The notes beneath the pieces were generated by a model, which searched no databases, was not told where the DNA came from, and saw only the letters and a program-made list of their open reading frames with translations. The translations under genes and the position numbers were made by a program. Shown here piece after piece: positions 1-64,000 of a stretch of DNA of 64,000 bases. Positions within the stretch are counted from its first letter, which is position 1; each line of letters opens with the position of its first letter. Origin of the DNA: Actinomycetales bacterium (GTDB lineage: Bacteria > Actinomycetota > Actinomycetes > S36-B12); assembly GCA_018970025.1 (NCBI GenBank), contig JAGWXF010000003.1, positions 62,001 through 126,000 on the forward strand. The letters are read 5' to 3'.

Positions 1-1029
1 GATGCCCACGCCGAGCACTGGGCAACCAAGCTGGCCGATGCGGGCATCCCGGTGCCGGCACCGCCGGAGCAGCTGAGCGCTGCTGACGCGCGCATGGTCG
101 GCCGCGCCCGGGGTGCCGGATTCGCCGACGTCCTGGCCACGCTGGAGCAGGCCGAGAACCAGGCGCAGTCGGCCTACGATGACGAGCCCGAGGCCCCCGA
201 GTCGATGGCAGCCGATGAGCGGTCCCATGCGGAGGCGTTCCGCCGGATGATCCAGCAGTCCACTTTCCCGACCGACGGCTCGACCCCCGCGCCCCGGGCA
301 ACGTCGGCGGCATCGGGCAAGGGCGAGACCTGGCACCGCAGCGACCGCTCCGGGGCCACCCGGGCAGCCGTCTTCGGCATCAGCGACGGCCTGGTCTCCA
401 ATACGGCCCTGGTCATGGGCTTCGCCGGTGCATCGCCCGACAACCGCACCATCCTGTTCGCCGGCGTGGCGGGCCTGCTGGCGGGTGCCTTCTCCATGGC
501 GGCCGGCGAGTACGTCAGCGTCGCCAGCCAGCGCGACCTCTTCCGGCGCGAGATCCAGCTGGAGGCCGAGGAGCTGCGCAGCAAGCCGGAGGAGGAGCAG
601 CGCGAGCTCGAGCTGATCTACCGGGCCAAGGGCCTGAGCGCCGACGTCGCACGGCAGACGGCGGCCCAGATCATGGGCAACCCCAAGACGGCCCTTGACA
701 CCCTGGCCCGGGAGGAGCTCGGGCTCGACCCCGATGAGCTCGGGTCCCCGGTGAAGGTGGCCCTGTCGAGCTTCGCTGCCTTCGCCATCGGGGCCGTCGT
801 CGTCGTCCTGCCCTACCTGTTCTTCCTCGGCCCGCAGGCCTCCTCGACGATCCCGCTGGTGCTGGCCATCGCGCTAGCCGTAACCGCGATGCTCGCGGTC
901 GGCGGCCTGGTCGGGCGACTGTCCGGACGCGGGGTGGTCTTCTCCGCGCTGCGCCAGCTGATGTGGGGTGCCGGTGCCGCAGGGGTCACCTTCGTCGTCG
1001 GCACCATCATCGGGGTCAATATCTCCTAG
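1..1029 (+). CDS. VIT1/CCC1-family Fe2+/Mn2+ transporter with N-terminal ferritin-like domain (5' partial)
   Basis: Frame 1 is open from the first base, and the residues before the ORF-track ATG at 52 (DAHAEHW) fit the end of a ferritin-like helix, so the gene starts upstream of the window and 52 is probably not the real start. A second helix (ADERSHAEAF) completes the metal-binding part. The C-terminal half is VIT1-like: DGLVSNTALVMGFAGA, then GLLAGAFSMAAGEYVSVASQ, a charged cytoplasmic stretch, and two or three further membrane segments. Ferritin-like/VIT1 fusions move ferrous iron or manganese across the cytoplasmic membrane, with the soluble domain probably binding the metal. It ends 35 bp before fasR and is unlikely to be functionally tied to it. 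Family call is firm; metal and direction of transport are inferred. Confidence 0.85.
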   Translation, partial: DAHAEHWATKLADAGIPVPAPPEQLSAADARMVGRARGAGFADVLATLEQAENQAQSAYDDEPEAPESMAADERSHAEAFRRMIQQSTFPTDGSTPAPRATSAASGKGETWHRSDRSGATRAAVFGISDGLVSNTALVMGFAGASPDNRTILFAGVAGLLAGAFSMAAGEYVSVASQRDLFRREIQLEAEELRSKPEEEQRELELIYRAKGLSADVARQTAAQIMGNPKTALDTLAREELGLDPDELGSPVKVALSSFAAFAIGAVVVVLPYLFFLGPQASSTIPLVLAIALAVTAMLAVGGLVGRLSGRGVVFSALRQLMWGAGAAGVTFVVGTIIGVNIS

Positions 1030-1064
1030 GGGCATCATCCCCTCGGCCTGCATAGGGACGTTCC

Positions 1065-2213
1065 ATGGCTGCAGCCGTCGTACCCGCGAGCCTGGCCCAG
1101 GCGACCGGATCCCTGGCCACCGCCGCGACCCGGCTGATGGAGGAGGGCCTGCCCTGGTATCGCGACCTCGGCGCGCAGGAGCGCTCGTGGGTCGGCCTCG
1201 TGGCGCAGGCAGGCATCACCGCCTTCCTCGACTGGTATCGCGATCCCCGGCATGCACCGGCACTGACGTCCAGCGTCTTCGGCGCAGCGCCCCCGCAGCT
1301 CGCCCGGGTCATCTCCCTGGAGCAGACCGTGGCGCTCGTGCGCGCCACGATCGCGGTCGTCGAGTCCGCCATCGACGAGCTGGTCGAGCCAGCTGATCAG
1401 CCGCCCCTGCGAGACGCGATCCTGCGCTACTCGCGGGAGATCGCCTTCTCCGCCGCTGAGGTGTACGCCCGCGCGGCCGAGGCCCGCGGTGCCTGGGACG
1501 CCCGGCTGGAGTCGCTCGTCGTCGATGCGCTCCTGCGCGATGAGCTCGACGACTCGGTCGCCAGCCGGATCGCAGCCCTGGGGTGGGCGAGCCACCGTGC
1601 CCTGGTGGTGGTCGCCGGTGACGCCCCGACCGGCGACCCGGAGCAGGCGATGCAGGTGATGCGCCGCGCGGCGGGCGCCCAGCACCTCGACCTGCTCACC
1701 GGCATGCAGGGCCGCACCCTGCTCGCCGTGGCAGGCGGGGCCGAGGAGCCGGGGAGGCTGGCACGGCTGCTCGCCGCCCATCTCGGCCCCGGGCCGGTCG
1801 TCTTCGGGCCGGTCGTGTCGACCTTCGCGGACGTGTCCGCGACCGCTCGAACCGTGCTCATCGGGCTGCGGGCCGCGGTCGGCTGGCCGGATGCCCCCCG
1901 GCCGGTCAGCGTCGATGAGCTGCTGCCCGAGCGAGCACTCCTCGGCGATCCGGCCGCCGTGACCCGCCTGGTGGCTCAGGTGCACGAAGCGCTGCTGCGG
2001 GATCCGGCCCTGATGGAGACCGCAATTGCGTACCTCGATCGGTACGGGACGCTGGAGGGCACGGCACGAGCCCTGTTCGTGCATCCCAATACCGTGCGCT
2101 ACCGGCTGCGGCGCATTGCGGACGTCACCGGCTGGAGCCCAACGGACCCACGCGAGGCCGCCTGCCTGCGAGCTGGCCTCACCCTGGGCCGGCTGACCGC
2201 GACGCCCTTGTAG
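1065..2213 (+). CDS. fasR: PucR/CdaR-type transcriptional regulator FasR of fatty acid synthesis
   Basis: This 382-aa protein has an N-terminal ligand or sensor region and a C-terminal PucR helix-turn-helix (GTLEGTARALFVHPNTVRYR, about residues 325-350), the usual architecture of this family. Its place directly upstream of fabD-fabH-acpP-fabF on the same strand matches Streptomyces FasR, which activates this operon. The start is the ATG at 1065. The 79-bp gap to fabD (2214-2292) is the likely site of the fab promoter and of FasR binding, but I could not define an operator. Family is clear from sequence; the role is assigned from synteny. Confidence 0.85.
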   Translation: MAAAVVPASLAQATGSLATAATRLMEEGLPWYRDLGAQERSWVGLVAQAGITAFLDWYRDPRHAPALTSSVFGAAPPQLARVISLEQTVALVRATIAVVESAIDELVEPADQPPLRDAILRYSREIAFSAAEVYARAAEARGAWDARLESLVVDALLRDELDDSVASRIAALGWASHRALVVVAGDAPTGDPEQAMQVMRRAAGAQHLDLLTGMQGRTLLAVAGGAEEPGRLARLLAAHLGPGPVVFGPVVSTFADVSATARTVLIGLRAAVGWPDAPRPVSVDELLPERALLGDPAAVTRLVAQVHEALLRDPALMETAIAYLDRYGTLEGTARALFVHPNTVRYRLRRIADVTGWSPTDPREAACLRAGLTLGRLTATPL

Positions 2214-2292
2214 ATACCCTACAAACCATGCGGCACGACATTGGAGGAGCGGCCCAAGCCTGCCGTGGCCTGGTTGTGGGAGGCTCACCGTC

Positions 2293-3486
2293 GTGCTTGT
2301 GATCGTGGCCCCCGGCCAAGGCGCCCAGTCCCCCGGCTTCCTGACCCCCTGGCTCGAGGTACCGGGCGTGCGCGAGCGCCTGACCTGGCTGTCGGCCGTT
2401 GCCGGCATCGACCTGATCGAGCATGGCACGGTCTCCGATGCCGACACCATCCGCGATACCGCCATCGCCCAGCCGCTGATCGTCGGCGCCGGCCTGGTCA
2501 CCATGCTCAGCCTCTTCCCTCACCCGTCGTCGGCCTTCGCGCGCATCGGTGCCGGTGCGGGCCACTCGGTCGGCGAGATCACGGCCGCGGTGGGGGCAGG
2601 CGTCATGACCGCCGAGCAGGCAATGGTGTTCGTCCGGGAGCGCGGCCGGGCCATGGCCGCCGCCTCCGCCATCACCCCCACGGGGATGAGCGCCGTCCTC
2701 GGCGGCGAGCCGGATGCCGTCGTCGCAAAGGCGACCGAGCACCGGCTGACTCCGGCGAACATGAACGGTGCCGGGCAGATCGTGGTCGCCGGCACCATGG
2801 CCGACCTGCGGGCCTTCGCAGAAGATCCCCCGGAGGGGGCACGGGTGCGCCCCCTGGAGGTCGCCGGTGCGTTCCACACCGAGCACATGGCCCCGGCGGT
2901 CACCACCCTGTCGGGCTATGCGCGGGCCATCTCCACCCACGACCCGCGCCTGCGCCTGATCTCGAATGCCGACGGCCAGGTCGTGCATGACGGCCGGGAG
3001 GTGCTCGCACGGCTGGTCAGCCAGGTGCGCAGCCCGGTGCGCTGGGATCTGTGCATGCAGGCCATGGCCGATCTCGGGGTGACGGCCGTCATCGAGATCC
3101 CGCCGGCCGGCACCCTGGTCGGGCTGGCGAGGCGGGCCCTGCCGGGCGTTCAGACGCTCGCCCTGAAGACGCCGGACGACCTCCCGGCTGCCTGGGAGCT
3201 CATCAACGAGCACAGCGCTTCCTCGCCGATCGGCAGCCAGCCCACCTGGCGCCTGCTGATCGCACCGGTCAAGGGCACGTTCGTCCAGCGCATCACCGCA
3301 GCGGTCGGCGACTCGCTGCCCAATGACGCCATCGTGGGCACCATCGACACCCTGCGCGACAGCACGCCGATCACCGCCCCGCATGGCGGGGTGGTCGTGG
3401 AGTGGCTGGTGCACGATGGCGACCCGGTCTCCCCCGGCCAGCCGATCCTGCGGCTGCACCCCGAGCCCCAGGAGGCCCAGGCGTGA
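2293..3486 (+). CDS. fabD: Malonyl-CoA:ACP transacylase fused to a degenerate biotinyl-like domain
   Basis: Residues 1-300 are FabD: GQGAQ near the N-terminus, the nucleophile elbow GHSVGE (Ser92) and the catalytic His in AFHTEHM. It loads malonyl groups onto AcpP for chain elongation. The protein is 397 aa, some 85 longer than usual. The extra C-terminus (about 319-390) aligns without gaps to the biotinyl domain of BCCP: IAPVKGTF, VGD, then DTLRD in the place of EAMKM, then ITAPHGGVV and a GQPILRL end. The biotin-accepting lysine is therefore Arg355 and the domain should not be biotinylated. The start is GTG 2293, nine bases after GGGAGG. The stop overlaps the fabH GTG (GTGA), implying translational coupling. 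Confidence 0.93.
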   Translation: MLVIVAPGQGAQSPGFLTPWLEVPGVRERLTWLSAVAGIDLIEHGTVSDADTIRDTAIAQPLIVGAGLVTMLSLFPHPSSAFARIGAGAGHSVGEITAAVGAGVMTAEQAMVFVRERGRAMAAASAITPTGMSAVLGGEPDAVVAKATEHRLTPANMNGAGQIVVAGTMADLRAFAEDPPEGARVRPLEVAGAFHTEHMAPAVTTLSGYARAISTHDPRLRLISNADGQVVHDGREVLARLVSQVRSPVRWDLCMQAMADLGVTAVIEIPPAGTLVGLARRALPGVQTLALKTPDDLPAAWELINEHSASSPIGSQPTWRLLIAPVKGTFVQRITAAVGDSLPNDAIVGTIDTLRDSTPITAPHGGVVVEWLVHDGDPVSPGQPILRLHPEPQEAQA

Positions 3487-4487
3487 GCGGCCGGATCGGC
3501 CAGCGCACGGGGGCACCGGCCTGCCGGATCCTGTCGGTCGGCAGCTTCCGGCCGGCCCGGGTGGTCACGAATGCCGAGATCTGCGAGCGCATCGACTCCT
3601 CCGACGAGTGGATCCGGGAGCGCTCGGGCATCATCGAGCGGCGCTACGCCGCTCGCGAGGAGTCCGTCGTCGATCTCGGAGTGCAGGCCGCCCGAGTCGC
3701 GCTGGAGCGCTCCGGCGTCGACCCCGGTGCCATCTCGATGGTCCTGGTCGCCACGGTCACCCATCCGCTCCAGACGCCGTCTGCCGCAGTGGAGATCGCC
3801 TTCCGCGTCGGTGCCACGAACGCCGCGGCCACTGACATCTCCTCTGCCTGCGCCGGCTTCTGCTACGGCCTGGGCCTGGCCGACTCGATGATCCGCACCG
3901 GCGCCGCCGAGTACGTCCTGCTGGTCGGGGTCGAGAAGCTCAGCGACTGGGTGAACCCGGATGACCGCAGCTCGGCCTTCATCTTCGCCGACGGAGCCGG
4001 CGCAGTGGTCATCGGGCCCTCCGACACCCCCGGGATCGGGCCGACGATCTGGGGGGCGGACGGCTCGCAGACCGATGCGATCAACATGACGCAGACCCTC
4101 ATCCAGTACCGCAATGAGGGCGGCGAGATCTTCCCGCACCTGGTGATGAAGGGCCAGCAGGTGTTCCGATGGGCCGTCGGCGAGATGCCCAAGGTCGCCC
4201 AGCGGGCCCTGGACGCCGCAGGCCTGACCGCCGATGACCTTGACGCCTTCATCCCCCATCAGGCCAACATGCGCATCACCGATGCGATGGTCCGGGCCAT
4301 GCGACTGCCCGAGGGCCTGCCGGTCGCACGCGATATCGCCACCACCGGCAACACCTCGGCCGCCTCCATCCCGCTGGCCATGGATCGCATGCTGGCCGAC
4401 GGCGAGATCCGAAGCGGCGACATCGCCCTGCTCATCGGGTTCGGTGCCGGCCTGGCATTCGCCTCCCAGGTCGTCCGGGTTCCCTAG
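3483..4487 (+). CDS. fabH: 3-oxoacyl-ACP synthase III (KASIII)
   Basis: FabH condenses an acyl-CoA primer with malonyl-ACP to start fatty acid synthesis. The Cys-His-Asn triad is visible: Cys123 in SSACAGFCYG, His in IPHQANMRI and Asn in TTGNTSAAS. The ORF track opens at 3402, but that would overlap fabD by 85 bp. The GTG at 3483 overlaps the fabD stop by four bases and gives 334 aa, the usual length. FabH primer choice sets the branched or straight chain pattern of membrane lipids; the primer used here cannot be read from sequence. Confidence 0.95.
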   Translation: MSGRIGQRTGAPACRILSVGSFRPARVVTNAEICERIDSSDEWIRERSGIIERRYAAREESVVDLGVQAARVALERSGVDPGAISMVLVATVTHPLQTPSAAVEIAFRVGATNAAATDISSACAGFCYGLGLADSMIRTGAAEYVLLVGVEKLSDWVNPDDRSSAFIFADGAGAVVIGPSDTPGIGPTIWGADGSQTDAINMTQTLIQYRNEGGEIFPHLVMKGQQVFRWAVGEMPKVAQRALDAAGLTADDLDAFIPHQANMRITDAMVRAMRLPEGLPVARDIATTGNTSAASIPLAMDRMLADGEIRSGDIALLIGFGAGLAFASQVVRVP

Positions 4488-4591
4488 CCGCCAGCCCGAC
4501 CCGATCCGCATCCCATCCACGAACCGCAAGGCACCCATGATCCGCACCAGCAACAACCGGAAGTGACGACACAAGAGATGAGAGGTATGCA

Positions 4592-4828
4592 ATGAGCCAG
4601 GACATCTTGGCGGGCCTCGCGGCCATCGTGAACGAGGTAGCCGGCGTCCCGGTCGAGGACGTCCAGCCGGACAAGTCCTTCGTCGACGACCTGGACATCG
4701 ACTCGCTGTCGATGGTCGAGGTCGTCATGGCGGCCGAGGACAAGTGGGGCGTGAAGATCCCCGACAGCGAGGTCAAGAACCTCAAGACCGTCGGCGATGC
4801 CGTCAGCTTCATCGCGGCAAACTCCTAG
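4592..4828 (+). CDS. acpP: Acyl carrier protein
   Basis: A 78-aa acidic protein with the phosphopantetheine attachment serine in DIDSLS (Ser38 region), the canonical helix-II motif of fatty acid ACPs. It carries growing acyl chains between FabH, FabF and the reductases encoded elsewhere. It lies between fabH and fabF as in other Actinobacteria. AGAGG precedes the ATG by about six bases. A long inverted repeat follows the stop codon within the 138-bp gap before fabF. Confidence 0.97.
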   Translation: MSQDILAGLAAIVNEVAGVPVEDVQPDKSFVDDLDIDSLSMVEVVMAAEDKWGVKIPDSEVKNLKTVGDAVSFIAANS

Positions 4829-4837
4829 GCCAGTGGG

Positions 4838-4887
4838 GGCGTCGCGTCGTCCGGGGCCGCACCTGCGACCGCGCGCGACGCGACGCC
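4838..4887 (+). terminator. Long inverted repeat after acpP (attenuator or RNA-stabilising hairpin)
   Basis: GGCGTCGCGTCG at 4838-4849 is the exact reverse complement of CGACGCGACGCC at 4876-4887, giving a 12-bp GC-only stem with a 26-nt loop. It starts ten bases after the acpP stop and lies about 80 bp before fabF. There is no U-run, so it is not a classical full terminator. A partial terminator, or a 3' stabiliser that raises acpP mRNA relative to fabF, is an inference. Confidence 0.5.
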
Positions 4888-4966
4888 TCCAGGACTCCTG
4901 CCCTCATTCGGCAGGCCATGCGCCGCCGCACGCAAGCCTTCACCCACGCGCATCACAGGAGGATCG

Positions 4967-6199
<1,233 letters not shown>

Positions 6200-6200
6200 C

Positions 6201-7601
6201 ATGTCCCAGAGCCCGTCGGTCGACATCGACCCCCGATCCCCGCGCGCCCGCCTGGCCGCGCTCTTCGACGACGGGGCCTTCACCCCCATCACCCCCGAGG
6301 ATGACCGGGGGGTGCTGTCGGCGGTCGGGCAGGTGCATGGCGCCCGGGTCGTGGCGTTCGCGACCGACCCGACCGTGCAGGGCGGCGCGATGGGCTCGCA
6401 GGGCTGTCGGGCCATCGTGACGGCCTACGACCGGGCATTCGCCGACCACTGCCCCGTCGTGGGCATCTGGCACTCCGGGGGCGCTCGCCTGCGCGAGGGG
6501 GTCGCCAGCCTCGACGGCGTCGGGCGCGTCTTCGCGGCGATGACCCGGGCATCGGGCAAGGTCCCGCAGATCTCGGTCGTCGTCGGCCCCGCGGCCGGCG
6601 GCGCTGCCTACGGGCCTGCCCTCACCGACGTGGTCATCATGTCCGATGCCGGCCGGATCTTCGTGACCGGCCCGGAGGTCGTCCGCTCGGTCACCGGCGA
6701 GGACGTCAACATGGACATCCTCGGCGGAGCCGAGCCGCACGGGCGACGCAGCGGCGTGGTCCATATCACCACCGACAGCGAGGCGCAGGCCCTCGGGCAG
6801 GCCCGCGACCTGGCCGTGCTGCTGGCCCACCAGGGCTCCCTGGACATCGACGCGGTGGCAGATCGCGATCTGGGTGCCTACCTGCCCGAGTCGGCCCGAC
6901 GCGCCTACGACGTGCATCCCCTGGTCGAGGGCTTCCTCGACGACGGCACCTTCATCGAGCTGCATGCCCGCTGGGCACCGAACATCGTGGTGGGCCTGGG
7001 CCGGCTCGGCGGGCGGACCACCGGCGTGGTGGCCAACAACCCGATGCGCCTAGGCGGCTGCCTGGACTCCGCCAGCGCCGAGAAGGCTGCCCGCTTCGTG
7101 CGGATGTGCGATGCCTTCGCAATCCCGCTCATCGTGCTCGTCGACGTACCCGGCTACCTGCCCGGCCTGGGCCAGGAGTGGGAGGGCGTCGTGCGTCGCG
7201 GGGCCAAGCTGCTGCATGCGTTCGCCGAGTGCGTCGTCCCCCGGGTGACGGTGGTCACCCGCAAGGCCTACGGCGGCGCCTACGTGGCGATGAACTCCTC
7301 GTCCCTGGGAGCGACCCGCGTCTTCGCCTGGCCGGATGCCGAGGTCGCCGTGATGGGATCCGTGGCGGCCATCCGCATCCTGCATCGACGCCGGCTGGCC
7401 GAGGTACCCGAGGATGCCCGGGCCCAGGTCGAGCTCGAGCTCGCGGCCGAGCATGAGGTCATCTCCGGCGGGATCAAGCGAGCCGTGGAGATCGGGGTCG
7501 TGGACGAGGTCGTCGATCCGACCGTCACCAGGACGACGGTCGCACGCATCCTGCTCGATACCCCCGGCGTGCGCGGGGTGCACGGCAACATCCCCCTCTA
7601 G
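6201..7601 (+). CDS. accD: Acyl-CoA carboxylase carboxyltransferase (beta) subunit
   Basis: A 466-aa AccD/PccB-type carboxyltransferase containing both crotonase-fold halves. The N-terminal half has the GGARLREG-like oxyanion region and GPAAGGAAYGPAL. The C-terminal half has DVPGYLPG and RKAYGGAYVAMNS. It transfers CO2 from carboxybiotin to acetyl-CoA (or propionyl-CoA) to supply malonyl-CoA to this cluster. Biotin carboxylase/BCCP is not encoded in the window, so it must pair with a subunit from elsewhere. The terminal fab-accD-DUF3145 arrangement is typical of Actinobacteria. Substrate preference was not determined. Confidence 0.92.
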   Translation: MSQSPSVDIDPRSPRARLAALFDDGAFTPITPEDDRGVLSAVGQVHGARVVAFATDPTVQGGAMGSQGCRAIVTAYDRAFADHCPVVGIWHSGGARLREGVASLDGVGRVFAAMTRASGKVPQISVVVGPAAGGAAYGPALTDVVIMSDAGRIFVTGPEVVRSVTGEDVNMDILGGAEPHGRRSGVVHITTDSEAQALGQARDLAVLLAHQGSLDIDAVADRDLGAYLPESARRAYDVHPLVEGFLDDGTFIELHARWAPNIVVGLGRLGGRTTGVVANNPMRLGGCLDSASAEKAARFVRMCDAFAIPLIVLVDVPGYLPGLGQEWEGVVRRGAKLLHAFAECVVPRVTVVTRKAYGGAYVAMNSSSLGATRVFAWPDAEVAVMGSVAAIRILHRRRLAEVPEDARAQVELELAAEHEVISGGIKRAVEIGVVDEVVDPTVTRTTVARILLDTPGVRGVHGNIPL

Positions 7602-7616
7602 GGGCCGTCCGATTCG

Positions 7617-8171
7617 CTAGATCACCTGCTCCAGCACCCGAACCGTCGACTCCTCGAAGGTGCAGCGGAATGCCTCGAGCTCCTCGTCCCAGGGCTGACC
7701 GATGAGCCGTCCGAGCTCCTCCTCCAGGCAGGTCCCTGCGTAGGCGGCGTGGGCAACCGCGGCCTTGAGGCGATCCTCCGGAACCAGGACATCCCCGTGC
7801 GGGCCGATATCGGCCCGGAACAGGCCCAGCGAGGGGGTCGCCGAGAACCGCTCACCGAGGCGGCCGGGGGTGGGATCCTCGGTGACCTCGTAGCGCACCT
7901 GGGAGAACGGCAGCAGCGCGCTGGCGATCCGGGCCCCGGTACCGACCGGACCCTCCCAGGCCAGCTGGGCGCGAACGGAGGTCGGGACGACCGCCTGGGC
8001 CGCCCAGGAGATGCGGACGGGCTCGCCGAACACTGCGGCGAGCGCCCATTCCAGGTGCGGGCTGACAGCCCTGGGGCAGGCATGGACGAATACGACCCCG
8101 CGTGCCACGACGCTGGCGTCGTCAACCAAGGCCCTCAGCGCCGTCGCAGACGACGGCAGGACATGACGCAT
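7617..8171 (-). CDS. DUF3145 family protein
   Basis: A 184-aa protein of a family seen beside the actinobacterial fab/accD locus. The ORF track opens at 8870, but the conserved protein begins at MRHVLPSSATALRAL (ATG 8171), and the upstream part is antisense to the TetR gene. It includes GVVFVHACPRAVSPHLEWAL and an ISWAAQ motif. No catalytic residues or signal peptide are recognised. It converges on accD with a 15-bp gap. The function is unknown; conserved synteny suggests a link to lipid synthesis or its regulation. Confidence 0.82.
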   Translation of the reverse strand: MRHVLPSSATALRALVDDASVVARGVVFVHACPRAVSPHLEWALAAVFGEPVRISWAAQAVVPTSVRAQLAWEGPVGTGARIASALLPFSQVRYEVTEDPTPGRLGERFSATPSLGLFRADIGPHGDVLVPEDRLKAAVAHAAYAGTCLEEELGRLIGQPWDEELEAFRCTFEESTVRVLEQVI

Positions 8172-8300
8172 GATCGGTCTCCCTCGCTCCCGGCTCACCT
8201 TCCCCAGTGCCCGGTGCGATGCGACCGCCCGCAGCATAGCGCGGCGCAGCCCTGGGTGCGGACATTGCCCGGCAGACGGGCAGCCGGGCAGGATGGCCGC

Positions 8301-8990
8301 GTGGACGACAGCCGCGAGGACGCCGAGCGTCGCTATCACCATGGCGACCTGCGAGCGGCGCTGATCGAGGCGGCCGTGGCGCAGGTCGACGAGGTCGGCC
8401 TGGAGCACCTGTCGCTGCGCGCGGCCGCAGCCAGTGTCGGCGTGAGCCCGAGTGCGGCCTACCATCACTTCGCCGACAAGGACGCCCTCATGGCGGCCGT
8501 CGCCCTGGCCGCCAACGCATGCCTCGACGAGGCGATGCAGCGGGCCGTGGGCGAGGTCAGCGGGATCGGCGCCCGGGCCGCACGGGCGAGGGTGCGAGCC
8601 GCAGCCCGTGCCTACCTGGCGTTCGCCCTGGAGCACCCGCACCTGTTCCGGGCTGCCTTCAGCGGCCACGCCGCGGCGGCCGTCCAGGACGCCGCGACGG
8701 CAATCCAGCTCGCCCCGGCGACCGGCCACGACGCGCCGGCAGGCGCGCCCGTCGATGCCCATGCCGCCTACGGCCGCGCCTCTGCGCTGCTCGACCAGCT
8801 CGTCACCACAGGGGCGGCCCCGGACTCCTTCCGGCAGGGCGCGGAGGAGATCATGTGGGCGACGATCCACGGTATGGCCACCCTGATGCTGGAGGGCTAC
8901 CTCGATCGCCGGCGTATCGACGACTACCTGCAGGACATGGAGCGACTCATGCAGTTGACCTCAACCGCACAGGTACGGGCATCACGATGA
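8301..8990 (+). CDS. TetR-family transcriptional regulator
   Basis: A 229-aa protein with the TetR N-terminal helix-turn-helix: YHHGDLRAALIEAA, then LSLRAAAASVGVSPSAAYHH and FADKDALMAAV. The C-terminal region is a helical ligand or dimerisation domain ending in EEIMWATIHGMATLMLEGYL. I chose GTG 8301; the ORF-track start at 7749 lies inside the opposite-strand DUF3145 gene. It overlaps the downstream peptidase by four bases (ATGA), so the two form a transcription unit, and the regulator probably controls it. The ligand is unknown. Confidence 0.85.
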   Translation: MDDSREDAERRYHHGDLRAALIEAAVAQVDEVGLEHLSLRAAAASVGVSPSAAYHHFADKDALMAAVALAANACLDEAMQRAVGEVSGIGARAARARVRAAARAYLAFALEHPHLFRAAFSGHAAAAVQDAATAIQLAPATGHDAPAGAPVDAHAAYGRASALLDQLVTTGAAPDSFRQGAEEIMWATIHGMATLMLEGYLDRRRIDDYLQDMERLMQLTSTAQVRASR

Positions 8991-9736
8991 CGACTCGACA
9001 GGTGATGGCCAGCAGCGGAGGGTTCGTCCAGGTACCGGGCCTATGGGGGGTGATGCGCCCGGGCCGGATCTTCCTGGAGGCCCTGCGGCTGACGGGCAAG
9101 GACCGCCCGCGGGTCTGCCTGGTGATGACCGCCAGCGGCGACAATCCCGGGTACCTGGCCACCATGTACGCCGCCCTGGCGGACGTATCCTGCGATGTGG
9201 ACCACCTCACCCTGTTCACCCAGCCCAATCGCCCGGTCGAGGAGGCGATCGGCCGGGCCGACGTCGTGTGGGTCGGAGGCGGCAGCGTCGCGAACCTGCT
9301 GGCCCTGTGGCGGCTGCATGGCGTCGACGAGGCCATGCGGGCTGCCTGGGATCGCGGCACGATCCTCGGCGGGGTGAGCGCAGGCTCCATCTGCTGGCAC
9401 GTCGGCGGGCCGACGGACTCGTTCGGCGCCCAGTTGCGTCCGGTCACCGATGCCCTGGGCCTGCTGCCCTACGGCAATGGCGTCCACTACGACTCCGAGG
9501 AGCAGCGGCGCCCCCTCGTGCACCAGCTGGTGGGCGACGGCACGCTGCCCACGTCACTGGCGACCGATGACCACGTCGCCGTGCGCTACGAGGGCATTGA
9601 TCCGGTCGAGGTTATCTCGGACGAGCCAGTCGATCCGGCGCACGGGCCGGCGGCCTACGTCATCCGCCGCACGGCTGACGGCGTCATCGAGACACGCCTG
9701 CCGGTAGGCCCGATCGACCCCGCACTGCTGGGGTAG
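8987..9736 (+). CDS. Peptidase E-like (family S51) serine peptidase
   Basis: A 249-aa cytoplasmic S51 family member. It has the nucleophile elbow GVSAGSICW, the preceding VWVGGGSVANLL strand, and the GLLPYGNGVHYDSEEQRRP region typical of the aspartyl-dipeptidase/cyanophycinase superfamily. Such enzymes cleave N-terminal Asp or related peptides. The start is ATG 8987, overlapping the TetR stop, rather than the ORF-track start at 8519 inside TetR. Co-expression with TetR is likely. Substrate is unknown. Confidence 0.83.
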   Translation: MTTRQVMASSGGFVQVPGLWGVMRPGRIFLEALRLTGKDRPRVCLVMTASGDNPGYLATMYAALADVSCDVDHLTLFTQPNRPVEEAIGRADVVWVGGGSVANLLALWRLHGVDEAMRAAWDRGTILGGVSAGSICWHVGGPTDSFGAQLRPVTDALGLLPYGNGVHYDSEEQRRPLVHQLVGDGTLPTSLATDDHVAVRYEGIDPVEVISDEPVDPAHGPAAYVIRRTADGVIETRLPVGPIDPALLG

Positions 9737-9766
9737 GGCAGGGCGGCCCGGCCGGGTCGCCGTTGG

Positions 9767-10669
9767 CTACTGCTCGTCGGCGGGCCCCGCTGACGCTGGT
9801 GCGGTCATGCCCGCCCGCAGCAGGCCCATCGCTGCCGTCAGCTCGCCGGGGATGATCCATACCTTGTTCGCATCGCCCTCGGCCATCCTCGGCAGCGCCT
9901 CGAGGTAGCGATGCGCGAGCGCGGCCGAGGAGGGCGCCGCGTCGTGGATCGCCCCATACACCGTCACCAGGGCGGATGCCTCGGCCTCGGCCCGGATCAC
10001 CTGGGCCTTCGCCTCGCCCTCGGCGGTCAGGATGGCAGCCTGCTTGGCACCCTCGGCGGTCAGGATGGCAGCCTGCTTCTGCCCCTCCGCGGTCAGGATC
10101 GCTGCCCGTCGCTCGCGCTCGGCCTTCAGCTGCTTCTCCATCGACTCCTGCACCGAGGCCGGCGGATCGATGGCCTTCAGCTCCACGCGGTTGACCCGGA
10201 TGCCCCACTTGCCGGTCGCCTCGTCCAGCACCCCGCGCAGCTGCCCATTGATGGAGTCCCGCGAGGTCAGCGTCTGCTCGAGGTCCATGGAGCCGATGAC
10301 ATTGCGCAGGGTCGTCACCGTCAGCTGCTCGATGCCCAGCAGGAAGTTCGCGATCTCGTAGGTGGCCGCCTTGGCGTCCGTGACCTGGAAGTACACGACG
10401 GTATCGATGGAGACGACGAGGTTGTCCTCGGTGATGACTGGCTGGGGCGGGAAGGATGCGACCTGCTCGCGCATGTCGACCCGGCGGCGGATGCGGTCCA
10501 CGACCGGGATGAGGATGCTCAGCCCCGGGGTCAGGGTGCGCTGGAACCGGCCGAGCCGCTCGACCACGGCCGTGGAGGCCTGGTCGACGATCACGATCGT
10601 GCGGGTGAGCACGATGACGGCCAGGACAACGACCGCCACTCCCACGATGACCGGCAGGACCACGTCCAT
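9767..10669 (-). CDS. SPFH/Band 7 (stomatin-like, QmcA type) membrane protein
   Basis: A 300-aa protein with one N-terminal membrane segment (VVLPVIVGVAVVVLAVIVL) followed by an SPFH domain (VERLGRFQRTLTPGLSILIP and TLRNVIGSMDLEQTLTSRD). A helical C-terminus carries three 11-residue units related to AAILTAEGQKQ. Such proteins oligomerise at the membrane and organise microdomains or proteases. The start is ATG 10669; the longer ORF (10816) runs into the upstream gene. The partner NfeD-like gene lies 58 bp upstream on the same strand, a very common pair. Confidence 0.9.
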   Translation of the reverse strand: MDVVLPVIVGVAVVVLAVIVLTRTIVIVDQASTAVVERLGRFQRTLTPGLSILIPVVDRIRRRVDMREQVASFPPQPVITEDNLVVSIDTVVYFQVTDAKAATYEIANFLLGIEQLTVTTLRNVIGSMDLEQTLTSRDSINGQLRGVLDEATGKWGIRVNRVELKAIDPPASVQESMEKQLKAERERRAAILTAEGQKQAAILTAEGAKQAAILTAEGEAKAQVIRAEAEASALVTVYGAIHDAAPSSAALAHRYLEALPRMAEGDANKVWIIPGELTAAMGLLRAGMTAPASAGPADEQ

Positions 10670-10727
10670 GGCATCTCCTTGACTCGTGACGGGACGTATC
10701 CCGTCGGGTTGGCGTGCGGGCGATCGG

Positions 10728-11171
10728 TCAGTCGAGCTCGTCGATCGGGTGGACCAGGGCCGTCGCGCCGTCGATGCGGGTGACGACCAGGGGGGTGCCC
10801 GTGGGGACGGGGACACGAGTCACGGCGGTGTCGAGCCGGGCTGACCAGGTCTCCCCGCGCAGGGACATCAGCCCGGCCTCGGCCGTGACCTCGCTCGCCG
10901 CGCGCCCGGTCATGCCCGGCAGGGCATCGACCCCGGTGCGCGCATCAGCGGGCATGCGGCGCATATGCCGCAGCGCGATCGGACGAATGAAGGCGATGCC
11001 GCCACCGGCCACGGCGATCCCCGCAACCGCCTGCGCCCACACCGGGCCGCCCAGGGCTGCGGTCGCGGCCGCCGCCAGGGCTCCCGCACCGATGAGTAGG
11101 AAGGTCAGGTCCGTGACGAGCAGCTCGATCCCCACGGCCACCGCTGCCACTGCGAGCCAGCCCCAGCCCAT
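10728..11171 (-). CDS. NfeD-like membrane protein
   Basis: A short NfeD: N-terminal hydrophobic helices (WGWLAVAAVAVGIELLV, FLLIGAGALAAAATAAL) and a C-terminal OB-fold-like beta domain (GMTGRAASEVTAEAGLMSLRGETWSA, ending ALVHPID). The ATG at 11171 has GGAGG six bases upstream, so I prefer it to 11189; this gives 147 aa. NfeD proteins pair with SPFH proteins such as the one downstream and support membrane integrity. The promoter probably lies between 11172 and the 32-bp repeat array. Confidence 0.85.
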   Translation of the reverse strand: MGWGWLAVAAVAVGIELLVTDLTFLLIGAGALAAAATAALGGPVWAQAVAGIAVAGGGIAFIRPIALRHMRRMPADARTGVDALPGMTGRAASEVTAEAGLMSLRGETWSARLDTAVTRVPVPTGTPLVVTRIDGATALVHPIDELD

Positions 11172-11208
11172 CGACGGCCTCCGATCCACCTGCCTGCGGA
11201 GTCGGCAT

Positions 11209-11320
11209 CAGTGCCGAACACCATCCGCACTGAACTCGTTCAGTGCCGAACACCATCCGCACTGAACTCGTTCAGTGCCGAACACCATCCGCACTGAACT
11301 CGTTCAGTGCGAACACCATC
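11209..11320. repeat. Array of 32-bp direct repeats, each containing a perfect inverted repeat
   Basis: Three identical 32-bp copies start at 11209, 11241 and 11273, followed by a partial copy (11305-11320) lacking one C. At each junction GTTCAGTGC is followed 12 bases later by its exact reverse complement GCACTGAAC, so the array can form consecutive hairpins. There are no spacers, so this is not CRISPR. It lies between the end of the nine-gene minus-strand run and nfeD. It could act as a REP-like 3' element or terminator for the former, or as a multi-copy operator for the latter. Confidence 0.85.
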
Positions 11321-11334
11321 AGTGTCGCACGGCA

Positions 11335-12360
11335 TCAGCCCTGAATCGACAGCAGCAGCTTGCCCACGTTGTCACCGCTGAACAGCCGCATGAAGACGTC
11401 GTGGAAGTCGCTCACCTGCCCCTCGACGATGGTCTCGGGTGCGGTGATCCGGCCCTGGGCGACCCAGCCGGCCAGGCGCCGACGGGCCGTTGCGTACTCG
11501 CGCTCGTAGTCGAAGACAAGGAAGCCGGACATCGTGGCCCGGCGCACCAGCAGGCTGAGGTAGTTGGACGGGCCTGGCACGACCGCATCGGCGTTGTACT
11601 GGGAGATCGCCCCGCAGATGACGACCCGGGCGTGCATGGCGAGGCTGGCCAGGGCCGCATTCAGTACCTCCCCGCCCACGTTGTCGAAGTAGACATCGAT
11701 GCCATCGGGCGCCGCCGCGCGCAGCTCCTTGCGCATCGCCGGGTCGCGGTAGTCGATGGCGGCGTCGAAGCCGAGCTCGTCCACGACCATCCGGCACTTC
11801 TCCGGCCCGCCGGCGATGCCGATCGTCCGGCAGCCGTTGATCCGGGCGAGCTGGCCGACGATGGTGCCGACGGCCCCTGCCGCCCCCGAGACCACGACGG
11901 TGTCACCGGGCCGGGGCCGGCCATGCTCCAGCAGGCCGAAGTAGGCGGTCAGGCCGGTGATGCCCAGGACCCCGAGGTACGTCGACGGCGCACCCAGGGC
12001 TGGATCCACCCTCGTCACGCCCCGGCCGTCGCTGAGGGCGAACGACTGGACCCCGCCGGTCGACTGGACGATCGTCCCGATCGGGAACTTCGGATGACGC
12101 GACTGCACGACCTCCCCAACCGTGCCTGCCCGCATGACCTCGCCCAGGCCGACCGGCGGCAGGTAGGAGGGCCGGTCATCGAGCCAGCCGCGCATGGCCG
12201 GGTCCAGGGAGATGTAGGTGGTGCGCACCAGGAACTGGCCCTCGCCGACGACCGGCATGGGCTCCTCGGCGATCGCCCAGTCCTCCGGGACGGGGCTCCC
12301 CACCGGCCGGCGTGCCAGGCGAACCGTCGTGTTCATGTCCATCGCCATCTCCTTCTTCAT
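11335..12360 (-). CDS. NADP-dependent medium-chain reductase (CurA/leukotriene B4 12-hydroxydehydrogenase-like)
   Basis: A 341-aa zinc-free MDR enzyme. It has YISLDPAMRGWL, GLTAYFGLLEHG, the nucleotide-binding VVSGAAGAVGTIVGQLA and YFDNVGGEVLNAAL, all typical of CurA/PTGR-like enoyl reductases. It probably reduces the double bond of an alpha,beta-unsaturated ketone or aldehyde with NADPH in the cytoplasm. Its ATG overlaps the preceding stop (ATGA), so it is the last gene of a coupled run. In that context it may handle an unsaturated intermediate, but the substrate is unknown. Confidence 0.85.
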   Translation of the reverse strand: MKKEMAMDMNTTVRLARRPVGSPVPEDWAIAEEPMPVVGEGQFLVRTTYISLDPAMRGWLDDRPSYLPPVGLGEVMRAGTVGEVVQSRHPKFPIGTIVQSTGGVQSFALSDGRGVTRVDPALGAPSTYLGVLGITGLTAYFGLLEHGRPRPGDTVVVSGAAGAVGTIVGQLARINGCRTIGIAGGPEKCRMVVDELGFDAAIDYRDPAMRKELRAAAPDGIDVYFDNVGGEVLNAALASLAMHARVVICGAISQYNADAVVPGPSNYLSLLVRRATMSGFLVFDYEREYATARRRLAGWVAQGRITAPETIVEGQVSDFHDVFMRLFSGDNVGKLLLSIQG

Positions 12361-13247
12361 GTGTCCAGGTCGGACATCGCCCGCAGCACGGGCACGACTG
12401 ACGCGACCTCATGGGTGCGCATGACGCTGGTGCCCCCCAGCGCGGCAAGTACCGCGAAGTATCCCTCAGCCTGGCGGAACTGGTCCTCGAACAGGTCGAA
12501 GGCATGGGGCAGCGCGTGACAGACCGGCAGGCCGAGCGCCCGCAGCCGGAAGGTCTGGAGCAGGACCTTCGCCTGGTGTCGCACCCTGGTCATCGGATCG
12601 GTGAGGTTGGCGTAGTAGAAGCCAAGGCCAGGGTCGATGACCAGCCGCTGCACCCCGTGCGACCGGGCCAGCTCGACCCGGGCCTGCAGGTGCTCGGCGA
12701 GCACCGGGATCGGATCCTCGGTGCGTACCTGCGTCACCTCGCGGACGTTCGCCCCGCCCACGTAGCAGACGATGACGGTCGCGCCGAACTGGGCGGCAAG
12801 GTCGAAGCACTCGCGCTGGTACTCCACCCCGGTGAGGTTGAGCACGAGTGCGCCTGCCTGCAGGCAGGCACGGGCGACCTGGGGCAGGTAGGTCTCCGCC
12901 GAGACGAGGATCCCCTCGGATGCCAGGGCCTCGATCACCGGGACCATCGCCCGTGCCTGCTCCTCGGCGCCGACCCGGGCCGCCCGGGCGGTGCTGGACT
13001 CGGCCCCGATGTCGACCAGGTGCGCTCCCTGCGCCGACTGGATCCGCGCCTTGCGGATTGCTGACGACGTCGAGGTGGCGATGCTCTCGCGATAGGTCGA
13101 GTCCCGGGAGAGGTTGACCGTGCCCATCACCACCGGGCTGGCATCCACGTCGAACGCCTGCCCGCCGATGAGCAGCGGCCCCACCGGATCCCGCGGCCCG
13201 TCCCCGAACTCCTGCGCGAGATCCGCGAGCCCGGCCAGGGTGATCAC
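12357..13247 (-). CDS. Dihydropteroate synthase-like pterin-binding protein (divergent)
   Basis: A 296-aa TIM-barrel protein of the FolP family. It has VVMGTVNLSRDS in place of MGILNVTPDSF, AHLVDIGAESS, LVIDPGLGF and the end motif MRTHEV. The usual STRPG loop is degenerate (SSTARAARVG), and the SRK loop that binds p-aminobenzoate and phosphate is replaced by CHALPHA. A true dihydropteroate synthase activity is therefore doubtful. It may bind a pterin or folate-like ligand in another reaction. The start is GTG 13247, overlapping the stop of the RibD-type gene; the ORF-track start at 13448 lies inside that gene. Confidence 0.75.
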   Translation of the reverse strand: MITLAGLADLAQEFGDGPRDPVGPLLIGGQAFDVDASPVVMGTVNLSRDSTYRESIATSTSSAIRKARIQSAQGAHLVDIGAESSTARAARVGAEEQARAMVPVIEALASEGILVSAETYLPQVARACLQAGALVLNLTGVEYQRECFDLAAQFGATVIVCYVGGANVREVTQVRTEDPIPVLAEHLQARVELARSHGVQRLVIDPGLGFYYANLTDPMTRVRHQAKVLLQTFRLRALGLPVCHALPHAFDLFEDQFRQAEGYFAVLAALGGTSVMRTHEVASVVPVLRAMSDLDT

Positions 13248-13987
13248 GGGCGCCGGGCCAGGTAGCGCTGGAAGGCGAAACCCTCGGCCCAGGCAACCTG
13301 GACGAGGTCGAAGGCGATGGGCGCGTCGAAGGCAGGGCCGGTGACCACCTGGCCGCCTCCGGCGATGACCGGCGCGACGGAGATATCCGCCTCGTCGATG
13401 AGCCCTGCCTGGGCAACATGGCGCAGCAGCATCGGACCACCCTCGCATACGATGCGCCGCAGGCCGCGCTCATGCAGGATCCGCACGACCTCGCGCGGGT
13501 CGAGCCGCTCCCCCGGCAGGGCGATCACCTCGGCATGCCGCCGGGCGAGCGACAGCCGGTCAGCAGGCGCCGACTGGCTGGCGAGCACCAGGACGGGCAG
13601 GGCTGACTCGCTGAAGAGGGGCTCCTGCCAGGGCAGGTCGGCCGCTGCGCTGACAATCGCCACGACCGGTGCCACCGCCAGGCCGAGCTCGGCACGCTGC
13701 TCGGCATGCTCAGCCTTGGCGAGCATCGGCCGATAGCGCTCGGCGCGGATCGTGCCGGCTCCGACGAGGACGGCATCGCACAGCCGCCGGGTCTCGGCGA
13801 ACACCCGTCGATCGGCGGCGCAGGAGATCGATCCGCTGCGGCCGTCCGGGCCGACAGCGGCTCCGTCCAGGGTGGTGACCATCATGGCCCGCAGCCAGGG
13901 CCCCTGGGGCCATGGATAGGCATCCGCCAGGCTGACATCGTCCAGGTGCCCGATGGCCCGGGTCTGGGCGCCCCCGCCTGCACGCAT
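13244..13987 (-). CDS. Pyrimidine reductase family protein (RibD C-terminal domain)
   Basis: A 247-aa protein of the RibD_C/DHFR-like fold. It has MMVTTLDGAAVGPDGRSGSI, DAVLVGAGTIRAERY, RRIVCEGGPMLLRHV and VAPVIAGGGQVVTG. It lacks a deaminase domain. Stand-alone homologues in Actinobacteria reduce riboflavin precursors or act as dihydrofolate-reductase-like enzymes. The start is ATG 13987, five bases after the hydrolase stop; the longer ORF is read-through. Coupling to a dihydropteroate-synthase-like gene suggests a pterin- or folate-related step, which is inference. Confidence 0.82.
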   Translation of the reverse strand: MRAGGGAQTRAIGHLDDVSLADAYPWPQGPWLRAMMVTTLDGAAVGPDGRSGSISCAADRRVFAETRRLCDAVLVGAGTIRAERYRPMLAKAEHAEQRAELGLAVAPVVAIVSAAADLPWQEPLFSESALPVLVLASQSAPADRLSLARRHAEVIALPGERLDPREVVRILHERGLRRIVCEGGPMLLRHVAQAGLIDEADISVAPVIAGGGQVVTGPAFDAPIAFDLVQVAWAEGFAFQRYLARRP

Positions 13988-13992
13988 CGCGC

Positions 13993-14910
13993 TCACGCCC
14001 AGGCACGCAGCAGGGCGGCGACCAGGGCGTCCGGGGAGTCGGCATTCGGGGAGTGGCCGGCACCGGGGATCTCGATGGCCTGCGCGCCGAGGTCGCGGGC
14101 CAGCTGCTGCTGCAGCTCGATGGGCCAGGCGTCGTCGTGCTCCCCCCAGATCACCGTCGTCGGGATGGCGTCTCCCCCATCGCCGCCGCTGACGCGCTCC
14201 CTGAGCTGGACGGTGTGCGGCGGCTGCTCGAGCAGGAGTCGGCCGAACTGCTGCAGCTGCAGCGGATGATTGCGCAGCCAGCGGCGCTCCAGGAAGGCAT
14301 CCACCTCGGGCGGCTGGCCGATCCCCTCGCCGCGCTCGGCCGCCTCGGACTCGTCCAGGGCCCGCTTCATCTCCCACAGGGTCGCCAGCGAGGTACGCGG
14401 CAGGGACTGGACCAGGGTGGGCAGCGGACCATGACGATGGGGCGGCAGGGCACCGGGGCCGGTGCACAGCAGGACGAGGGAGGCCGGCCGCACGACGCCG
14501 GATGCCACGGCCTGCTGGGCCACCAGGCCGCCGAAGGAGTGGCCGACCAGGTGCGGCGGATCCGCTCGGCCCAGCCGCTCGGCGGCCTGGGCGATGACAT
14601 CGGCGAGGTCCTCCGCCAGTCGGGGCAGCGCATAGTCGCTCGCCTCGGCCGACCCATCGGACTCATGCTGGCCGATCTGGTCGTAGGTCAGCATCCCGAC
14701 GCCCCCGGTGGCGAGCAGGGGCGGTAGCGCGATGAAGTCCTCCTTGCTGCCCGTGAAGCCCGGCACGAGGACGGCCCAGGCCTGTGCCTGATCCGCGCCG
14801 GGCACGCCGTCGACCAGCCCGGAATGCAGCACGGCCAGCGAGCCCACCCGCCCTGGCCAGCGCTCCAGGACGGCTCCCGCCGACAGGCGCAGGTGCGGCG
14901 GGGTGCTCAT
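13993..14910 (-). CDS. Alpha/beta hydrolase
   Basis: A 305-aa cytoplasmic alpha/beta hydrolase. The nucleophile elbow is GHSFGG, an oxyanion region lies near VLVPGFTGSKED, an acid candidate in VIWGEHDDAWP, and the catalytic His in GAGHSPNADSPD. It begins 33 bp after the semialdehyde dehydrogenase stop and precedes the RibD-type gene by five bases. By position it could be the hydrolase branch of a meta-cleavage pathway (DmpD-like), but its sequence is not diagnostic and it could serve an unrelated ester. Confidence 0.8.
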   Translation of the reverse strand: MSTPPHLRLSAGAVLERWPGRVGSLAVLHSGLVDGVPGADQAQAWAVLVPGFTGSKEDFIALPPLLATGGVGMLTYDQIGQHESDGSAEASDYALPRLAEDLADVIAQAAERLGRADPPHLVGHSFGGLVAQQAVASGVVRPASLVLLCTGPGALPPHRHGPLPTLVQSLPRTSLATLWEMKRALDESEAAERGEGIGQPPEVDAFLERRWLRNHPLQLQQFGRLLLEQPPHTVQLRERVSGGDGGDAIPTTVIWGEHDDAWPIELQQQLARDLGAQAIEIPGAGHSPNADSPDALVAALLRAWA

Positions 14911-14943
14911 GCAGCGGTTCTATCAGGTGACGCTCAGCGCACC

Positions 14944-16380
14944 TCAGCCGCGGTCGATCTGCATCACCACGGCCTTGGGCTCGGTGAAGAACTCCCGGCT
15001 GAAGTTGCCGCCCTCGCGACCGACACCGGACTCGCCGACCCCACCGAAGGGTGCGCGCAGGTCGCGGATGAAGAAGCAGTTCACCCAGACCGTCCCGGCG
15101 CGCAGCTTGCCCGCCACCCGGTGCGCCCGGCTGAGGTTCTCGGTGAAGACCATCGCATTGAGCCCGTATCGCGTGTCGTTCGCCAGGGCGATTGCCTCGT
15201 CCTCGGTGTCGAAGGGGGTCGCCACGACGATGGGGCCGAAGATCTCCTCCTTGATCACCCGGGCGGTCGCCGGGGCATCGGCGATGATCGTGGGCCGGAC
15301 GCTCCAGCCATCGCCCAGGCCGCCGGTGACCACCCTGCCCCCGGCCAGGGACTGCTCGTCGAGGTAGCTGCGCACCTTGGTGAAGTGCTGCTCGCTGGCC
15401 AGCGCCGCGGAGAACTGGGTGGCCGGGTCCTTCGGGTCGCCGACGACCAGGGCCTCGGCGGCGTGCTTATAGCGGAGCATGAACTCCTCGTAGATCCCCC
15501 GCTGCACGTACAGCCGGCTACCGGCCAGGCACACCTGCCCGGCATTGCGGAAGATGGACTCCACGGCCCAGTGCACGGCATTGTCCAGGTCGGCATCCTC
15601 GAAGACCAGGTTCGCGCCCTTGCCGCCGAGCTCGAGGCTGACCGGGATGAGATTGGCAGCGGCCGCCCGGCTGATGACCTTGCCGGTGCCCGACTCTCCG
15701 GTGAAGGTGATCCGGTCGACATCGGGATTCTCGGTCAGGGCCGAGCCCACGGAGTCGGGCCCGTACCCGTGGACGACATTGAAGACGCCGGGCGGGAAGC
15801 CGGCCTCGATGGCCAGCCGGGCGGTGATCGTCGCCGACACCGGGGTGTCCTCGGCCGGCTTGAGCACGACCGTGTTGCCCCAGGCCAGGGCGGGGACGAA
15901 CTTCCACGTGGCCAGCATCAGCGGGAAGTTCCAGGGCGAGATGGCCACGGCGACCCCTGCCGGATCCATCTGCGCGTAGGCATGGTGGCCGCTGTCCATC
16001 GGATACGCCTCGGACATCGACATCCGCGCATGGTCGGCGAAGAAGCGCACGTTCCAGATACTGCGCGCGACATCGTGCCGCGACTGGGTGATGGGCTTGC
16101 CCATGTCCCGCGTATCGGCCATGGCCAGCTCATCGGCGTGGGCCTCCATCAGGTCCGCGAGCCGGTGCATCAGCTGCTGCCGCTTCTCAAAGCCCATCCG
16201 CGGCCATGGCCCCTCGTCGAAGGCCCGGCGAGCCGCGGCCACCGCCCGGTCGGCATCGGCCTTCGTCCCGGATGCGATGCTCGCCCAGGGCTGACGGGTG
16301 TAGGGATCGATGTCGTCCATGGTGCCGCCGTCCAGGCTGGGCACCTCGACGCCGTCGATGATGTGTCCGTAGAAGTCCAT
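14944..16380 (-). CDS. dmpC: 2-hydroxymuconic semialdehyde dehydrogenase-like aldehyde dehydrogenase
   Basis: A 478-aa NAD-dependent aldehyde dehydrogenase. It has SPWNFPLMLATWK, FTGESGTGK, the general-base Glu in SLELGGKGAN, the nucleophile Cys in NAGQVCLAGSR, and EEIFGPIV. Overall it most resembles the 2-hydroxymuconate-semialdehyde dehydrogenases of aromatic meta-cleavage. The neighbouring decarboxylase, hydratase, aldolase and acetaldehyde dehydrogenase support this. AGGAGG lies eight bases before ATG 16380, so I prefer that to the ORF-track start at 16398. It should oxidise the ring-fission aldehyde to 2-hydroxymuconate. Confidence 0.85.
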   Translation of the reverse strand: MDFYGHIIDGVEVPSLDGGTMDDIDPYTRQPWASIASGTKADADRAVAAARRAFDEGPWPRMGFEKRQQLMHRLADLMEAHADELAMADTRDMGKPITQSRHDVARSIWNVRFFADHARMSMSEAYPMDSGHHAYAQMDPAGVAVAISPWNFPLMLATWKFVPALAWGNTVVLKPAEDTPVSATITARLAIEAGFPPGVFNVVHGYGPDSVGSALTENPDVDRITFTGESGTGKVISRAAAANLIPVSLELGGKGANLVFEDADLDNAVHWAVESIFRNAGQVCLAGSRLYVQRGIYEEFMLRYKHAAEALVVGDPKDPATQFSAALASEQHFTKVRSYLDEQSLAGGRVVTGGLGDGWSVRPTIIADAPATARVIKEEIFGPIVVATPFDTEDEAIALANDTRYGLNAMVFTENLSRAHRVAGKLRAGTVWVNCFFIRDLRAPFGGVGESGVGREGGNFSREFFTEPKAVVMQIDRG

Positions 16381-16427
16381 CGCCTCTGCCTCCTGCATTG
16401 CCCGGGCTCGTGACCGGGAGTCGACCG

Positions 16428-17207
16428 TCAGCCGCGGACCGCAATCGATCCGAGGCTGGTGAAATGGGCCCCGACATTGGTGCCGGGCGTGGTGAAGACG
16501 GCATCGGTCATGCCGCCGGTGAGGACGATCCAGCCGGCCTCGAGCCGCAGGCCGCGGCTGGCGAGGTCGTTCGCCGCCAGGGCCAGCGCCTCGGCGGGGT
16601 GCCCCTGCACGGCACCGCCCGTGGCGGAGTCGACGATGGCGCCATTGACCTCGAGCAGGCAGGCCTCCATCATCAGGTCGAGCTCCTCGGGCCTTCGCCC
16701 GACGCCTCCGAGGATGAACTTCGCGCTCGAGGCGTTGTCGGCGATGACGTCGGGCAGGGTGAACCGGAAGTCCCGATAGCGGCTGTCGATGATCTCCACC
16801 CCGGCGTAGACCATGTCGACCGCTGCCATGGCGGTCGCGGCCGTGACGCCCGGGCCGACGAGGTCAGCCCCGAGGACGAACACGATCTCCGGCTCGGCGC
16901 GCGGGTGGATGAGCTGATCCTGCGGCACCGGGACCCCGGCCTGGAGCACCATCGCGTCGGTGAGCCACCCGGTCAGCGGGGCGTGGACGTTCATCCGCTG
17001 CTGCTTGGCGCGCGAGGTCAGCCCCAGCTTGACCCCGATCACCCGCTGGCCGGCGGCGACCTTGCGGCGCAGCACCTCGTCCTGGACGGCATAGGCGCTC
17101 GCCTGATCCAGGCCGCTCCACTCCTCGGTGATGGGCCCGCGATCGCGCCGCTCCTCCTCGCAGGCGAGCAGCTCCGTTGCGCACGAGTCGATATCGGTGA
17201 TGGCCAT
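16428..17207 (-). CDS. dmpH: 4-oxalocrotonate decarboxylase (hydratase/decarboxylase family)
   Basis: A 259-aa protein of the MhpD/DmpE/DmpH family. It has GVKLGLTSRAKQQRMNVH, HPRAEPEIVFVL, EIIDSRYRDF and DVIADNASSAKFILGG. These details resemble the decarboxylase DmpH more than the hydratase, and the separate hydratase is encoded four genes upstream. It converts 2-oxohex-3-enedioate to 2-hydroxypenta-2,4-dienoate. The ATG overlaps the aldolase stop (ATGA). The start is 17207; the longer ORF to 17771 is read-through. Confidence 0.85.
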   Translation of the reverse strand: MAITDIDSCATELLACEEERRDRGPITEEWSGLDQASAYAVQDEVLRRKVAAGQRVIGVKLGLTSRAKQQRMNVHAPLTGWLTDAMVLQAGVPVPQDQLIHPRAEPEIVFVLGADLVGPGVTAATAMAAVDMVYAGVEIIDSRYRDFRFTLPDVIADNASSAKFILGGVGRRPEELDLMMEACLLEVNGAIVDSATGGAVQGHPAEALALAANDLASRGLRLEAGWIVLTGGMTDAVFTTPGTNVGAHFTSLGSIAVRG

Positions 17208-18265
17208 CAGCGTGTCCCCGCTCCTGCCAGGTCGCCCATGTCGCGCTCCTGCGCGATCTGCAGGGCGATGTCGATGATCATGTCCTCCTGGCCGCCGACG
17301 TAGCCCGCCTCGCCGACCCGCTGCAGGATCTCGTGGGTGGGCACGTCGTACCGTGCCGCGGCCCGCTCGGCGTGCAGCAGGAAGCTGGAGTACACGCCTG
17401 CATAGCCCTGCACGATGGAGGATCGGTCCATGTGCGGCAGGCGCGGGATGAACGGCTTGACGACCTCCTCGGCTGCGGCGAGCGCGGCCTGCACGTCGAT
17501 GCCCGTGGGCACGCCGAGCCGGTCGAAGGTCGCGGCCAGTACCTCGGTCGGCGAGTTGCCGGCCCCCGCGCCCAGGGCCAGCAGGGCGCCGTCGATCTGC
17601 CGGGCACCGGCCTGGTAGGCCAGGACCGAGTTCGCCACCCCGAGGGAGAGGTTCTGGTGGCCGTGGAAGCCGACCTGTGCCTGCTGGCCGACCTCGTCGA
17701 GCACCGCCTGCACCCGGGCCTGGGCGTCGCCGAGCACGAGGGCACCGGCTGAGTCGACGACGTAGACGCACATCGCGCCGGCATCGACCATGATGCGTGC
17801 CTGCTGGGCAAGGGTGGCCGGCGTGGCCCGGTGCGACAGCATCAGGAAGCCGACGGTCTCCATCCCCAGGGCCCGCGCCGCCTTGAAGTGCTGGATGGAG
17901 ACGTCCGCCTCGGTGCAGTGGGTGGCGATGCGCGCGACGGATGCCCCGGCATCATGGGCCCGGCTGAGATCCTTGACGGTGCCCAGGCCCGGCAGCATGA
18001 GCACGGCGATCTTGGCCTGCTGCGCCTCCTCCACCGCGGCGGAGATGAGCGCGATCTCGTCGACCAGGCTGAACCCGTAGTTGAAGCTGGATCCGCCCAG
18101 CCCGTCGCCATGGGTGACCTCGATCACCTCGACGCCGGCTGCATCGAGGGCATGCACCACGCTGCGCACCTGCTCCTCGGTGAACCGATGCGCCATCGCG
18201 TGGCTGCCATCGCGCAGGGTCGAGTCGGTGATGCGGACCTTCGGGGCCGTGCTCTCCTGCGTCAT
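17207..18265 (-). CDS. dmpG: 4-hydroxy-2-oxovalerate aldolase
   Basis: A 352-aa HMG-CoA-lyase-like TIM-barrel aldolase. The metal and catalytic motif is [15 protein letters not shown], followed by [20 protein letters not shown] and [16 protein letters not shown]. It splits 4-hydroxy-2-oxopentanoate into pyruvate and acetaldehyde. Family members form a channelling complex with the acetaldehyde dehydrogenase, whose gene overlaps it here by four bases. Confident call. Confidence 0.95.
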
Positions 18266-19164
18266 GCGCTCGCTCCCGCCTTGGCCTTGGCCAGCATGTC
18301 GCCCACGTGCGCGGCAGCCGCCGTGATGATGTCCAGGTTGCCGGCATAGGTCGGCAGGTAGTCGCCCGCGCCCATCACCTCGAGGAAGACGGCCACTCGC
18401 GCCAGGCCGTTCCAGATCTCGCGCGGATCATCGAACTGGGGCTCGGCTCGCAGGCTGTAGCCGGGGACGTACTCCTGCACCCGCGCGACCATGGCGTAGA
18501 TGGACGCTGCAACGGCATCGCGATCGCAGTCCGCCGGGATCGAGCAGAAGATGGTGTCGCGCATGATCATCGGCGGCTCGACCGGATTGAGGATGATGAT
18601 GGCCTTGCCGCGCCTGGCATTGCCCACCACCTCGATCGCATGGGACGTCGTCTCGGTGAACTCGTCGATATTGGCACGGGTCCCGGGGCCGGCCGACTTG
18701 GATGCAATGGATGCCACGATCTCGGCGTAGTCGACCGGCACCACGCTGCTCACCGCGGCGACGATCGGGATGGTGGCCTGGCCGCCGCAGGTGATCATGT
18801 TGACGTTCGGTGCGGCCAGGTTGACGTCGAGGTTGACCGGCGGGCAGATGAACGGGCCGATCGCCGCCGGGGTGAGGTCGACCGCGGTGATGCCTGCCTG
18901 CTCGTAGCGGGGCGCATTGGCCTTGTGCGCGTAGGCGCTGGTCGCCTCGAAGACCAGGTCGGGCAGGTCCTCCTGCTCCAGCAGCCAGTCGACCCCGCCC
19001 GCGGACGCCTCGACTCCGCGGGCCCGGGCCCGGGCCAGGCCGTCGGATGCCGGGTCGACGCCGATCATGTAGCGCACGTCGACGTGCTCGCTGCGCTGCA
19101 GCTTGGCCAGCAGGTCGGTGCCGATATTGCCCGACCCGACGATGGCCGCGGTTGCCTTGGTCAT
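18262..19164 (-). CDS. dmpF: Acetaldehyde dehydrogenase (acylating)
   Basis: A 300-aa enzyme that turns acetaldehyde, NAD+ and CoA into acetyl-CoA. It has the N-terminal Rossmann motif [10 protein letters not shown] and the catalytic Cys in [15 protein letters not shown]. Its partner is the aldolase encoded immediately downstream. The start ATG 19164 overlaps the hydratase stop; the ORF-track start at 19431 is read-through from the hydratase. Length is normal for the family. Confidence 0.95.
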
Positions 19165-19976
19165 GCTGCTCCCACTGTCGTTGCGACGCGATCCCCGGTG
19201 AACCTGGCGGTTACGCTGCCGATCCCGCCGAACCTGGCGGTGACGGCGTCCCCTGCACTGACCGCGACGGCGCCGGTCTGCGAGCCGGGCAGGATCACAT
19301 GGCCCGGCTCCAGGGTCACCCCCAGCGCCCCGACCGTGTTGGCCAGCCAGACCAGGGAGGTCAGCGGCGAGCCGAGCACGGCTCCCCCGGCACCCGTGGC
19401 CGCGACCTCGCCATTGACGTGCAGGACGCATCCGGACAGTCGCAGGTCGACCTCGCCGACCCCGACCGGTGTGCTGCCCAGGACGATGCCGCCGGAGGAT
19501 GCGTTGTCGGCGATGGTGTCGAGCAGGCCGATCCTCCAGTCCTTGATCCGGCTGTCGATGATCTCGATGGCGGGCAGGACGAAGTCGATGGCCGCGATGG
19601 CCTGGTGCACGGTGACCCCAGGGCCGCGGAGCTCGCGCTTGAGCACGAAGGCGATCTCCGGCTCCACCTTCGGCTGGATGTAGGCGTCGACAGGGATCGG
19701 CAGGTGCTCGAGGTGAACCATGTCATCGGTGATGTGCCCGTAGTCGGGCTGATCCACGCCCAGCTGCCGCTGCATGGCCGCGGAGGTCAGGCCGACCTTG
19801 TGCCCGACGATGGTGCGCCCCTCGGCAAGCCGACGGCGAATCTGGATCAGCTGGATCTCGTACGAGTCCTCGACCACCATGCCCGGGTGCCGGTCGCTGA
19901 GTCGATCCAGGGGCACCTTGGTTCGGTAGGCCTCGTACAGCTCATGGGCGAGCATCTCGCGCGTGCCGGAATCCAC
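19161..19976 (-). CDS. dmpE: 2-oxopent-4-enoate (2-hydroxypentadienoate) hydratase
   Basis: A 271-aa enzyme with [41 protein letters not shown] and [11 protein letters not shown], matching DmpE/MhpD rather than DmpH (the YGHITDDMV and DW features). It hydrates 2-hydroxypenta-2,4-dienoate to 4-hydroxy-2-oxovalerate, the substrate of the neighbouring aldolase. I prefer GTG 19976 because AGGAGGG lies just upstream; ATG 19955 is the alternative. It is the first gene of the nine-gene run. Confidence 0.88.
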
Positions 19977-20106
19977 TGGCCCTCCTGGATCTGCGCCTGG
20001 CAGGTGAACAGCACCACCGTAGGGGTGCCGTGATCCGGGTGGCGCACGTCGTTCCATCATGCGGAACGCATGGTCGGCATCCGCCACACGGGATCCGGCG
20101 GATGTC

Positions 20107-20191
20107 ACGAACCCACGACGGTCGTCCGCCCGCCCCGTTACGAACCCACGACGGTCGTCCGCCCGGCCCGTTACGAACCCACGCCGGTCGG
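20107..20191. repeat. 33-bp tandem repeat with internal palindrome between iclR and the meta-pathway run
   Basis: Copies start at 20107, 20140 and 20173 (the third diverged and partial). The first two contain ACGACGGTCGT, an 11-bp perfect palindrome around a central base, at 20117-20127 and 20150-20160. The array begins at the iclR stop codon and lies 130-190 bp upstream of dmpE. It is placed to be an IclR operator array, or alternatively a terminator for iclR. Which of these holds is not visible from sequence. Confidence 0.7.
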
Positions 20192-21079
20192 CCGGCCGGC
20201 TCGGGACGGCCGCTGCATCGTCCCCGAGAGCCGCTTGGCGGCGGCCATCACCAGCCGAGCGTGCCGATCCTGGTGCTCGCCGAGATCGTCCACGGACCCG
20301 GTAATGGAGATGGCCGCCATCGCCACTCCATGGCGATCGAGCACGGCCGCGGCCACCGAGGCCAGGTTCGGCATGAGCTCGGCGTTCGCCGTTGCGTACC
20401 CCATCCGGCGCACCCCCGCCAGTGCCGCGGCGAAGCCGGTCTCGTCCGCGACGGTCTGCGGGGTGAAGACCGGGAAGCCGGCCTCGATACGCGCCTGGCA
20501 GGCGACCGGATCATGGGCGCAGATCGCCTTGCCGCTGGACGTCGCATGCAGGGGCCAGCGGCGCCGGTACTCCCCGATCGCCCGCATGCCGCGCAGGGTC
20601 GACAGCCGCTCCAGGTACAGCACGTCGGCCCCCGATGCCACGGCCAGGTGCACCGTCATGCCGCTGCGCTCGCGCAGCTCCTCCAGGAGCACCTGCGACT
20701 CCCGGCGCAGGTCGATGCGGCTGACCGCGAGGTCCCCCAGCTCGAACAGCCGGACTCCCAGGCGGTACTTGCTCGTCGCCGGGCTCTGCTCGACCAGGCC
20801 CCGCGAGGCCAGGGTGGTCAGCAGCCGATGGGCCGAGCTCTTCGACATGCCGATCCGGCGGGCGATCTCGGAGACCCCGAGCTCGGCATCCTGGGCAAAG
20901 CAGTCCAGGACCTCCAGCGCAGCGGCAACCGAGCGCAGCCCGCCATCCTGCCGGGACGTCGAATCTTGCCTGGACGTCGAATCTTGCCTGGACGTCGAAT
21001 CTTGCCTGGACGTCGGACGAGTCCGGGCCGTCCTGCCCTGCCCGTCAGCCGAGGGCGTCGAGCTCGGCGATCGCGGCAT
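20171..21079 (-). CDS. IclR-family transcriptional regulator
   Basis: A 302-aa regulator with a winged helix-turn-helix ([29 protein letters not shown]) and the IclR effector domain ([27 protein letters not shown]). It directly precedes the meta-cleavage genes on the same strand and is the obvious candidate to control them in response to an aromatic acid or pathway intermediate. The N-terminal 35 residues are unusual: four copies of a TSRQDS unit encoded by an 18-bp tandem repeat. The start at 21079 overlaps the end of the aldo/keto reductase gene by 35 bp. A shorter protein would need a non-obvious start. Confidence 0.88.
20954..21018. repeat. 18-bp tandem repeat inside the 5' end of iclR
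   Basis: GGACGTCGAATCTTGCCT occurs three times in perfect tandem (20954, 20972, 20990) and begins a fourth copy at 21008. It encodes serial TSRQDS units before the DNA-binding domain. The length is a multiple of three, so copy-number change would not alter the frame. Confidence 0.9.
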
Positions 21080-21920
21080 CGTCCAGGGTGATCAGGGCAG
21101 CGGCGCAGTTCTCCTCCAGGTGCGCCACCGAGCCCGTCCCCGGGATCGGCAGCATGGCGGGAGACCGCTGCAGCAGCCAGGCCAGCGCGACCTGCGACGG
21201 GGTGCAGCCCAGCCGCTCGGCGATCCCGGCCAGCGGGCCGTCGGCTGCGACCAGGGTGCGCCCGCCGAGGGGGAACCATGGGATGAACCCGATGCCATCG
21301 GCGGTGCACACGTCCAGGAGCGCCTGGCTCTGCTGCTGCTGCAGGTGGTAGAGGTTCTGCACGCTGACCACGGGCAGCCCCTGCTGGGCGGCCCGCAGGT
21401 CATCGACCGAGACCTCCGACAGGCCGACATGCCGGATCAGCCCCTCCTGCTGCATCTCGCGGATCGCCCCGAACTGCTCGTCCGCCGGGACCTTCGGGTC
21501 GATGCGGTGCAGCTGCCACAGGTCGATTCGCTCGACCCCTAGGCGGCGCAGGGACATCTGCACGCACTGGCGCAGGTACTCGGGCCGGCCGACAGCCTGC
21601 CACTGATCGGGCCCCTGCCGGGTCAGGCCGCCCTTCGTCGCGATGAGGATGCCGTCGTACGGGTACAGGGCCGCACGGATGAGGTCCTCGCTGACTTCCG
21701 GACCGTAGCTGTCGGCCGTGTCGACGAAGTCCACGCCGAGCTCGACGGCCCGGCGCAGGACGGAGATCGCGATCTCAGGGTCGGCCGGATCGCCCCAGAT
21801 CCCGGGGCCGGTGATGCGCATGGCTCCGAAGCCCAGCCGTCGGACGGCGATCGGGTCGTCGGTGAAGCCGCCAAGGACGAAGGTGCCGCTGGCAGCGATC
21901 GGTGCAGTGGGCTCGCTCAT
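21045..21920 (-). CDS. Aldo/keto reductase
   Basis: A 291-aa (beta/alpha)8 NADPH-dependent reductase with the four catalytic residues visible: Asp and Tyr in [13 protein letters not shown], Lys in IATKGGLTR and His in LWQLHRID. The C-terminal cofactor region is [17 protein letters not shown]. It is transcribed towards iclR and overlaps it, so the two may be co-expressed. It is divergent from the pirin gene across a 136-bp promoter region. Substrate is unknown. Confidence 0.92.
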
Positions 21921-21974
21921 GGCCGAAACCTACGCGACCGCAGATGCGCGATCCCGGCCAGTGGCGTAGAGTGG

Positions 21975-21992
21975 TAGTTGAAACTTGAACGA
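21975..21992. promoter_or_regulatory. Possible MarR-type operator between the aldo/keto reductase and pirin genes
   Basis: TAGTTGAAACTTGAACGA is an imperfect 18-bp palindrome (12 of 18 positions symmetric) in the divergent promoter gap. It is followed by a 14-bp direct repeat (CAGCACGACCCGAC at 21994 and 22008, with a partial third copy). Sites of this general type are bound by MarR regulators near pirin genes. No MarR gene is nearby, so this is tentative. Confidence 0.3.
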
Positions 21993-22056
21993 TCAGCACG
22001 ACCCGACCAGCACGACCCGACCAGCACGCATGATCGAGCAGACCAGGAGTCACGCC

Positions 22057-23022
22057 ATGCCCGCAGCAACCGCCGACCCGCTGACCCTGCCCCGAGTGTC
22101 CGCCTCCGCGCAGGCTCGCCCCCGCGCGGTGACCTCGCTCACAACGGCACCGACCGGATATGAGGGCGAGGGCTTCCCCGTCCACCGCGCATTCGCGGGA
22201 GTCAGCCCGGCAGACCTCGACCCGTTCATCCACCTCGACCAGATGGGCGAGATCGAGTACGCGCCGGGCGAGCCGAAGGGCACTCCGTGGCACCCGCATC
22301 GCGGCTTCGAGACCTTCACGTATCTCATCGACGGCCAGTTCCTGCACCAGGACTCCAATGGCGGTGGCGGCACCATCAATGACGGCGGCACCCAGTACAT
22401 GACCGCCGGCGACGGCATCCTGCACATCGAGACACCCCCCGAGCACCTGGTCATGTCTGGCGGCCTGTTCCACGGCCTGCAGCTGTGGATCAACCTGCCG
22501 CGGGCCAAGAAGCGCATCGCTCCGGCCTATCAGGACCTGCAGGGCCAGGACCTCACGATGATCACCAGCGCCGACGGCGGCGCCATCATCCGAGTGCTCG
22601 CCGGTGAGATCGACGGCCATGCCGGGCCAGGCATCTCGCACACGCCACTGGCACTGGCACACGTGACCCTGGCACCGGGTGCCCAGGTCGACATCCCATG
22701 GCGAGCCGATTTCAACGCCCTGGCCTACGCGCTGGCCGGCAGCGGCGCGGTCGGGGCCGAGGGCCGGCTGTTCCGCGCCGGGCAGCTGGCCGTCCACGGT
22801 GCCGGCGACACCATCCGCATCTCGGCGTCACCGCGCCAGGACTCCCGCACCCCGAGCCTGGAGGTGTTCGTCCTCGGCGGGGTGCCGCTGCGCGAGCCGA
22901 TCGTGCAGTACGGGCCGTTCGTCATGAGCTCCAAGGCCGAGGTCATGGAGGCATTCGAGGACTTCCAGGCCGGACGCTTCGGGCGCATCCCGGCGAACGC
23001 GATCCAGCCCTTCCGCGCCTGA
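22057..23022 (+). CDS. Pirin family protein
   Basis: A 321-aa bicupin pirin. The N-terminal cupin carries the metal ligands in HPHRGFETFTYLIDG and the GDGILHIETP motif typical of the family. The C-terminal cupin ends with EPIVQYGPFVMSS and a helix. Pirins bind iron and some have quercetinase activity; others act as redox-linked regulators. AGGAG seven bases before ATG 22057 supports this start over 21985. It is divergent from the aldo/keto reductase. Confidence 0.9.
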   Translation: MPAATADPLTLPRVSASAQARPRAVTSLTTAPTGYEGEGFPVHRAFAGVSPADLDPFIHLDQMGEIEYAPGEPKGTPWHPHRGFETFTYLIDGQFLHQDSNGGGGTINDGGTQYMTAGDGILHIETPPEHLVMSGGLFHGLQLWINLPRAKKRIAPAYQDLQGQDLTMITSADGGAIIRVLAGEIDGHAGPGISHTPLALAHVTLAPGAQVDIPWRADFNALAYALAGSGAVGAEGRLFRAGQLAVHGAGDTIRISASPRQDSRTPSLEVFVLGGVPLREPIVQYGPFVMSSKAEVMEAFEDFQAGRFGRIPANAIQPFRA

Positions 23023-23076
23023 TCCACTGCGGCGCTTCATGCCCAGGCCTGCGTCAGGCTCAGGCGCGCGTCAGGC

Positions 23077-24258
23077 TCAGGACTCCGGCAGGCCGATGCT
23101 CGCCCGGGCCACCTGCATGCCCCGGGCGACGGCGCCCATGATCGCCGCGCTGCCGTGCAGTGACGACTCATGCACCTTGATCGGATACGGGGCAACGCGC
23201 GCGAGCTCCCGGCGCACGCCATCGAGGACGAACGGCACCGACCCGATGCGCCCGGCGAGCACCACGAACTGCGGATCGACCAGGACGCAGACGGCGAGGA
23301 TGGCGCGGGCGATGAGCTCGGCCTCCTGCTGCGCCGTCGCGACCGCCGCCGGCTCCGCCTCCTGCAGGGCCCGCAGGAATGCCTCCAGGGTTGGGCGGCC
23401 GGCCGCGAGTCCGCGCTCGGTCCGCTCGGCCCGGTAGCGCGCGAGCAGCCCGCTGAGCCCGGCCTGCGACTCCAGGGCCCCGATCCGCGCCACTGGGCCG
23501 ACCAGCCGCGCTGACCCCAGCGGCAGGTAGCCCGCCTCGCCGGCAGCACCCCGACTGCCGCGCAGCAGCTCCCCGTTCAGCATCAGGCCCATGCCGACAC
23601 CGGTGTCGACGAGCAGGAAGACGAAGTCATCGGCACCCCGGGCGATGCCGTAGCGATGCTCCGCGATCGCGGCGAGGTTCACGTCATTCTCGAAGGCGAT
23701 GGACGCATCGAACCGCCTGCCGAGCAGGCGATGCAAGGCACGGTCGTCCAGTCCGGGCACGTTCTGAGCCAGCGCCCGGTGGTCGGAGCCGGGCTCCAGG
23801 ATGCCCGGAGCTGAGATGGAGATGGCTCGCACTGCATCAGCGTCAACCCCCGCCTGCTGCAGGACCTCGTCCACCAGCGCGGCCGTCCCGGAGATGAGCC
23901 GATCCGGCCGGGGCAGCGGGGCATGCTGCCGGGCGCGCTGGTCGCCGGTGATGTCGGCGATGACGGCACCGATGCCGTCGCCGTCGAAGGCCAGGGCCAG
24001 CACCATGCCCGCCTCCGGGTTCAGCTGCACCAAGGAGGCCGGCCGGCCGATCGAACCGGTGCGGATACCGGCCTCGCGCAGCAGGCCGGTCGACAGCAGC
24101 TCATCGACCAGGGCATTCACGGTCGGCTTGCTCAGGCCGGTGGCCGCCGCGATCGCGACCCGGCTGACCGGCTCCGCCTCGGCTGAGATCGCTGCCAGGA
24201 TGCGGCTCTCGTTGTGCTGCCGGACGAACACATGCCGATCGACATGCGCGTCGGTCAT
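23077..24258 (-). CDS. ROK-family transcriptional repressor of the adjacent sugar-type cluster
   Basis: A 393-aa protein with an N-terminal winged helix (PVSRVAIAAATGLSKPTVNALVDELLSTGLL) and a ROK domain (FENDVNLAAIAEHRYG, VDTGVGMGLMLNGELLRGSRG, GEAGYLPLG). The kinase catalytic features are partly lost, as expected for a regulator. Its ATG overlaps the stop of the inner permease gene by four bases, so it is co-transcribed with the transporter. It probably represses that operon and the divergent enzyme operon, with release by a sugar derivative. The ligand is unknown. Confidence 0.88.
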   Translation of the reverse strand: MTDAHVDRHVFVRQHNESRILAAISAEAEPVSRVAIAAATGLSKPTVNALVDELLSTGLLREAGIRTGSIGRPASLVQLNPEAGMVLALAFDGDGIGAVIADITGDQRARQHAPLPRPDRLISGTAALVDEVLQQAGVDADAVRAISISAPGILEPGSDHRALAQNVPGLDDRALHRLLGRRFDASIAFENDVNLAAIAEHRYGIARGADDFVFLLVDTGVGMGLMLNGELLRGSRGAAGEAGYLPLGSARLVGPVARIGALESQAGLSGLLARYRAERTERGLAAGRPTLEAFLRALQEAEPAAVATAQQEAELIARAILAVCVLVDPQFVVLAGRIGSVPFVLDGVRRELARVAPYPIKVHESSLHGSAAIMGAVARGMQVARASIGLPES

Positions 24259-25100
24259 CCCTTGACCGCGCCCTGGCTCAGCCCGCGAACCAGCCGGCCC
24301 TGCATCACCACGGTCAGCAGGGCGATCGGGACGATCGCCAGGCTCGAGGCCGCGGCAAGGGGGCCCCAGTCCAGGGTGCGGGCGCTGACGAATCCGGAGA
24401 TGAACACCGGCAGGGTCTTGGTCGCCTCACTGCCGAGGACCACCGGCAGCAGGAACTCATTCCAGGCCAGCAGCCCGACGAACAGGCCGGTCGCGACGAC
24501 CCCGGGCAGGGCCAGGGGGAACACCACCGTGCGGAAGACCTGCGCCCCCGACGCGCCGTCGATGACGGCGGCCTCCTCCAGCTCCATCGGGATGCCCTGG
24601 AAGTACGGGGTCATGATCCAGATCGCGAAGGGGAGGTTGACCATCGCGTAGAGCACGATCAGCATGGGCATCTTGCCCAGCAGCCCCACCCCCGCCAGCA
24701 CGTCGTAGAGCGGCACCACCAGCACGACACCGGGCATGGCCCGCAGCAGGATCAGCGAGACCTCCAGCGGCCGGCGACCGCGGAAGCGGGGTGCGCGTGC
24801 CAGCGCGTAGGCCGCCAGCGAGCCGATCAGCAGCGCCACGATGGTGGACCCAGCCGTCACGATGATGGTGTTGGCCATCACCCGGATGAAGGTGGGATCC
24901 TCGAACAGCTGCGAGTAGTTCTTCCAGGTCGGGGTGAAGCCCACGATGACCGGCGGCAGGCGGAAGGTATCGACGCGGTCCTTGATCGACGTGGAGACCG
25001 TCCAGAAGATCGGGAACAGCATGACGGCCGAGGTCACCGTCAGCACCGCATACAGCCCGATCGAGCCCAGCGGGCTGCGACCGCCCGCCCGACGCGCCAT
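24255..25100 (-). CDS. ABC transporter permease, carbohydrate CUT1 family (MalG type)
   Basis: A 281-aa inner-membrane protein with six predicted helices and the EAA loop EEAAVIDGASGAQVFRTVVFPLALPG, which contacts the ATPase. It pairs with the preceding permease (ATGA overlap) and the lipoprotein upstream. The start is ATG 25100; the 556-aa ORF in the track is read-through from the other permease. No ATPase is encoded in the cluster, as is common for actinobacterial sugar importers that share an MsiK-type ATPase. Confidence 0.92.
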   Translation of the reverse strand: MARRAGGRSPLGSIGLYAVLTVTSAVMLFPIFWTVSTSIKDRVDTFRLPPVIVGFTPTWKNYSQLFEDPTFIRVMANTIIVTAGSTIVALLIGSLAAYALARAPRFRGRRPLEVSLILLRAMPGVVLVVPLYDVLAGVGLLGKMPMLIVLYAMVNLPFAIWIMTPYFQGIPMELEEAAVIDGASGAQVFRTVVFPLALPGVVATGLFVGLLAWNEFLLPVVLGSEATKTLPVFISGFVSARTLDWGPLAAASSLAIVPIALLTVVMQGRLVRGLSQGAVKG

Positions 25101-26137
25101 CACGACCGCTCCGCCAGTGTCGACACCCGGCGCCACAGGAAGTAGATCGGCAGCGTGATCAGCATGAGCACCACGCCGATGGCCGAGGCGCGGCTGGTCG
25201 CCAGGAAGGTGAAGGCGACGTTGTAGTCGAGCATGCTCACCGTCTGCGTCGCGGTGCCCGGCCCGCCCCTGGTGAGGATGAACACCACGTCGAAGATCTT
25301 GAAGCCGTCGATCACCCGGATCATCAGGGTGACCAGGATGACCGGCATCAGAGCCGGCAGGGTGACATGCCGGAAGACCTGCCATCCCGATGCCCCGTCG
25401 ACCCGGGCGGCCTCCTCCGGCGAGGTCGGCAGGGAGGCAAGGCCTGCGGTGAGCATCAGGACCACGAGCGAGAGCGCCTGCCAGCTGTCGACGAAGGTCA
25501 CCGCGAACAGCGCCGGCCAGGGGGCACCGAGCCAGTCGACGCCCGGCAGGCCGAGCACCCCCAGCCACCAGTTGATGATGCCCAGCTCGGGGTTGTACAT
25601 GAACCGCCACATCAGGCCCACGGCCACCGGGGTCAGCAGCATCGGCACCAGGATCGCGGTGCGGAAGACGCCGCGGCCGCGCATCTGCTGATGCAGCAGC
25701 AGGGCCAGGGCCATGCCGAGCGGGAACTGCAGGGCCAGGCCGAGGGCGAGGATCAGCAGGGTGACGACCAGGGCCTCGCCGAAGACCGGGCTCAGCACAT
25801 CGGTGCGATAGTTGTCCAGGCCGACGAAGGACGGCTCCATCGGGAAGCCCAGGGTCTTGTCGTAGAACGACAGGTAGATCCCGACCCCGAGCGGCAGGAA
25901 GAACATCGGGACGAGGAAGACCCACGTGGGCAGGGTCAGCAGGACGGCACTGCGTGCCCGACGCTCGGCGATCCAGTTGCGCGCCGGCGGCGCGCCGGCC
26001 AGCCGTCCATTCGACGCCACCGGGCCCGCCGACGAGACCGAGCCCGCCGACGAGACCGAGCCCGCCGACGAGACCGAGCCCGCCGAGGGGGCGCCAGATG
26101 CTGGCGCCCCCTCCGCGGTCATCGCCTGCTCGGCCAT
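25100..26137 (-). CDS. ABC transporter permease, carbohydrate CUT1 family (MalF type)
   Basis: A 345-aa permease with the EAA loop EEAARVDGASGWQVFRHVTLPALMP and six to seven membrane segments starting at VLLTLPTWVFLVPMFFLPLG. The first 55 residues are a low-complexity cytoplasmic tail built on SVSSAG units encoded by an 18-bp tandem repeat. It is translationally coupled to the MalG-type gene and lies 63 bp after the binding-protein gene. Confidence 0.92.
   Translation of the reverse strand: MAEQAMTAEGAPASGAPSAGSVSSAGSVSSAGSVSSAGPVASNGRLAGAPPARNWIAERRARSAVLLTLPTWVFLVPMFFLPLGVGIYLSFYDKTLGFPMEPSFVGLDNYRTDVLSPVFGEALVVTLLILALGLALQFPLGMALALLLHQQMRGRGVFRTAILVPMLLTPVAVGLMWRFMYNPELGIINWWLGVLGLPGVDWLGAPWPALFAVTFVDSWQALSLVVLMLTAGLASLPTSPEEAARVDGASGWQVFRHVTLPALMPVILVTLMIRVIDGFKIFDVVFILTRGGPGTATQTVSMLDYNVAFTFLATSRASAIGVVLMLITLPIYFLWRRVSTLAERS
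26024..26090. repeat. 18-bp tandem repeat in the 5' end of the MalF-type permease gene
   Basis: GCCCGCCGACGAGACCGA is repeated at 26024, 26042 and 26060 with a partial fourth copy. On the minus strand it encodes repeating SVSSAG, the disordered N-terminal tail. It preserves frame (18 bp). Confidence 0.9.
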
Positions 26138-26200
26138 GTCACTGCCATGTGCCCGAGGCCATGGGTACCCACGCTCCTTCGCTTACCAGTGCTCCTCCGC

Positions 26201-27532
26201 CTACTTGGGCTCCTTCGCCAGCACCGGCTCCAGTGCCGACTGCATGGCATCGAGGCCCTCCTGGACGGGCACCTCGCCGGAGAGGATCTTGGCGAGGTTG
26301 TCGGAGGCCACCTTGTCGAACTCCGGCCACACCACGATCTGCGGGTAGGTGTTCACCACCGCATCCGGGCTGATGTTGAGCAGCTTCAGGTACGGGTACT
26401 TCGCCTGCAGGGCAGGGTCATCGATGATCGAGATCCGGCCGATGGCGGCAGCGCCGTTCTCCAGCAGGGTCTTGGCATTGGACTTGCCCAGCATGTACTC
26501 CAGGAACTTCCAGCCGCACTGCGGGTTGGGCGAATCCGACGGGATGCCGATATTCCAGCCCGCCAGCTCGACCGCATTGACCTTGCCCGCCGGCAGCGGC
26601 GCCACCGCGATGCTCGCCGCATTCTTGGACGAGGTCGGGTCGAACACCCCGGCCGCATAGCCGGAGTACTGCACCATCTGGCCGATGTCGGAGCCGACGA
26701 ACTGCAGGGTCACGTCGTCACCGGTCGCGCCCAGGGCACCGCTCGGGGATGACGCCAGCAGGCTCTTGTAGTACTCGGTCGCCGCTGCGGCCTCCGGGGT
26801 GTTGACGGTCGGCTTGAAGTCGGAGTCGTAGAGCGCCCCGCCGAACGACCAGACCAGCTGCATCCACCACCAGGTGGTGTTCGGGCCGAAGCCCATCATC
26901 TGGCCGGCTGCCTCGCCGGACTTCTGGATCGCCTCGGCATTCGCCTTGTACTCGTCCCAGGTGGTTGCCGGCTTCAGGCCCAGCTTGTCGTAGATGTCCT
27001 GCCGGTACCACTGGATGAACGGCTCGGTCGACAGCATCAGGCCGTACTTGGTGCCGTCGAAGTCGCCGTAGTTCTGCAGCGACGGCGGGATGTCGCTGAT
27101 GTCGTACTCCGCCGAGTTCGCCGCCCAGTCGCCGATATCGGTCAGCGCCCCGGCCTTGGCGAATGCCGCCAGGAAGGTGTTGTCGAACTGGACCACGTCG
27201 AAGGCGCCCTGCTTGGACTGGATCGACAGCAGTGCCTTCTGGTGCGCGGTGCCGTACTCCACCTCGCTGACGTTCACGTTGATGCCGGTTGCCTCGGTGA
27301 ACGCCGGGATCATCGCCTTCATCGCATCAGCGCTCGGGCTGGGGATGAGGAAGACGTTGATCGCCTCGCAGGTCGCCTCGGCAGGCGCGCTCGCTGCGCT
27401 GGACCCTGCTGGGGCGGACTCGGCCGCGGCCGACCCCGAGGTGCTGGTGCTGCTGCTCGAGCATGCGGCCAGGGCGAGACCGGCGACTGCCAGGCCCGCG
27501 ATGGCTGCGATGCTGCGTCGCGTCATCGTCAT
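26201..27532 (-). CDS. Sugar-type ABC transporter substrate-binding lipoprotein
   Basis: A 443-aa extracytoplasmic binding protein. The lipoprotein signal ends in LAVAGLALAACSSS (lipobox Cys at about 24), followed by a Ser/Ala-rich linker and a SBP_bac_1 fold (AFTEATGINVNVSEVEYG, FDVVQFDN, WYRQDIYDKLGLKPATTWDEY). The WWWMQLVWSFGG stretch suggests an aromatic-lined carbohydrate site. It is the first gene of the minus-strand transport operon and is divergent from the enzyme operon. The ligand is inferred to be an amino-sugar or aminocyclitol derivative from the neighbours. Confidence 0.92.
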   Translation of the reverse strand: MTMTRRSIAAIAGLAVAGLALAACSSSSTSTSGSAAAESAPAGSSAASAPAEATCEAINVFLIPSPSADAMKAMIPAFTEATGINVNVSEVEYGTAHQKALLSIQSKQGAFDVVQFDNTFLAAFAKAGALTDIGDWAANSAEYDISDIPPSLQNYGDFDGTKYGLMLSTEPFIQWYRQDIYDKLGLKPATTWDEYKANAEAIQKSGEAAGQMMGFGPNTTWWWMQLVWSFGGALYDSDFKPTVNTPEAAAATEYYKSLLASSPSGALGATGDDVTLQFVGSDIGQMVQYSGYAAGVFDPTSSKNAASIAVAPLPAGKVNAVELAGWNIGIPSDSPNPQCGWKFLEYMLGKSNAKTLLENGAAAIGRISIIDDPALQAKYPYLKLLNISPDAVVNTYPQIVVWPEFDKVASDNLAKILSGEVPVQEGLDAMQSALEPVLAKEPK

Positions 27533-27579
27533 GCAGGACTCCTTTCGGCAGGCCGATCGGCCGCCTGGTGGTTGACGAG

Positions 27580-27650
27580 CAGGTTAGTACGCAATATTGA
27601 CGAAGTCACGCGCTTTGTAAATACTGTTCGCCAATTCACGGCAGCGGTGG
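27580..27650. promoter_or_regulatory. Divergent promoter/operator region of the sugar-type cluster
   Basis: The 129-bp gap between the binding-protein and PIG-L genes contains an AT-richer patch (TACGCAATATTGACG, TTTGTAAATACTGTTCGCC, AATTC) in otherwise GC-rich sequence. Both operons must be transcribed from here, and the ROK regulator is expected to bind here. I could not define a clear palindrome or confident -35/-10 pairs. Confidence 0.45.
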
Positions 27651-27661
27651 AGGGAGCAGGG

Positions 27662-28576
27662 GTGAGCGATGGGCGCAGCAGCCTTGACCGGCTCGCGGGG
27701 CGCCCGATCCTGGCCTTCGTCGCCCATGCCGACGACTGCGCCCTGTTCATCGGCGGCACGATCCGGCTCCTCGCCGACGCCGGGTGCCCCATCACCCTGG
27801 TCCGGTTCACCGACGACTGCACTGACTCCGACGGACTGGACCCGTCCGAGACCATCCGGCGCAATGACCGAGAGCTGCAGGAAGCGTGCGAGATCCTCGG
27901 CATCCGGCACCGGCACGACCTGGGCTACCCGTCCGACACCCTCGGCGACGTGCGCCGCGGCGAGCTGCGCGAGCATGCGATCCGGCTGATCCGCCAGGTG
28001 CGGCCCTATGCCGTGCTGACCTTCGACCCGTACGCGCGATTCGGCGAGGACAACCAGGATCACATCCGCATCGCCCAGGAGGTCGACGAGGCGTTCTGGA
28101 CCTCGATGTTCGACAAGCACCATCCTGAGCACCTCCAGGCCGGCCTCGCACCCCACGGGGTCGTCGAGCGCTGGTACTTCGGGCGACGGGTGACCGAGCC
28201 GACGGACGTGATCGACATCAGCGCGGCGATGCCCGCCAAGACCGAGGCAGCCGTCGCGCACCGCACCATGATGGGCAACCTGATGCGCCAGCTCACCCTG
28301 ATGGGCCGGACCGCCGAGGTCGACAGCGACTGGCTCGGCGGCGTGCTCGGCGACCAGGATGCGATCGTCCGGCGGATGGTCGGCCACTCGACGACGGAGG
28401 CCTTCCGGGTCGTGCGCTTCAGCGGGTTCGCCGCCCTGTTCGACGATGCGCCCCGGCATCGCACCATTCCAGATGCAGCCAGGACAGATGCAGCCAGGAC
28501 AGATGCAGCCAGCACGCCCGATGCCAGCCCTCGCCCGCCGACCAGCGAGCGCCCCGACCTGAATGGATCCGCATGA
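27662..28576 (+). CDS. PIG-L (LmbE-like) family deacetylase
   Basis: A 304-aa protein with the PIG-L zinc motif in altered form, AHADDCALFIGG instead of PHPDDE; the His and both Asp are kept. The third ligand region is FGEDNQDHIRIAQEV. Family members remove N-acetyl groups from GlcNAc-containing molecules such as mycothiol precursors. The start GTG 27662 follows GGAGGGAGCAGG; the track start at 27242 lies inside the divergent gene. It heads the plus-strand operon. Its last 45 residues are low-complexity, with a 15-bp tandem repeat. The substrate is probably the imported N-acylated compound. Confidence 0.85.
   Translation: MSDGRSSLDRLAGRPILAFVAHADDCALFIGGTIRLLADAGCPITLVRFTDDCTDSDGLDPSETIRRNDRELQEACEILGIRHRHDLGYPSDTLGDVRRGELREHAIRLIRQVRPYAVLTFDPYARFGEDNQDHIRIAQEVDEAFWTSMFDKHHPEHLQAGLAPHGVVERWYFGRRVTEPTDVIDISAAMPAKTEAAVAHRTMMGNLMRQLTLMGRTAEVDSDWLGGVLGDQDAIVRRMVGHSTTEAFRVVRFSGFAALFDDAPRHRTIPDAARTDAARTDAASTPDASPRPPTSERPDLNGSA
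28471..28515. repeat. 15-bp tandem repeat in the 3' end of the PIG-L gene
   Basis: AGATGCAGCCAGGAC is present twice exactly (28471, 28486) and once with one change (28501), encoding TDAAR units. A further Ala/Ser/Thr/Asn-rich repeat follows in the 5' end of the next gene at about 28590-28640. Confidence 0.85.
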
Positions 28577-29661
28577 GCAGCCCGGACCACGCCAGCGCCC
28601 ACGCCAGCACCAACGCCAGCGCCAGCACCAACGCCGCCGACCCGTCAGCCTTCGTCTCCCGGCACGGTTTCGCCACCACGTACGGCCACGGCGTTGCCAC
28701 CGGGGTCGGCGACCGACCAGGCTCGGTCGTCGCGGTCTGCGATCCGGAGGTCTGGCAGTGGTTCGGGCCTGCCTTCGGCCCGGCACCCGACCTGCGCATC
28801 GACGCGGTCGAGCTCTCCCCCGCCCACCTCGACGAGCTCGCCGGCTCCGTTCCGGCAGACGCCACGATCATCGGGATCGGCGGCGGGGTCGCGATGGACG
28901 TCGCGAAGTGGGTGCACTGGCGCCGCGGACTGCCGTTGATCCAGGTGCCGACCCTGCCGAGCGTCAACGCCTGCTTCACCCGGATGACGGCACTGCGCGA
29001 CGGCGGCCGCGTGCGCTACGAGGGCAACGCCATCCCCGAGCAGGTCATCGTCGACTTCGACATCTTCCAGGCCGCGCCCCCGGCGCTGGTGCGCGCCGGG
29101 ATCGGCGACGTGCTCTCCTGCCATACCGCCCTGTGGGACTGGCGGGTCGGCGTGGCTGCCGGCTTCGACCCGGCCTGGGATGACGACAGCGCCGGCTCGT
29201 CGATGCGCTACATCGATGCCCTGCGACGGGCCGCGCCCGGCATCCACGACGTGACCGATGCCGGCATCGCGTCGCTGATGGAGCTGCATCGCGAGATCGG
29301 CTGGCGCTGCCACGAGATGCAGCATGCGCGCTTCGAGGAGGGCAGCGAGCACTTCTTCGCCTACTGCTTCGAGGAGGTCACCGGGCGGACGATCCTGCAT
29401 GGCGAGCTGGTCAGCGTGGGCGTGCTCATCATGTCCGCCATCCAGGGCAACAATTCGTGGCTGCCGCGGTCGATCGTCCACTCGGCCGGCACGCGGCATC
29501 GTCCGCAGGACCTCGCGATCACCTGGGACGAGATCGATGCCACCCTGGATCACCTCCGGGCCTTCACCACGGCCGGCGGCTATTGGCACTCGGTGATCCA
29601 GGAGGGGTTCGACGTCGGCCGGGCGAAGGAGCAGGCGCGTGCCGCCCTCGACTTCGACTGA
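28573..29661 (+). CDS. AraM/glycerol-1-phosphate dehydrogenase-like enzyme, first paralogue
   Basis: A 362-aa member of the iron/zinc alcohol dehydrogenase and dehydroquinate-synthase superfamily. It has the NAD-binding IGIGGGVAMDVAKW, VPTLPSVNA, and metal-ligand regions AGIGDVLSC, EEGSEHFFAYCFEE and LHGELVSVGV. AraM/EgsA enzymes reduce dihydroxyacetone phosphate; the substrate here is unknown. The ATG overlaps the PIG-L stop. The N-terminal 25 residues are an Ala/Ser/Thr/Asn repeat. A clear paralogue lies three genes downstream. Confidence 0.8.
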   Translation: MSSPDHASAHASTNASASTNAADPSAFVSRHGFATTYGHGVATGVGDRPGSVVAVCDPEVWQWFGPAFGPAPDLRIDAVELSPAHLDELAGSVPADATIIGIGGGVAMDVAKWVHWRRGLPLIQVPTLPSVNACFTRMTALRDGGRVRYEGNAIPEQVIVDFDIFQAAPPALVRAGIGDVLSCHTALWDWRVGVAAGFDPAWDDDSAGSSMRYIDALRRAAPGIHDVTDAGIASLMELHREIGWRCHEMQHARFEEGSEHFFAYCFEEVTGRTILHGELVSVGVLIMSAIQGNNSWLPRSIVHSAGTRHRPQDLAITWDEIDATLDHLRAFTTAGGYWHSVIQEGFDVGRAKEQARAALDFD

Positions 29662-30673
29662 TCTCCGCCAGCCAGGCTCGGTACCCGTCGCCGGCATCGA
29701 CCTCGGCGGCACCAAGGTTCGCGGGGCCATCGCCGACCCCAGCGGTCGCATCATCGCCGAGTCCACCGAGCCCACCCGCGCCAGCGGGGCACGCGACGTC
29801 ATCACCCAGATCGCCGGGATGGTGCGCTCGCTCGGTGCGCAGTGCGGGGTCCGGCCCGAGCTGCTCGCCGTCGGCTCCCCCGGGGTCGTCGACGAGCGCG
29901 GGCGATTCCAGCTGTCCTTCAATATCGACGAGCTCGCCGATCTCTCCCTGGCCTCCGAGATCGCGGCCCACGTCGGCGTGCCGGTGATCGTCGACAACGA
30001 CGCGAACATGGCCGCGCTCGGCGAGCAATGGCAGGGGCTGGCCCGAGGCTGCCGCGACTTCGTCGTGCTGTCGGTCGGTACCGGCCTGGGCATGGGCCTG
30101 GTCATCGACGGGCGGCTGCATCGGGGCTCGCGGGGCTTCGCCGGGGAGATCGCCTACCTGCCGATCGGCGAGGACCCGAGCGTTGCGCAGGCCCGTCGAT
30201 TCGGGGCCCTGGAGTGGGCCGCCGGCACGGCCGGCATCCGGCGTGCGCTGATGGCGTCCCTGGACTCCGGGCAATACCCGGCGACCGGGCTGGCACCCGA
30301 GGCCGACGTCCATGCCGTCTTCGAGGCCGCCCGCGCCGGCGACCAGCTCGGCATGGCCCTGGTGGAGCACGAGGCTGGCCTGCTCGCCCACGCGATCCTC
30401 GCCGTCGCCGCGGTCATCGACCCCGAGCTGGTGATCATCACCGGCGGCATCGGCGCGGACCCGCTGCTCATCGACCGGCTGCGGGCCCGGCTGGACGACA
30501 TCAGCCCGCACCGGATCCGCGTCGAGCGCTCGATCCTGGGCGATCGATGCGGGGTCATGGGGGCGCTCGCGGCCGCCCGGGCCACCGCCGCGCAACCCAG
30601 GGCCCATGAACCCCAGGCCCATGAACCCCAGGCCCATGAACCCGATTTCCAGGAAGGGCACTCCCATGTCTGA
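29639..30673 (+). CDS. ROK-family sugar kinase-like protein
   Basis: A 344-aa ROK protein. It has the phosphate-binding AGIDLGGTKVRG, a catalytic Asp candidate in VDNDANMAALGE, and LSVGTGLGMGLVIDG. The cysteine-rich zinc motif typical of ROK kinases is missing (ALEWAAGTAG in its place), and the EIGH motif is EIAYLPIG. Its central segment closely resembles the ROK regulator at 23-24 kb (RGSRG, AGE and YLP.G shared). There is no helix-turn-helix, so a kinase role is still preferred. GTG 29639 overlaps the previous gene by 23 bp. The C-terminus carries QAHEP repeats. Confidence 0.8.
   Translation: MPPSTSTDLRQPGSVPVAGIDLGGTKVRGAIADPSGRIIAESTEPTRASGARDVITQIAGMVRSLGAQCGVRPELLAVGSPGVVDERGRFQLSFNIDELADLSLASEIAAHVGVPVIVDNDANMAALGEQWQGLARGCRDFVVLSVGTGLGMGLVIDGRLHRGSRGFAGEIAYLPIGEDPSVAQARRFGALEWAAGTAGIRRALMASLDSGQYPATGLAPEADVHAVFEAARAGDQLGMALVEHEAGLLAHAILAVAAVIDPELVIITGGIGADPLLIDRLRARLDDISPHRIRVERSILGDRCGVMGALAAARATAAQPRAHEPQAHEPQAHEPDFQEGHSHV
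30597..30645. repeat. 15-bp tandem repeat at the end of the ROK kinase gene
   Basis: CCCATGAACCCCAGG-type units of 15 bp occur three to four times, encoding QAHEP units just before the stop. The DegT gene starts eight bases before the kinase stop codon, directly after this array. Confidence 0.88.
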
Positions 30674-31907
30674 GCTCGCCGCCCTCGGCGGGACGCCGAT
30701 CCGCAGCGCCCCCTACCCGGCCTGGCCGCACTACGACGACAGCGAGCGCGACGGCCTGCTGCGCGTCCTGGAGAGCCGCAACTGGTGGTCGAGCCAGGGC
30801 GTCGAGGTCCGGGCATTCGAGCAGGAGTGGGCCGCCTTCACCGGTGCCCCGCATGCCGTCGCGATGACGAACGGCACCCACACCCTGGAGGCGGCCCTCC
30901 TCGCCACCGGCATCGGCGCAGGCGATGAGGTGATCGTCCCCGACTGGTCGTTCTTCGCGACCATCGGCGCAGTGCTCGCCGTGAACGCCGTCCCGGTCAT
31001 CGTCGACGTCGATCCGCGCACGGGCACGATGGACCCAGCCCTGGCCGAGGCCGCCATCACCGGGCGAACGAGGGCGATCCTGGTGGTGCATGTCTGCGGC
31101 AGCGTCGCCGATATGGACGCCATCACGGCCCTGGCCCAGCGACATGGCCTGCGGGTGATCGAGGACTGCGCCCACGCCCACGGCAGTACCTGGCACGGGG
31201 TGCATGCCGGCCTCCTCGGCGACGCCGGCTCGTTCTCCTTCCAGGCCAGCAAGCTGATGACTGCCGGCGAGGGCGGTGCCGTGATCACCCGGCATGACGA
31301 CGTGGCCGCGCTGCTGGCGTCCTACGTCAGCTGCGGGCGCGACCCCGGCACCTGGTACTACCGGCACTTCCGGCTCGGCGAGAACTGGCGGATGACCGAA
31401 TGGCAGGGCGCCGTCCTGCGCTGCCAGCTGGCCCGCTTCCCGCAGCAGCAGGCCAACCGTGCCGCCCATGCCGACCTACTCAATGCCGAGCTCGCCCGCA
31501 TCCCCGGTGTCACGCCCCAGGGCCGGCTGCCCGGCTGCGACAGCCAGGGCAACTACTGCTACGTGGTCATGGTCGACCCGGACGAGTTCGGCGCATCGCG
31601 CGACCACGTCCGCACGGCACTGCTGGCCGAGGGCATCCCGCTGACGACGTCCTATCCGCCGCTGCACGCACTGGAGCTGTTCAGCGACCCGGCCGGCCTG
31701 GCCCCTCGCATCAAGGACCGCTCAGCCCTGCCCGACTACGCGCGCCAGTCCTTCCCGGTCACCGAGCGCCTGGCCGCCACCTCGCTGTGGTTCACCACCT
31801 CGGTCCTCAACGGCACCGATGAGGACGCCCTCGACGTCGTCCGTGCCATGGAGAAAGTGCATCGCCTTCGCGGGCAGCTGGCGGAGGTGGATGCAGTTGC
31901 GTACTGA
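30666..31907 (+). CDS. DegT/DnrJ/EryC1/StrS-family aminotransferase
   Basis: A 413-aa PLP-dependent sugar or cyclitol aminotransferase. It has AMTNGTHTLEAALLATGIG, VIEDCAHAHGSTW, and the PLP lysine in SFSFQASKLMTAGEGG. The YSPALHALELF-type substrate loop is here SYPPLHALELF. Family members transfer amino groups to keto-sugars or to scyllo-inosose (StsC-like) and work reversibly. The start ATG 30666 overlaps the ROK kinase end. The paired Gfo/Idh dehydrogenase two genes downstream could make or consume its keto substrate, as in kanosamine or aminocyclitol pathways. Confidence 0.9.
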   Translation: MSELAALGGTPIRSAPYPAWPHYDDSERDGLLRVLESRNWWSSQGVEVRAFEQEWAAFTGAPHAVAMTNGTHTLEAALLATGIGAGDEVIVPDWSFFATIGAVLAVNAVPVIVDVDPRTGTMDPALAEAAITGRTRAILVVHVCGSVADMDAITALAQRHGLRVIEDCAHAHGSTWHGVHAGLLGDAGSFSFQASKLMTAGEGGAVITRHDDVAALLASYVSCGRDPGTWYYRHFRLGENWRMTEWQGAVLRCQLARFPQQQANRAAHADLLNAELARIPGVTPQGRLPGCDSQGNYCYVVMVDPDEFGASRDHVRTALLAEGIPLTTSYPPLHALELFSDPAGLAPRIKDRSALPDYARQSFPVTERLAATSLWFTTSVLNGTDEDALDVVRAMEKVHRLRGQLAEVDAVAY

Positions 31908-33009
31908 TCAGCAGGCCGACGTGATCGGCGAGCCATTCGACACCAAGCACGCCGACGTGATCGGCGAGCCATTCGACACCGTCCACGCCGACGCCATCGA
32001 GGTCCTTGCCGACCTCGGACCGACGGCCATCATCGCGGCCAATGACCCGCCATGGGCGGCCATCAGCACCGCGCTCGCGGACCGCGGCATCACCGGCCTG
32101 GGCGTTGTGCTCGCGACCAGCATGGAGGAGGCCGACCTCGCGCAGCTTGCCGCCGCCCAAGACGAAGCGATCGAGCGGGGCGCCACCTGCGTGATCGGGG
32201 TCGGCGGCGGCACGGCCATCGACACGGCCAAGTACCTGGCCTGGGCACGAGGCCTGCCGGCCGTCTACATCCCCACTATCGCCTCGGTCGATGCCACCTT
32301 CACCGATGCGGTCGGCATCCGCCGGGACCGCCGCGTGGCGTACATCGGGCAGGTGCGGCCCCGCGAGGTGGTGATCGACCTGCCCCTGATCACCTCGGCA
32401 CCGCCACGGCTCAATCGCGGCGGCATCGGCGACATCCTGTCCTGCCATACCGGGCTGTTCGACTGGCGGCTGGCGGCTGACGCGGGCCTGGGCGCACCCT
32501 GGGATGAGCGGCTCGCCGCCCTCGGGCGCACCCTGCTCGACGAGCTCGAGGCCGCGTCCGCGGATATCCATGCGGCATCGGCGGCCGGCGTCGGCTTCCT
32601 GCTGGACGCCTACCGCAGGATCGGCGCCGCCTGCGCGGCCGCCGGCCACTCGCGCTTCGAGGAGGGCAGTGAGCACTTCCTCGGCTACGCCCTCGAGGAG
32701 GTCACCGGCGAGCACTACGTCCACGGCGAGCTCATCAGCATGTGCGTGGTCGCGATGAGCACCATCCAGGGCAATGACCCCGAGCGAGCCGCGCGGATCA
32801 TCCGGGCAGCGGGCACCAGCGCCCACCCGTCATCACTCGGCCTGGACCAGCCCACCGTGGTCGGCGCGCTCATGGGCCTGGGCGCCTATGTCAAGGCCGA
32901 GGGCCTCGACGACTGCATCGCGACCATGGCGACCATCAGCGAGCCGACGGCCCAGGCCGCGTGGGCTGCCATCGACGCTCTGCCGGGTCACGCAAGGAGC
33001 GCATCATGA
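31891..33009 (+). CDS. AraM/glycerol-1-phosphate dehydrogenase-like enzyme, second paralogue
   Basis: A 372-aa protein aligned over most of its length with the enzyme at 28.6-29.7 kb: GVGGGTAIDTAKY, PTIASVDA, GGIGDILSCHTGLFDWR, FEEGSEHFLGYALEEVTG and VHGELISM are all shared with small changes. The same metal-ligand positions are kept. The N-terminus has two perfect copies of a 36-bp unit (ADVIGEPFDT). I chose ATG 31891 (track start 31819); TTG 31897 is possible. It overlaps the aminotransferase stop by 17 bp. It may act on a different hydroxyl from its paralogue, or form a hetero-oligomer with it. Confidence 0.8.
   Translation: MQLRTDQQADVIGEPFDTKHADVIGEPFDTVHADAIEVLADLGPTAIIAANDPPWAAISTALADRGITGLGVVLATSMEEADLAQLAAAQDEAIERGATCVIGVGGGTAIDTAKYLAWARGLPAVYIPTIASVDATFTDAVGIRRDRRVAYIGQVRPREVVIDLPLITSAPPRLNRGGIGDILSCHTGLFDWRLAADAGLGAPWDERLAALGRTLLDELEAASADIHAASAAGVGFLLDAYRRIGAACAAAGHSRFEEGSEHFLGYALEEVTGEHYVHGELISMCVVAMSTIQGNDPERAARIIRAAGTSAHPSSLGLDQPTVVGALMGLGAYVKAEGLDDCIATMATISEPTAQAAWAAIDALPGHARSAS
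31915..31986. repeat. 36-bp tandem duplication in the 5' end of the second AraM-like gene
   Basis: Positions 31915-31950 and 31951-31986 are identical except for the last two codons (AAGCAC versus GTCCAC). The frame is kept, encoding two 12-residue units before the Rossmann-like domain. Confidence 0.93.
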
Positions 33010-34124
33010 CCGCCACCGGCCAGCGCGAGGACGAGCGCGTGCAGATCGCGGTCATCGGCGGCGCCTTCGCCGGAACGCTGCATGCCGAGGCGATCAGCCT
33101 GACCACCACCGCCAGGGTGAGCGCCGGCGTCTCGCGCTCTGCGCAGACCCGGGATGCCTTCGCTGCCCGATGGGACGTCCCCGCCTATCCGACGCTGGAG
33201 GCCCTCCTGGCGGACGTCACGGCAGGGGTCGTGGCGTGCGATGCGGTATCCCTGGCGGTGCCCAATCACCTGCACCGACCGCTGACCGAGCTGGCGGCCG
33301 CGCACGAGCTGTCGGTGATCTGCGAGAAGCCCCTGGCCCCCACCTATGCCGATGCCGAGGCGATGGTGCGGGCCTGCCAGGAGGCCGGCGTGCACCTGCT
33401 CTACGCCGAGCAGCTGTGCTTCGCCCCCCGCTACCGGCGGGTGCAGCAGCTGATCGCCGCGGGATCCTTCGGCGACCTGGTGCAGCTCCAGCACTGGGAG
33501 CGGCACGGCGGCCCGCATGCGTCGTGGTTCTACGACCCGGTGCAGTCGGGCGGCGGCGTGCTGCTGGACATGGGCTGTCATGGCATCGGCGTCGCCCGCT
33601 GGCTGAAGGGCGATATTCCGGTCGTCGGGGTCAGCGCCCAGCTCGGCACGTTCGTCCATCATGAGCACCCGGTCGAGGATCACTCCCTGGTCACCCTGCG
33701 CTTCGCCGATGGCACCATCGCGGTCATCAACTCCTCCTGGGCAGCGCCGGGCGGGATCGACGAGCGGCTGGAGGTCCTGGGCACGGCAGGTCACGTGATG
33801 GCCGACCTCGCCCGCGGGCAGTCCCTGCTCGCCTACAGCGACGCCGGCTTCGATGCCACCGCCGAGAAGTCGGTGCAGCAGACGGGCCTGGCCTGGATCG
33901 CCCATGACGAGGCCTGGACGTGGGGCTGGCATGGCGAGTTCGCCCATTTCGCGGACGTCCTCGCCGGTCGTGCCGAGCCGCTGCTCACCGGCGCCGACGG
34001 CCTGGAGATCCTCGGCATCGTGAGTGCCGCCTACGTGGCCGCCGCCGAGCATCGCGTGGTGACACCCCCCTGGCCGACCGGCGATCACCTGCTGGTGCAG
34101 CCCTGGCTCGACCGGCGCAGGTGA
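33006..34124 (+). CDS. Gfo/Idh/MocA-family NAD(P)-dependent dehydrogenase
   Basis: A 372-aa two-domain oxidoreductase. It has the N-terminal Rossmann segment AVIGGAFAGTLHAEAI, the hallmark CEKPLAPTYADAEAM, and the C-terminal GGGVLLDMGCHG motif with the active-site His. Members oxidise a sugar or inositol hydroxyl to a ketone, or the reverse. MocA itself acts in rhizopine (methyl-inosamine) catabolism. The ATG overlaps the previous stop by four bases. With the DegT aminotransferase it forms a plausible ketone-amine pair. Confidence 0.9.
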   Translation: MTATGQREDERVQIAVIGGAFAGTLHAEAISLTTTARVSAGVSRSAQTRDAFAARWDVPAYPTLEALLADVTAGVVACDAVSLAVPNHLHRPLTELAAAHELSVICEKPLAPTYADAEAMVRACQEAGVHLLYAEQLCFAPRYRRVQQLIAAGSFGDLVQLQHWERHGGPHASWFYDPVQSGGGVLLDMGCHGIGVARWLKGDIPVVGVSAQLGTFVHHEHPVEDHSLVTLRFADGTIAVINSSWAAPGGIDERLEVLGTAGHVMADLARGQSLLAYSDAGFDATAEKSVQQTGLAWIAHDEAWTWGWHGEFAHFADVLAGRAEPLLTGADGLEILGIVSAAYVAAAEHRVVTPPWPTGDHLLVQPWLDRRR

Positions 34125-35182
34125 GCCAGCCCAGCGCCCCGGCCGGCACCGTGATGCTGGACGAGATCCGGCAGCAGGCGCGGCTCGCCGCCGACTGGGC
34201 CGGCGCCGGCGGGTACCGGGTCGATCACATCGCGCACGCGGTGGCGTCCTACGCCCCAGCATCGGTGACCCTCATCGCTCGCGGCACCAGCGACAACGCG
34301 GCCGGGTATGCGAAATACCTGCTGGAGATCATGGGCGGCTATGTCGTCAGCAGCGCCTCCCCCTCTGCCGTCACCCTCTACGGCGCCAAGCCCCGGCAGG
34401 CACGGTCGCTGTGCATTGCGGTGAGCCAGTCGGGCCAGTCGCCTGACCTGCTGCGGGCCATGTCGGCCATGCGCGAGGCCGGGAGCCTGGGCATCGCGGT
34501 GACGAATGATCCAGCCGCCCCCCTGGCCGTGCAGGCCGACTTCGTGGTCGACCTCGCCGCCGGCGTCGAGCATGCCGTGGCCGCCACCAAGACCTTCACC
34601 TGCGAGCTGCTCGCGCTGCTCGACCTGGCCACCGCCATCTGCGGCACCCAGGCACCCGAGCGCGCCGGCATCGCCGGCGCCATCGCCTCAGTGATCGCCC
34701 CGCACGCGGATCTCGACGATGCCGCCCGCCTGCTCGGATCCGCGCTGGCCAGCGCCGGCCACCTGCTGGTCGTCAGCCGGGGTGCCAGCACCCCGATCGC
34801 CCACGAGGGGGCGCTGAAGATCATGGAGACCGTGGGGCTGCCGGCGCTCAGCTACAGTGCCGCCGACCTCGAGCACGGCCCGATCGCCTGCGTGCACGCG
34901 GGAACCCCGGTGATCGTGATCGACTCCGCCGGCCCGGCAGCCGGCTCGCTGGCCCACGTCATCGCGCGGCTGGTCGACCTCGGTGCCGAGGTCATCCAGG
35001 TCGGGTCCGGCGATGCGGCCCCCGGCATCCGAGCGCACATCCCCGTTCCGCGGCTCGATCCGCTCGTCGCGCCCATCGCCGAGGCCATCCCGCTGCAGCT
35101 GCTGGCCCACCGCCTGGCAACCGCGATGGGCCACGACCCCGATCAGCCGCCGGGCCTGACGAAGGTCACCCGCACGTCATAG
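34121..35182 (+). CDS. SIS-domain amino-sugar isomerase/deaminase (GlmS C-terminal or AgaS-like)
   Basis: A 353-aa protein with two SIS domains: ARGTSDNAAGYAKY, VSQSGQSPD, AATKTFTCEL, then HEGALKIMETVGLPA and ADLEHGPIA, and a KVTRT tail like GlmS. There is no glutaminase domain, so it resembles the isomerase half of GlmS or the SIS-type glucosamine-6-phosphate deaminases (NagB-II/AgaS). The GTG at 34121 overlaps the Gfo/Idh stop; the track start at 33920 lies inside that gene. It ends the seven-gene coupled operon and points strongly to an amino-sugar phosphate intermediate. Confidence 0.88.
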   Translation: MSQPSAPAGTVMLDEIRQQARLAADWAGAGGYRVDHIAHAVASYAPASVTLIARGTSDNAAGYAKYLLEIMGGYVVSSASPSAVTLYGAKPRQARSLCIAVSQSGQSPDLLRAMSAMREAGSLGIAVTNDPAAPLAVQADFVVDLAAGVEHAVAATKTFTCELLALLDLATAICGTQAPERAGIAGAIASVIAPHADLDDAARLLGSALASAGHLLVVSRGASTPIAHEGALKIMETVGLPALSYSAADLEHGPIACVHAGTPVIVIDSAGPAAGSLAHVIARLVDLGAEVIQVGSGDAAPGIRAHIPVPRLDPLVAPIAEAIPLQLLAHRLATAMGHDPDQPPGLTKVTRTS

Positions 35183-35196
35183 CCGGATGGCCGTGG

Positions 35197-35991
35197 CTAC
35201 TGGGGAGCGAGCGTGCCGGAGAAGATCTGCCAGGCGAGCAGGGACTTCGCAACCAGGCTCAGAATGATGTAGGCCCGCTCCCCGCGCATGTAGTCGGCCC
35301 ACTTGCCGATCTGCTTGTACTGCAGCCACTGCACGATCGCGAAGCAGTTGAAGAAGATGAACAGCGAGATGATGATCCCGTAGACGAAGCCCGGCGTCTG
35401 CACGTCGCTGGTCGACCCGGGGGCGATCACGAAGAACACCACGATGATCCACGGCACGATCCCGGTCATGCAGCCGAAGATGAACGGCAGGAAGCCGCCG
35501 CTGCCCGGCTTCTCGTACTTCTCCTGCACCCAGCCGAAGAAGATCATCGAGGCGTTGACCCCGAAGATCGCGATCAGCGCCGCGACGTCGGTGATGCCGA
35601 CGATCTGGCAGATCAGGACGATCATCACCGAGGAGCTGATCGAGTACTCGACCCAGCGGAAGTAGTTGTGATGCTCCACCAGCCCCGCCGAGTAGCGCTG
35701 GTAGAACGGCGGTACCGAGACGATGAAGTGGAAGAAGGCCGACAGCAGGAAGAACAGTGCGACGCCCCACCCGATGCGCGAATCGAGCAGGGTCACCGGC
35801 TCGGACAGCGGCGTGCCGGGCGGGCCGGCCATGTAGCTGGCCGTGATCGGCAGGGTGAAGTCGTTGGCGAGTGCGAGGACGGCGATCGCCTGCACGAGGT
35901 GGGCGAAGCCGGCGATGATGTTCCAGCGGCGCAGGCGCTGCGCGGTGATCGGGCTGGGCGTCGAGACGGCAGGACTATCGGCAATGGCCAT
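35197..35991 (-). CDS. heR: Heliorhodopsin
   Basis: A 264-aa seven-helix retinal protein of the heliorhodopsin family. It has FRWVEYSISSSVMIVLI with the counterion Glu115, FIFGCMTGIVPWI, and the final helix LSLVAKSLLAWQIFSGTL with the retinal Schiff-base Lys249. His31 and His88 are also present. All four positions are offset by exactly eight from the key residues of HeR-48C12 (E107, K241, H23, H80). Start MAIADSPAV (ATG 35991) gives the normal family length. Heliorhodopsins are light-sensing rather than classical pumps, with the N-terminus inside. No retinal or carotenoid synthesis gene is in the window. It converges on the SIS gene and diverges from DUF2332. Confidence 0.95.
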   Translation of the reverse strand: MAIADSPAVSTPSPITAQRLRRWNIIAGFAHLVQAIAVLALANDFTLPITASYMAGPPGTPLSEPVTLLDSRIGWGVALFFLLSAFFHFIVSVPPFYQRYSAGLVEHHNYFRWVEYSISSSVMIVLICQIVGITDVAALIAIFGVNASMIFFGWVQEKYEKPGSGGFLPFIFGCMTGIVPWIIVVFFVIAPGSTSDVQTPGFVYGIIISLFIFFNCFAIVQWLQYKQIGKWADYMRGERAYIILSLVAKSLLAWQIFSGTLAPQ

Positions 35992-36092
35992 AAGGCATGG
36001 TCCCACGCCCGCCTGGCCAGCGCCTGCCGACACCCCGATAGCCACTCCTGACGCGCATCCGCTCACCGACCTGCATCTGGCAGCATGCGGTC

Positions 36093-37244
36093 ATGCCTGG
36101 CCGCCCTGGCGACGATGACATCGTCCCGATCGATGCCCAACTCGCCTGGCAGGAGGAGTACTGCAGGTCCGCGGGGTCGCCCACCGCAGCCCTGCTGCTG
36201 CAGGCCGTCCGCGACGACCTCGCCGCCGCGGGCGTGAGCCTCGAGGTGCTGCCCGAGCGGACGAGATTCGGCGACCTGCTCGGCCTTCGCATCATGGCCG
36301 TCCTGCACCGACTGGCCATCGAGCGCCAGGCGCCGGCCATCGCCATCCGCGTGCCGACCCTGGGCGGGATCGCGCCGGATGCCAGCGCGAATCCAGCCCG
36401 GGAGCGCATCAGATTCCAGCAGGCCGTGATCGAGACCATCGCCGGGCATCTCGGTCAGGTCCGCCAGGCCATCGCCGAGGTACCGCAGACCAATGAGGTG
36501 GGCCGCAGCGTCCCGCTGCGCATCGCCCTCAGCCGGATCGCAGCCCGCCACGACTCGGGGCATCAGGAAGCTCTCGGCGAGCGACCGCGCATGCCCGTCC
36601 GACTGCTCGAGATCGGCGCCTCCGCAGGGCTCAACCTCCGGGCCGATCACCTGCCCGGGGATCCCAGCCTGGAGGCGGGCCCGATGCCCGCCATCGTCGA
36701 GCGGCTCGGCTGCGACCTGCACCCCATCGACGCCACCACGACCGCAGGGCGCGCCCGGCTGACCAGCTACGTGTGGCTGGACGATGTGGAGCGCTACGAG
36801 CGCCTGCGGCAGGCCTTCGAGGTCGCGGCCCGTGTGCCCGCCACGGTGATCCGCCAGGATGCCGTCGAGTTCGTCCGCGGCCTGCGCCTGCGCGAGGGCA
36901 CCATCACCGTGCTCTGGCACAGCGCGATGTGGATCTACCTGCCACCGAAGGAGCGCCAGGGCGTCGAGCGGCAGATCCTGCGCCTGGCATCACAGGCCAG
37001 CGCCAGCATGCCCCTGTGGCATGTCTGGTGGGAGTGGTCGGCCGACGCGGCGCCGACCCAGGGCACATCCAGGCAGGGCCCATCCACCCAGGGCCCATCC
37101 ACCCAGGGCCCATCTCCCCAGGGCTCGACCGTCCCGGAGACGTTCGCCCTGGGTGCCCGAGCCTGGTGCGGGACGGACGCCGACGGCGTACCCGTCACGC
37201 TCGCCACCGGCATGTCGCATGGCCGGCAGGTCCGACTCGCGTGA
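36093..37244 (+). CDS. DUF2332 family protein
   Basis: A 383-aa cytoplasmic protein. It has AWQEEYCRSAGSPTAALLLQAV, LLEIGASAGLNLRADH (Rossmann-like, resembling a methyltransferase site I), and TVLWHSAMWIYLP, as in DUF2332. The enzymatic role is unknown; a methyltransferase-like fold is an inference. A 15-bp tandem repeat near the 3' end encodes QGPST units inserted before the final conserved segment. It is divergent from heliorhodopsin across 101 bp. Confidence 0.83.
   Translation: MPGRPGDDDIVPIDAQLAWQEEYCRSAGSPTAALLLQAVRDDLAAAGVSLEVLPERTRFGDLLGLRIMAVLHRLAIERQAPAIAIRVPTLGGIAPDASANPARERIRFQQAVIETIAGHLGQVRQAIAEVPQTNEVGRSVPLRIALSRIAARHDSGHQEALGERPRMPVRLLEIGASAGLNLRADHLPGDPSLEAGPMPAIVERLGCDLHPIDATTTAGRARLTSYVWLDDVERYERLRQAFEVAARVPATVIRQDAVEFVRGLRLREGTITVLWHSAMWIYLPPKERQGVERQILRLASQASASMPLWHVWWEWSADAAPTQGTSRQGPSTQGPSTQGPSPQGSTVPETFALGARAWCGTDADGVPVTLATGMSHGRQVRLA
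37059..37124. repeat. 15-bp tandem repeat in the DUF2332 gene
   Basis: Units of CAGGGCCCATCCACC occur at 37059 (diverged), 37074, 37089 and 37104 (diverged), with a partial fifth at 37119. They encode TQGPS units in the middle of the C-terminal part of the protein and keep the frame. Confidence 0.9.
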
Positions 37245-37251
37245 GCGCACG

Positions 37252-38433
37252 TCAGCGGCGAAAGGCCAGGGCGAGCTCCCGGGTCGCGCCGGCACACGCA
37301 TCGAGGGCAGGCTGCAGCGCCGGCGCACTCGTGATGTTGCTGCACGCGATGTCGATGAGCATCCCCTCGCCGACGAGCCGGGTCACGATGGCGTCAATGC
37401 CCTCCTCGCCCTGGTAGGAGGCCGTGACGGATCCGTTGGGCAGGCCGTCGACGCGATAGGCACCAATACTGGCGGGGTCGTCCGCCAGGGCGGCCACGAA
37501 CTCCTGGGCGAGCGCCGGATTCGAGGTCGGCGTGATGAGCACCTGCAGGAGCAGCTGCGAGGGGGCACCGGCGATGGCGTACTGCAGTGCCAGGCTCAGC
37601 GGCCGCATCGACTGATAGAACCCCGGCGTGGGCTTCCCGTAGGGCAGCCAGCCATCACGCGACCGGACCCCGGCGCTGATGGGCGTGAGCTTCGCCGGCG
37701 GAGCCGCCGGGAGCAGGCTGGCGAGGTAGGGGGGCAGGGCCAGCGCATCGCCGGGCAGCATCATGCGCTGCTGCAGCGCACGGGCCTCGGCCCAGGCGCG
37801 GTCCCACTGGGCGGCCGACCACGCCCCCTTCGGCGGGCTCATGACCATCCGGATGAAGGTCGAGCCCTGGATAGCGAAGGACTGGCCGAGATCCCCTGTG
37901 GCCGTTGCCCCGGCCCACGAATCGAAGGCCGGCCAGCTGCCCTGGCCCGGCACGGCCTGCTCGCGCAGCTGGAGGGTGATGCCGGCCTCGCGGGCACTGG
38001 CGCGCATGGCCTTGGCGGCCGCTGCCGGCGAGGTGAACTGCGCCAGGCTCACGCCGAGGAAGCCGTTGCCATCACGGCCCGCGTACTCGCCGATGATGCG
38101 CGAGCGCAAGCCGGGCAGCGACATGGCGGACGCCACCTTGGGGCTGGCGTAGTAGGCCGAGACCTCGACGAACGCCGTGCCCATCACCGCACCGGCCTCC
38201 GCCTGCGTCGGCAGGTTCGCCAGGGCCGTGGTGGCGACCTGGCCGGCCACCTTGACGCGCTCGTAGGGCGACAGCGCCGACGCATCCTGGCGCGTCGCGC
38301 TCCCGGGCACCGACACCACGGTCGTCCAGGTCGGCACGGTTGCAGCAGCAGCGCCCGCACCGGGAAGCATCGACGTCACGCACAGCCCGCAGACGACCGC
38401 GAGCGATCTCCGAGCGCGCGTGAACCCGTGCAC
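37252..38433 (-). CDS. Secreted protein of unknown function
   Basis: About 393 aa. An N-terminal signal peptide (ARRSLAVVCGLCVTSMLPGAGAAAA) is followed by two similar halves, each with a VMGTAFVEVSAYYASP/LLLQVLITPTSNP-like segment, suggesting a duplicated beta domain. Two cysteines near the C-terminus (DIACSN, LDACAG) may form a disulphide. I recognise no catalytic motif. The start GTG 38433 is chosen because it places the signal peptide correctly; the track start at 38598 would add an implausible leader. It converges on the DUF2332 gene with a 7-bp gap. Confidence 0.62.
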   Translation of the reverse strand: MHGFTRARRSLAVVCGLCVTSMLPGAGAAAATVPTWTTVVSVPGSATRQDASALSPYERVKVAGQVATTALANLPTQAEAGAVMGTAFVEVSAYYASPKVASAMSLPGLRSRIIGEYAGRDGNGFLGVSLAQFTSPAAAAKAMRASAREAGITLQLREQAVPGQGSWPAFDSWAGATATGDLGQSFAIQGSTFIRMVMSPPKGAWSAAQWDRAWAEARALQQRMMLPGDALALPPYLASLLPAAPPAKLTPISAGVRSRDGWLPYGKPTPGFYQSMRPLSLALQYAIAGAPSQLLLQVLITPTSNPALAQEFVAALADDPASIGAYRVDGLPNGSVTASYQGEEGIDAIVTRLVGEGMLIDIACSNITSAPALQPALDACAGATRELALAFRR

Positions 38434-38986
38434 GACGCCAAGTGTGGACGCAGGCAGGGGCACGGCAGGCCAAATCAACGGAATTGAGCCGGACGGCAGG
38501 GACACATGGGGCGAATCGCCGGTGCGTCCTGTGCCTGGCCGGCCAAACCCGGGACGCATATATATATGTGCCGAACCGCCGAGTGGGCCACACAGCAACG
38601 CCTGGGCCCCTCCGCTGGGCCGGCGTGAGGGCCCAGCGCTGGGCCGGGGTCAGCGCACTGACCTGATCTGCCGTCAGCCTGCGCAGCTGGGCGAAGGTCA
38701 TCTGCGCCAGCACCACCGGCCGGATGCCCGCAACGGCTGCGGGATCCAGGGCGCCAATGGCAGCCGCTGGCAGCCGGGCGATGCCGATCGGCCGGACGGC
38801 AGAGACCTCGCGAGGCGACAGCCCCTGCACGTCGGCAGCCGTCACCTGGCGCGGATTGTCGATGGACTGGCACTCCACCGGCGGGTAGCCGCAGAGGGCC
38901 GCCGAAGCAGGCGGAGCCACGAGCAGGGCTGCGGCGACGGCAAGGCCAGCGGCCCCAGCTGCAGCAATTGAGGTAAACCGGGACAT
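38072..38986 (-). CDS. Secreted LTPAQ-repeat protein, 3' end probably frameshifted
   Basis: ATG 38986 starts a clear signal peptide (SIAAAGAAGLAVAAALLVAPPASA). It is followed by a Cys pair and a run of 10-11-residue helical repeats (ADVQGLSPREVSAVRP, LTADQVSALTPAQRWALTPAQR). Repeat character stops at about 38600. Beyond that the frame reads arginine-rich sequence and overlaps the next gene by 360 bp, which is not credible. The real protein is probably truncated or frameshifted near 38590-38620, close to an AT-rich palindrome. Such secreted repeat proteins occur in Actinobacteria; the function is unknown. Confidence 0.5.
   Translation of the reverse strand: MSRFTSIAAAGAAGLAVAAALLVAPPASAALCGYPPVECQSIDNPRQVTAADVQGLSPREVSAVRPIGIARLPAAAIGALDPAAVAGIRPVVLAQMTFAQLRRLTADQVSALTPAQRWALTPAQRRGPGVAVWPTRRFGTYIYASRVWPARHRTHRRFAPCVPAVRLNSVDLACRAPACVHTWRRARVHARSEIARGRLRAVRDVDASRCGRCCCNRADLDDRGVGARERDAPGCVGAVALRARQGGRPGRHHGPGEPADAGGGRCGDGHGVRRGLGLLRQPQGGVRHVAARLALAHHRRVRGP
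38557..38568. promoter_or_regulatory. AT-rich 12-bp palindrome upstream of the secreted protein gene
   Basis: CATATATATATG is a perfect palindrome in strongly GC-rich surroundings, about 125-135 bp upstream of the GTG at 38433 on the minus strand. It could be part of a promoter or a regulator site. A related AT-rich motif occurs upstream of the gene at 43722. Confidence 0.3.
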
Positions 38987-39083
38987 TAACAACCCCCATG
39001 TGATGGTGAGTACTGTTGCCTGATGGCAACGCCTGAACCATAGCAGGCTGTTGCGTTCACGCAAGGCCCGATACCCTCGGGAT

Positions 39084-39227
39084 GTGGCTCATCTGCGGCT
39101 AATCCTTCGACACGCACCACTGCTCGCGGCCATCGCCGTCTCCGGCACCCTGGCGATCACGGCAGGATTGCAGGTGCTGCAGGTCGCCCGCGCGGCCGAG
39201 CTGGTGCAGGCGCAGGCTCACGACTGA
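39084..39227 (+). CDS. Possible small membrane peptide (47 aa)
   Basis: GTG 39084 opens a 47-codon frame too short for the track. Its product has a basic N-terminus (HLRLILRHA) and one hydrophobic stretch (PLLAAIAVSGTLAITAGLQV), then a polar tail. It is divergent from the LTPAQ-repeat gene. There is no strong Shine-Dalgarno. It could be a small membrane protein or chance. Confidence 0.3.
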   Translation: MAHLRLILRHAPLLAAIAVSGTLAITAGLQVLQVARAAELVQAQAHD

Positions 39228-39261
39228 GCGCCTGCCCCGAGTCGACGCGGGCGCACAGGCC

Positions 39262-39530
39262 TTAAGCGCCGGCCGCGGCGACTGCCGGCGTATCCGAAGC
39301 GGCCGAGCCGCTGATCACCGCGGCAGCCAGCACCGCTGGCCTGTGTACCGGCCACGCTGGCATTGATCATCGTGAACTCACTGACCCGGGTGGTGTTCAT
39401 CTTCGCCCCCGGTGTTCTGGGTCCCCAGCGAGCTGACGCAACTGACGGTGAGCGTGTCGCTCGGCGTCACGGCCGTGAACGTCCTCGGCGGGCTGATCCA
39501 CTTCTCCCGCACCTGCAGTTGACTGGCCCA
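39262..39530 (-). pseudogene. Decayed surface/secreted protein remnant (DUF11-like beta domain)
   Basis: One frame reads FTAVTPSDTLTVSCVSSLGT, typical of extracellular beta-sandwich repeats. Removing one G from the GGGGGC run near 39409 continues it as NTGAKMNTTRVSEFTMINAS, and removing a second extra base near 39350 continues it as PAVLAAAVISGSAASD to a TAA at 39262. Two single-base frame changes in about 150 bp indicate a dead gene. The 5' end is lost. Domain naming is tentative. Confidence 0.5.
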
Positions 39531-39536
39531 CTGGCT

Positions 39537-39860
39537 ATGAGCAGGCGCACCAGAGAGGATCCGGGTAGCCCTGCCAAGGTGCCGTTGCCGGCCGTTGAGC
39601 CCGTGATCCAGCTGCGAAACGTCTGGGTGCAGCGGCGCGTGCACCATGCTCACTACTACAACCTCAAACGGACCCTGCCGAACGCGGTCACCCGCCATTA
39701 CCTCGATCCGGGCTGACGTCCTGCTGGTGGACGAGGGCATCGACGCGGCAGATGCCGAGTTCAATGAGCGGGCCGCCGACCGGCTGCGGGACTTCTACGG
39801 CGCCTCCGGCACCCTCATGCTGTCGCCGAGCCCGACGCCCAACGATCGCGTCCCGGGCAA
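39537..39860 (+). pseudogene. Remnant of a TagH/Wzt-type polysaccharide ABC transporter ATPase
   Basis: ATG 39537 opens a frame with VIQLRNVWVQRRVHHAHYYN and LKRTLPNAVTRHYLD, matching the N-terminus of teichoic acid or O-antigen export ATPases. It then stops. In the next frame ADVLLVDEGIDAADAEFNER and ERAADRLRDFYGASGTLMLS follow directly. That is the Walker B/D-loop part of the same family (normally LLVDEVLAVGDAEF). Walker A and the signature motif are deleted, so the gene is dead. No partner permease is present. Confidence 0.7.
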
Positions 39861-39919
39861 TCACATGCAGACCAATCACCACCAGGGCCTTCACACCCAG
39901 GGCGAGTCGACCAGCCCGA

Positions 39920-40585
39920 CTACGGCAGGTAGACGTACGCGGGCTGCTTGGAGGCGAGCCCGACGACGCGATCGCAGTTCTCGGCCCGCAGCCAGATCAG
40001 ATACGCACGACCGGATGCCAGGCCGGCGATCTCGATGGACGGGTGCGTGCCGGCATAGGCCCATGACCGCCGGTCGTCGATGGAGTACTCGTACCCCGAG
40101 ATCGGCGTGCCCATATCCGACGGCGGGCGGAACCAGACCGTCGCGCTGTCGTCCTTGACCTGCGCTCGCAGGACTGCCGGTCGGCCCGGGGGCCGCCCGC
40201 CGGGAGTCTCGATCGGGTCAGATCCCTCGCTCACCCCCGCCGAAGCGACCGCGCGAACCCGGATCCGCAGGAGCCTGCGCCCGTGGCTCAGGCTCACCTC
40301 AGCAGGGCTTGCCGGCGCGACCCTGGGTGACCAGGTCACCCCGTCATCGCGTGACACCTGGTAGCCGAGGATGGTCACGTCGCCGGGTCGCTCCGGCGGG
40401 GTGAAGTAGACCAGGCCCGTTCGGCTGCCGGAGGCGAACGCGAGGCCGATTGGCGGCGAAAGCGCGATGACGGCTGGGTCGCCCCCCTCGTCGACGACAC
40501 GCCCCCGAGCAGTGGACACCGCATCGATATCCGATGGCGGCACGTGCCGGGCAATGGACATTCCCCAGAAAAAACCCATTGACAC
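39920..40585 (-). CDS. Fibronectin type III domain protein
   Basis: A 221-aa protein with two tandem FnIII-like domains, each ending in an R..A/LRAEN-type strand: GDVTILGYQVSRDDGVTWSP and RIRVRAVASAGVSEGS, then MGTPISGYEYSIDDRRSWAY and YLIWLRAEN. There is no signal peptide, and the gene may be the 3' remnant of a longer surface protein. GTG 40585 or ATG 40579 follows a GGGGGG stretch; a T6 run lies just inside the gene. It sits among pseudogenes. Confidence 0.6.
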   Translation of the reverse strand: MSMGFFWGMSIARHVPPSDIDAVSTARGRVVDEGGDPAVIALSPPIGLAFASGSRTGLVYFTPPERPGDVTILGYQVSRDDGVTWSPRVAPASPAEVSLSHGRRLLRIRVRAVASAGVSEGSDPIETPGGRPPGRPAVLRAQVKDDSATVWFRPPSDMGTPISGYEYSIDDRRSWAYAGTHPSIEIAGLASGRAYLIWLRAENCDRVVGLASKQPAYVYLP

Positions 40586-40609
40586 GCTCCCCCCGAGAAC
40601 CGCCGCGCA

Positions 40610-40920
40610 TCACCATGCCAGGCGGGGCATCAGGAGGCAAGGAGCCTTGCGGCTAGGAAGCGGCCATATCCGCTTGCCGGCCTGTGGCATGATGTCGGCT
40701 CGGCGGTTGCACCAGTCGGCTCTCGAGGCGGTGTCCAGGTACGCGGGATCCCGCTCGCCCAAGGGTGACTGCTCGCCGGAGACGGCATCGAGCTTGCGCT
40801 GCAGGATCCAGGTGCGGACGTTCTCAGCACGACCGGCACTGAGCGCCTTGTTGTACGCGAAGGAACCACGGGTGTCCGACTGACCGCGGACGAGGACGCT
40901 CCGAACTCACGCATGTCCTC
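40610..40920 (-). pseudogene. OmpA-like (peptidoglycan-binding) domain remnant
   Basis: In a frame without a start codon the minus strand reads VLVRGQSDTRGSFAYNKALS, then AGRAENVRTWILQRKLD and DWCNRRADI, the conserved second half of an OmpA-family domain (normally GHTDSRG and LSxxRAxxV). It runs to a TGA at 40610. The first half of the domain and any signal peptide are absent or out of frame. The remnant is next to the FnIII gene and may once have been part of the same surface protein region. Confidence 0.6.
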
Positions 40921-40967
40921 CAGGCGTCCGGACGCACGTTGGCAGACGAGCGGGAAGTGATGGTCCA

Positions 40968-41001
40968 CTGACCGGTACGACAGCGGTGGTACATTTCCGG
41001 G
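40968..41001 (+). promoter_or_regulatory. Predicted promoter of the toxin-antitoxin operon (leaderless)
   Basis: CTGACC at 40968 and TACATT at 40990 are spaced by 16 bp, and the expected start site falls on the ATG at 41002, with no Shine-Dalgarno. GGTAC half-sites at 40973 and 40988 could be the autoregulatory site of the RHH antitoxin. Confidence 0.45.
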
Positions 41002-41265
41002 ATGGTCGATCGCGTCAAGAAGTCCGTTTCCGTGCCCTCGGAATTGGACGCCGCCATCCGAGCCGCAGCCGAGCGATCCGGCATGACCTACTCCGGATGG
41101 CTCGCGCATGCCGCGCAGCGGGCACTCCGCATCGAGGCAGGCCTTGCCGCAGTCGCCGAGTATGAAGCAGAGCATGGCCCCTTCACCGCGCGGGAGCAGG
41201 CAGACGCGGACGCATGGCTTGACCGAATGATCGCCGAGGCCCAACCGTCGACCGGCGCCGCCTGA
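41002..41265 (+). CDS. Ribbon-helix-helix antitoxin
   Basis: An 87-aa protein with an N-terminal RHH DNA-binding fold (RVKKSVSVPSELDAAIRAAAERSGMTYSGWLAHA) and an acidic C-terminal tail suited to toxin binding. It overlaps the PIN gene (TGATG), the standard antitoxin-first VapBC-like order. RHH antitoxins repress their own promoter. Confidence 0.85.
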   Translation: MVDRVKKSVSVPSELDAAIRAAAERSGMTYSGWLAHAAQRALRIEAGLAAVAEYEAEHGPFTAREQADADAWLDRMIAEAQPSTGAA

Positions 41266-41633
41266 TGGACATCACCTACGACACCGGCGCATTGATCGCT
41301 GCTGATCGGAACGACCGGACGTTCTGGGCCCGGCACGCAGGCGCACTCAAGCGCGGCTACCTCATCACGGTTCCTGCGCCCGTCGTTGCCCAAGCATGGC
41401 GCACGCACACGCAGGTGCTTGTGGCGCGCCTGCTCAACGGGTGCCTGATCGAATCGCTCACCCCCGAGCAAGCACGACGCGTTGGTGTCCTTGCCGCCTC
41501 GACTGGTGTTGCAGATGTCGTTGACCTGACGGTCGCCGAAGGCGCCCTGCGCCGAGGTGACATCGTTTGGACATCCGACCCGGACGACATCTCACGGGCA
41601 GGCCTCGGTCGGTTGTACGTCGAGCGCATCTGA
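41265..41633 (+). CDS. PIN-domain ribonuclease toxin (VapC-like)
   Basis: A 122-aa PIN protein with the first acidic residue in YDTGALIAADR, central acidic residues in VADVVDLTVAEGA and the last in WTSDPDDISR, giving the expected metal-binding quartet. Such toxins cleave tRNA or rRNA when released from the antitoxin. The ATG overlaps the antitoxin stop. Confidence 0.85.
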   Translation: MDITYDTGALIAADRNDRTFWARHAGALKRGYLITVPAPVVAQAWRTHTQVLVARLLNGCLIESLTPEQARRVGVLAASTGVADVVDLTVAEGALRRGDIVWTSDPDDISRAGLGRLYVERI

Positions 41634-42216
41634 ACACCTGCTCGACAACGGCGCTCCAGTCGACCTGCGCCGGCAAGCCGGTGCCGAAGGCGTCCCGATC
41701 GCCCTCGCCGCGGGACTCAAGCACGGGCCGCGAGCCGCGCAGTTCGCGTGGCTCGACTCCCTCGACACCCCCAGCCGCTCCATCGGCGGCGAGGCCTCTG
41801 GTCCATCGTCGTCGGACCTGATCATCGGGCGCAGGAGCCGCACGCCTCCGCCTGCATCCAGGGCCCGTCAGTCGTGCAGCCCAGAGACGACGCCCTCGCT
41901 GCCGTGCCTGCACTGTCCCATCGACTCGACCTGCGGCCCGATCCCTGGCTCACCTTGCCACCCACGCCGATCTCATCCAGGATGATCACGCTGCCGCCCC
42001 GCCGCCACAGGTGGCCTGAGCGGCCGAGCAGATGACCTCAGGTCTCATCCGTCGGGCCGGCCCAGCTTCAGTTGCCAGCACGCAAGGTTCATTGACTCTC
42101 GGCAGGCCGCCAAGGTCTCCTCGCTCAACACGGGACAGACCCTGTGAGCGAACCGGCTAGTCGCAGGATTATCGTAAGGGCGCACACACTCCCGCACCCA
42201 AGACGAACACAGCCGG
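41634..42216. other. No convincing gene (583 bp)
   Basis: ORFs here (41557-41985, 41592-41843, 41748-42035) lack recognisable domains and are proline/serine/arginine-rich, as expected for non-coding GC-rich frames. A minus-strand stretch reading VIILDEIGVGGKVSQG at about 41950-42000 looks protein-like but has no start or continuation. The last 100 bp are AT-richer and should hold the promoter of the XRE gene. Confidence 0.5.
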
Positions 42217-42228
42217 ATGGAGAACACG

Positions 42229-42525
42229 ATGTACGCCACCCCAGAGCAGAGCGCCACGTGGTTGCGTGCTCGCATGGCCGAACTCGATCTTGGCTCCCTC
42301 GACGCGGTCGCTGAGCGCTGCGGCTCCGACAAGGGGAACATCTCGCGGATCTTCCACCAGCAGCAGCGGCCCAGGGTCGATGCGCTCGAGGGCCTCGCCG
42401 AGGGTCTGCAGGTCAGTGTCTACGAGCTACTCGTCCGCATTGGGGCCGTAGATCCCGATGCCGATCCAAACCCCATGCGCCGGAAGGATGGCCGCAGGGT
42501 GACCTTTAGCTGGCCACGGCGCTAA
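42229..42525 (+). CDS. Small XRE-family (lambda repressor-like) regulator
   Basis: About 98 aa with a Cro/C1-type helix-turn-helix (SLDAVAERCGSDKGNISRIFHQQQRPRVDALEGLAEGL) and a short basic tail. GGAG precedes ATG 42229 by six bases; the track start at 42217 adds four residues. It is next to a toxin-antitoxin pair and decayed genes, which is usual for mobile or accessory DNA, but no integrase is present. Confidence 0.78.
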   Translation: MYATPEQSATWLRARMAELDLGSLDAVAERCGSDKGNISRIFHQQQRPRVDALEGLAEGLQVSVYELLVRIGAVDPDADPNPMRRKDGRRVTFSWPRR

Positions 42526-42961
42526 CCCCCGGCAGCAGGACAACTGCCTCGTGCCAGGGCTCAAGCACCGCCGAGGCGCGGGCGGCGCACGTCGGCCCTG
42601 GTAGTCCTGGAGAAGCCAGAGGCAAGCACCCACGAAGTTCCGCAGGGTGCCATCAGGTCGATCCGCGGGCCGCCCACCACCCAGAGCACGGTCATGCCCA
42701 AGCCACCGAGCTCGCAGGCACAGCGGGCAATGCCGTCATGGGCCCCGGCGATGCCTGGCCGGCCAGCACCGCGGCAGCCAGCGCCAGCCACTGCATGGAT
42801 CGCCCGAGCGCGGCACGGCTACCCATCGGCGCAGTATGGCCCAGTTCGCCGCTCTGCGGCCGCAGGGCACTGCTCAGCAAAGTGACGTCCTTTCGAATTT
42901 GCGAAATCGCAACCGCATCTGGCGATTCGACAGCCCTGCCCGCACTAGCTCGGGGGGAACA
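42526..42961. other. Intergenic region with a 14-bp palindrome
   Basis: No gene is supported; ORFs here overlap on both strands and have no domains. At 42899-42912 TTGCGAAATCGCAA is a perfect inverted repeat (TTGCGA, AA, TCGCAA) in a locally AT-rich patch about 50 bp before the LuxR-type gene, suggesting an operator or promoter element. Confidence 0.45.
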
Positions 42962-43602
42962 ATGACACAGGCATCGCTCGGGGGCATCCCCGCATTCCTC
43001 AGTTACCTGGGGACGTTCCCTGGGCCGGATGCCGTTGCCTATGCGCTCGCCGGTGGGCCGCTGGCCTACCTCGAGACCAGCGATGTCGTGCTGATGCGGG
43101 GCGACGGCGCTGGCTCGCTCATCCCGGACGGCTGGAGTCGATCTGTCGAGTCGCTCGCCGGGCACGTCCCGCCCCTCCCGATGGCGTCCGAGCTGCCGCC
43201 CTCGTTGCGGCCCCGATCACCTGCCAGGGTCGAAGTGTCGGCGGATTTGCGGCCTGGGTCGCCCAGCCGCTGCAGCATGAGGACTTCCCGCTCCTCGGTG
43301 CCGTCTCAGCCGCCCTCGGCCTATGGATGACCCACCCGCTCGCTGGCCTCAGCACCCGAGCCCCCGGCCGGGAGGCCGGGCTGCTCTCCGATCGGCAGGG
43401 ACGCATCCTGCGCCTGGTCGCGGAGGGCAAGACCAACAAGGCCATCGCCTCGCTGCTCGGCTACTCCGAGTCGACCGTGAAGCTCGAGCTGAGCCGGACC
43501 ATGGAGCTCCTCAAGGCCAATGACCGGCAGCAGGCCGTGCAGGTCGCACGCAATCTCCACCTGCTGGAGCAGGCGGCACCACATGGCGAGGTCGCCGGGT
43601 AG
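42962..43602 (+). pseudogene. LuxR-type regulator with GAF-like sensor, interrupted by a frameshift
   Basis: From ATG 42962 (after GGGGGG) the first frame reads a GAF-like start (PDAVAYALAGGPLAYLETSD, VVLMRGDGAGSLIPDGWS). At about 43180 the coding signal moves to the -1 frame: DGVRAAALVAAPITCQGRSV, then GGFAAWVAQPLQHEDFPLLG. This continues without interruption into the LuxR helix-turn-helix SDRQGRILRLVAEGKTNKAI that the track lists as a separate 91-aa ORF. One base is missing near GCCCCTCCCGATGG. It may be a true pseudogene, a phase-variable site or a sequencing error. Confidence 0.7.
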
Positions 43603-43665
43603 GGGCTCGGCAACGCCGGCGCTATCGTGGCTCGGTGCGCTTCGTCGAGGCCCAGCACGGTGCAC

Positions 43666-43700
43666 GTCACGCATATATGGCAAGTCACGTATATCAACGT
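43666..43700 (+). promoter_or_regulatory. AT-rich direct repeat upstream of the septum-formation-like gene
   Basis: GTCACGCATAT at 43666 recurs as GTCACGTATAT at 43684, 18 bp apart, in an AT-rich patch ending about 22 bp before the ATG at 43722. This could be a promoter with a two-site operator. No regulator can be assigned. Confidence 0.35.
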
Positions 43701-43721
43701 ACGGCGTGGCTCCGTGCGCAT

Positions 43722-44507
43722 ATGGAACTGCTTGGACGATACCTGGTCGCCGCCTGCCTGATCGCGGCGGTCGGCCCGCTGGCCCTCCCGACACCCGCCC
43801 ATGCGGCACCCCGCGAGCCACGCCCCGGGGACTGCTACGACTACCCCCGGTTCGCCACCGTCAAGGCCGCCGAGGCCTCCCCGGTGCCCTGCCGCCGCCG
43901 ACATGCCGCGGAGACGTTCCTGGTCGACCGGCTGCCGGCCTCGCTCGGGCCACCGCGCGCGGCGACCTACGCCGAGCGAGCTGCAGCAGCCCGACCCTGC
44001 ACCGAGCAGGCCATGCACCGGGCGATCGGCCTGGGCAGCCGCGATATCCCGAGCCGGTTCGAGGTCGTCGTGGTGTTCCCCACCAACGCCCAGTGGCGTC
44101 AGGGAGCCAGGTGGATGCGGTGCGATGCCGCACTCCTGCATGGGTCGACCTATGCGCGGCTCGCAGGCGCGCTGTCGGAGGTCATCGCGAAGGCCGCGCC
44201 CCGGGCGTTCGACTTCTGCACCCCTGGGGTCCCGGGGTCGAAGGCCAAGGTGGCCAGCCGCTGCACCCGGCCCCGGCGGGACTGGATCCTGATCGACGAG
44301 CCGCGTATCGCGGCCGCGACCGCCGCCTTCCCCGGGCCCGATGCGTCGGCGCGCGAAGCCAAGGCCCTATGCCGGCGGGCAGCCGCCCGCTACGACGACC
44401 CGGAGAATCGATGGTGGGCGATCTGGCCGAAGCGCGCCGGCTGGCGGGCCGGGTATCGGCTGGCCATGTGCTTCGTCCCGTACGCCGCCTACCGGGCCGG
44501 GCGGTAG
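43722..44507 (+). CDS. Secreted septum-formation-like domain protein
   Basis: 261 aa. A signal peptide (YLVAACLIAAVGPLALPTPAHA) is followed by the Septum_form pattern: PGDCYDYP, a PCRRRHAAETF cysteine-histidine motif, then PCTEQ, FPTNAQWRQGARWMRCDAAL, and further cysteine pairs. These proteins are exported and often linked to envelope assembly in Actinobacteria; the exact role is unknown. The track start at 43635 adds a leader spanning the AT-rich promoter region; ATG 43722 fits the signal peptide better. Confidence 0.7.
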   Translation: MELLGRYLVAACLIAAVGPLALPTPAHAAPREPRPGDCYDYPRFATVKAAEASPVPCRRRHAAETFLVDRLPASLGPPRAATYAERAAAARPCTEQAMHRAIGLGSRDIPSRFEVVVVFPTNAQWRQGARWMRCDAALLHGSTYARLAGALSEVIAKAAPRAFDFCTPGVPGSKAKVASRCTRPRRDWILIDEPRIAAATAAFPGPDASAREAKALCRRAAARYDDPENRWWAIWPKRAGWRAGYRLAMCFVPYAAYRAGR

Positions 44508-44558
44508 GGATACCGACGCAGGCTCCAGCGCCGGCTCACGCCCCGGCACTGGCCGGGC

Positions 44559-45185
44559 CTAGTCGAGCTCGTCCCGGCAGATCCGCTCGATCAGCGGCCG
44601 CGGATCGATGGCGTCCGACTCGCCGCCGCTCTTCCAGTACTCGAAGTGCAGGTGGACGGCCCCGGGCGACCCGGTGTCGCCCATCGTCCCGATGACGTCG
44701 CCGGCCCGGACCCGCTGGCCGCCGGTGACGAGCACCTCATCCATGTGACCGTAGTAGAACTTGCTGCCGCTCACCCCGCGCATCACGATCTGCAGGGCCC
44801 CGTTCTCCTGCCGCTTGGTGCGGTCGATCCGACCGTCCTCGACGGCGTAGATCGGCACGCCCCGGTCGCCGCCCAGGTCGATGCCCAGGTGCCTGCGATT
44901 GCCGCGATCGGCGCCGAAGCCATCCCCGACCCAGAAGTCGCGCGTCGGGCACGCCATGCCGTCACCTTTTGATGAGCTGCGGCCGCTTGGCTTGCCGCCC
45001 TTGCCTGCCTTGCCCGGCTCGGATCGGCCCGAGGTGCCGGCGTTGCCGCCGCCGACGTGCGTGTCCTCCGCCAGGGCGGGGGCCGGGGCGAGGAGCAGCG
45101 AGCCCCCCATGACCAGGCTCGCCGCGCACCCAGCCAGCTCTCGGCGGGCCCGACGGGGGGACCGCATTCCGGTCGTCCACGGCAT
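44559..45185 (-). CDS. Secreted M23 (LytM-type) peptidase
   Basis: 208 aa. A signal peptide (LAGCAASLVMGGSLLLAPAPALA), a Gly/Ser/Lys linker, and an M23 domain with the zinc ligands in RRHLGIDLGG and VHLHFEYW. These proteins cut peptidoglycan cross-bridges or, if inactive, activate amidases; here the HxxxD and HxH ligands are complete, so activity is likely. It is divergent from the phosphodiester glycosidase gene across 48 bp. Confidence 0.9.
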   Translation of the reverse strand: MPWTTGMRSPRRARRELAGCAASLVMGGSLLLAPAPALAEDTHVGGGNAGTSGRSEPGKAGKGGKPSGRSSSKGDGMACPTRDFWVGDGFGADRGNRRHLGIDLGGDRGVPIYAVEDGRIDRTKRQENGALQIVMRGVSGSKFYYGHMDEVLVTGGQRVRAGDVIGTMGDTGSPGAVHLHFEYWKSGGESDAIDPRPLIERICRDELD

Positions 45186-45233
45186 CGTGCCACGCTATCG
45201 CCAACGAGCACGAGGCAGCGAGAGGGGGGTCAG

Positions 45234-46514
45234 ATGCGCCGCAGCCTGCTGGCCTTCACCGCGACCCTCGGGGCCGTGGCCGTCGCCGGGCTGGCCTACG
45301 CCGGCTGGGGGCTCGGGCAGGCCTTCGCCGACTCCGACGGGGAGCCGCCTCAGGTCGTCGTGGCCACCTGGATGCGCGACCATCAGCTGGGCTGGGCGGT
45401 GGCGCGGCTCGAGGACGTCTACTACGCGACCGTCGCCAGGGCCAGGGTCGGAGGGTCGCCATCGATCAGCGCGGACCTCGGCGCGGATCTGGCGGGCGAT
45501 CCCGACGCAGGCCCCAGCGCGACGCCAGCCCCAACCCCTATCGCTGGCGCGACGCCAACCTCGACCCCCGTCGCTGGCGCGACGCCAACCTCGACCCCCA
45601 TCGCTGGCGCGACGCCAACTTCAACCCCGAGCCAGAGCCAGAGCCCCAGCCCCAGCCCAAGCCGGACCCACCTCGACCCTCCCCCGCCCATCATCTCCCC
45701 GGTCGCCGAGCCTGAGCCGATGGAGGGCATCTGGCAGCCGGTCGGCGGCAAGGTCGACGGGCTGCCGGCCATGTATGCCACCCGGGTGCGCGCCGACGAC
45801 GTCCACACCTCCTACTACGCATCCGTGCTGTGGATCGACCCGACCCTGGCCACGACCATGTTCGTCCCCGGCTACGAGGAGCCGCTCGGCGGGCCGAACC
45901 CCTTCGACGGAGCCCTCCCCGAGGAGTACTGGCCCGGCCTGCTGGCCAACGTCAACGGCGGCTTCCGGCTCAACGACTCCCAGGGCGGGTACGCCTACGA
46001 CGGCCAGGTCGTCCGCCCCCTGGCCAAGGGGATCGCATCGGCCGTGGTCTACCGGGATGGCCGGCTCGAGATCGGCCGTTGGGGACGCGACTTCGCCGGG
46101 CTCACCGACGACATGATGGCGGTGCGCCAGAACCTCGCCCTCATCGTCGACAAGGGGGTCTCCCGGGTCTCCAACCCCAACGACACCTACGTCTGGGGCG
46201 GCACCACCGACAAGGAGAGCATGGCCTGGCGCTCGGCCATCGGCCAGCGCGCCGACGGCAGCATCCTGTATGTCGGGTCGCCATTCCTGTCCGCCGCGGG
46301 ACTGGCCGACACCATGGTGCGGGCCGGCGCCCAGCGCGCCATGGTGCTCGACATGAACGACTGGTGGACGGCTGGCTTCATCTTCCGGCACCGCAGGAAC
46401 GGGGAGCTGGTCTGCCGAAAGCTCGACCCGTCCATCATCGGCGACTGCGAGCGCTTCCTGCACCGGTACAAGCGCGATAGCTTCCACTTCCTGGCACGCG
46501 CCGCCCCGGATTGA
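45234..46514 (+). CDS. Secreted phosphodiester glycosidase (NAGPA/DUF2233) family protein
   Basis: 426 aa. A membrane-anchored N-terminus (LLAFTATLGAVAVAGLAYAGWG), a Pro/Thr/Ser-rich linker with a 30-bp tandem repeat (AGATPTSTP), and a NAGPA domain (LLANVNGGFRLNDSQGGYAYDG, LGADTMVRAGA-like region GLADTMVRAGAQRAMVLDMN). The family includes uncovering enzymes that hydrolyse GlcNAc phosphodiesters and may act on teichoic acid-like polymers. ATG 45234 after GAGGGGGG is chosen over 45057. Confidence 0.8.
   Translation: MRRSLLAFTATLGAVAVAGLAYAGWGLGQAFADSDGEPPQVVVATWMRDHQLGWAVARLEDVYYATVARARVGGSPSISADLGADLAGDPDAGPSATPAPTPIAGATPTSTPVAGATPTSTPIAGATPTSTPSQSQSPSPSPSRTHLDPPPPIISPVAEPEPMEGIWQPVGGKVDGLPAMYATRVRADDVHTSYYASVLWIDPTLATTMFVPGYEEPLGGPNPFDGALPEEYWPGLLANVNGGFRLNDSQGGYAYDGQVVRPLAKGIASAVVYRDGRLEIGRWGRDFAGLTDDMMAVRQNLALIVDKGVSRVSNPNDTYVWGGTTDKESMAWRSAIGQRADGSILYVGSPFLSAAGLADTMVRAGAQRAMVLDMNDWWTAGFIFRHRRNGELVCRKLDPSIIGDCERFLHRYKRDSFHFLARAAPD
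45541..45630. repeat. 30-bp tandem repeat in the linker of the phosphodiester glycosidase
   Basis: Three copies of TCGCTGGCGCGACGCCAACC plus CTCGACCCCC (starting 45541, 45571, 45601) with a degenerate copy before them at 45511. They encode AGATPTSTP units in an extracellular linker, so copy number may set the distance of the enzyme from the membrane. Confidence 0.92.
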
Positions 46515-46643
46515 CGGCGACGGCTCAGCCGCGCCTTGGTGACCCACGGTCGCACGCCGATCGCGAGGTAGCGTTGCCCGCGGCCTTCGGGCTTCGTCAG
46601 TGCACCGCCATCCGGGCGGCAGAGATGGAAGGCGGCCAGGCAG

Positions 46644-48053
46644 GTGTCCGATATCGCGACGATGAGCGCCATTGATATGGCGAACCTCATAGCCGGGCGG
46701 CAGGCCTCGCCCCGCGAGTGCGCCGAGGCCGTCCTGGAGCGGATCGCGACCTGGGAGCCGCACCTGCATGCCTTCGTCGACCTCGATGCCGAGGCCGCCC
46801 TCGAGCAGGCAGACGAGGCGACCCGAGCGGTGACCGCTGGTGCCGAGCTCGGCCCACTGCACGGCGTGCCGGTGACGATCAAGAACCTGCAGGCGGTGGC
46901 CGGCTACCCGACCCGGCGCGGATCCCGGCTCACCCCCGATACCCCCGCGGCAGCCGACGCGCCGCTCGTCGCCCGACTGCGCGATGCCGGCGCGGTCGTC
47001 GTCGGCACCACCACCATGCCCGAGCAGGGCTGGACGGCCACCAGTGACAGCCCGCTGACCGGCCCGACGATCAACCCCTGGGGGCTGGGGCTGACCTCCG
47101 GCGGATCCTCCGCCGGCGCAGGCGCGCTCGCCGGCGCCGGCTGCGGGCCGCTGCACGTGGGCACCGATGGCGCCGGGTCGATCCGAGTCCCGGCGCACTT
47201 CTGCGGTGCCGTGGGCTTCAAGCCGACCTATGGACGCGTCCCCTACACCCCCGTGCCGAACAATGCGCACCTGTCCCATGCCGGGCCGATCACCCGAACC
47301 GTCGCCGATGCGGCCCTGATCACGGCGGTGATGGCCGGGCCGGATCCGCTCGACCTGGTCAGCCTGCCCGGGAGCATCCCCGCTGGCATCGAGCCCGGCG
47401 GCCTGTCAGGCCTGCGCATCGCCTACAGCCCCGACCTCGGCCACGCCCGGGTCGACCCTGAGGTCGCCGGCCTGGTGCGATCGGCCGTCGACGCCCTCGC
47501 CGAAGCAGGTGCGCACATCGAGGAGGTGACGCCGGCCTGGGGCGTCGATGGCCCGAGCCTGATCCGGGCAATGTGGGGGCTCAGCGTGCTCAATGCGCTG
47601 CCGGCCGACGACACGGTCGCGGCCCAGATGGATCCGGCCCTGGTGGCCTGCGCCCGCGACTTCGCCGAGATGACCGCACTCGAGGCCGTCCGGGCGACCG
47701 GGCGGCGGCTGGCCTACGCGGCCGCCGTGAACACCTGGTTCGGCGAGCAGGGGTGGGATCTCCTGGTCACCCCGAGCGCATCGGTGGCCGCATTCGAGGT
47801 CGGGCGCATGCAGCCGGCGCACTGGCCGCAGCACCCCTGGGACTGGATCAGCTGGGCGGAGTTCTCCTACCCGTTCAATCTCTCCCACGGCCCGGCGATC
47901 AGCGTCCCATGCGGGCTGACCGCGGCCGGGCTGCCCGTCGGCTTACAGCTCGCCGGGCCGCGCCTGGCGGACGGGCTCGTCCTGCGGGCAGCGGCCGGCT
48001 TCCTGGAGTGCCGGCCCTTCGAGGTGCTGCCCGCGCCGCCCGCCGTGCCCTGA
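46644..48053 (+). CDS. Amidase signature family enzyme
   Basis: 469 aa with the Ser-cisSer-Lys triad of the amidase signature family: Lys in VPVTIKNLQAV, cis-Ser in TSGGSSAGAGALA and nucleophile Ser in GTDGAGSIRVPAHFCG. It hydrolyses a carboxamide in the cytoplasm. It is not GatA by context (no gatC/gatB nearby). The start GTG 46644 is preferred; ATG 46662 is possible. Substrate is unknown. Confidence 0.9.
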   Translation: MSDIATMSAIDMANLIAGRQASPRECAEAVLERIATWEPHLHAFVDLDAEAALEQADEATRAVTAGAELGPLHGVPVTIKNLQAVAGYPTRRGSRLTPDTPAAADAPLVARLRDAGAVVVGTTTMPEQGWTATSDSPLTGPTINPWGLGLTSGGSSAGAGALAGAGCGPLHVGTDGAGSIRVPAHFCGAVGFKPTYGRVPYTPVPNNAHLSHAGPITRTVADAALITAVMAGPDPLDLVSLPGSIPAGIEPGGLSGLRIAYSPDLGHARVDPEVAGLVRSAVDALAEAGAHIEEVTPAWGVDGPSLIRAMWGLSVLNALPADDTVAAQMDPALVACARDFAEMTALEAVRATGRRLAYAAAVNTWFGEQGWDLLVTPSASVAAFEVGRMQPAHWPQHPWDWISWAEFSYPFNLSHGPAISVPCGLTAAGLPVGLQLAGPRLADGLVLRAAAGFLECRPFEVLPAPPAVP

Positions 48054-48065
48054 CCGGCCGGAGCG

Positions 48066-48587
48066 CTACGCCGCGCAGAGCTGGGCGAGCACGGCCAGGT
48101 CGGGATCCTCGTCCGGGTTGACGCCGATCCGGCTCAGCAGCTTGGTGACCGTGCCATCGGGCTCGGCCTCCGCCCAGCCGGCGCGGTGATCCAGGCCCAG
48201 GTGCGGCATCCCCGGCAGCAGGACGGCGCCGGACGCGGCGACCTCGATCTCGGGGGTCGACGGCCTGGTCTGCGCCGGCGGATGCAGGACGAGCAGCGCC
48301 GGCGGCGGGGGCTCGGCCAGGTCGCCCGGCCGCGGGGCCTGCTCCCCGATCGCCGGGCCCGCGCACATGACCAGGCCGACAGCCGTCGGATCAGGCTGAT
48401 CCGGCAGCGCCTCCACGGCGTGGAAGATCGCGCTGGAGCGCAGCCGGCCCGGCTGCGCCGCGATGCCGACCGCCAGTGCCAGGAATGCCGTCCACTCCCT
48501 GGTGCTGCTCGGCCATCGCCCGTGGATCACGAACCCGGCAATGGTGAAGTCAGGACGATGAAAGGGTGCGATCTCGACCGATGGCAT
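48066..48587 (-). CDS. Hypothetical protein
   Basis: 173 aa from ATG 48587, which has GGGAGG seven bases upstream (the track start is 48644). It begins VEIAPFHRPDFTIAGFVIHGRWP and has regular alternating hydrophobic segments but no motif I recognise. It contains a proline-rich centre (EPPPPALLVLHPP). It converges on the amidase with a 12-bp gap. Confidence 0.6.
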   Translation of the reverse strand: MPSVEIAPFHRPDFTIAGFVIHGRWPSSTREWTAFLALAVGIAAQPGRLRSSAIFHAVEALPDQPDPTAVGLVMCAGPAIGEQAPRPGDLAEPPPPALLVLHPPAQTRPSTPEIEVAASGAVLLPGMPHLGLDHRAGWAEAEPDGTVTKLLSRIGVNPDEDPDLAVLAQLCAA

Positions 48588-48740
48588 CCCTGCCTCCCTT
48601 CGACGCTGCAGCGAAGATTGCCCGAAACGTCCGTTAGCAGACAAGACCCATCGAGTGCCAGGTGTTTCGGACCGGTCCCGGATGCGTCATTCGATGCTCG
48701 GAGCATCCGCCGGACGTGCGCGTCCGCCTAGAGTGCGGCA

Positions 48741-50039
48741 GTGGCCGTCGCGTCAGGAGTGCGCAGCGCACGGCAGTGCACCCGTCGGATCTCGCTGGCC
48801 TGCGCCCTGGTGGCGGTGCTCGCCGGCCTGGCCGCGATCTGGGCCTCGCACGTCGCCTGGCCGGACGCATCCGAGCTGGTCAAGGTCGCCGCGAGCGACC
48901 CGATCGCGCCGCTGGCACTGGCGCATGACCCGGGCTTCGGCCTCGTCGGGGGCCAGGAGCACTACGACGGCGTCTACTACTACGCGATCGCCCTCGACCC
49001 GCTGGCCCTGGGCCAGGCCCATGGGCTTATCGACCAGGCCGGCTATCGATACGGACGGCCCATGCACGGCTGGCTGGCATCGGCGCTCAGCCTGGGCAAT
49101 CCCGCCTCCGTACCCGAGGCCCTGCTGCTGCTGTCGCTGATCGGGCTGGGCGCCGGGGCCTACCTGGCCAGCCGCCTATGCGTGGTGTTCGGCCGCACCC
49201 CCTGGGGCGGCCTGGCGATCGCCATGAGCCCCGGCCTGCTGTTCGCGGCGACCGTGTCGGTGACCGAGACCATGGGCGCCGCCGTGACCATCGGGATCGT
49301 CCTGGCGTGGATGCGCCGGGCACCGGCCTGGCTCATCGCGATCCTGGCCGTGCTGCTGTGCCTGTACCGGGAGCAACTGGTCCTTGTCCTGCTGGGCATC
49401 GCCGGCTTCGAGCTGGTGGATCACCTGCGCGATCGCCGTCGCCTGCAGCGAGTCGACGGGCTGCGGCTGCTGGCCCTGGCGGCCGGGCCGGTCGCCCTGG
49501 TGGGCTGGCTGGCGTACGTCCACACGCGCTTCGGCAGCATGCCGGCACCCGCTGACCCGGGGAATGTCGACCTGCCGCTGATGGGGTGGCTGGAGGCCTT
49601 CCGATGGGCGACCTGGCTGCAGCATGCCGGCTCGCTGGACCAGCAGCAGATGGGCAGCACGGCGCCGCCGATGCTCATCGCGATCGCCGTGGTGCTGCTG
49701 GCTGCCCTGTGGGCGGCTCGCAACCTGCGCTCGCCACTGGATGGCGTGCTCGTCATGCAGGTGGTGCTGATGGCCGTGCTGAGCTGGCGCACCCTGGTCT
49801 TCCCCCATGAGCTGTACCGGATCCCGGCGCTGAGCCTGCTGATTGCCCTCGGCGTGCTCCTGCTCGGTGCCCCGGCCAGGGCAGGCGGTACGTTGTCCCA
49901 CCGTGGGGACTCGCAGCCTGGCCCGGGGCCTGGCCCAGATCGGGGCACTGGCGTCGATGGCTCTCGCGGCGAACACGGCGATCAACATGCGCCAGATTCC
50001 CCGGCCGGCGCCGAGCCAGCCGGCGGCGCGGGTCGATGA
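48741..50039 (+). CDS. Polytopic membrane protein, probable lipid-linked sugar glycosyltransferase
   Basis: 432 aa with about nine to ten membrane helices. The first large loop, GGQEHYDGVYYYAIALDPLA, has acidic and aromatic residues placed as in GT-C fold transferases; RPMHGWLASAL follows. The last 60 residues are Gly/Pro/Asp-rich and overlap the next gene, so the true C-terminus is uncertain. The start is GTG 48741. With the adjoining GT2 it may build a cell-surface glycan or glycolipid. Confidence 0.7.
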   Translation: MAVASGVRSARQCTRRISLACALVAVLAGLAAIWASHVAWPDASELVKVAASDPIAPLALAHDPGFGLVGGQEHYDGVYYYAIALDPLALGQAHGLIDQAGYRYGRPMHGWLASALSLGNPASVPEALLLLSLIGLGAGAYLASRLCVVFGRTPWGGLAIAMSPGLLFAATVSVTETMGAAVTIGIVLAWMRRAPAWLIAILAVLLCLYREQLVLVLLGIAGFELVDHLRDRRRLQRVDGLRLLALAAGPVALVGWLAYVHTRFGSMPAPADPGNVDLPLMGWLEAFRWATWLQHAGSLDQQQMGSTAPPMLIAIAVVLLAALWAARNLRSPLDGVLVMQVVLMAVLSWRTLVFPHELYRIPALSLLIALGVLLLGAPARAGGTLSHRGDSQPGPGPGPDRGTGVDGSRGEHGDQHAPDSPAGAEPAGGAGR

Positions 50040-51039
50040 GCGGGTATCCGTCCTCATCCCTGCCCGCAACGAGGCCCACCGCATCACCCCGACCCTGGTC
50101 TCCGTCCTCGCCCAGGAGGGCATCGACGACCTGGAGATCCTGATCCTGGACGACGGATCCAGCGACGGCACCGGCGAGGTGGCCGAGGCCATCGCGAACG
50201 GCGACCCGCGGGTGAAGGTGATCCATGGCCTGGACGACGCCCCGCCGGAGGGCTGGCGCGGCAAGCCGTGGGCCTGCCACCGGCTGTCGGAGCATGCGAC
50301 CGGCTCCGTCCTGGTGTTCATCGATGCCGACGTCGTGCTGCATCCCGCGGCCGTGGCCGCGGCCGTGCGCCAGCTCCGCGACCGCGACCTGCAGCTGGTC
50401 TCCCCGTACCCCCGGCAGGTGGCGCACGGGATCCTGGAGCGGCTCACCCAGCCGCTGGTCACCTGGTCGGCCTTCACCACCCTGCCGATGGCACTGGCCC
50501 GCGGGCCACATCCGGCCTTCAGCGCGGCCATCGGGCAGTTCCTCGTCATCGATGCCCACGCCTACCGGGACAGTGGTGGCCATGCGGCCGTCGCCGCGTT
50601 CGTGGTCGAGGATGTCGAGGTCCTGCGGGCCCTGAAGCGCCGCGGCTATCGGGGCATCCCGCTCAACGGCGGCGACATCGCGTCCTGCCGGATGTACGTC
50701 AGCAATGCCGATCTCTACGAGGGCTACACCAAGTCACTGTGGTCGATCTTCGGCAACACCCCCGGCGCCGTGGGCGGGATCGCGGCGCTGCTGCTGTTCT
50801 ATACGGCGCCACCGGTCATCGCCCTCACCTCGAAGGACCCGGCGGCCCGCCGCTGGGGGATGGCCGGCTACGCAGCCGGGGTGGCCAGCCGCGCGATGGT
50901 CGCCCGGCAGACCGGCGAGCGGATCTGGCCCGATGCCTTCACGCAGCCCGCATCGACGGCGGCCTTCGCTGCCCTCACGGCCGCGTCGATCGTCCGGCGT
51001 CGCCGGGGCACCCTCACCTGGAAGGGCCGGTCGATCTAG
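49903..51039 (+). CDS. Membrane-associated family 2 glycosyltransferase
   Basis: About 378 aa. An N-terminal hydrophobic helix, then a GT-A domain: VSVLIPARNEAHRI, LILDDGSSDGT, the DxD-like FIDADVVL and the base region VVEDVEVLRALKRRGYRG, and C-terminal membrane helices. It resembles the carotenoid- or hopanoid-associated glycosyltransferases (CrtQ/HpnB type). GTG 49903 overlaps the previous gene by 137 bp; ATG 49957 or 49987 would shorten the overlap. The acceptor is unknown. Confidence 0.82.
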   Translation: MGTRSLARGLAQIGALASMALAANTAINMRQIPRPAPSQPAARVDERVSVLIPARNEAHRITPTLVSVLAQEGIDDLEILILDDGSSDGTGEVAEAIANGDPRVKVIHGLDDAPPEGWRGKPWACHRLSEHATGSVLVFIDADVVLHPAAVAAAVRQLRDRDLQLVSPYPRQVAHGILERLTQPLVTWSAFTTLPMALARGPHPAFSAAIGQFLVIDAHAYRDSGGHAAVAAFVVEDVEVLRALKRRGYRGIPLNGGDIASCRMYVSNADLYEGYTKSLWSIFGNTPGAVGGIAALLLFYTAPPVIALTSKDPAARRWGMAGYAAGVASRAMVARQTGERIWPDAFTQPASTAAFAALTAASIVRRRRGTLTWKGRSI

Positions 51040-51054
51040 GCGCGATCGCGGATC

Positions 51055-51951
51055 TCAGCCCTCGCCGCGCCGGCGCAGCGCCTCCACCTCGGCCTCGATC
51101 TCGTCGAGCTGATCCCTGATCGCGATCACGTGATGGATGAGCTTGGTGTGATCGTCGACGGTGTCCTTGCGCACCCGGATCGCCTCAGCCTCCCGGGCCT
51201 TCTCCATCGCCCCGATCACGATGCCGACGACCAGGTTCAGCACTACGAAACCGGCGATCATCACGTACGACAGGAAGAACAGGGTTGCGAACGGGCTGAA
51301 GGGCTGGGCCTGTTCGAGGTAGACCGGGAAGTTCTCCAGGGTGAGCAGCACGAACAGGGTCAGCATCGACTGGCCGATCGTGCCCCACTCACTCGGCAGG
51401 TCCTGGCCGAACAGGCTCCAGCCCAGGATCCCGTAGATGAACATGATCAGGACGGTCAGCACCAGCATCGAGAAGATCGACGGCAGTGCGTTGGCCATCG
51501 TCGCGATGATGACGCGGGCGTCCGGCAGGAAGCGCATCAGCCGGACGATGCGGGCAAGGCGCAGCAGCCGCAGGATCTCCGCCTCGGCGCGCAGCGCCGG
51601 CACCAGCGCGCCGCCGATGACGATGAAGTCGAAGACATTCCAGCCGGAGCGGAAGAAGTTCCACGGCTGCCGGCCGTAGGAGGCGATCCGGCACAGCAGC
51701 TCGATCACGAAGATGACGTAGAAGGCCTCATTGACCATGGCGAGCGTGTCGCCGAACCGCTCCTCGATCGCCGGGTAGGTCTCCAGCCCGAGCACGACGG
51801 CGTTCGCCACGATCACGCCGCTGATCAGCAGCTGGAAGCGATTGGAGTCGACCACCCGGGCCATCGGCGCCCATCGCGGGATCGCCTGGACGTCCGGCTC
51901 GTGCTGGGTTGCGTTCCCCTCGGATGCGATGCCTGCGGATGCGCTCGTCAT
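51055..51951 (-). CDS. Bacterial voltage-gated cation channel (BacNav-type, single 6-TM domain)
   Basis: 298 aa with six membrane segments. S4 carries regularly spaced arginines (RLLRLARIVRLMRF, 128-141), and the S5-S6 pore has TLENFP (204-209) where NaChBac has TLESWA. The acidic residue that sets cation passage is kept but the Trp-Ser pair is not. A C-terminal coiled coil (DTVDDHTKLIHHVIAIRDQLDEIEAEVEAL) should hold the tetramer together. The start ATG 51951 has GGAGG five bases upstream; 52056 in the track is a leader. Ion choice is uncertain. Confidence 0.88.
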   Translation of the reverse strand: MTSASAGIASEGNATQHEPDVQAIPRWAPMARVVDSNRFQLLISGVIVANAVVLGLETYPAIEERFGDTLAMVNEAFYVIFVIELLCRIASYGRQPWNFFRSGWNVFDFIVIGGALVPALRAEAEILRLLRLARIVRLMRFLPDARVIIATMANALPSIFSMLVLTVLIMFIYGILGWSLFGQDLPSEWGTIGQSMLTLFVLLTLENFPVYLEQAQPFSPFATLFFLSYVMIAGFVVLNLVVGIVIGAMEKAREAEAIRVRKDTVDDHTKLIHHVIAIRDQLDEIEAEVEALRRRGEG

Positions 51952-52105
51952 CATGCCCTCCTCATACCGGAACGGTAGCGGCGGAGCCGGCGAGCCGCGA
52001 TCCGTCCTGACGGCATCAGTGCCTGCGCGCGTGTGAGAATGGCCCGGCCAAGCCATGCCGACGTGCCCGCATCAGCCCGGCCGCCGCAGAGACACAGGGG
52101 AAGCC

Positions 52106-52540
52106 ATGCACCCACGGACCCGCCGTATCGCAACCGCCCTCGGGGCCAGCGCCGTCATCGGCCTCGGCAGCCTCCTCGCTGGCGCGCCGGCGGGAGCCGC
52201 CACCTCCCCCGTCCTGGTCGACTGCACCGGCACGGGGGTCACCAAGCCATCGAGCATCACGATCGCATGCGCGGATGCCGGCGTCGCCATCACGAAGATC
52301 AGCTGGTCATCCTGGAAGGCGTCCTCCGCCAAGGGCAAGGGCACCCTGACCGTGAACACCTGCGAGCCGACCTGCGCAGCCGGCAACAACGAGACCTATC
52401 CGGTGCGGATCAGCCTCGGCGGGCTGGCAGCTGCCCCGGGCAAGCCCGACGTGTTCAGCCAGGTGCGGCTGACCTTCACCAACGGCGGGCCGGCGATGCT
52501 CAACACCGGCACCTACGTCATCGACAACCCCATGTCCTGA
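52106..52540 (+). CDS. Small secreted protein of unknown function
   Basis: 144 aa. The signal peptide is TRRIATALGASAVIGLGSLLAGAPAGAA (split here over two segments in reading), and the mature domain has four cysteines (VDCTGTG, IACADAG, NTCEPTCAAG) and a KISWSSWKASSAKGKGTL centre. This pattern is common in actinobacterial secreted proteins with no known role. The ATG 52106 has AGGGGA upstream. It overlaps the convergent lipoprotein gene by 28 bp. Confidence 0.72.
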   Translation: MHPRTRRIATALGASAVIGLGSLLAGAPAGAATSPVLVDCTGTGVTKPSSITIACADAGVAITKISWSSWKASSAKGKGTLTVNTCEPTCAAGNNETYPVRISLGGLAAAPGKPDVFSQVRLTFTNGGPAMLNTGTYVIDNPMS

Positions 52541-53127
52541 CCGGAGCCATCGGCCAGGCGCGATGACGGGCAGGCCTGCCCGAGGCCGTCGAGGAAGTCC
52601 GATGACGCGACGGTGAAGACCCGCACGACCGCGTCGTCCACCGGGTCGGTCGCGGCCAGCAGCCGACCGGACGCCGCATGCACGGAGGACTGCATCCGCA
52701 GCACGCCTTCCATCGCGTCCTGCTGGGCCAGCCACGCATCGTCCGGCGCCTGGGCCACCATCGCCTCCAGACCCGGGATCTGCTTGCTCAGGTAGCGATC
52801 GACGTCCCTCATGTAGCGACCCCAGGCGACGAAGAACGCCGCGCGACTCGGGTCCAGCCCGGTGTCATCCATCACCGGCAGGCCCTCGAGCATGGCCCAG
52901 CACAGCGGGGTGTCGGCCCCGGGATCGTCCTGCGGGGCTGGCGTCACGGTCTCCGGGGGTGGAGCGGAGTCCGGCCCAGGACTGGACGGGGCCGCCAGCG
53001 AGATGATCCCGCGCTGCGGGCTGATGGTGGGCCCGGCACAGCCGGCCAGCGCGAGCGCTGCCGGCAGGGCGAGCACAAGGCCGATCACTCGGAGCCCACT
53101 GGTGGCAAGCCGCCGGGTGACCGTCAT
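52513..53127 (-). CDS. Putative lipoprotein
   Basis: 204 aa starting MTVTRRLATSGL. A lipobox (LPAALALAGC) is followed by a Pro/Ser-rich linker and a helical domain (SKQIPGLEAMVAQAPDDAWLAQQ, VHAASGRLLAATDPVDDAVV). Two later cysteines (TPLCWAM, GQACPSS) may pair. No family is recognised. The start is ATG 53127 rather than 53208. Confidence 0.65.
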   Translation of the reverse strand: MTVTRRLATSGLRVIGLVLALPAALALAGCAGPTISPQRGIISLAAPSSPGPDSAPPPETVTPAPQDDPGADTPLCWAMLEGLPVMDDTGLDPSRAAFFVAWGRYMRDVDRYLSKQIPGLEAMVAQAPDDAWLAQQDAMEGVLRMQSSVHAASGRLLAATDPVDDAVVRVFTVASSDFLDGLGQACPSSRLADGSGQDMGLSMT

Positions 53128-53313
53128 CGCACTCCTATCAAGGCGGCCACAGGGAGCCGTCGAGCAACCGTGCCGGGTGCCTGCCGGGGATGTCGCGGCG
53201 AGGACCACTCGTCACTGGCCACAGGACGGTCACGGCTGCACCTGTGGCCGGGAGCCCGGGGCCGTGAGCCCGGTGCCTGCGGCCCGGCGCCCCGGGCGTG
53301 CTTGGATCAGCGG

Positions 53314-53970
53314 GTGCTCCGGGATCCACGGCGTTCGCCCGGGCCGCGGCGCAGCCGATGGGTCGTGCCGCCGATGGCCCTCCTGATGGCCCTGCTGATG
53401 GCCTTGCTGACGTCCGTACTGCTGGCAGCGCCCGGGACGGCAGCCGCCCGCGCGGAGCCTGGCGAGCCTGGTCCGTCCACGACGACGGCAGCTCGCTATC
53501 GCGGACCGATCCTGGCGATCGGCGACTCGGTGATGCTCGGTGCCCAGCGCTGCCTGGAGACCCTCGGCTACGAGGTCGACGCCCAGGGGAATCGCCGGAT
53601 GAGCGCGGGCATCGACCTGCTGCAATCCGGGAAGCCGCCAGCGCGGGTGGTCGTCCATCTCGGCACGAACGGCGGCCTGCAGCCACGCGATCTCGACCGG
53701 CTCATGGCCACCCTCGGGCCGGATCGCACGGTCTTCCTGATGACCATCCAGCTGCCGGATGACACCTCCCGGTACACCTTCGAGGCGCGCACCAACGCCG
53801 CGATCGTCCGCCTGCCGCACCGGTACCCGAACGCCTACGTGATCAACTGGAATCGCCTGAGCGACCGCGTCGAGGGGCTGGTCGGCGGCGACCACATCCA
53901 CCTGACCGTCAAGGGCTGCACCGAGTACGCCGCCCTGGTCGACAGCCTTGCCCGGTCATTCATCGGATAA
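53314..53970 (+). CDS. Secreted SGNH-type hydrolase/acyltransferase-like protein
   Basis: About 218 aa. A basic N-terminus and signal peptide (MALLMALLMALLTSVLLAAP, from a 12-bp tandem repeat) precede an SGNH fold. Block I is AIGDSVMLGAQ, the GTNG block is VVVHLGTNGG, and the catalytic Asp/His are in GGDHIHLTVKG. It is like the C-terminal domain of OatA/acyltransferase 3 proteins and could deacetylate or acetylate an envelope glycan. The start GTG 53314 fits the signal peptide; ATG 53374 is possible. Confidence 0.78.
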   Translation: MLRDPRRSPGPRRSRWVVPPMALLMALLMALLTSVLLAAPGTAAARAEPGEPGPSTTTAARYRGPILAIGDSVMLGAQRCLETLGYEVDAQGNRRMSAGIDLLQSGKPPARVVVHLGTNGGLQPRDLDRLMATLGPDRTVFLMTIQLPDDTSRYTFEARTNAAIVRLPHRYPNAYVINWNRLSDRVEGLVGGDHIHLTVKGCTEYAALVDSLARSFIG

Positions 53971-54132
53971 CGGGCGTGGCCTGGTGGCACCGCACCGGCC
54001 GAGCAGGCATGCTGCAACTGCCCGCCGTCCGGCTCTCCCCCGTGCCGGCTGCGGGCCCTGCACACCAGCCCGTGATCAGCATGCGAACCCGTCATCTGCC
54101 GCGGTGATCCCGCCGCTGGCTACAGTCTGCGG

Positions 54133-55326
54133 GTGGACGTCCCGAGCAGTGACGGCATGCGGGACGTCATCGTCATCGGTGCCGGGCCAGCCGGTGCCAT
54201 GGCGGCCCACGCAGCTGCCAGCGCCGGCGCGGACGCGCTGCTGATCGAACGCCATGAGCTGCCCCGCTACAAGCTCTGCGGCGGCGGGCTCATCGGGCTG
54301 TCGACGCAGTCGCTCCCCGAGGGATTCCAGGTGCCGGCGCTGAACCAGGCACGATCAGCCTGCTTCAGCTACGACCTGGCCGAGGAGGCCGACCGCGATG
54401 CCGGACGCACCATCATCCCGATGGTCATGCGGGACGCCTTCGATGCCCAGCTGGTCGCGGCAGCGACTGCGGCAGGCGCGCACCTGATGACCGGCGTCGC
54501 CGTCGAGCGCATCGAGCAGCGGGCCGATGCGGTGCACGTGCACACGCCTGCGGGCCTGCTGCGCGCCCGCGCGGTCGTCGGGGCTGACGGCAGCGCGAGC
54601 ACCACGGCGCACGTGGTCGGTGCCCGGTACCGTCAGGTCGATCTCGGCCTGGAGGCCGAGCTCGAGGCCGACGCACCATGCCGGGCGCACTGGCAGGGCC
54701 GGGTGCTCATCGACTTCGGCCGGGTGCCCGGCGGCTACGCCTGGATCTTCCCCAAGGGCGACCGGCTTACTGTCGGGGCTATCGCGGCCAAGGGCATGGC
54801 CACCCAGCAGCGCGCCTACGTGGCCGACCTGATCGCCCGTCATGGCCTCGATGACCTCGCGATCGCCCATCAGGGAGGTCACCTGACCCGCTGCCGTGCG
54901 TCGGACTCGCCGCTGGCATCAGGCCGCGTCCTGCTTGCCGGCGATGCCGCGGGACTGCTCGAGCCATGGACCCGCGAGGGGATCTCCTTCGCCCTTCGCT
55001 CCGGCCGCCTTGCCGGCACCGCGGCGGCACGGATGGCTCGCATCCCGGGGTCGTCGCGCCAGGACGCGGATGTCTCGGCGGTCGGCGCTGCCTACCAGCA
55101 GCAGGTCATCGACAGCCTCGGCCAGGAGATGGCCATCGGATTCCGTGCCCTGGCTGCATACGAGCGGCATCCGAGGGCCTTCTACCGGGCGCTTCGGACG
55201 TCACGTGGCTGGTCGGCGTTCGTCCGGCTCTCCAGCGGCGAGACGACCCTCGCACGCGCCGGCCGGCACCGGGTCGTCCGCACCGCACTGGCGGCCCTCG
55301 GCGGCCCTGACCGTACCGTCAGATGA
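54133..55326 (+). CDS. Geranylgeranyl reductase family FAD-dependent oxidoreductase
   Basis: 397 aa flavoprotein. It has the N-terminal VIVIGAGPAGAMAAHAAASAG, the family motif PRYKLCGGGL, GYAWIFPKGDRLTVG, and the second FAD motif GRVLLAGDAAGLLEPWTREGI. Members reduce isoprenoid double bonds (menaquinone side chains, archaeal-type lipids, chlorophyll phytol). In Actinobacteria the usual target is the menaquinone or polyprenyl chain. The start is GTG 54133. It overlaps the convergent alcohol dehydrogenase by 8 bp. Confidence 0.88.
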   Translation: MDVPSSDGMRDVIVIGAGPAGAMAAHAAASAGADALLIERHELPRYKLCGGGLIGLSTQSLPEGFQVPALNQARSACFSYDLAEEADRDAGRTIIPMVMRDAFDAQLVAAATAAGAHLMTGVAVERIEQRADAVHVHTPAGLLRARAVVGADGSASTTAHVVGARYRQVDLGLEAELEADAPCRAHWQGRVLIDFGRVPGGYAWIFPKGDRLTVGAIAAKGMATQQRAYVADLIARHGLDDLAIAHQGGHLTRCRASDSPLASGRVLLAGDAAGLLEPWTREGISFALRSGRLAGTAAARMARIPGSSRQDADVSAVGAAYQQQVIDSLGQEMAIGFRALAAYERHPRAFYRALRTSRGWSAFVRLSSGETTLARAGRHRVVRTALAALGGPDRTVR

Positions 55327-56485
55327 AGCCGTTCGGGGCCATCGCGACCTTCAGGCTGGTCGGGTCCATGCTCGTGCGCATCGCCAGGTCGACGTCCGCG
55401 AGCGCGAACTGATGGCTGACCATCTCCTCGAATGGATAGCGATCGGCATGCCGCTCCATCAGGGATAGAGCCGGGCCGTACCCGGTGGACGGATGGTTCG
55501 TGATGCCGATCAGCCGGATGTTCTTGCTGCACACGTGCCGGTGCACGTTGATCGACACCTCGCCGGTGTCGGCGAAGTTCCCCATCTCCAGCATCATCCC
55601 CCCTCGCTTGAGCATCTCGATGCCCTCGACGAAGGAGGCCGGGGTATTGGCCATGTGCAGGACGACATCGGCACCTCGGCCCGAGGTGAGCTCGCGGACC
55701 AGCGCGATGCGCTCCTCGGCCGAGGTCTGGGCCACGTTCATCGTGACGTCCGCCCCCATCCGCTTGGCGAACGCCAGCCTGGTCTCGCTGAGGTCCGTGG
55801 CGATGACCTGGCCTGCTCCCATCATGTCGGCCTTCGCCACGTGCAGCAGGCCGAGGGGACCGCTGCCGATCACCACCACGGTGTCACCGGAGTTGAAGCC
55901 CTCATGGGACATCGAGCTGAACTCCTTCAGCTTGTCCAGTGACGCTGCGCAGGCCATCAGCTCGACGAGCACCGCCGCCTTGGGCGACAGCCCGCTGGGC
56001 ACCTTGTAGACGAAGGTGTCCGGGCGGATGTACATCTGCTGCGACCAGCCGCCCATCAGGTGCGGCCAGTCCGCCGACGAGTACGAGTTGCCGTAGCAGT
56101 CGCTGTGCTCGCACCACACGTAGCCCATCACGTGCGTGCACTCGTAGCACCGGCCGCAGACGATGTCCGGGCACATCGCGATGCGGTCGCCGACCTTCAG
56201 CGGCCGGCCGTAGAACTCCAGGCTGCTGGCTGCCGTCGGGGTGATCTCGGAGACGATCCCGACGTTCTCATGGCCCTGGATGATCGGGAACGGCGTGTCG
56301 GTCTCAGCCGGCGTGCCGGCGTACTGCTTGGTCTCGCCCTGGTAGGTGTGCTTGTCGGTACCGCAGATGCCGGAGAGCTCGATCTGCATCAGCAGGGCGC
56401 CATCCGGCAGTGCCGGCCGCGAGAACTCCTCGATCTCATAGCGGCCCGGAGCCACCAGGACCGCTGCCTGCACCATGTCGCTCAT
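55319..56485 (-). CDS. Zinc-dependent alcohol dehydrogenase (MDR family)
   Basis: 388 aa. Catalytic zinc ligands lie in [12 protein letters not shown] and GHENVGIV. The structural-zinc cysteines are [21 protein letters not shown]-like, with spacing wider than usual (split motif). The Rossmann motif is [15 protein letters not shown]. Substrate is unknown; it resembles the sorbitol/threonine dehydrogenase type. The start is ATG 56485. It is divergent from furA. Confidence 0.87.
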
Positions 56486-56533
56486 GGGCGCAATGTAGCC
56501 GTCCGGATGGAGTCGGCACAGGACCAGAAGGCT

Positions 56534-56554
56534 ATACTCTTGCCAACTTTTGGA
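56534..56554 (+). promoter_or_regulatory. Probable furA promoter with overlapping inverted repeat
   Basis: TATACT at 56534 is a good -10 element about 80 bp before furA, and CCAACTTTTGG (CCAA/TTGG arms) covers the expected start point at 56544-56554. FurA regulators usually bind an AT-rich operator at this place and repress furA-katG. A clear -35 was not found. Confidence 0.45.
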
Positions 56555-56617
56555 TCTGTCCAGAATCCGCGATTCCCGATCCCCTGGTTCCATCAACCGC
56601 GAGCGTCGGAGGTGCCC

Positions 56618-57082
56618 ATGCCCGACCCAGCGTCATCGCTGCGCGCGCACGGGGTGCAGGTCACCGCCCAGCGGCTGGCCGTCTTGCAGGCCGTCGGCGA
56701 TCATCCGCATGCCACCGCCGACGAGGTCGCGGCCGCCGCCCGATCGGCGATCGGAGCCATCTCCCGGCAGTCCGTCTACGACGCGCTGGCCCTGCTGCTC
56801 GAGATCGGCCTCGTCCGGCGCATCCAGCCCACCGGCTCACCTGCCCGCTACGAGGATCGCGTGGCCGATAACCATCACCACCTGATCTGCCGGGCCTGCG
56901 GGGCGGTCGTCGACGTCGACTGCGCGATCGGCAGCGCCCCGTGCCTGGTTGCCGCCGACGACCAGGGCTACCAGATCGACGAGGCCGAGGTCGCCTACTG
57001 GGGGCGCTGCCCGCAGTGCCTGGTGACTGATGGCGAGCCCGTCGCCCGTGTGGCGACCATCGACCGGCGCCCCAATACTTGA
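56618..57082 (+). CDS. furA: Fur-family redox/iron regulator FurA
   Basis: 154 aa with the Fur winged helix ([40 protein letters not shown]) and the dimerisation/metal domain ([19 protein letters not shown] and WGRCPQC, two CxxC pairs). It lies 39 bp upstream of katG, the classical actinobacterial oxidative-stress pair, and should repress both until oxidation. Shine-Dalgarno GGAGG precedes ATG 56618. Confidence 0.92.
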
Positions 57083-59302
<2,220 letters not shown>

Positions 59303-59331
59303 GCCGTGACCACGGCGCCTGATGAAGGCGC

Positions 59332-59375
59332 CGAGTGAGGCCGGGCGCTGAAATGCCAGCGCCCGGCCTCACTCG
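59332..59375. terminator. Strong hairpin terminator after katG
   Basis: A 19-bp perfect stem (arms 59332-59350 and 59357-59375, GTGAGGCCGGGCGCTG core) with a 6-nt loop AAATGC begins 29 bp after the katG stop. There is no long T-run, as is usual in high-GC Actinobacteria. It can work for both katG and the convergent DUF3467 gene. Confidence 0.85.
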
Positions 59376-59453
59376 ATCTCACCCAAGGGCGCCCCGTTTC
59401 ACTCCTAGGCGCCCGATCTCATCGCTGGGCGCCCGATCTCACTCCTGATCCCC
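59375..59453. repeat. About 20-bp imperfect tandem repeat between katG and DUF3467
   Basis: Four units of the form GATCTCACTCCTGGGCGCCC, diverged by up to a few bases, run from the terminator into the last codons of the DUF3467 gene (stop at 59439). They are not hairpin-forming beyond GGGCGCCC self-complementarity. Confidence 0.7.
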
Positions 59454-59714
59454 CGCTGATACCTCGGGCGGCAGGGCCTTTGCCGCATAGGACCGCCAGT
59501 TCTCGTCCAGCGCATCCATCAGCTGACGAACGAACAGCGGCGAGAGGTTGACCCGGGAGACCACCACCCCGCTCGGCGGATCCTCGAAGTCCATCCGGAC
59601 GAAGTCGATCGTGAACTCATATGGACTGTGGGCAACCCGAGCCCAGTTGGCCCACACCCCGCCCATGTCCTCGACTCGGATATGCACCTGCGGCTCGGCG
59701 TTGGGCGGCTCCAT
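59439..59714 (-). CDS. DUF3467 family protein
   Basis: 91 aa. It has VHIRVEDMGGVWANWARVAHSPYEF, FTIDFVRMDFEDPPSGVVVSRV and NLSPLFVRQLMDALDENW, the full DUF3467 signature. The domain is found alone in many Actinobacteria and has no known function. It is single-copy here and faces katG across the terminator. Confidence 0.88.
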   Translation of the reverse strand: MEPPNAEPQVHIRVEDMGGVWANWARVAHSPYEFTIDFVRMDFEDPPSGVVVSRVNLSPLFVRQLMDALDENWRSYAAKALPPEVSAGDQE

Positions 59715-59770
59715 GCCGTCAACCTACGGGATGCCGCGCGTCAGTTCGGAGAGGTCGCGATGCCTGGCCC

Positions 59771-61144
59771 CTAGCGCTGCACTCGCGCTGCGGGGGACGT
59801 GGCGCCGAGCTGCGTCAGCATCGGCGCGAACGTCACCGCCACCCGGCAGGCAACCGTGGCACGGACGTCTCGCCGGTCCGGCGTGAACGTCCTGCCCGTC
59901 TGGCCGCCGACCGCACGGCCACCGCGCAGCCACTGGAAGCGGACCTTGGACACCGCCCATCCGGAGGTGTTGCTCACCTTGCAGGTCAGCGGCGACCCGA
60001 CCTTGGCATGGCCGGTGACCTGGGCGCTGAGGATCGCGCCGGCACCGGTACCGACGCTCGCGATCTGCAGGACATTCGCTGGCGGGGCCCCCACCACGTT
60101 GGCGAACCACATGCTGCCGTCGGCTCCCGACGACAGGTCGGTGGCATCAGAGCCCGCCGTCGGGATGGGCACCTGGGTGATCGCGCCGCTCACGGTGATC
60201 TGGGCCAGGGCGTTGGCCCCCGGCTCGGTGAACCACAGGCTGCCAAGCGGGCCCTGGGTCATCATGGTCGGCGTGGCCCCCGACGTCGGGATGCTGAACT
60301 CCGTGATGACCCCGGCCGGCGTCATCCGGCCGACCTGGTTGTCGTTCGGCTGGGTGAACCACAGGTTGCCGTCCGACCCGGCGGTGATGTCCCCCACGCT
60401 GATGGGGTTGGCCACCGTCGCGGCAGGCGGCGCGGTCGGCACCGGATAGCTCGTGACCACCCCATCGACGGTGATGCGCCCGATTCTGCTTGCCGCGGGG
60501 ATGGTGAACCACAGCGCGCCATCCGGACCGGCCGTGATCAGGTAGCCGCACATGACGCAGTTGGTCGATTGGACGATGGAGGTGGATCCGCTCGTGCCGG
60601 TCGCGGGTATCGGGAACTGCGTGATCACGCCGGCCGGGGTGATCCGGCCGATCGCGTTCGCGAAGTCCATCGTGAACCACAGGTTGCCGTCCGGGCCAGC
60701 CGCGATGCCGTACGGAGCCATGCCGCTCTGGGCCCCGGCAGGCGTCGGCACGGCAAAGGTCGTCACAGCGCCCGCGGGAGTGATCCGGCCGATCATGTTC
60801 CCGTAGAACTCGGTGAACCACATGTTCCCGTCCGGCCCGGCGGCCAGGGAGAACAGGCCTGGCCCGGACGACAGGGTGGTCGAGGTCGGCACGGGGAACG
60901 AGGCAACTGCGCCACCGGGCGTGATCCGGCCGATGGCATTGCTCGCGTTATCGGTGAACCACATGTTCCCATCCGGCCCGGCGGCAATGGCATTCCCGCC
61001 GTACCCGGCGGGGCCGATCGTGACGGACGTGAACTGCCCTGCCGGCGCAGCCGATGCACTGCCGGATCCGGCGAGCGCCATGGTCGCCGCGATGAGGCCC
61101 AGCGCACCTGCCGTGATCAGGGCCATGGCTGCTCGCCGGCTCAT
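59771..61144 (-). CDS. Secreted beta-propeller protein (virginiamycin B lyase-like)
   Basis: 457 aa. A signal peptide (LITAGALGLIAATMALAGSGSASA) is followed by about seven blades with the repeat AAGPDGNMWFT and NAIGRITPGG, the Vgb/streptogramin lyase pattern. The C-terminus adds an Ig-like domain (VGSPLTCKVSNTSGWAVSKVRFQWLRG). Vgb enzymes open streptogramin B rings, but many such secreted propellers have other or unknown roles, and the signal peptide makes a resistance role doubtful. The start is ATG 61144. Confidence 0.82.
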   Translation of the reverse strand: MSRRAAMALITAGALGLIAATMALAGSGSASAAPAGQFTSVTIGPAGYGGNAIAAGPDGNMWFTDNASNAIGRITPGGAVASFPVPTSTTLSSGPGLFSLAAGPDGNMWFTEFYGNMIGRITPAGAVTTFAVPTPAGAQSGMAPYGIAAGPDGNLWFTMDFANAIGRITPAGVITQFPIPATGTSGSTSIVQSTNCVMCGYLITAGPDGALWFTIPAASRIGRITVDGVVTSYPVPTAPPAATVANPISVGDITAGSDGNLWFTQPNDNQVGRMTPAGVITEFSIPTSGATPTMMTQGPLGSLWFTEPGANALAQITVSGAITQVPIPTAGSDATDLSSGADGSMWFANVVGAPPANVLQIASVGTGAGAILSAQVTGHAKVGSPLTCKVSNTSGWAVSKVRFQWLRGGRAVGGQTGRTFTPDRRDVRATVACRVAVTFAPMLTQLGATSPAARVQR

Positions 61145-61261
61145 GATGGGCTCCTTCCGAGACTGGCCCACCTCACATTTCGGCGGATGCGCGCATCGTA
61201 GACGCCCAGGTGCGGACGACCGGACCTCGCGTGTCGAAGGCGGACGCCGCTGCCGGGATGG

Positions 61262-62332
61262 CTACGGACGAGGCCTGATGATCGTCACGCCAGGATGCGG
61301 ATGCGTGGCCATGCCTGCGAGGGCCGCCGGCACCTCGTCCAGGCCAATCCGTCGGGTCACCAGCCGCAGCGGGTCACAGGTGCCGTCGGCCACGAGCGCG
61401 AGCATCTGCGGATAGTCGCGGGCGGCCATCCCGTGCGATCCGAGGATGGAGAGCTCGAGCCCGATGACGCGGTGCATGGGCACCGTCGCGCGGTCGCCGA
61501 TCTCGGCGGGCGGCAACAGGCCCACCTGCACATGACGCCCGCGCGGACGCAGGCTCTCGACCGCGGCATGACAGGTGTCGATACTGCCGAGTGCGTCGAA
61601 GGTGACATCCGCCCCAGGCGGGATGAGCTCGCGGATCGCCTCGACGACCGACTGGCGCTGGCTCATCGGGGAGCCGTCGTCCGCGTGCAGGGCATGCGCC
61701 GCGCCCAGCTCCTGGGCCAGTGCCAGGGCATCGGGATTCGCATCGACCGCGATCACGCATGCTCCGCGGGCCGTCGCCACCATGACGATCGACAGCCCAA
61801 CGCCGCCGCAGCCGAAGACGATCGCCGTCTCCCCGGCCTGGACGTCGCCCACGCCCGCCACGGCCCGATAGGCAGTCGCGAATCGGCAGCCGAGCCCGGC
61901 AGCGGCGTCCATCGACACCGACGCCGACAGTGGCACCACGTTGAAATCGGCCCGAGGGATGGCAACGAACTCGGCGAAGGAGCCCGGACCGCTGAAGCCC
62001 GGCTGCCACTGCCGCGGGCAGACCTGGGCATTGCCGCTCAGGCACTGCGGGCAGGACCCGCACCCGCAGACGAACGGGACGGTCACGCGCTCGCCGACCG
62101 CACGGAGCCGCACCTGGTCGCCGACCGCCACGATGCAGCCGGCGAGCTCATGGCCCGGAGTGTGCGGCAAGGCCGTGATGTCGGGGTCGTGCCCCTGCCA
62201 TCCATGCCAGTCGCTTCGGCACAGGCCCGTCGCCTCCACCTGGATCACCACGCCGTCGGCCGGGGGCACCGGATCGGGGACGTCAGCCAGCGAGATCGGG
62301 CCGCCGAAGGAGGCGAACTGAACGGCTCGCAC
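61262..62332 (-). CDS. Zinc-dependent alcohol dehydrogenase
   Basis: 356 aa MDR enzyme. It has catalytic-zinc motifs GLCRSDWHGWQG and PGHELAG, structural zinc cysteines in CGCGSCPQCLSGNAQVCP, and cofactor motif VFGCGGVGLSIV. It oxidises a primary or secondary alcohol with NAD(P). It is an isolated gene. Substrate is unknown. Confidence 0.9.
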   Translation of the reverse strand: MRAVQFASFGGPISLADVPDPVPPADGVVIQVEATGLCRSDWHGWQGHDPDITALPHTPGHELAGCIVAVGDQVRLRAVGERVTVPFVCGCGSCPQCLSGNAQVCPRQWQPGFSGPGSFAEFVAIPRADFNVVPLSASVSMDAAAGLGCRFATAYRAVAGVGDVQAGETAIVFGCGGVGLSIVMVATARGACVIAVDANPDALALAQELGAAHALHADDGSPMSQRQSVVEAIRELIPPGADVTFDALGSIDTCHAAVESLRPRGRHVQVGLLPPAEIGDRATVPMHRVIGLELSILGSHGMAARDYPQMLALVADGTCDPLRLVTRRIGLDEVPAALAGMATHPHPGVTIIRPRP

Positions 62333-62585
62333 CCGCTGAGGATAGGGCCGGCGGGTCGGATGGAGCCAGGAGGCGGGATCGCATGTCGGGTAATCGGCGT
62401 GCGTAAAAACCGATGAACCTGTCGGGTCGCCCGTTACGCGAACCTGCCATGCTCGGCTTCACTGGTGCACGCTCCAGATCCAGGCTTCAGGCGAGAGATG
62501 CCTTCGGACGAACCTTGGCATCGGACGAAATGTGGCATCGGGGCAGGGCGCAGCGAACGCCGCTGGGCCGGAAGGAGGCCGGTCG

Positions 62586-64000
62586 ATGGCTGCTCGACGC
62601 TCATTGCTGGCCGTGCCCGTCAGTGCACGCCTAGCGTGCCTGGCCTTCGCGGCCTGGGTCGCCGTCGCCGGCTGCGGCTCCAGCCAGACGCTGCCGGCCG
62701 TGGGTGCCTCCGGTATCAACGGGCAGGTCGCCGCGGATGGCTCCGGCGGCTTCGCCCAGCCCGACTGTGCCGGCATCGATCCGCAGGCCTGCATCGCGAG
62801 CGGCTTCGTGCCTGATGTGAATGGCTTCAGCTTCAAGAACTGGGCCGGCACCGGCTCGATCGATGCCACCACCATGGTCGCGCTGTTCGGCAAGGAATCC
62901 GTCTGCGCAGATGCAGCCTCCGACGACTGCCAGGTGCTGCCCGCTGCCCAGCAGTGGGCCGATCAGGTGAACCAGGCGATGAACGGCGGTCACTGCGAGG
63001 GCATGGCTACGCTTCCGCAGCGGATCTTCACCGACCCCACGCTGCTCAGTGGTATCAGCCCGTCAGCCGCGAACACCTTCGCGCTCTCCAAGGAGGACCC
63101 CAAGGTCACGTCGGCCATCGAGTTCTGGTGGACGACCCAGATGTTCCCTGCCGTGCAGGAGGCCTTCACGTCCTTCCACGATCAGGAGCCGACGCAGGTC
63201 GTCGATGCCCTGAAGGCGGGCCTCGCCGACGGCACGAACTACACGATGGCCATCTACTCCGACACCGGCGCAGGCCATTCGGTCACCCCGATCGCGGTCA
63301 CCTTCGACGGCTCGCAGTACGCGATCTCGATCTACGACAACAACTACCCCGGGACGGTTCAGCACGTGATGGTCGACCCGGCGACCCAGCGCTGGAGCTA
63401 TGCAGCGGGGACAACCAATCCGGATTCGCCGACCACCGGCTGGGAAGGCGGCACGGGCACGATCGACCTGACACCGATGTCCATCCGCGAGGTCCCCACC
63501 GGTGCGCCCTTCAGCGTCGCCGAAGCGAAGGGATCGGCGTCGGTGCGCGGCGACTCCTCCAGCCTGCTCGTGACATCTGCCGATCCGGATACCCAGGTCG
63601 GCGTCAGCCTGACCATTGACGGCCGGACGTACGACACCACGCAAGGATTCACCGACCTGCCCGAGGGCGTCATCGCCCGGCCACTGCTCGGCGCGGGGAT
63701 GTCCGGGAACGGCATGTACGTCACGATCGATCGCACGGTCGTCCCCGAGTTCGAGGCCAGCGGCATCGCGCGCTCACGCCAGACCGGCGAGGTTGCCGCA
63801 GACCGCGACTACAGCATGTCCATCGACACCCCTGGCGTGCCACGGGTCAAGGTGGATACGACGACGACCGCCGGCCCGGCGCCGGACCCCACCTTTCGCG
63901 TCGCGGACACTGGCCGCGTCGATGTCACGACCCCGCCGGGGCGAGAAGCCCGGGCGAGCATCGCGAACGGCCAGAACGGCCTCGACCTGAGCCTGGCCGA
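62586..64000 (+). CDS. Lipoprotein with papain-like peptidase fold (3' partial)
   Basis: Not in the ORF track because it runs off the window. ATG 62586 follows AAGGAGG. A lipobox (AAWVAVAGCGSS) is followed by a domain with Cys in GGHCEGMATL, His in GAGHSVTPIAV and Asn/Asp in IYDNNYPG, in the order and spacing of a Cys-His-Asn protease triad. A beta-rich domain follows (from about residue 300). I infer a cell-surface cysteine peptidase or related hydrolase; the target is unknown. At least 471 codons are present. Confidence 0.72.
   Translation, partial: MAARRSLLAVPVSARLACLAFAAWVAVAGCGSSQTLPAVGASGINGQVAADGSGGFAQPDCAGIDPQACIASGFVPDVNGFSFKNWAGTGSIDATTMVALFGKESVCADAASDDCQVLPAAQQWADQVNQAMNGGHCEGMATLPQRIFTDPTLLSGISPSAANTFALSKEDPKVTSAIEFWWTTQMFPAVQEAFTSFHDQEPTQVVDALKAGLADGTNYTMAIYSDTGAGHSVTPIAVTFDGSQYAISIYDNNYPGTVQHVMVDPATQRWSYAAGTTNPDSPTTGWEGGTGTIDLTPMSIREVPTGAPFSVAEAKGSASVRGDSSSLLVTSADPDTQVGVSLTIDGRTYDTTQGFTDLPEGVIARPLLGAGMSGNGMYVTIDRTVVPEFEASGIARSRQTGEVAADRDYSMSIDTPGVPRVKVDTTTTAGPAPDPTFRVADTGRVDVTTPPGREARASIANGQNGLDLSLA

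Follow-up and report, generated by a model that had tools for sequence, protein, structure and literature searches.

A heliorhodopsin of the HeR-48C12 clade in a draft actinobacterial genome: gene neighbourhood and retinal supply

The best studied relative of the protein described here is HeR-48C12, a heliorhodopsin (HeR) of an uncultured freshwater actinobacterium with structures in the Protein Data Bank (6su3, 6su4, 6uh3). Heliorhodopsins are defined by an E-S-L motif in TM3 and an SxxxK motif in TM7 (PMC9601134), and 13 tested members absorb at 530–556 nm (PMC7807009). A sensor or regulator role has been described for some of them (PMC9529153; PMC11109279): AbHeR of the actinobacterium IMCC26103 binds and activates glutamine synthetase (PMC9529153), and OcHeR is linked with the ABC transporter OmrDE (PMC11109279). 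Experimental support for such a role exists in few HeRs, namely those with adjacent operon partners. A viral HeR transports protons (PMC9448325). With regard to retinal supply, Aurantimicrobium minutum makes retinal without blh, by a pathway left unidentified in that study (PMC7734400). Its congener Aurantimicrobium photophilum has a putative heR (PMC8591293) and is amenable to genome editing (PMC11577799). Most genomes of the Luna-1 subcluster contain carotenoid genes and lack blh, and actinorhodopsin and heliorhodopsin often occur in them together (PMC12422013), while “Ca. Actinomarinales” have both rhodopsins but lack retinal genes (PMC7771536). A side opening in the HeR structures has been proposed to admit outside retinal (PMC9385722).

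The gene under study is located in the window, that is, the whole analysed stretch of 64,000 nucleotides, which has a GC content of 70%. The first-pass annotation had described it as a heliorhodopsin with H31, H88, E115, and K249 at a constant offset of eight from HeR-48C12, and both statements were borne out. The protein scored 335.7 bits against the Pfam family Heliorhodopsin (PF18761; E 1.8e-100, cut-off 26.7) and 346.2 bits against the NCBIfam model NF038020 (cut-off 100), and a chance match is therefore excluded. Residues 16–263 aligned without gaps to residues 8–255 of HeR-48C12, with 67% identity over 248 columns. The residues named include the Schiff-base lysine (K249), the counter-ion (E115), and the cavity histidines (H31 and H88); both defining motifs are present, as E115/S119/L126 in TM3 and S245–K249 in TM7. 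Further positions of HeR-48C12 retained in the window protein are S84, Y100, N109, R112, W113, Y116, S120, N146, E157, and S245. Across 83 aligned HeRs, the window protein included, Y100, R112, W113, E115, E157, E238, S245, and K249 are invariant, and S84, N109, Y116, and S120 nearly so. The interval that had been assigned to the gene does hold its open reading frame, which had been reported without a strand; the frame lies on the minus strand (Table 1), and translation of the plus strand gives a meaningless hydrophilic frame.

Table 1. Features of the heliorhodopsin locus, in window coordinates.
Feature	Coordinates	Strand	Basis and remarks
Remaining genes of the convergent operon	27647..34124	+	Pfam, NCBIfam, gene calls; context, outside the HeR unit
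SIS-domain protein resembling sugar isomerases/deaminases, final gene of the convergent operon	34121..35182	+	PF01380
SIS (+) to HeR (-) gap, stop codons convergent	35183..35196	.	14 bp; gene calls, sequence
Heliorhodopsin (HeR), 264 aa	35197..35991	-	Start 35991, stop ending at 35197; PF18761, NF038020, residues, structure model
HeR–DUF2332 intergenic region (genes divergent)	35992..36092	.	101 bp; gene calls, sequence
DUF2332 protein, 383 aa, divergent neighbour	36093..37244	+	PF10094, 190.8 bits

A structure was modelled with AlphaFold2 from an input of 58 HeRs, and the model had a mean pLDDT of 92.9. The ten best PDB matches to it were all heliorhodopsins; the TM scores were mostly 0.91–0.94 for the HeR-48C12 entries, 6su3 and 6su4 among them, against about 0.55 for type-1 rhodopsins. 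The predicted fold is thus the seven-helix fold of the HeR type. Eight Lys/Arg residues were counted on the N-terminal side and one on the opposite side; this charge count is an indication of the inverted topology with a cytoplasmic N-terminus. On the phylogenetic tree, the window HeR grouped with HeRs from the same bacterial family, within the actinobacterial clade to which HeR-48C12 also belongs, although the support of the fork holding it (93/91) was under the strict threshold. A viral origin was also considered and rejected, as the viral contigs yielded no close relative. Judged by its sequence, the window gene encodes a type-3 rhodopsin, an ordinary heliorhodopsin from the clade of freshwater actinobacteria; the family is a known one, to which the locus contributes a further close relative of a protein already studied in depth. 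The active-site residues are the same as in HeR-48C12, whereas the N-terminus is eight residues longer and about one third of the residues differ.

The same tree contained six HeRs in which leucine has jointly taken the place of the two cavity histidines (H23 and H80 by HeR-48C12 numbering). Two come from genomes of the window's order (L196 in G037 and L203 in G057), and four (L071, L074, L080, and L085) belong to Chloroflexota/Dehalococcoidia, and they form two separate, well-supported clades. Since the cavity histidines may accept the Schiff-base proton (PMC7807009), these six variants may have a different photocycle.

The flanking genes, a convergent amino-sugar operon and a divergent DUF2332 gene, are both present as had been annotated. 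The operon comprises seven genes, the SIS gene included, and ends 14 bp downstream of HeR. Its other products are a PIG-L deacetylase, two glycerol-1-phosphate-dehydrogenase/DHQ-synthase-like proteins, a ROK kinase, a DegT aminotransferase, and a Gfo/Idh/MocA dehydrogenase. All proteins of the operon fell under the NCBIfam cut-offs, including the SIS protein, for which the best match was NagB-II-like. An ABC sugar importer and a ROK repressor are arranged back to back with the operon (window 23077–35182), and the whole looks like a system for amino-sugar or aminocyclitol use by an unusual pathway. Because the upstream neighbour is divergent and the downstream operon convergent, HeR has no adjacent partner gene on its own strand and is probably transcribed alone. 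A simple scan for a sigma-70 consensus promoter in the HeR–DUF2332 intergenic region gave no hit.

Retinal genes had been noted as absent nearby, and this holds for the annotated genes around HeR. It had also been stated that retinal would have to be supplied by another part of the genome or by the surroundings, and the genome, a draft of 2.64 Mb in 39 contigs with a completeness of 89%, was searched for crtE/B/I/Y and blh. Carotenoid genes were found on another contig (C27), which encodes a crtE-like prenyl-diphosphate synthase, a CrtI-family desaturase (495.9 bits, cut-off 238.1), a crtB-like phytoene synthase under every CrtB equivalog cut-off, and two crtYc/Yd-like lycopene-cyclase half-proteins, one of which is under its cut-off. 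This set suffices on paper for beta-carotene, and the cyclase halves are possibly C50 cyclases (CrtYe/Yf). The beta-carotene part of the expected route is therefore found elsewhere in the genome, and the last step is not: family searches of the 89% complete genome returned neither a BCD/Blh gene nor an RPE65-type oxygenase (RPE65/diox1). A weak BCD was likewise rejected, as a family-specific profile built from ten relatives matched nothing in this genome at E<=10. As the draft is only 89% complete, the absence of Blh is not proven. In addition, contig C15 encodes a type-1 rhodopsin with the D-T-E and DxxxK motifs, the signature of a proton pump. A separate observation concerns the carotenoid cluster, where an MptA/MptB-type mannosyltransferase gene is located between crtI and crtB (L170:8726-10144, G000:C27). 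The extra membrane protein of that cluster (P0002) was considered as a candidate and rejected once it proved to be this mannosyltransferase.

The pattern recurs among the 59 related genomes compared, own genome included. HeR was present in 40 of them, type-1 rhodopsin in 37, BCD in 13, and RPE65 in 8, and 26 of the 40 HeR genomes had neither BCD nor RPE65. BCD was found in 13 of 37 pump-bearing genomes versus 0 of 22 pumpless ones (Fisher p = 0.001, indicative only, as shared ancestry is ignored). The corresponding comparison for HeR, 11 of 40 genomes with it versus 2 of 19 without, was not significant (p = 0.19, again ignoring shared ancestry). Nine genomes had HeR and no pump; BCD occurred in none of these nine and RPE65 in two. 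HeR thus persists in many genomes of the order in which beta-carotene is expected and no known retinal-forming enzyme was found, and in some pumpless ones, and the source of retinal therefore becomes a testable question shared with the published blh-less actinobacteria. Aurantimicrobium minutum and Luna-1 likewise combine rhodopsin and carotenoid genes without blh, but belong to a different order from the window organism. In view of these published cases, the present pattern is an extension of known examples to a further group rather than a new kind of case. We give even odds to the proposal that the actinobacteria of this order either form the retinal for HeR and the pump with a carotenoid cleavage enzyme related to neither Blh nor RPE65 or rely on captured retinal; in that case, selection on HeR would not depend on the known retinal synthesis of the cell itself. 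Within one genus (g2; G023:C53 and G032:C136), HeR and BCD were seen on one contig and the same strand, 17–20 kb apart.

One alternative account of the retinal data is that Blh is encoded in sequence that the draft lacks and that its apparent lack is an artefact. The completeness of 89% and the occurrence of BCD in 11 of the 35 same-family genomes leave room for this; however, the remaining 24 genomes have no BCD although most are more than 90% complete, and the empty family-specific profile also argues against it, so that we consider it unlikely. Another account, in which the window HeR is a non-functional or retinal-free relic, draws on the same missing enzyme and on one relative (G043, locus L205) that keeps an intact HeR in a 97% complete genome where phytoene synthase, lycopene cyclase, BCD, RPE65, and type-1 rhodopsin all gave no match. 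Nevertheless, the window protein retains every residue of importance to retinal binding and photochemistry, outside retinal could enter through the proposed side opening, and A. minutum demonstrates retinal formation without blh. A relic is thus very improbable.

A third explanation is that HeR acts together with its DUF2332 or amino-sugar neighbours and places them under light control. It draws on physical adjacency and from the regulation of adjacent operon genes by other HeRs (PMC9529153; PMC11109279), and the first-pass annotation had seen in the neighbourhood a possible clue to a light-signalling role and proposed the conservation of DUF2332 as a check. Both genes, however, are outside the HeR transcription unit, and a comparison of 86 distinct HeR loci, covering up to six genes on each side, showed that the DUF2332 and SIS neighbours recur at no other locus, each cluster consisting of the window alone. 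The DUF2332 family itself was found in only 13 of the 59 related genomes. Where the positions of both this gene and HeR were found in a genome other than the window's, they were on different contigs or tens of kilobases apart (27 and 92 kb in G020), and the DUF2332 loci of relatives had none of the window's flanking genes within 1.5 kb. None of the ten published HeR neighbour groups adjoins the window HeR, and neither DUF2332 nor amino-sugar genes are among those groups. Conservation was therefore not observed, the idea that these genes give a functional clue to HeR is not supported, and joint action with them is barely credible. Nor did other neighbours stand out. Clusters of neighbours at a fixed position held at most five of the 86 loci, reflecting synteny of close relatives; two larger clusters, of 18 and 15 loci, were spread over many positions, and their sequence starts point to proteins of the SDR and ABC-ATPase types. 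Among 82 immediate neighbours scanned against Pfam, which came from about half of the loci, no family occurred more than four times. A same-strand neighbour within 30 bp was present at 11 of the 74 HeR loci with both neighbours called; operon linkage, although reported for some HeRs (PMC11109279; PMC8612252), is therefore a minority pattern in the compared set. Genome context names no partner for HeR, the neighbours being poor candidates.

Taken together, we assign a probability of roughly 0.9 to the reading that the window gene is an ordinary HeR of the 48C12 clade, encoded by a solitary gene and having a sensor-type function inferred from its relatives, with a separate DTE pump and with retinal derived from the cell's own synthesis, an unassembled Blh, or uptake. 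By analogy with these relatives, K249 would hold retinal in a protonated Schiff base, E115 serving as the counter-ion, and green light would drive a slow photocycle with no ion pumping; since the viral HeR transports protons, the lack of transport is only presumed for the window protein. A conformational change on the cytoplasmic face might then modulate a partner protein whose gene lies at another place in the genome, and proton pumping would presumably be carried out by the separate DTE-type rhodopsin. Retinal may arise from the cell's own carotenoids through an unidentified enzyme, through a Blh encoded in the ~11% that the draft lacks, or by uptake from outside. The window HeR shares with its family, AbHeR included, the charged residues E157, K158, E160, K226, and K230 in the second and third cytoplasmic loops, which are widely conserved among HeRs and not diagnostic. 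Unlike AbHeR, it has no adjacent glutamine synthetase and no same-strand operon, and it lacks an operon partner of the kind found beside the experimentally supported regulators. Operon partners of other HeRs include glutamine synthetase, photolyase, and an ABC transporter. OcHeR belongs to the same family.

Two minor observations are added. Our literature search returned no mention of the DUF2332 family, and the window's DUF2332 protein contains LLEIGASAGLNLRAD, which by eye resembles motif I of SAM-dependent methyltransferases. Among the relatives, a broken second HeR copy (G006:C16:3289-3730) was observed about 7 kb from an intact HeR, as two overlapping pieces with one in-frame TGA.
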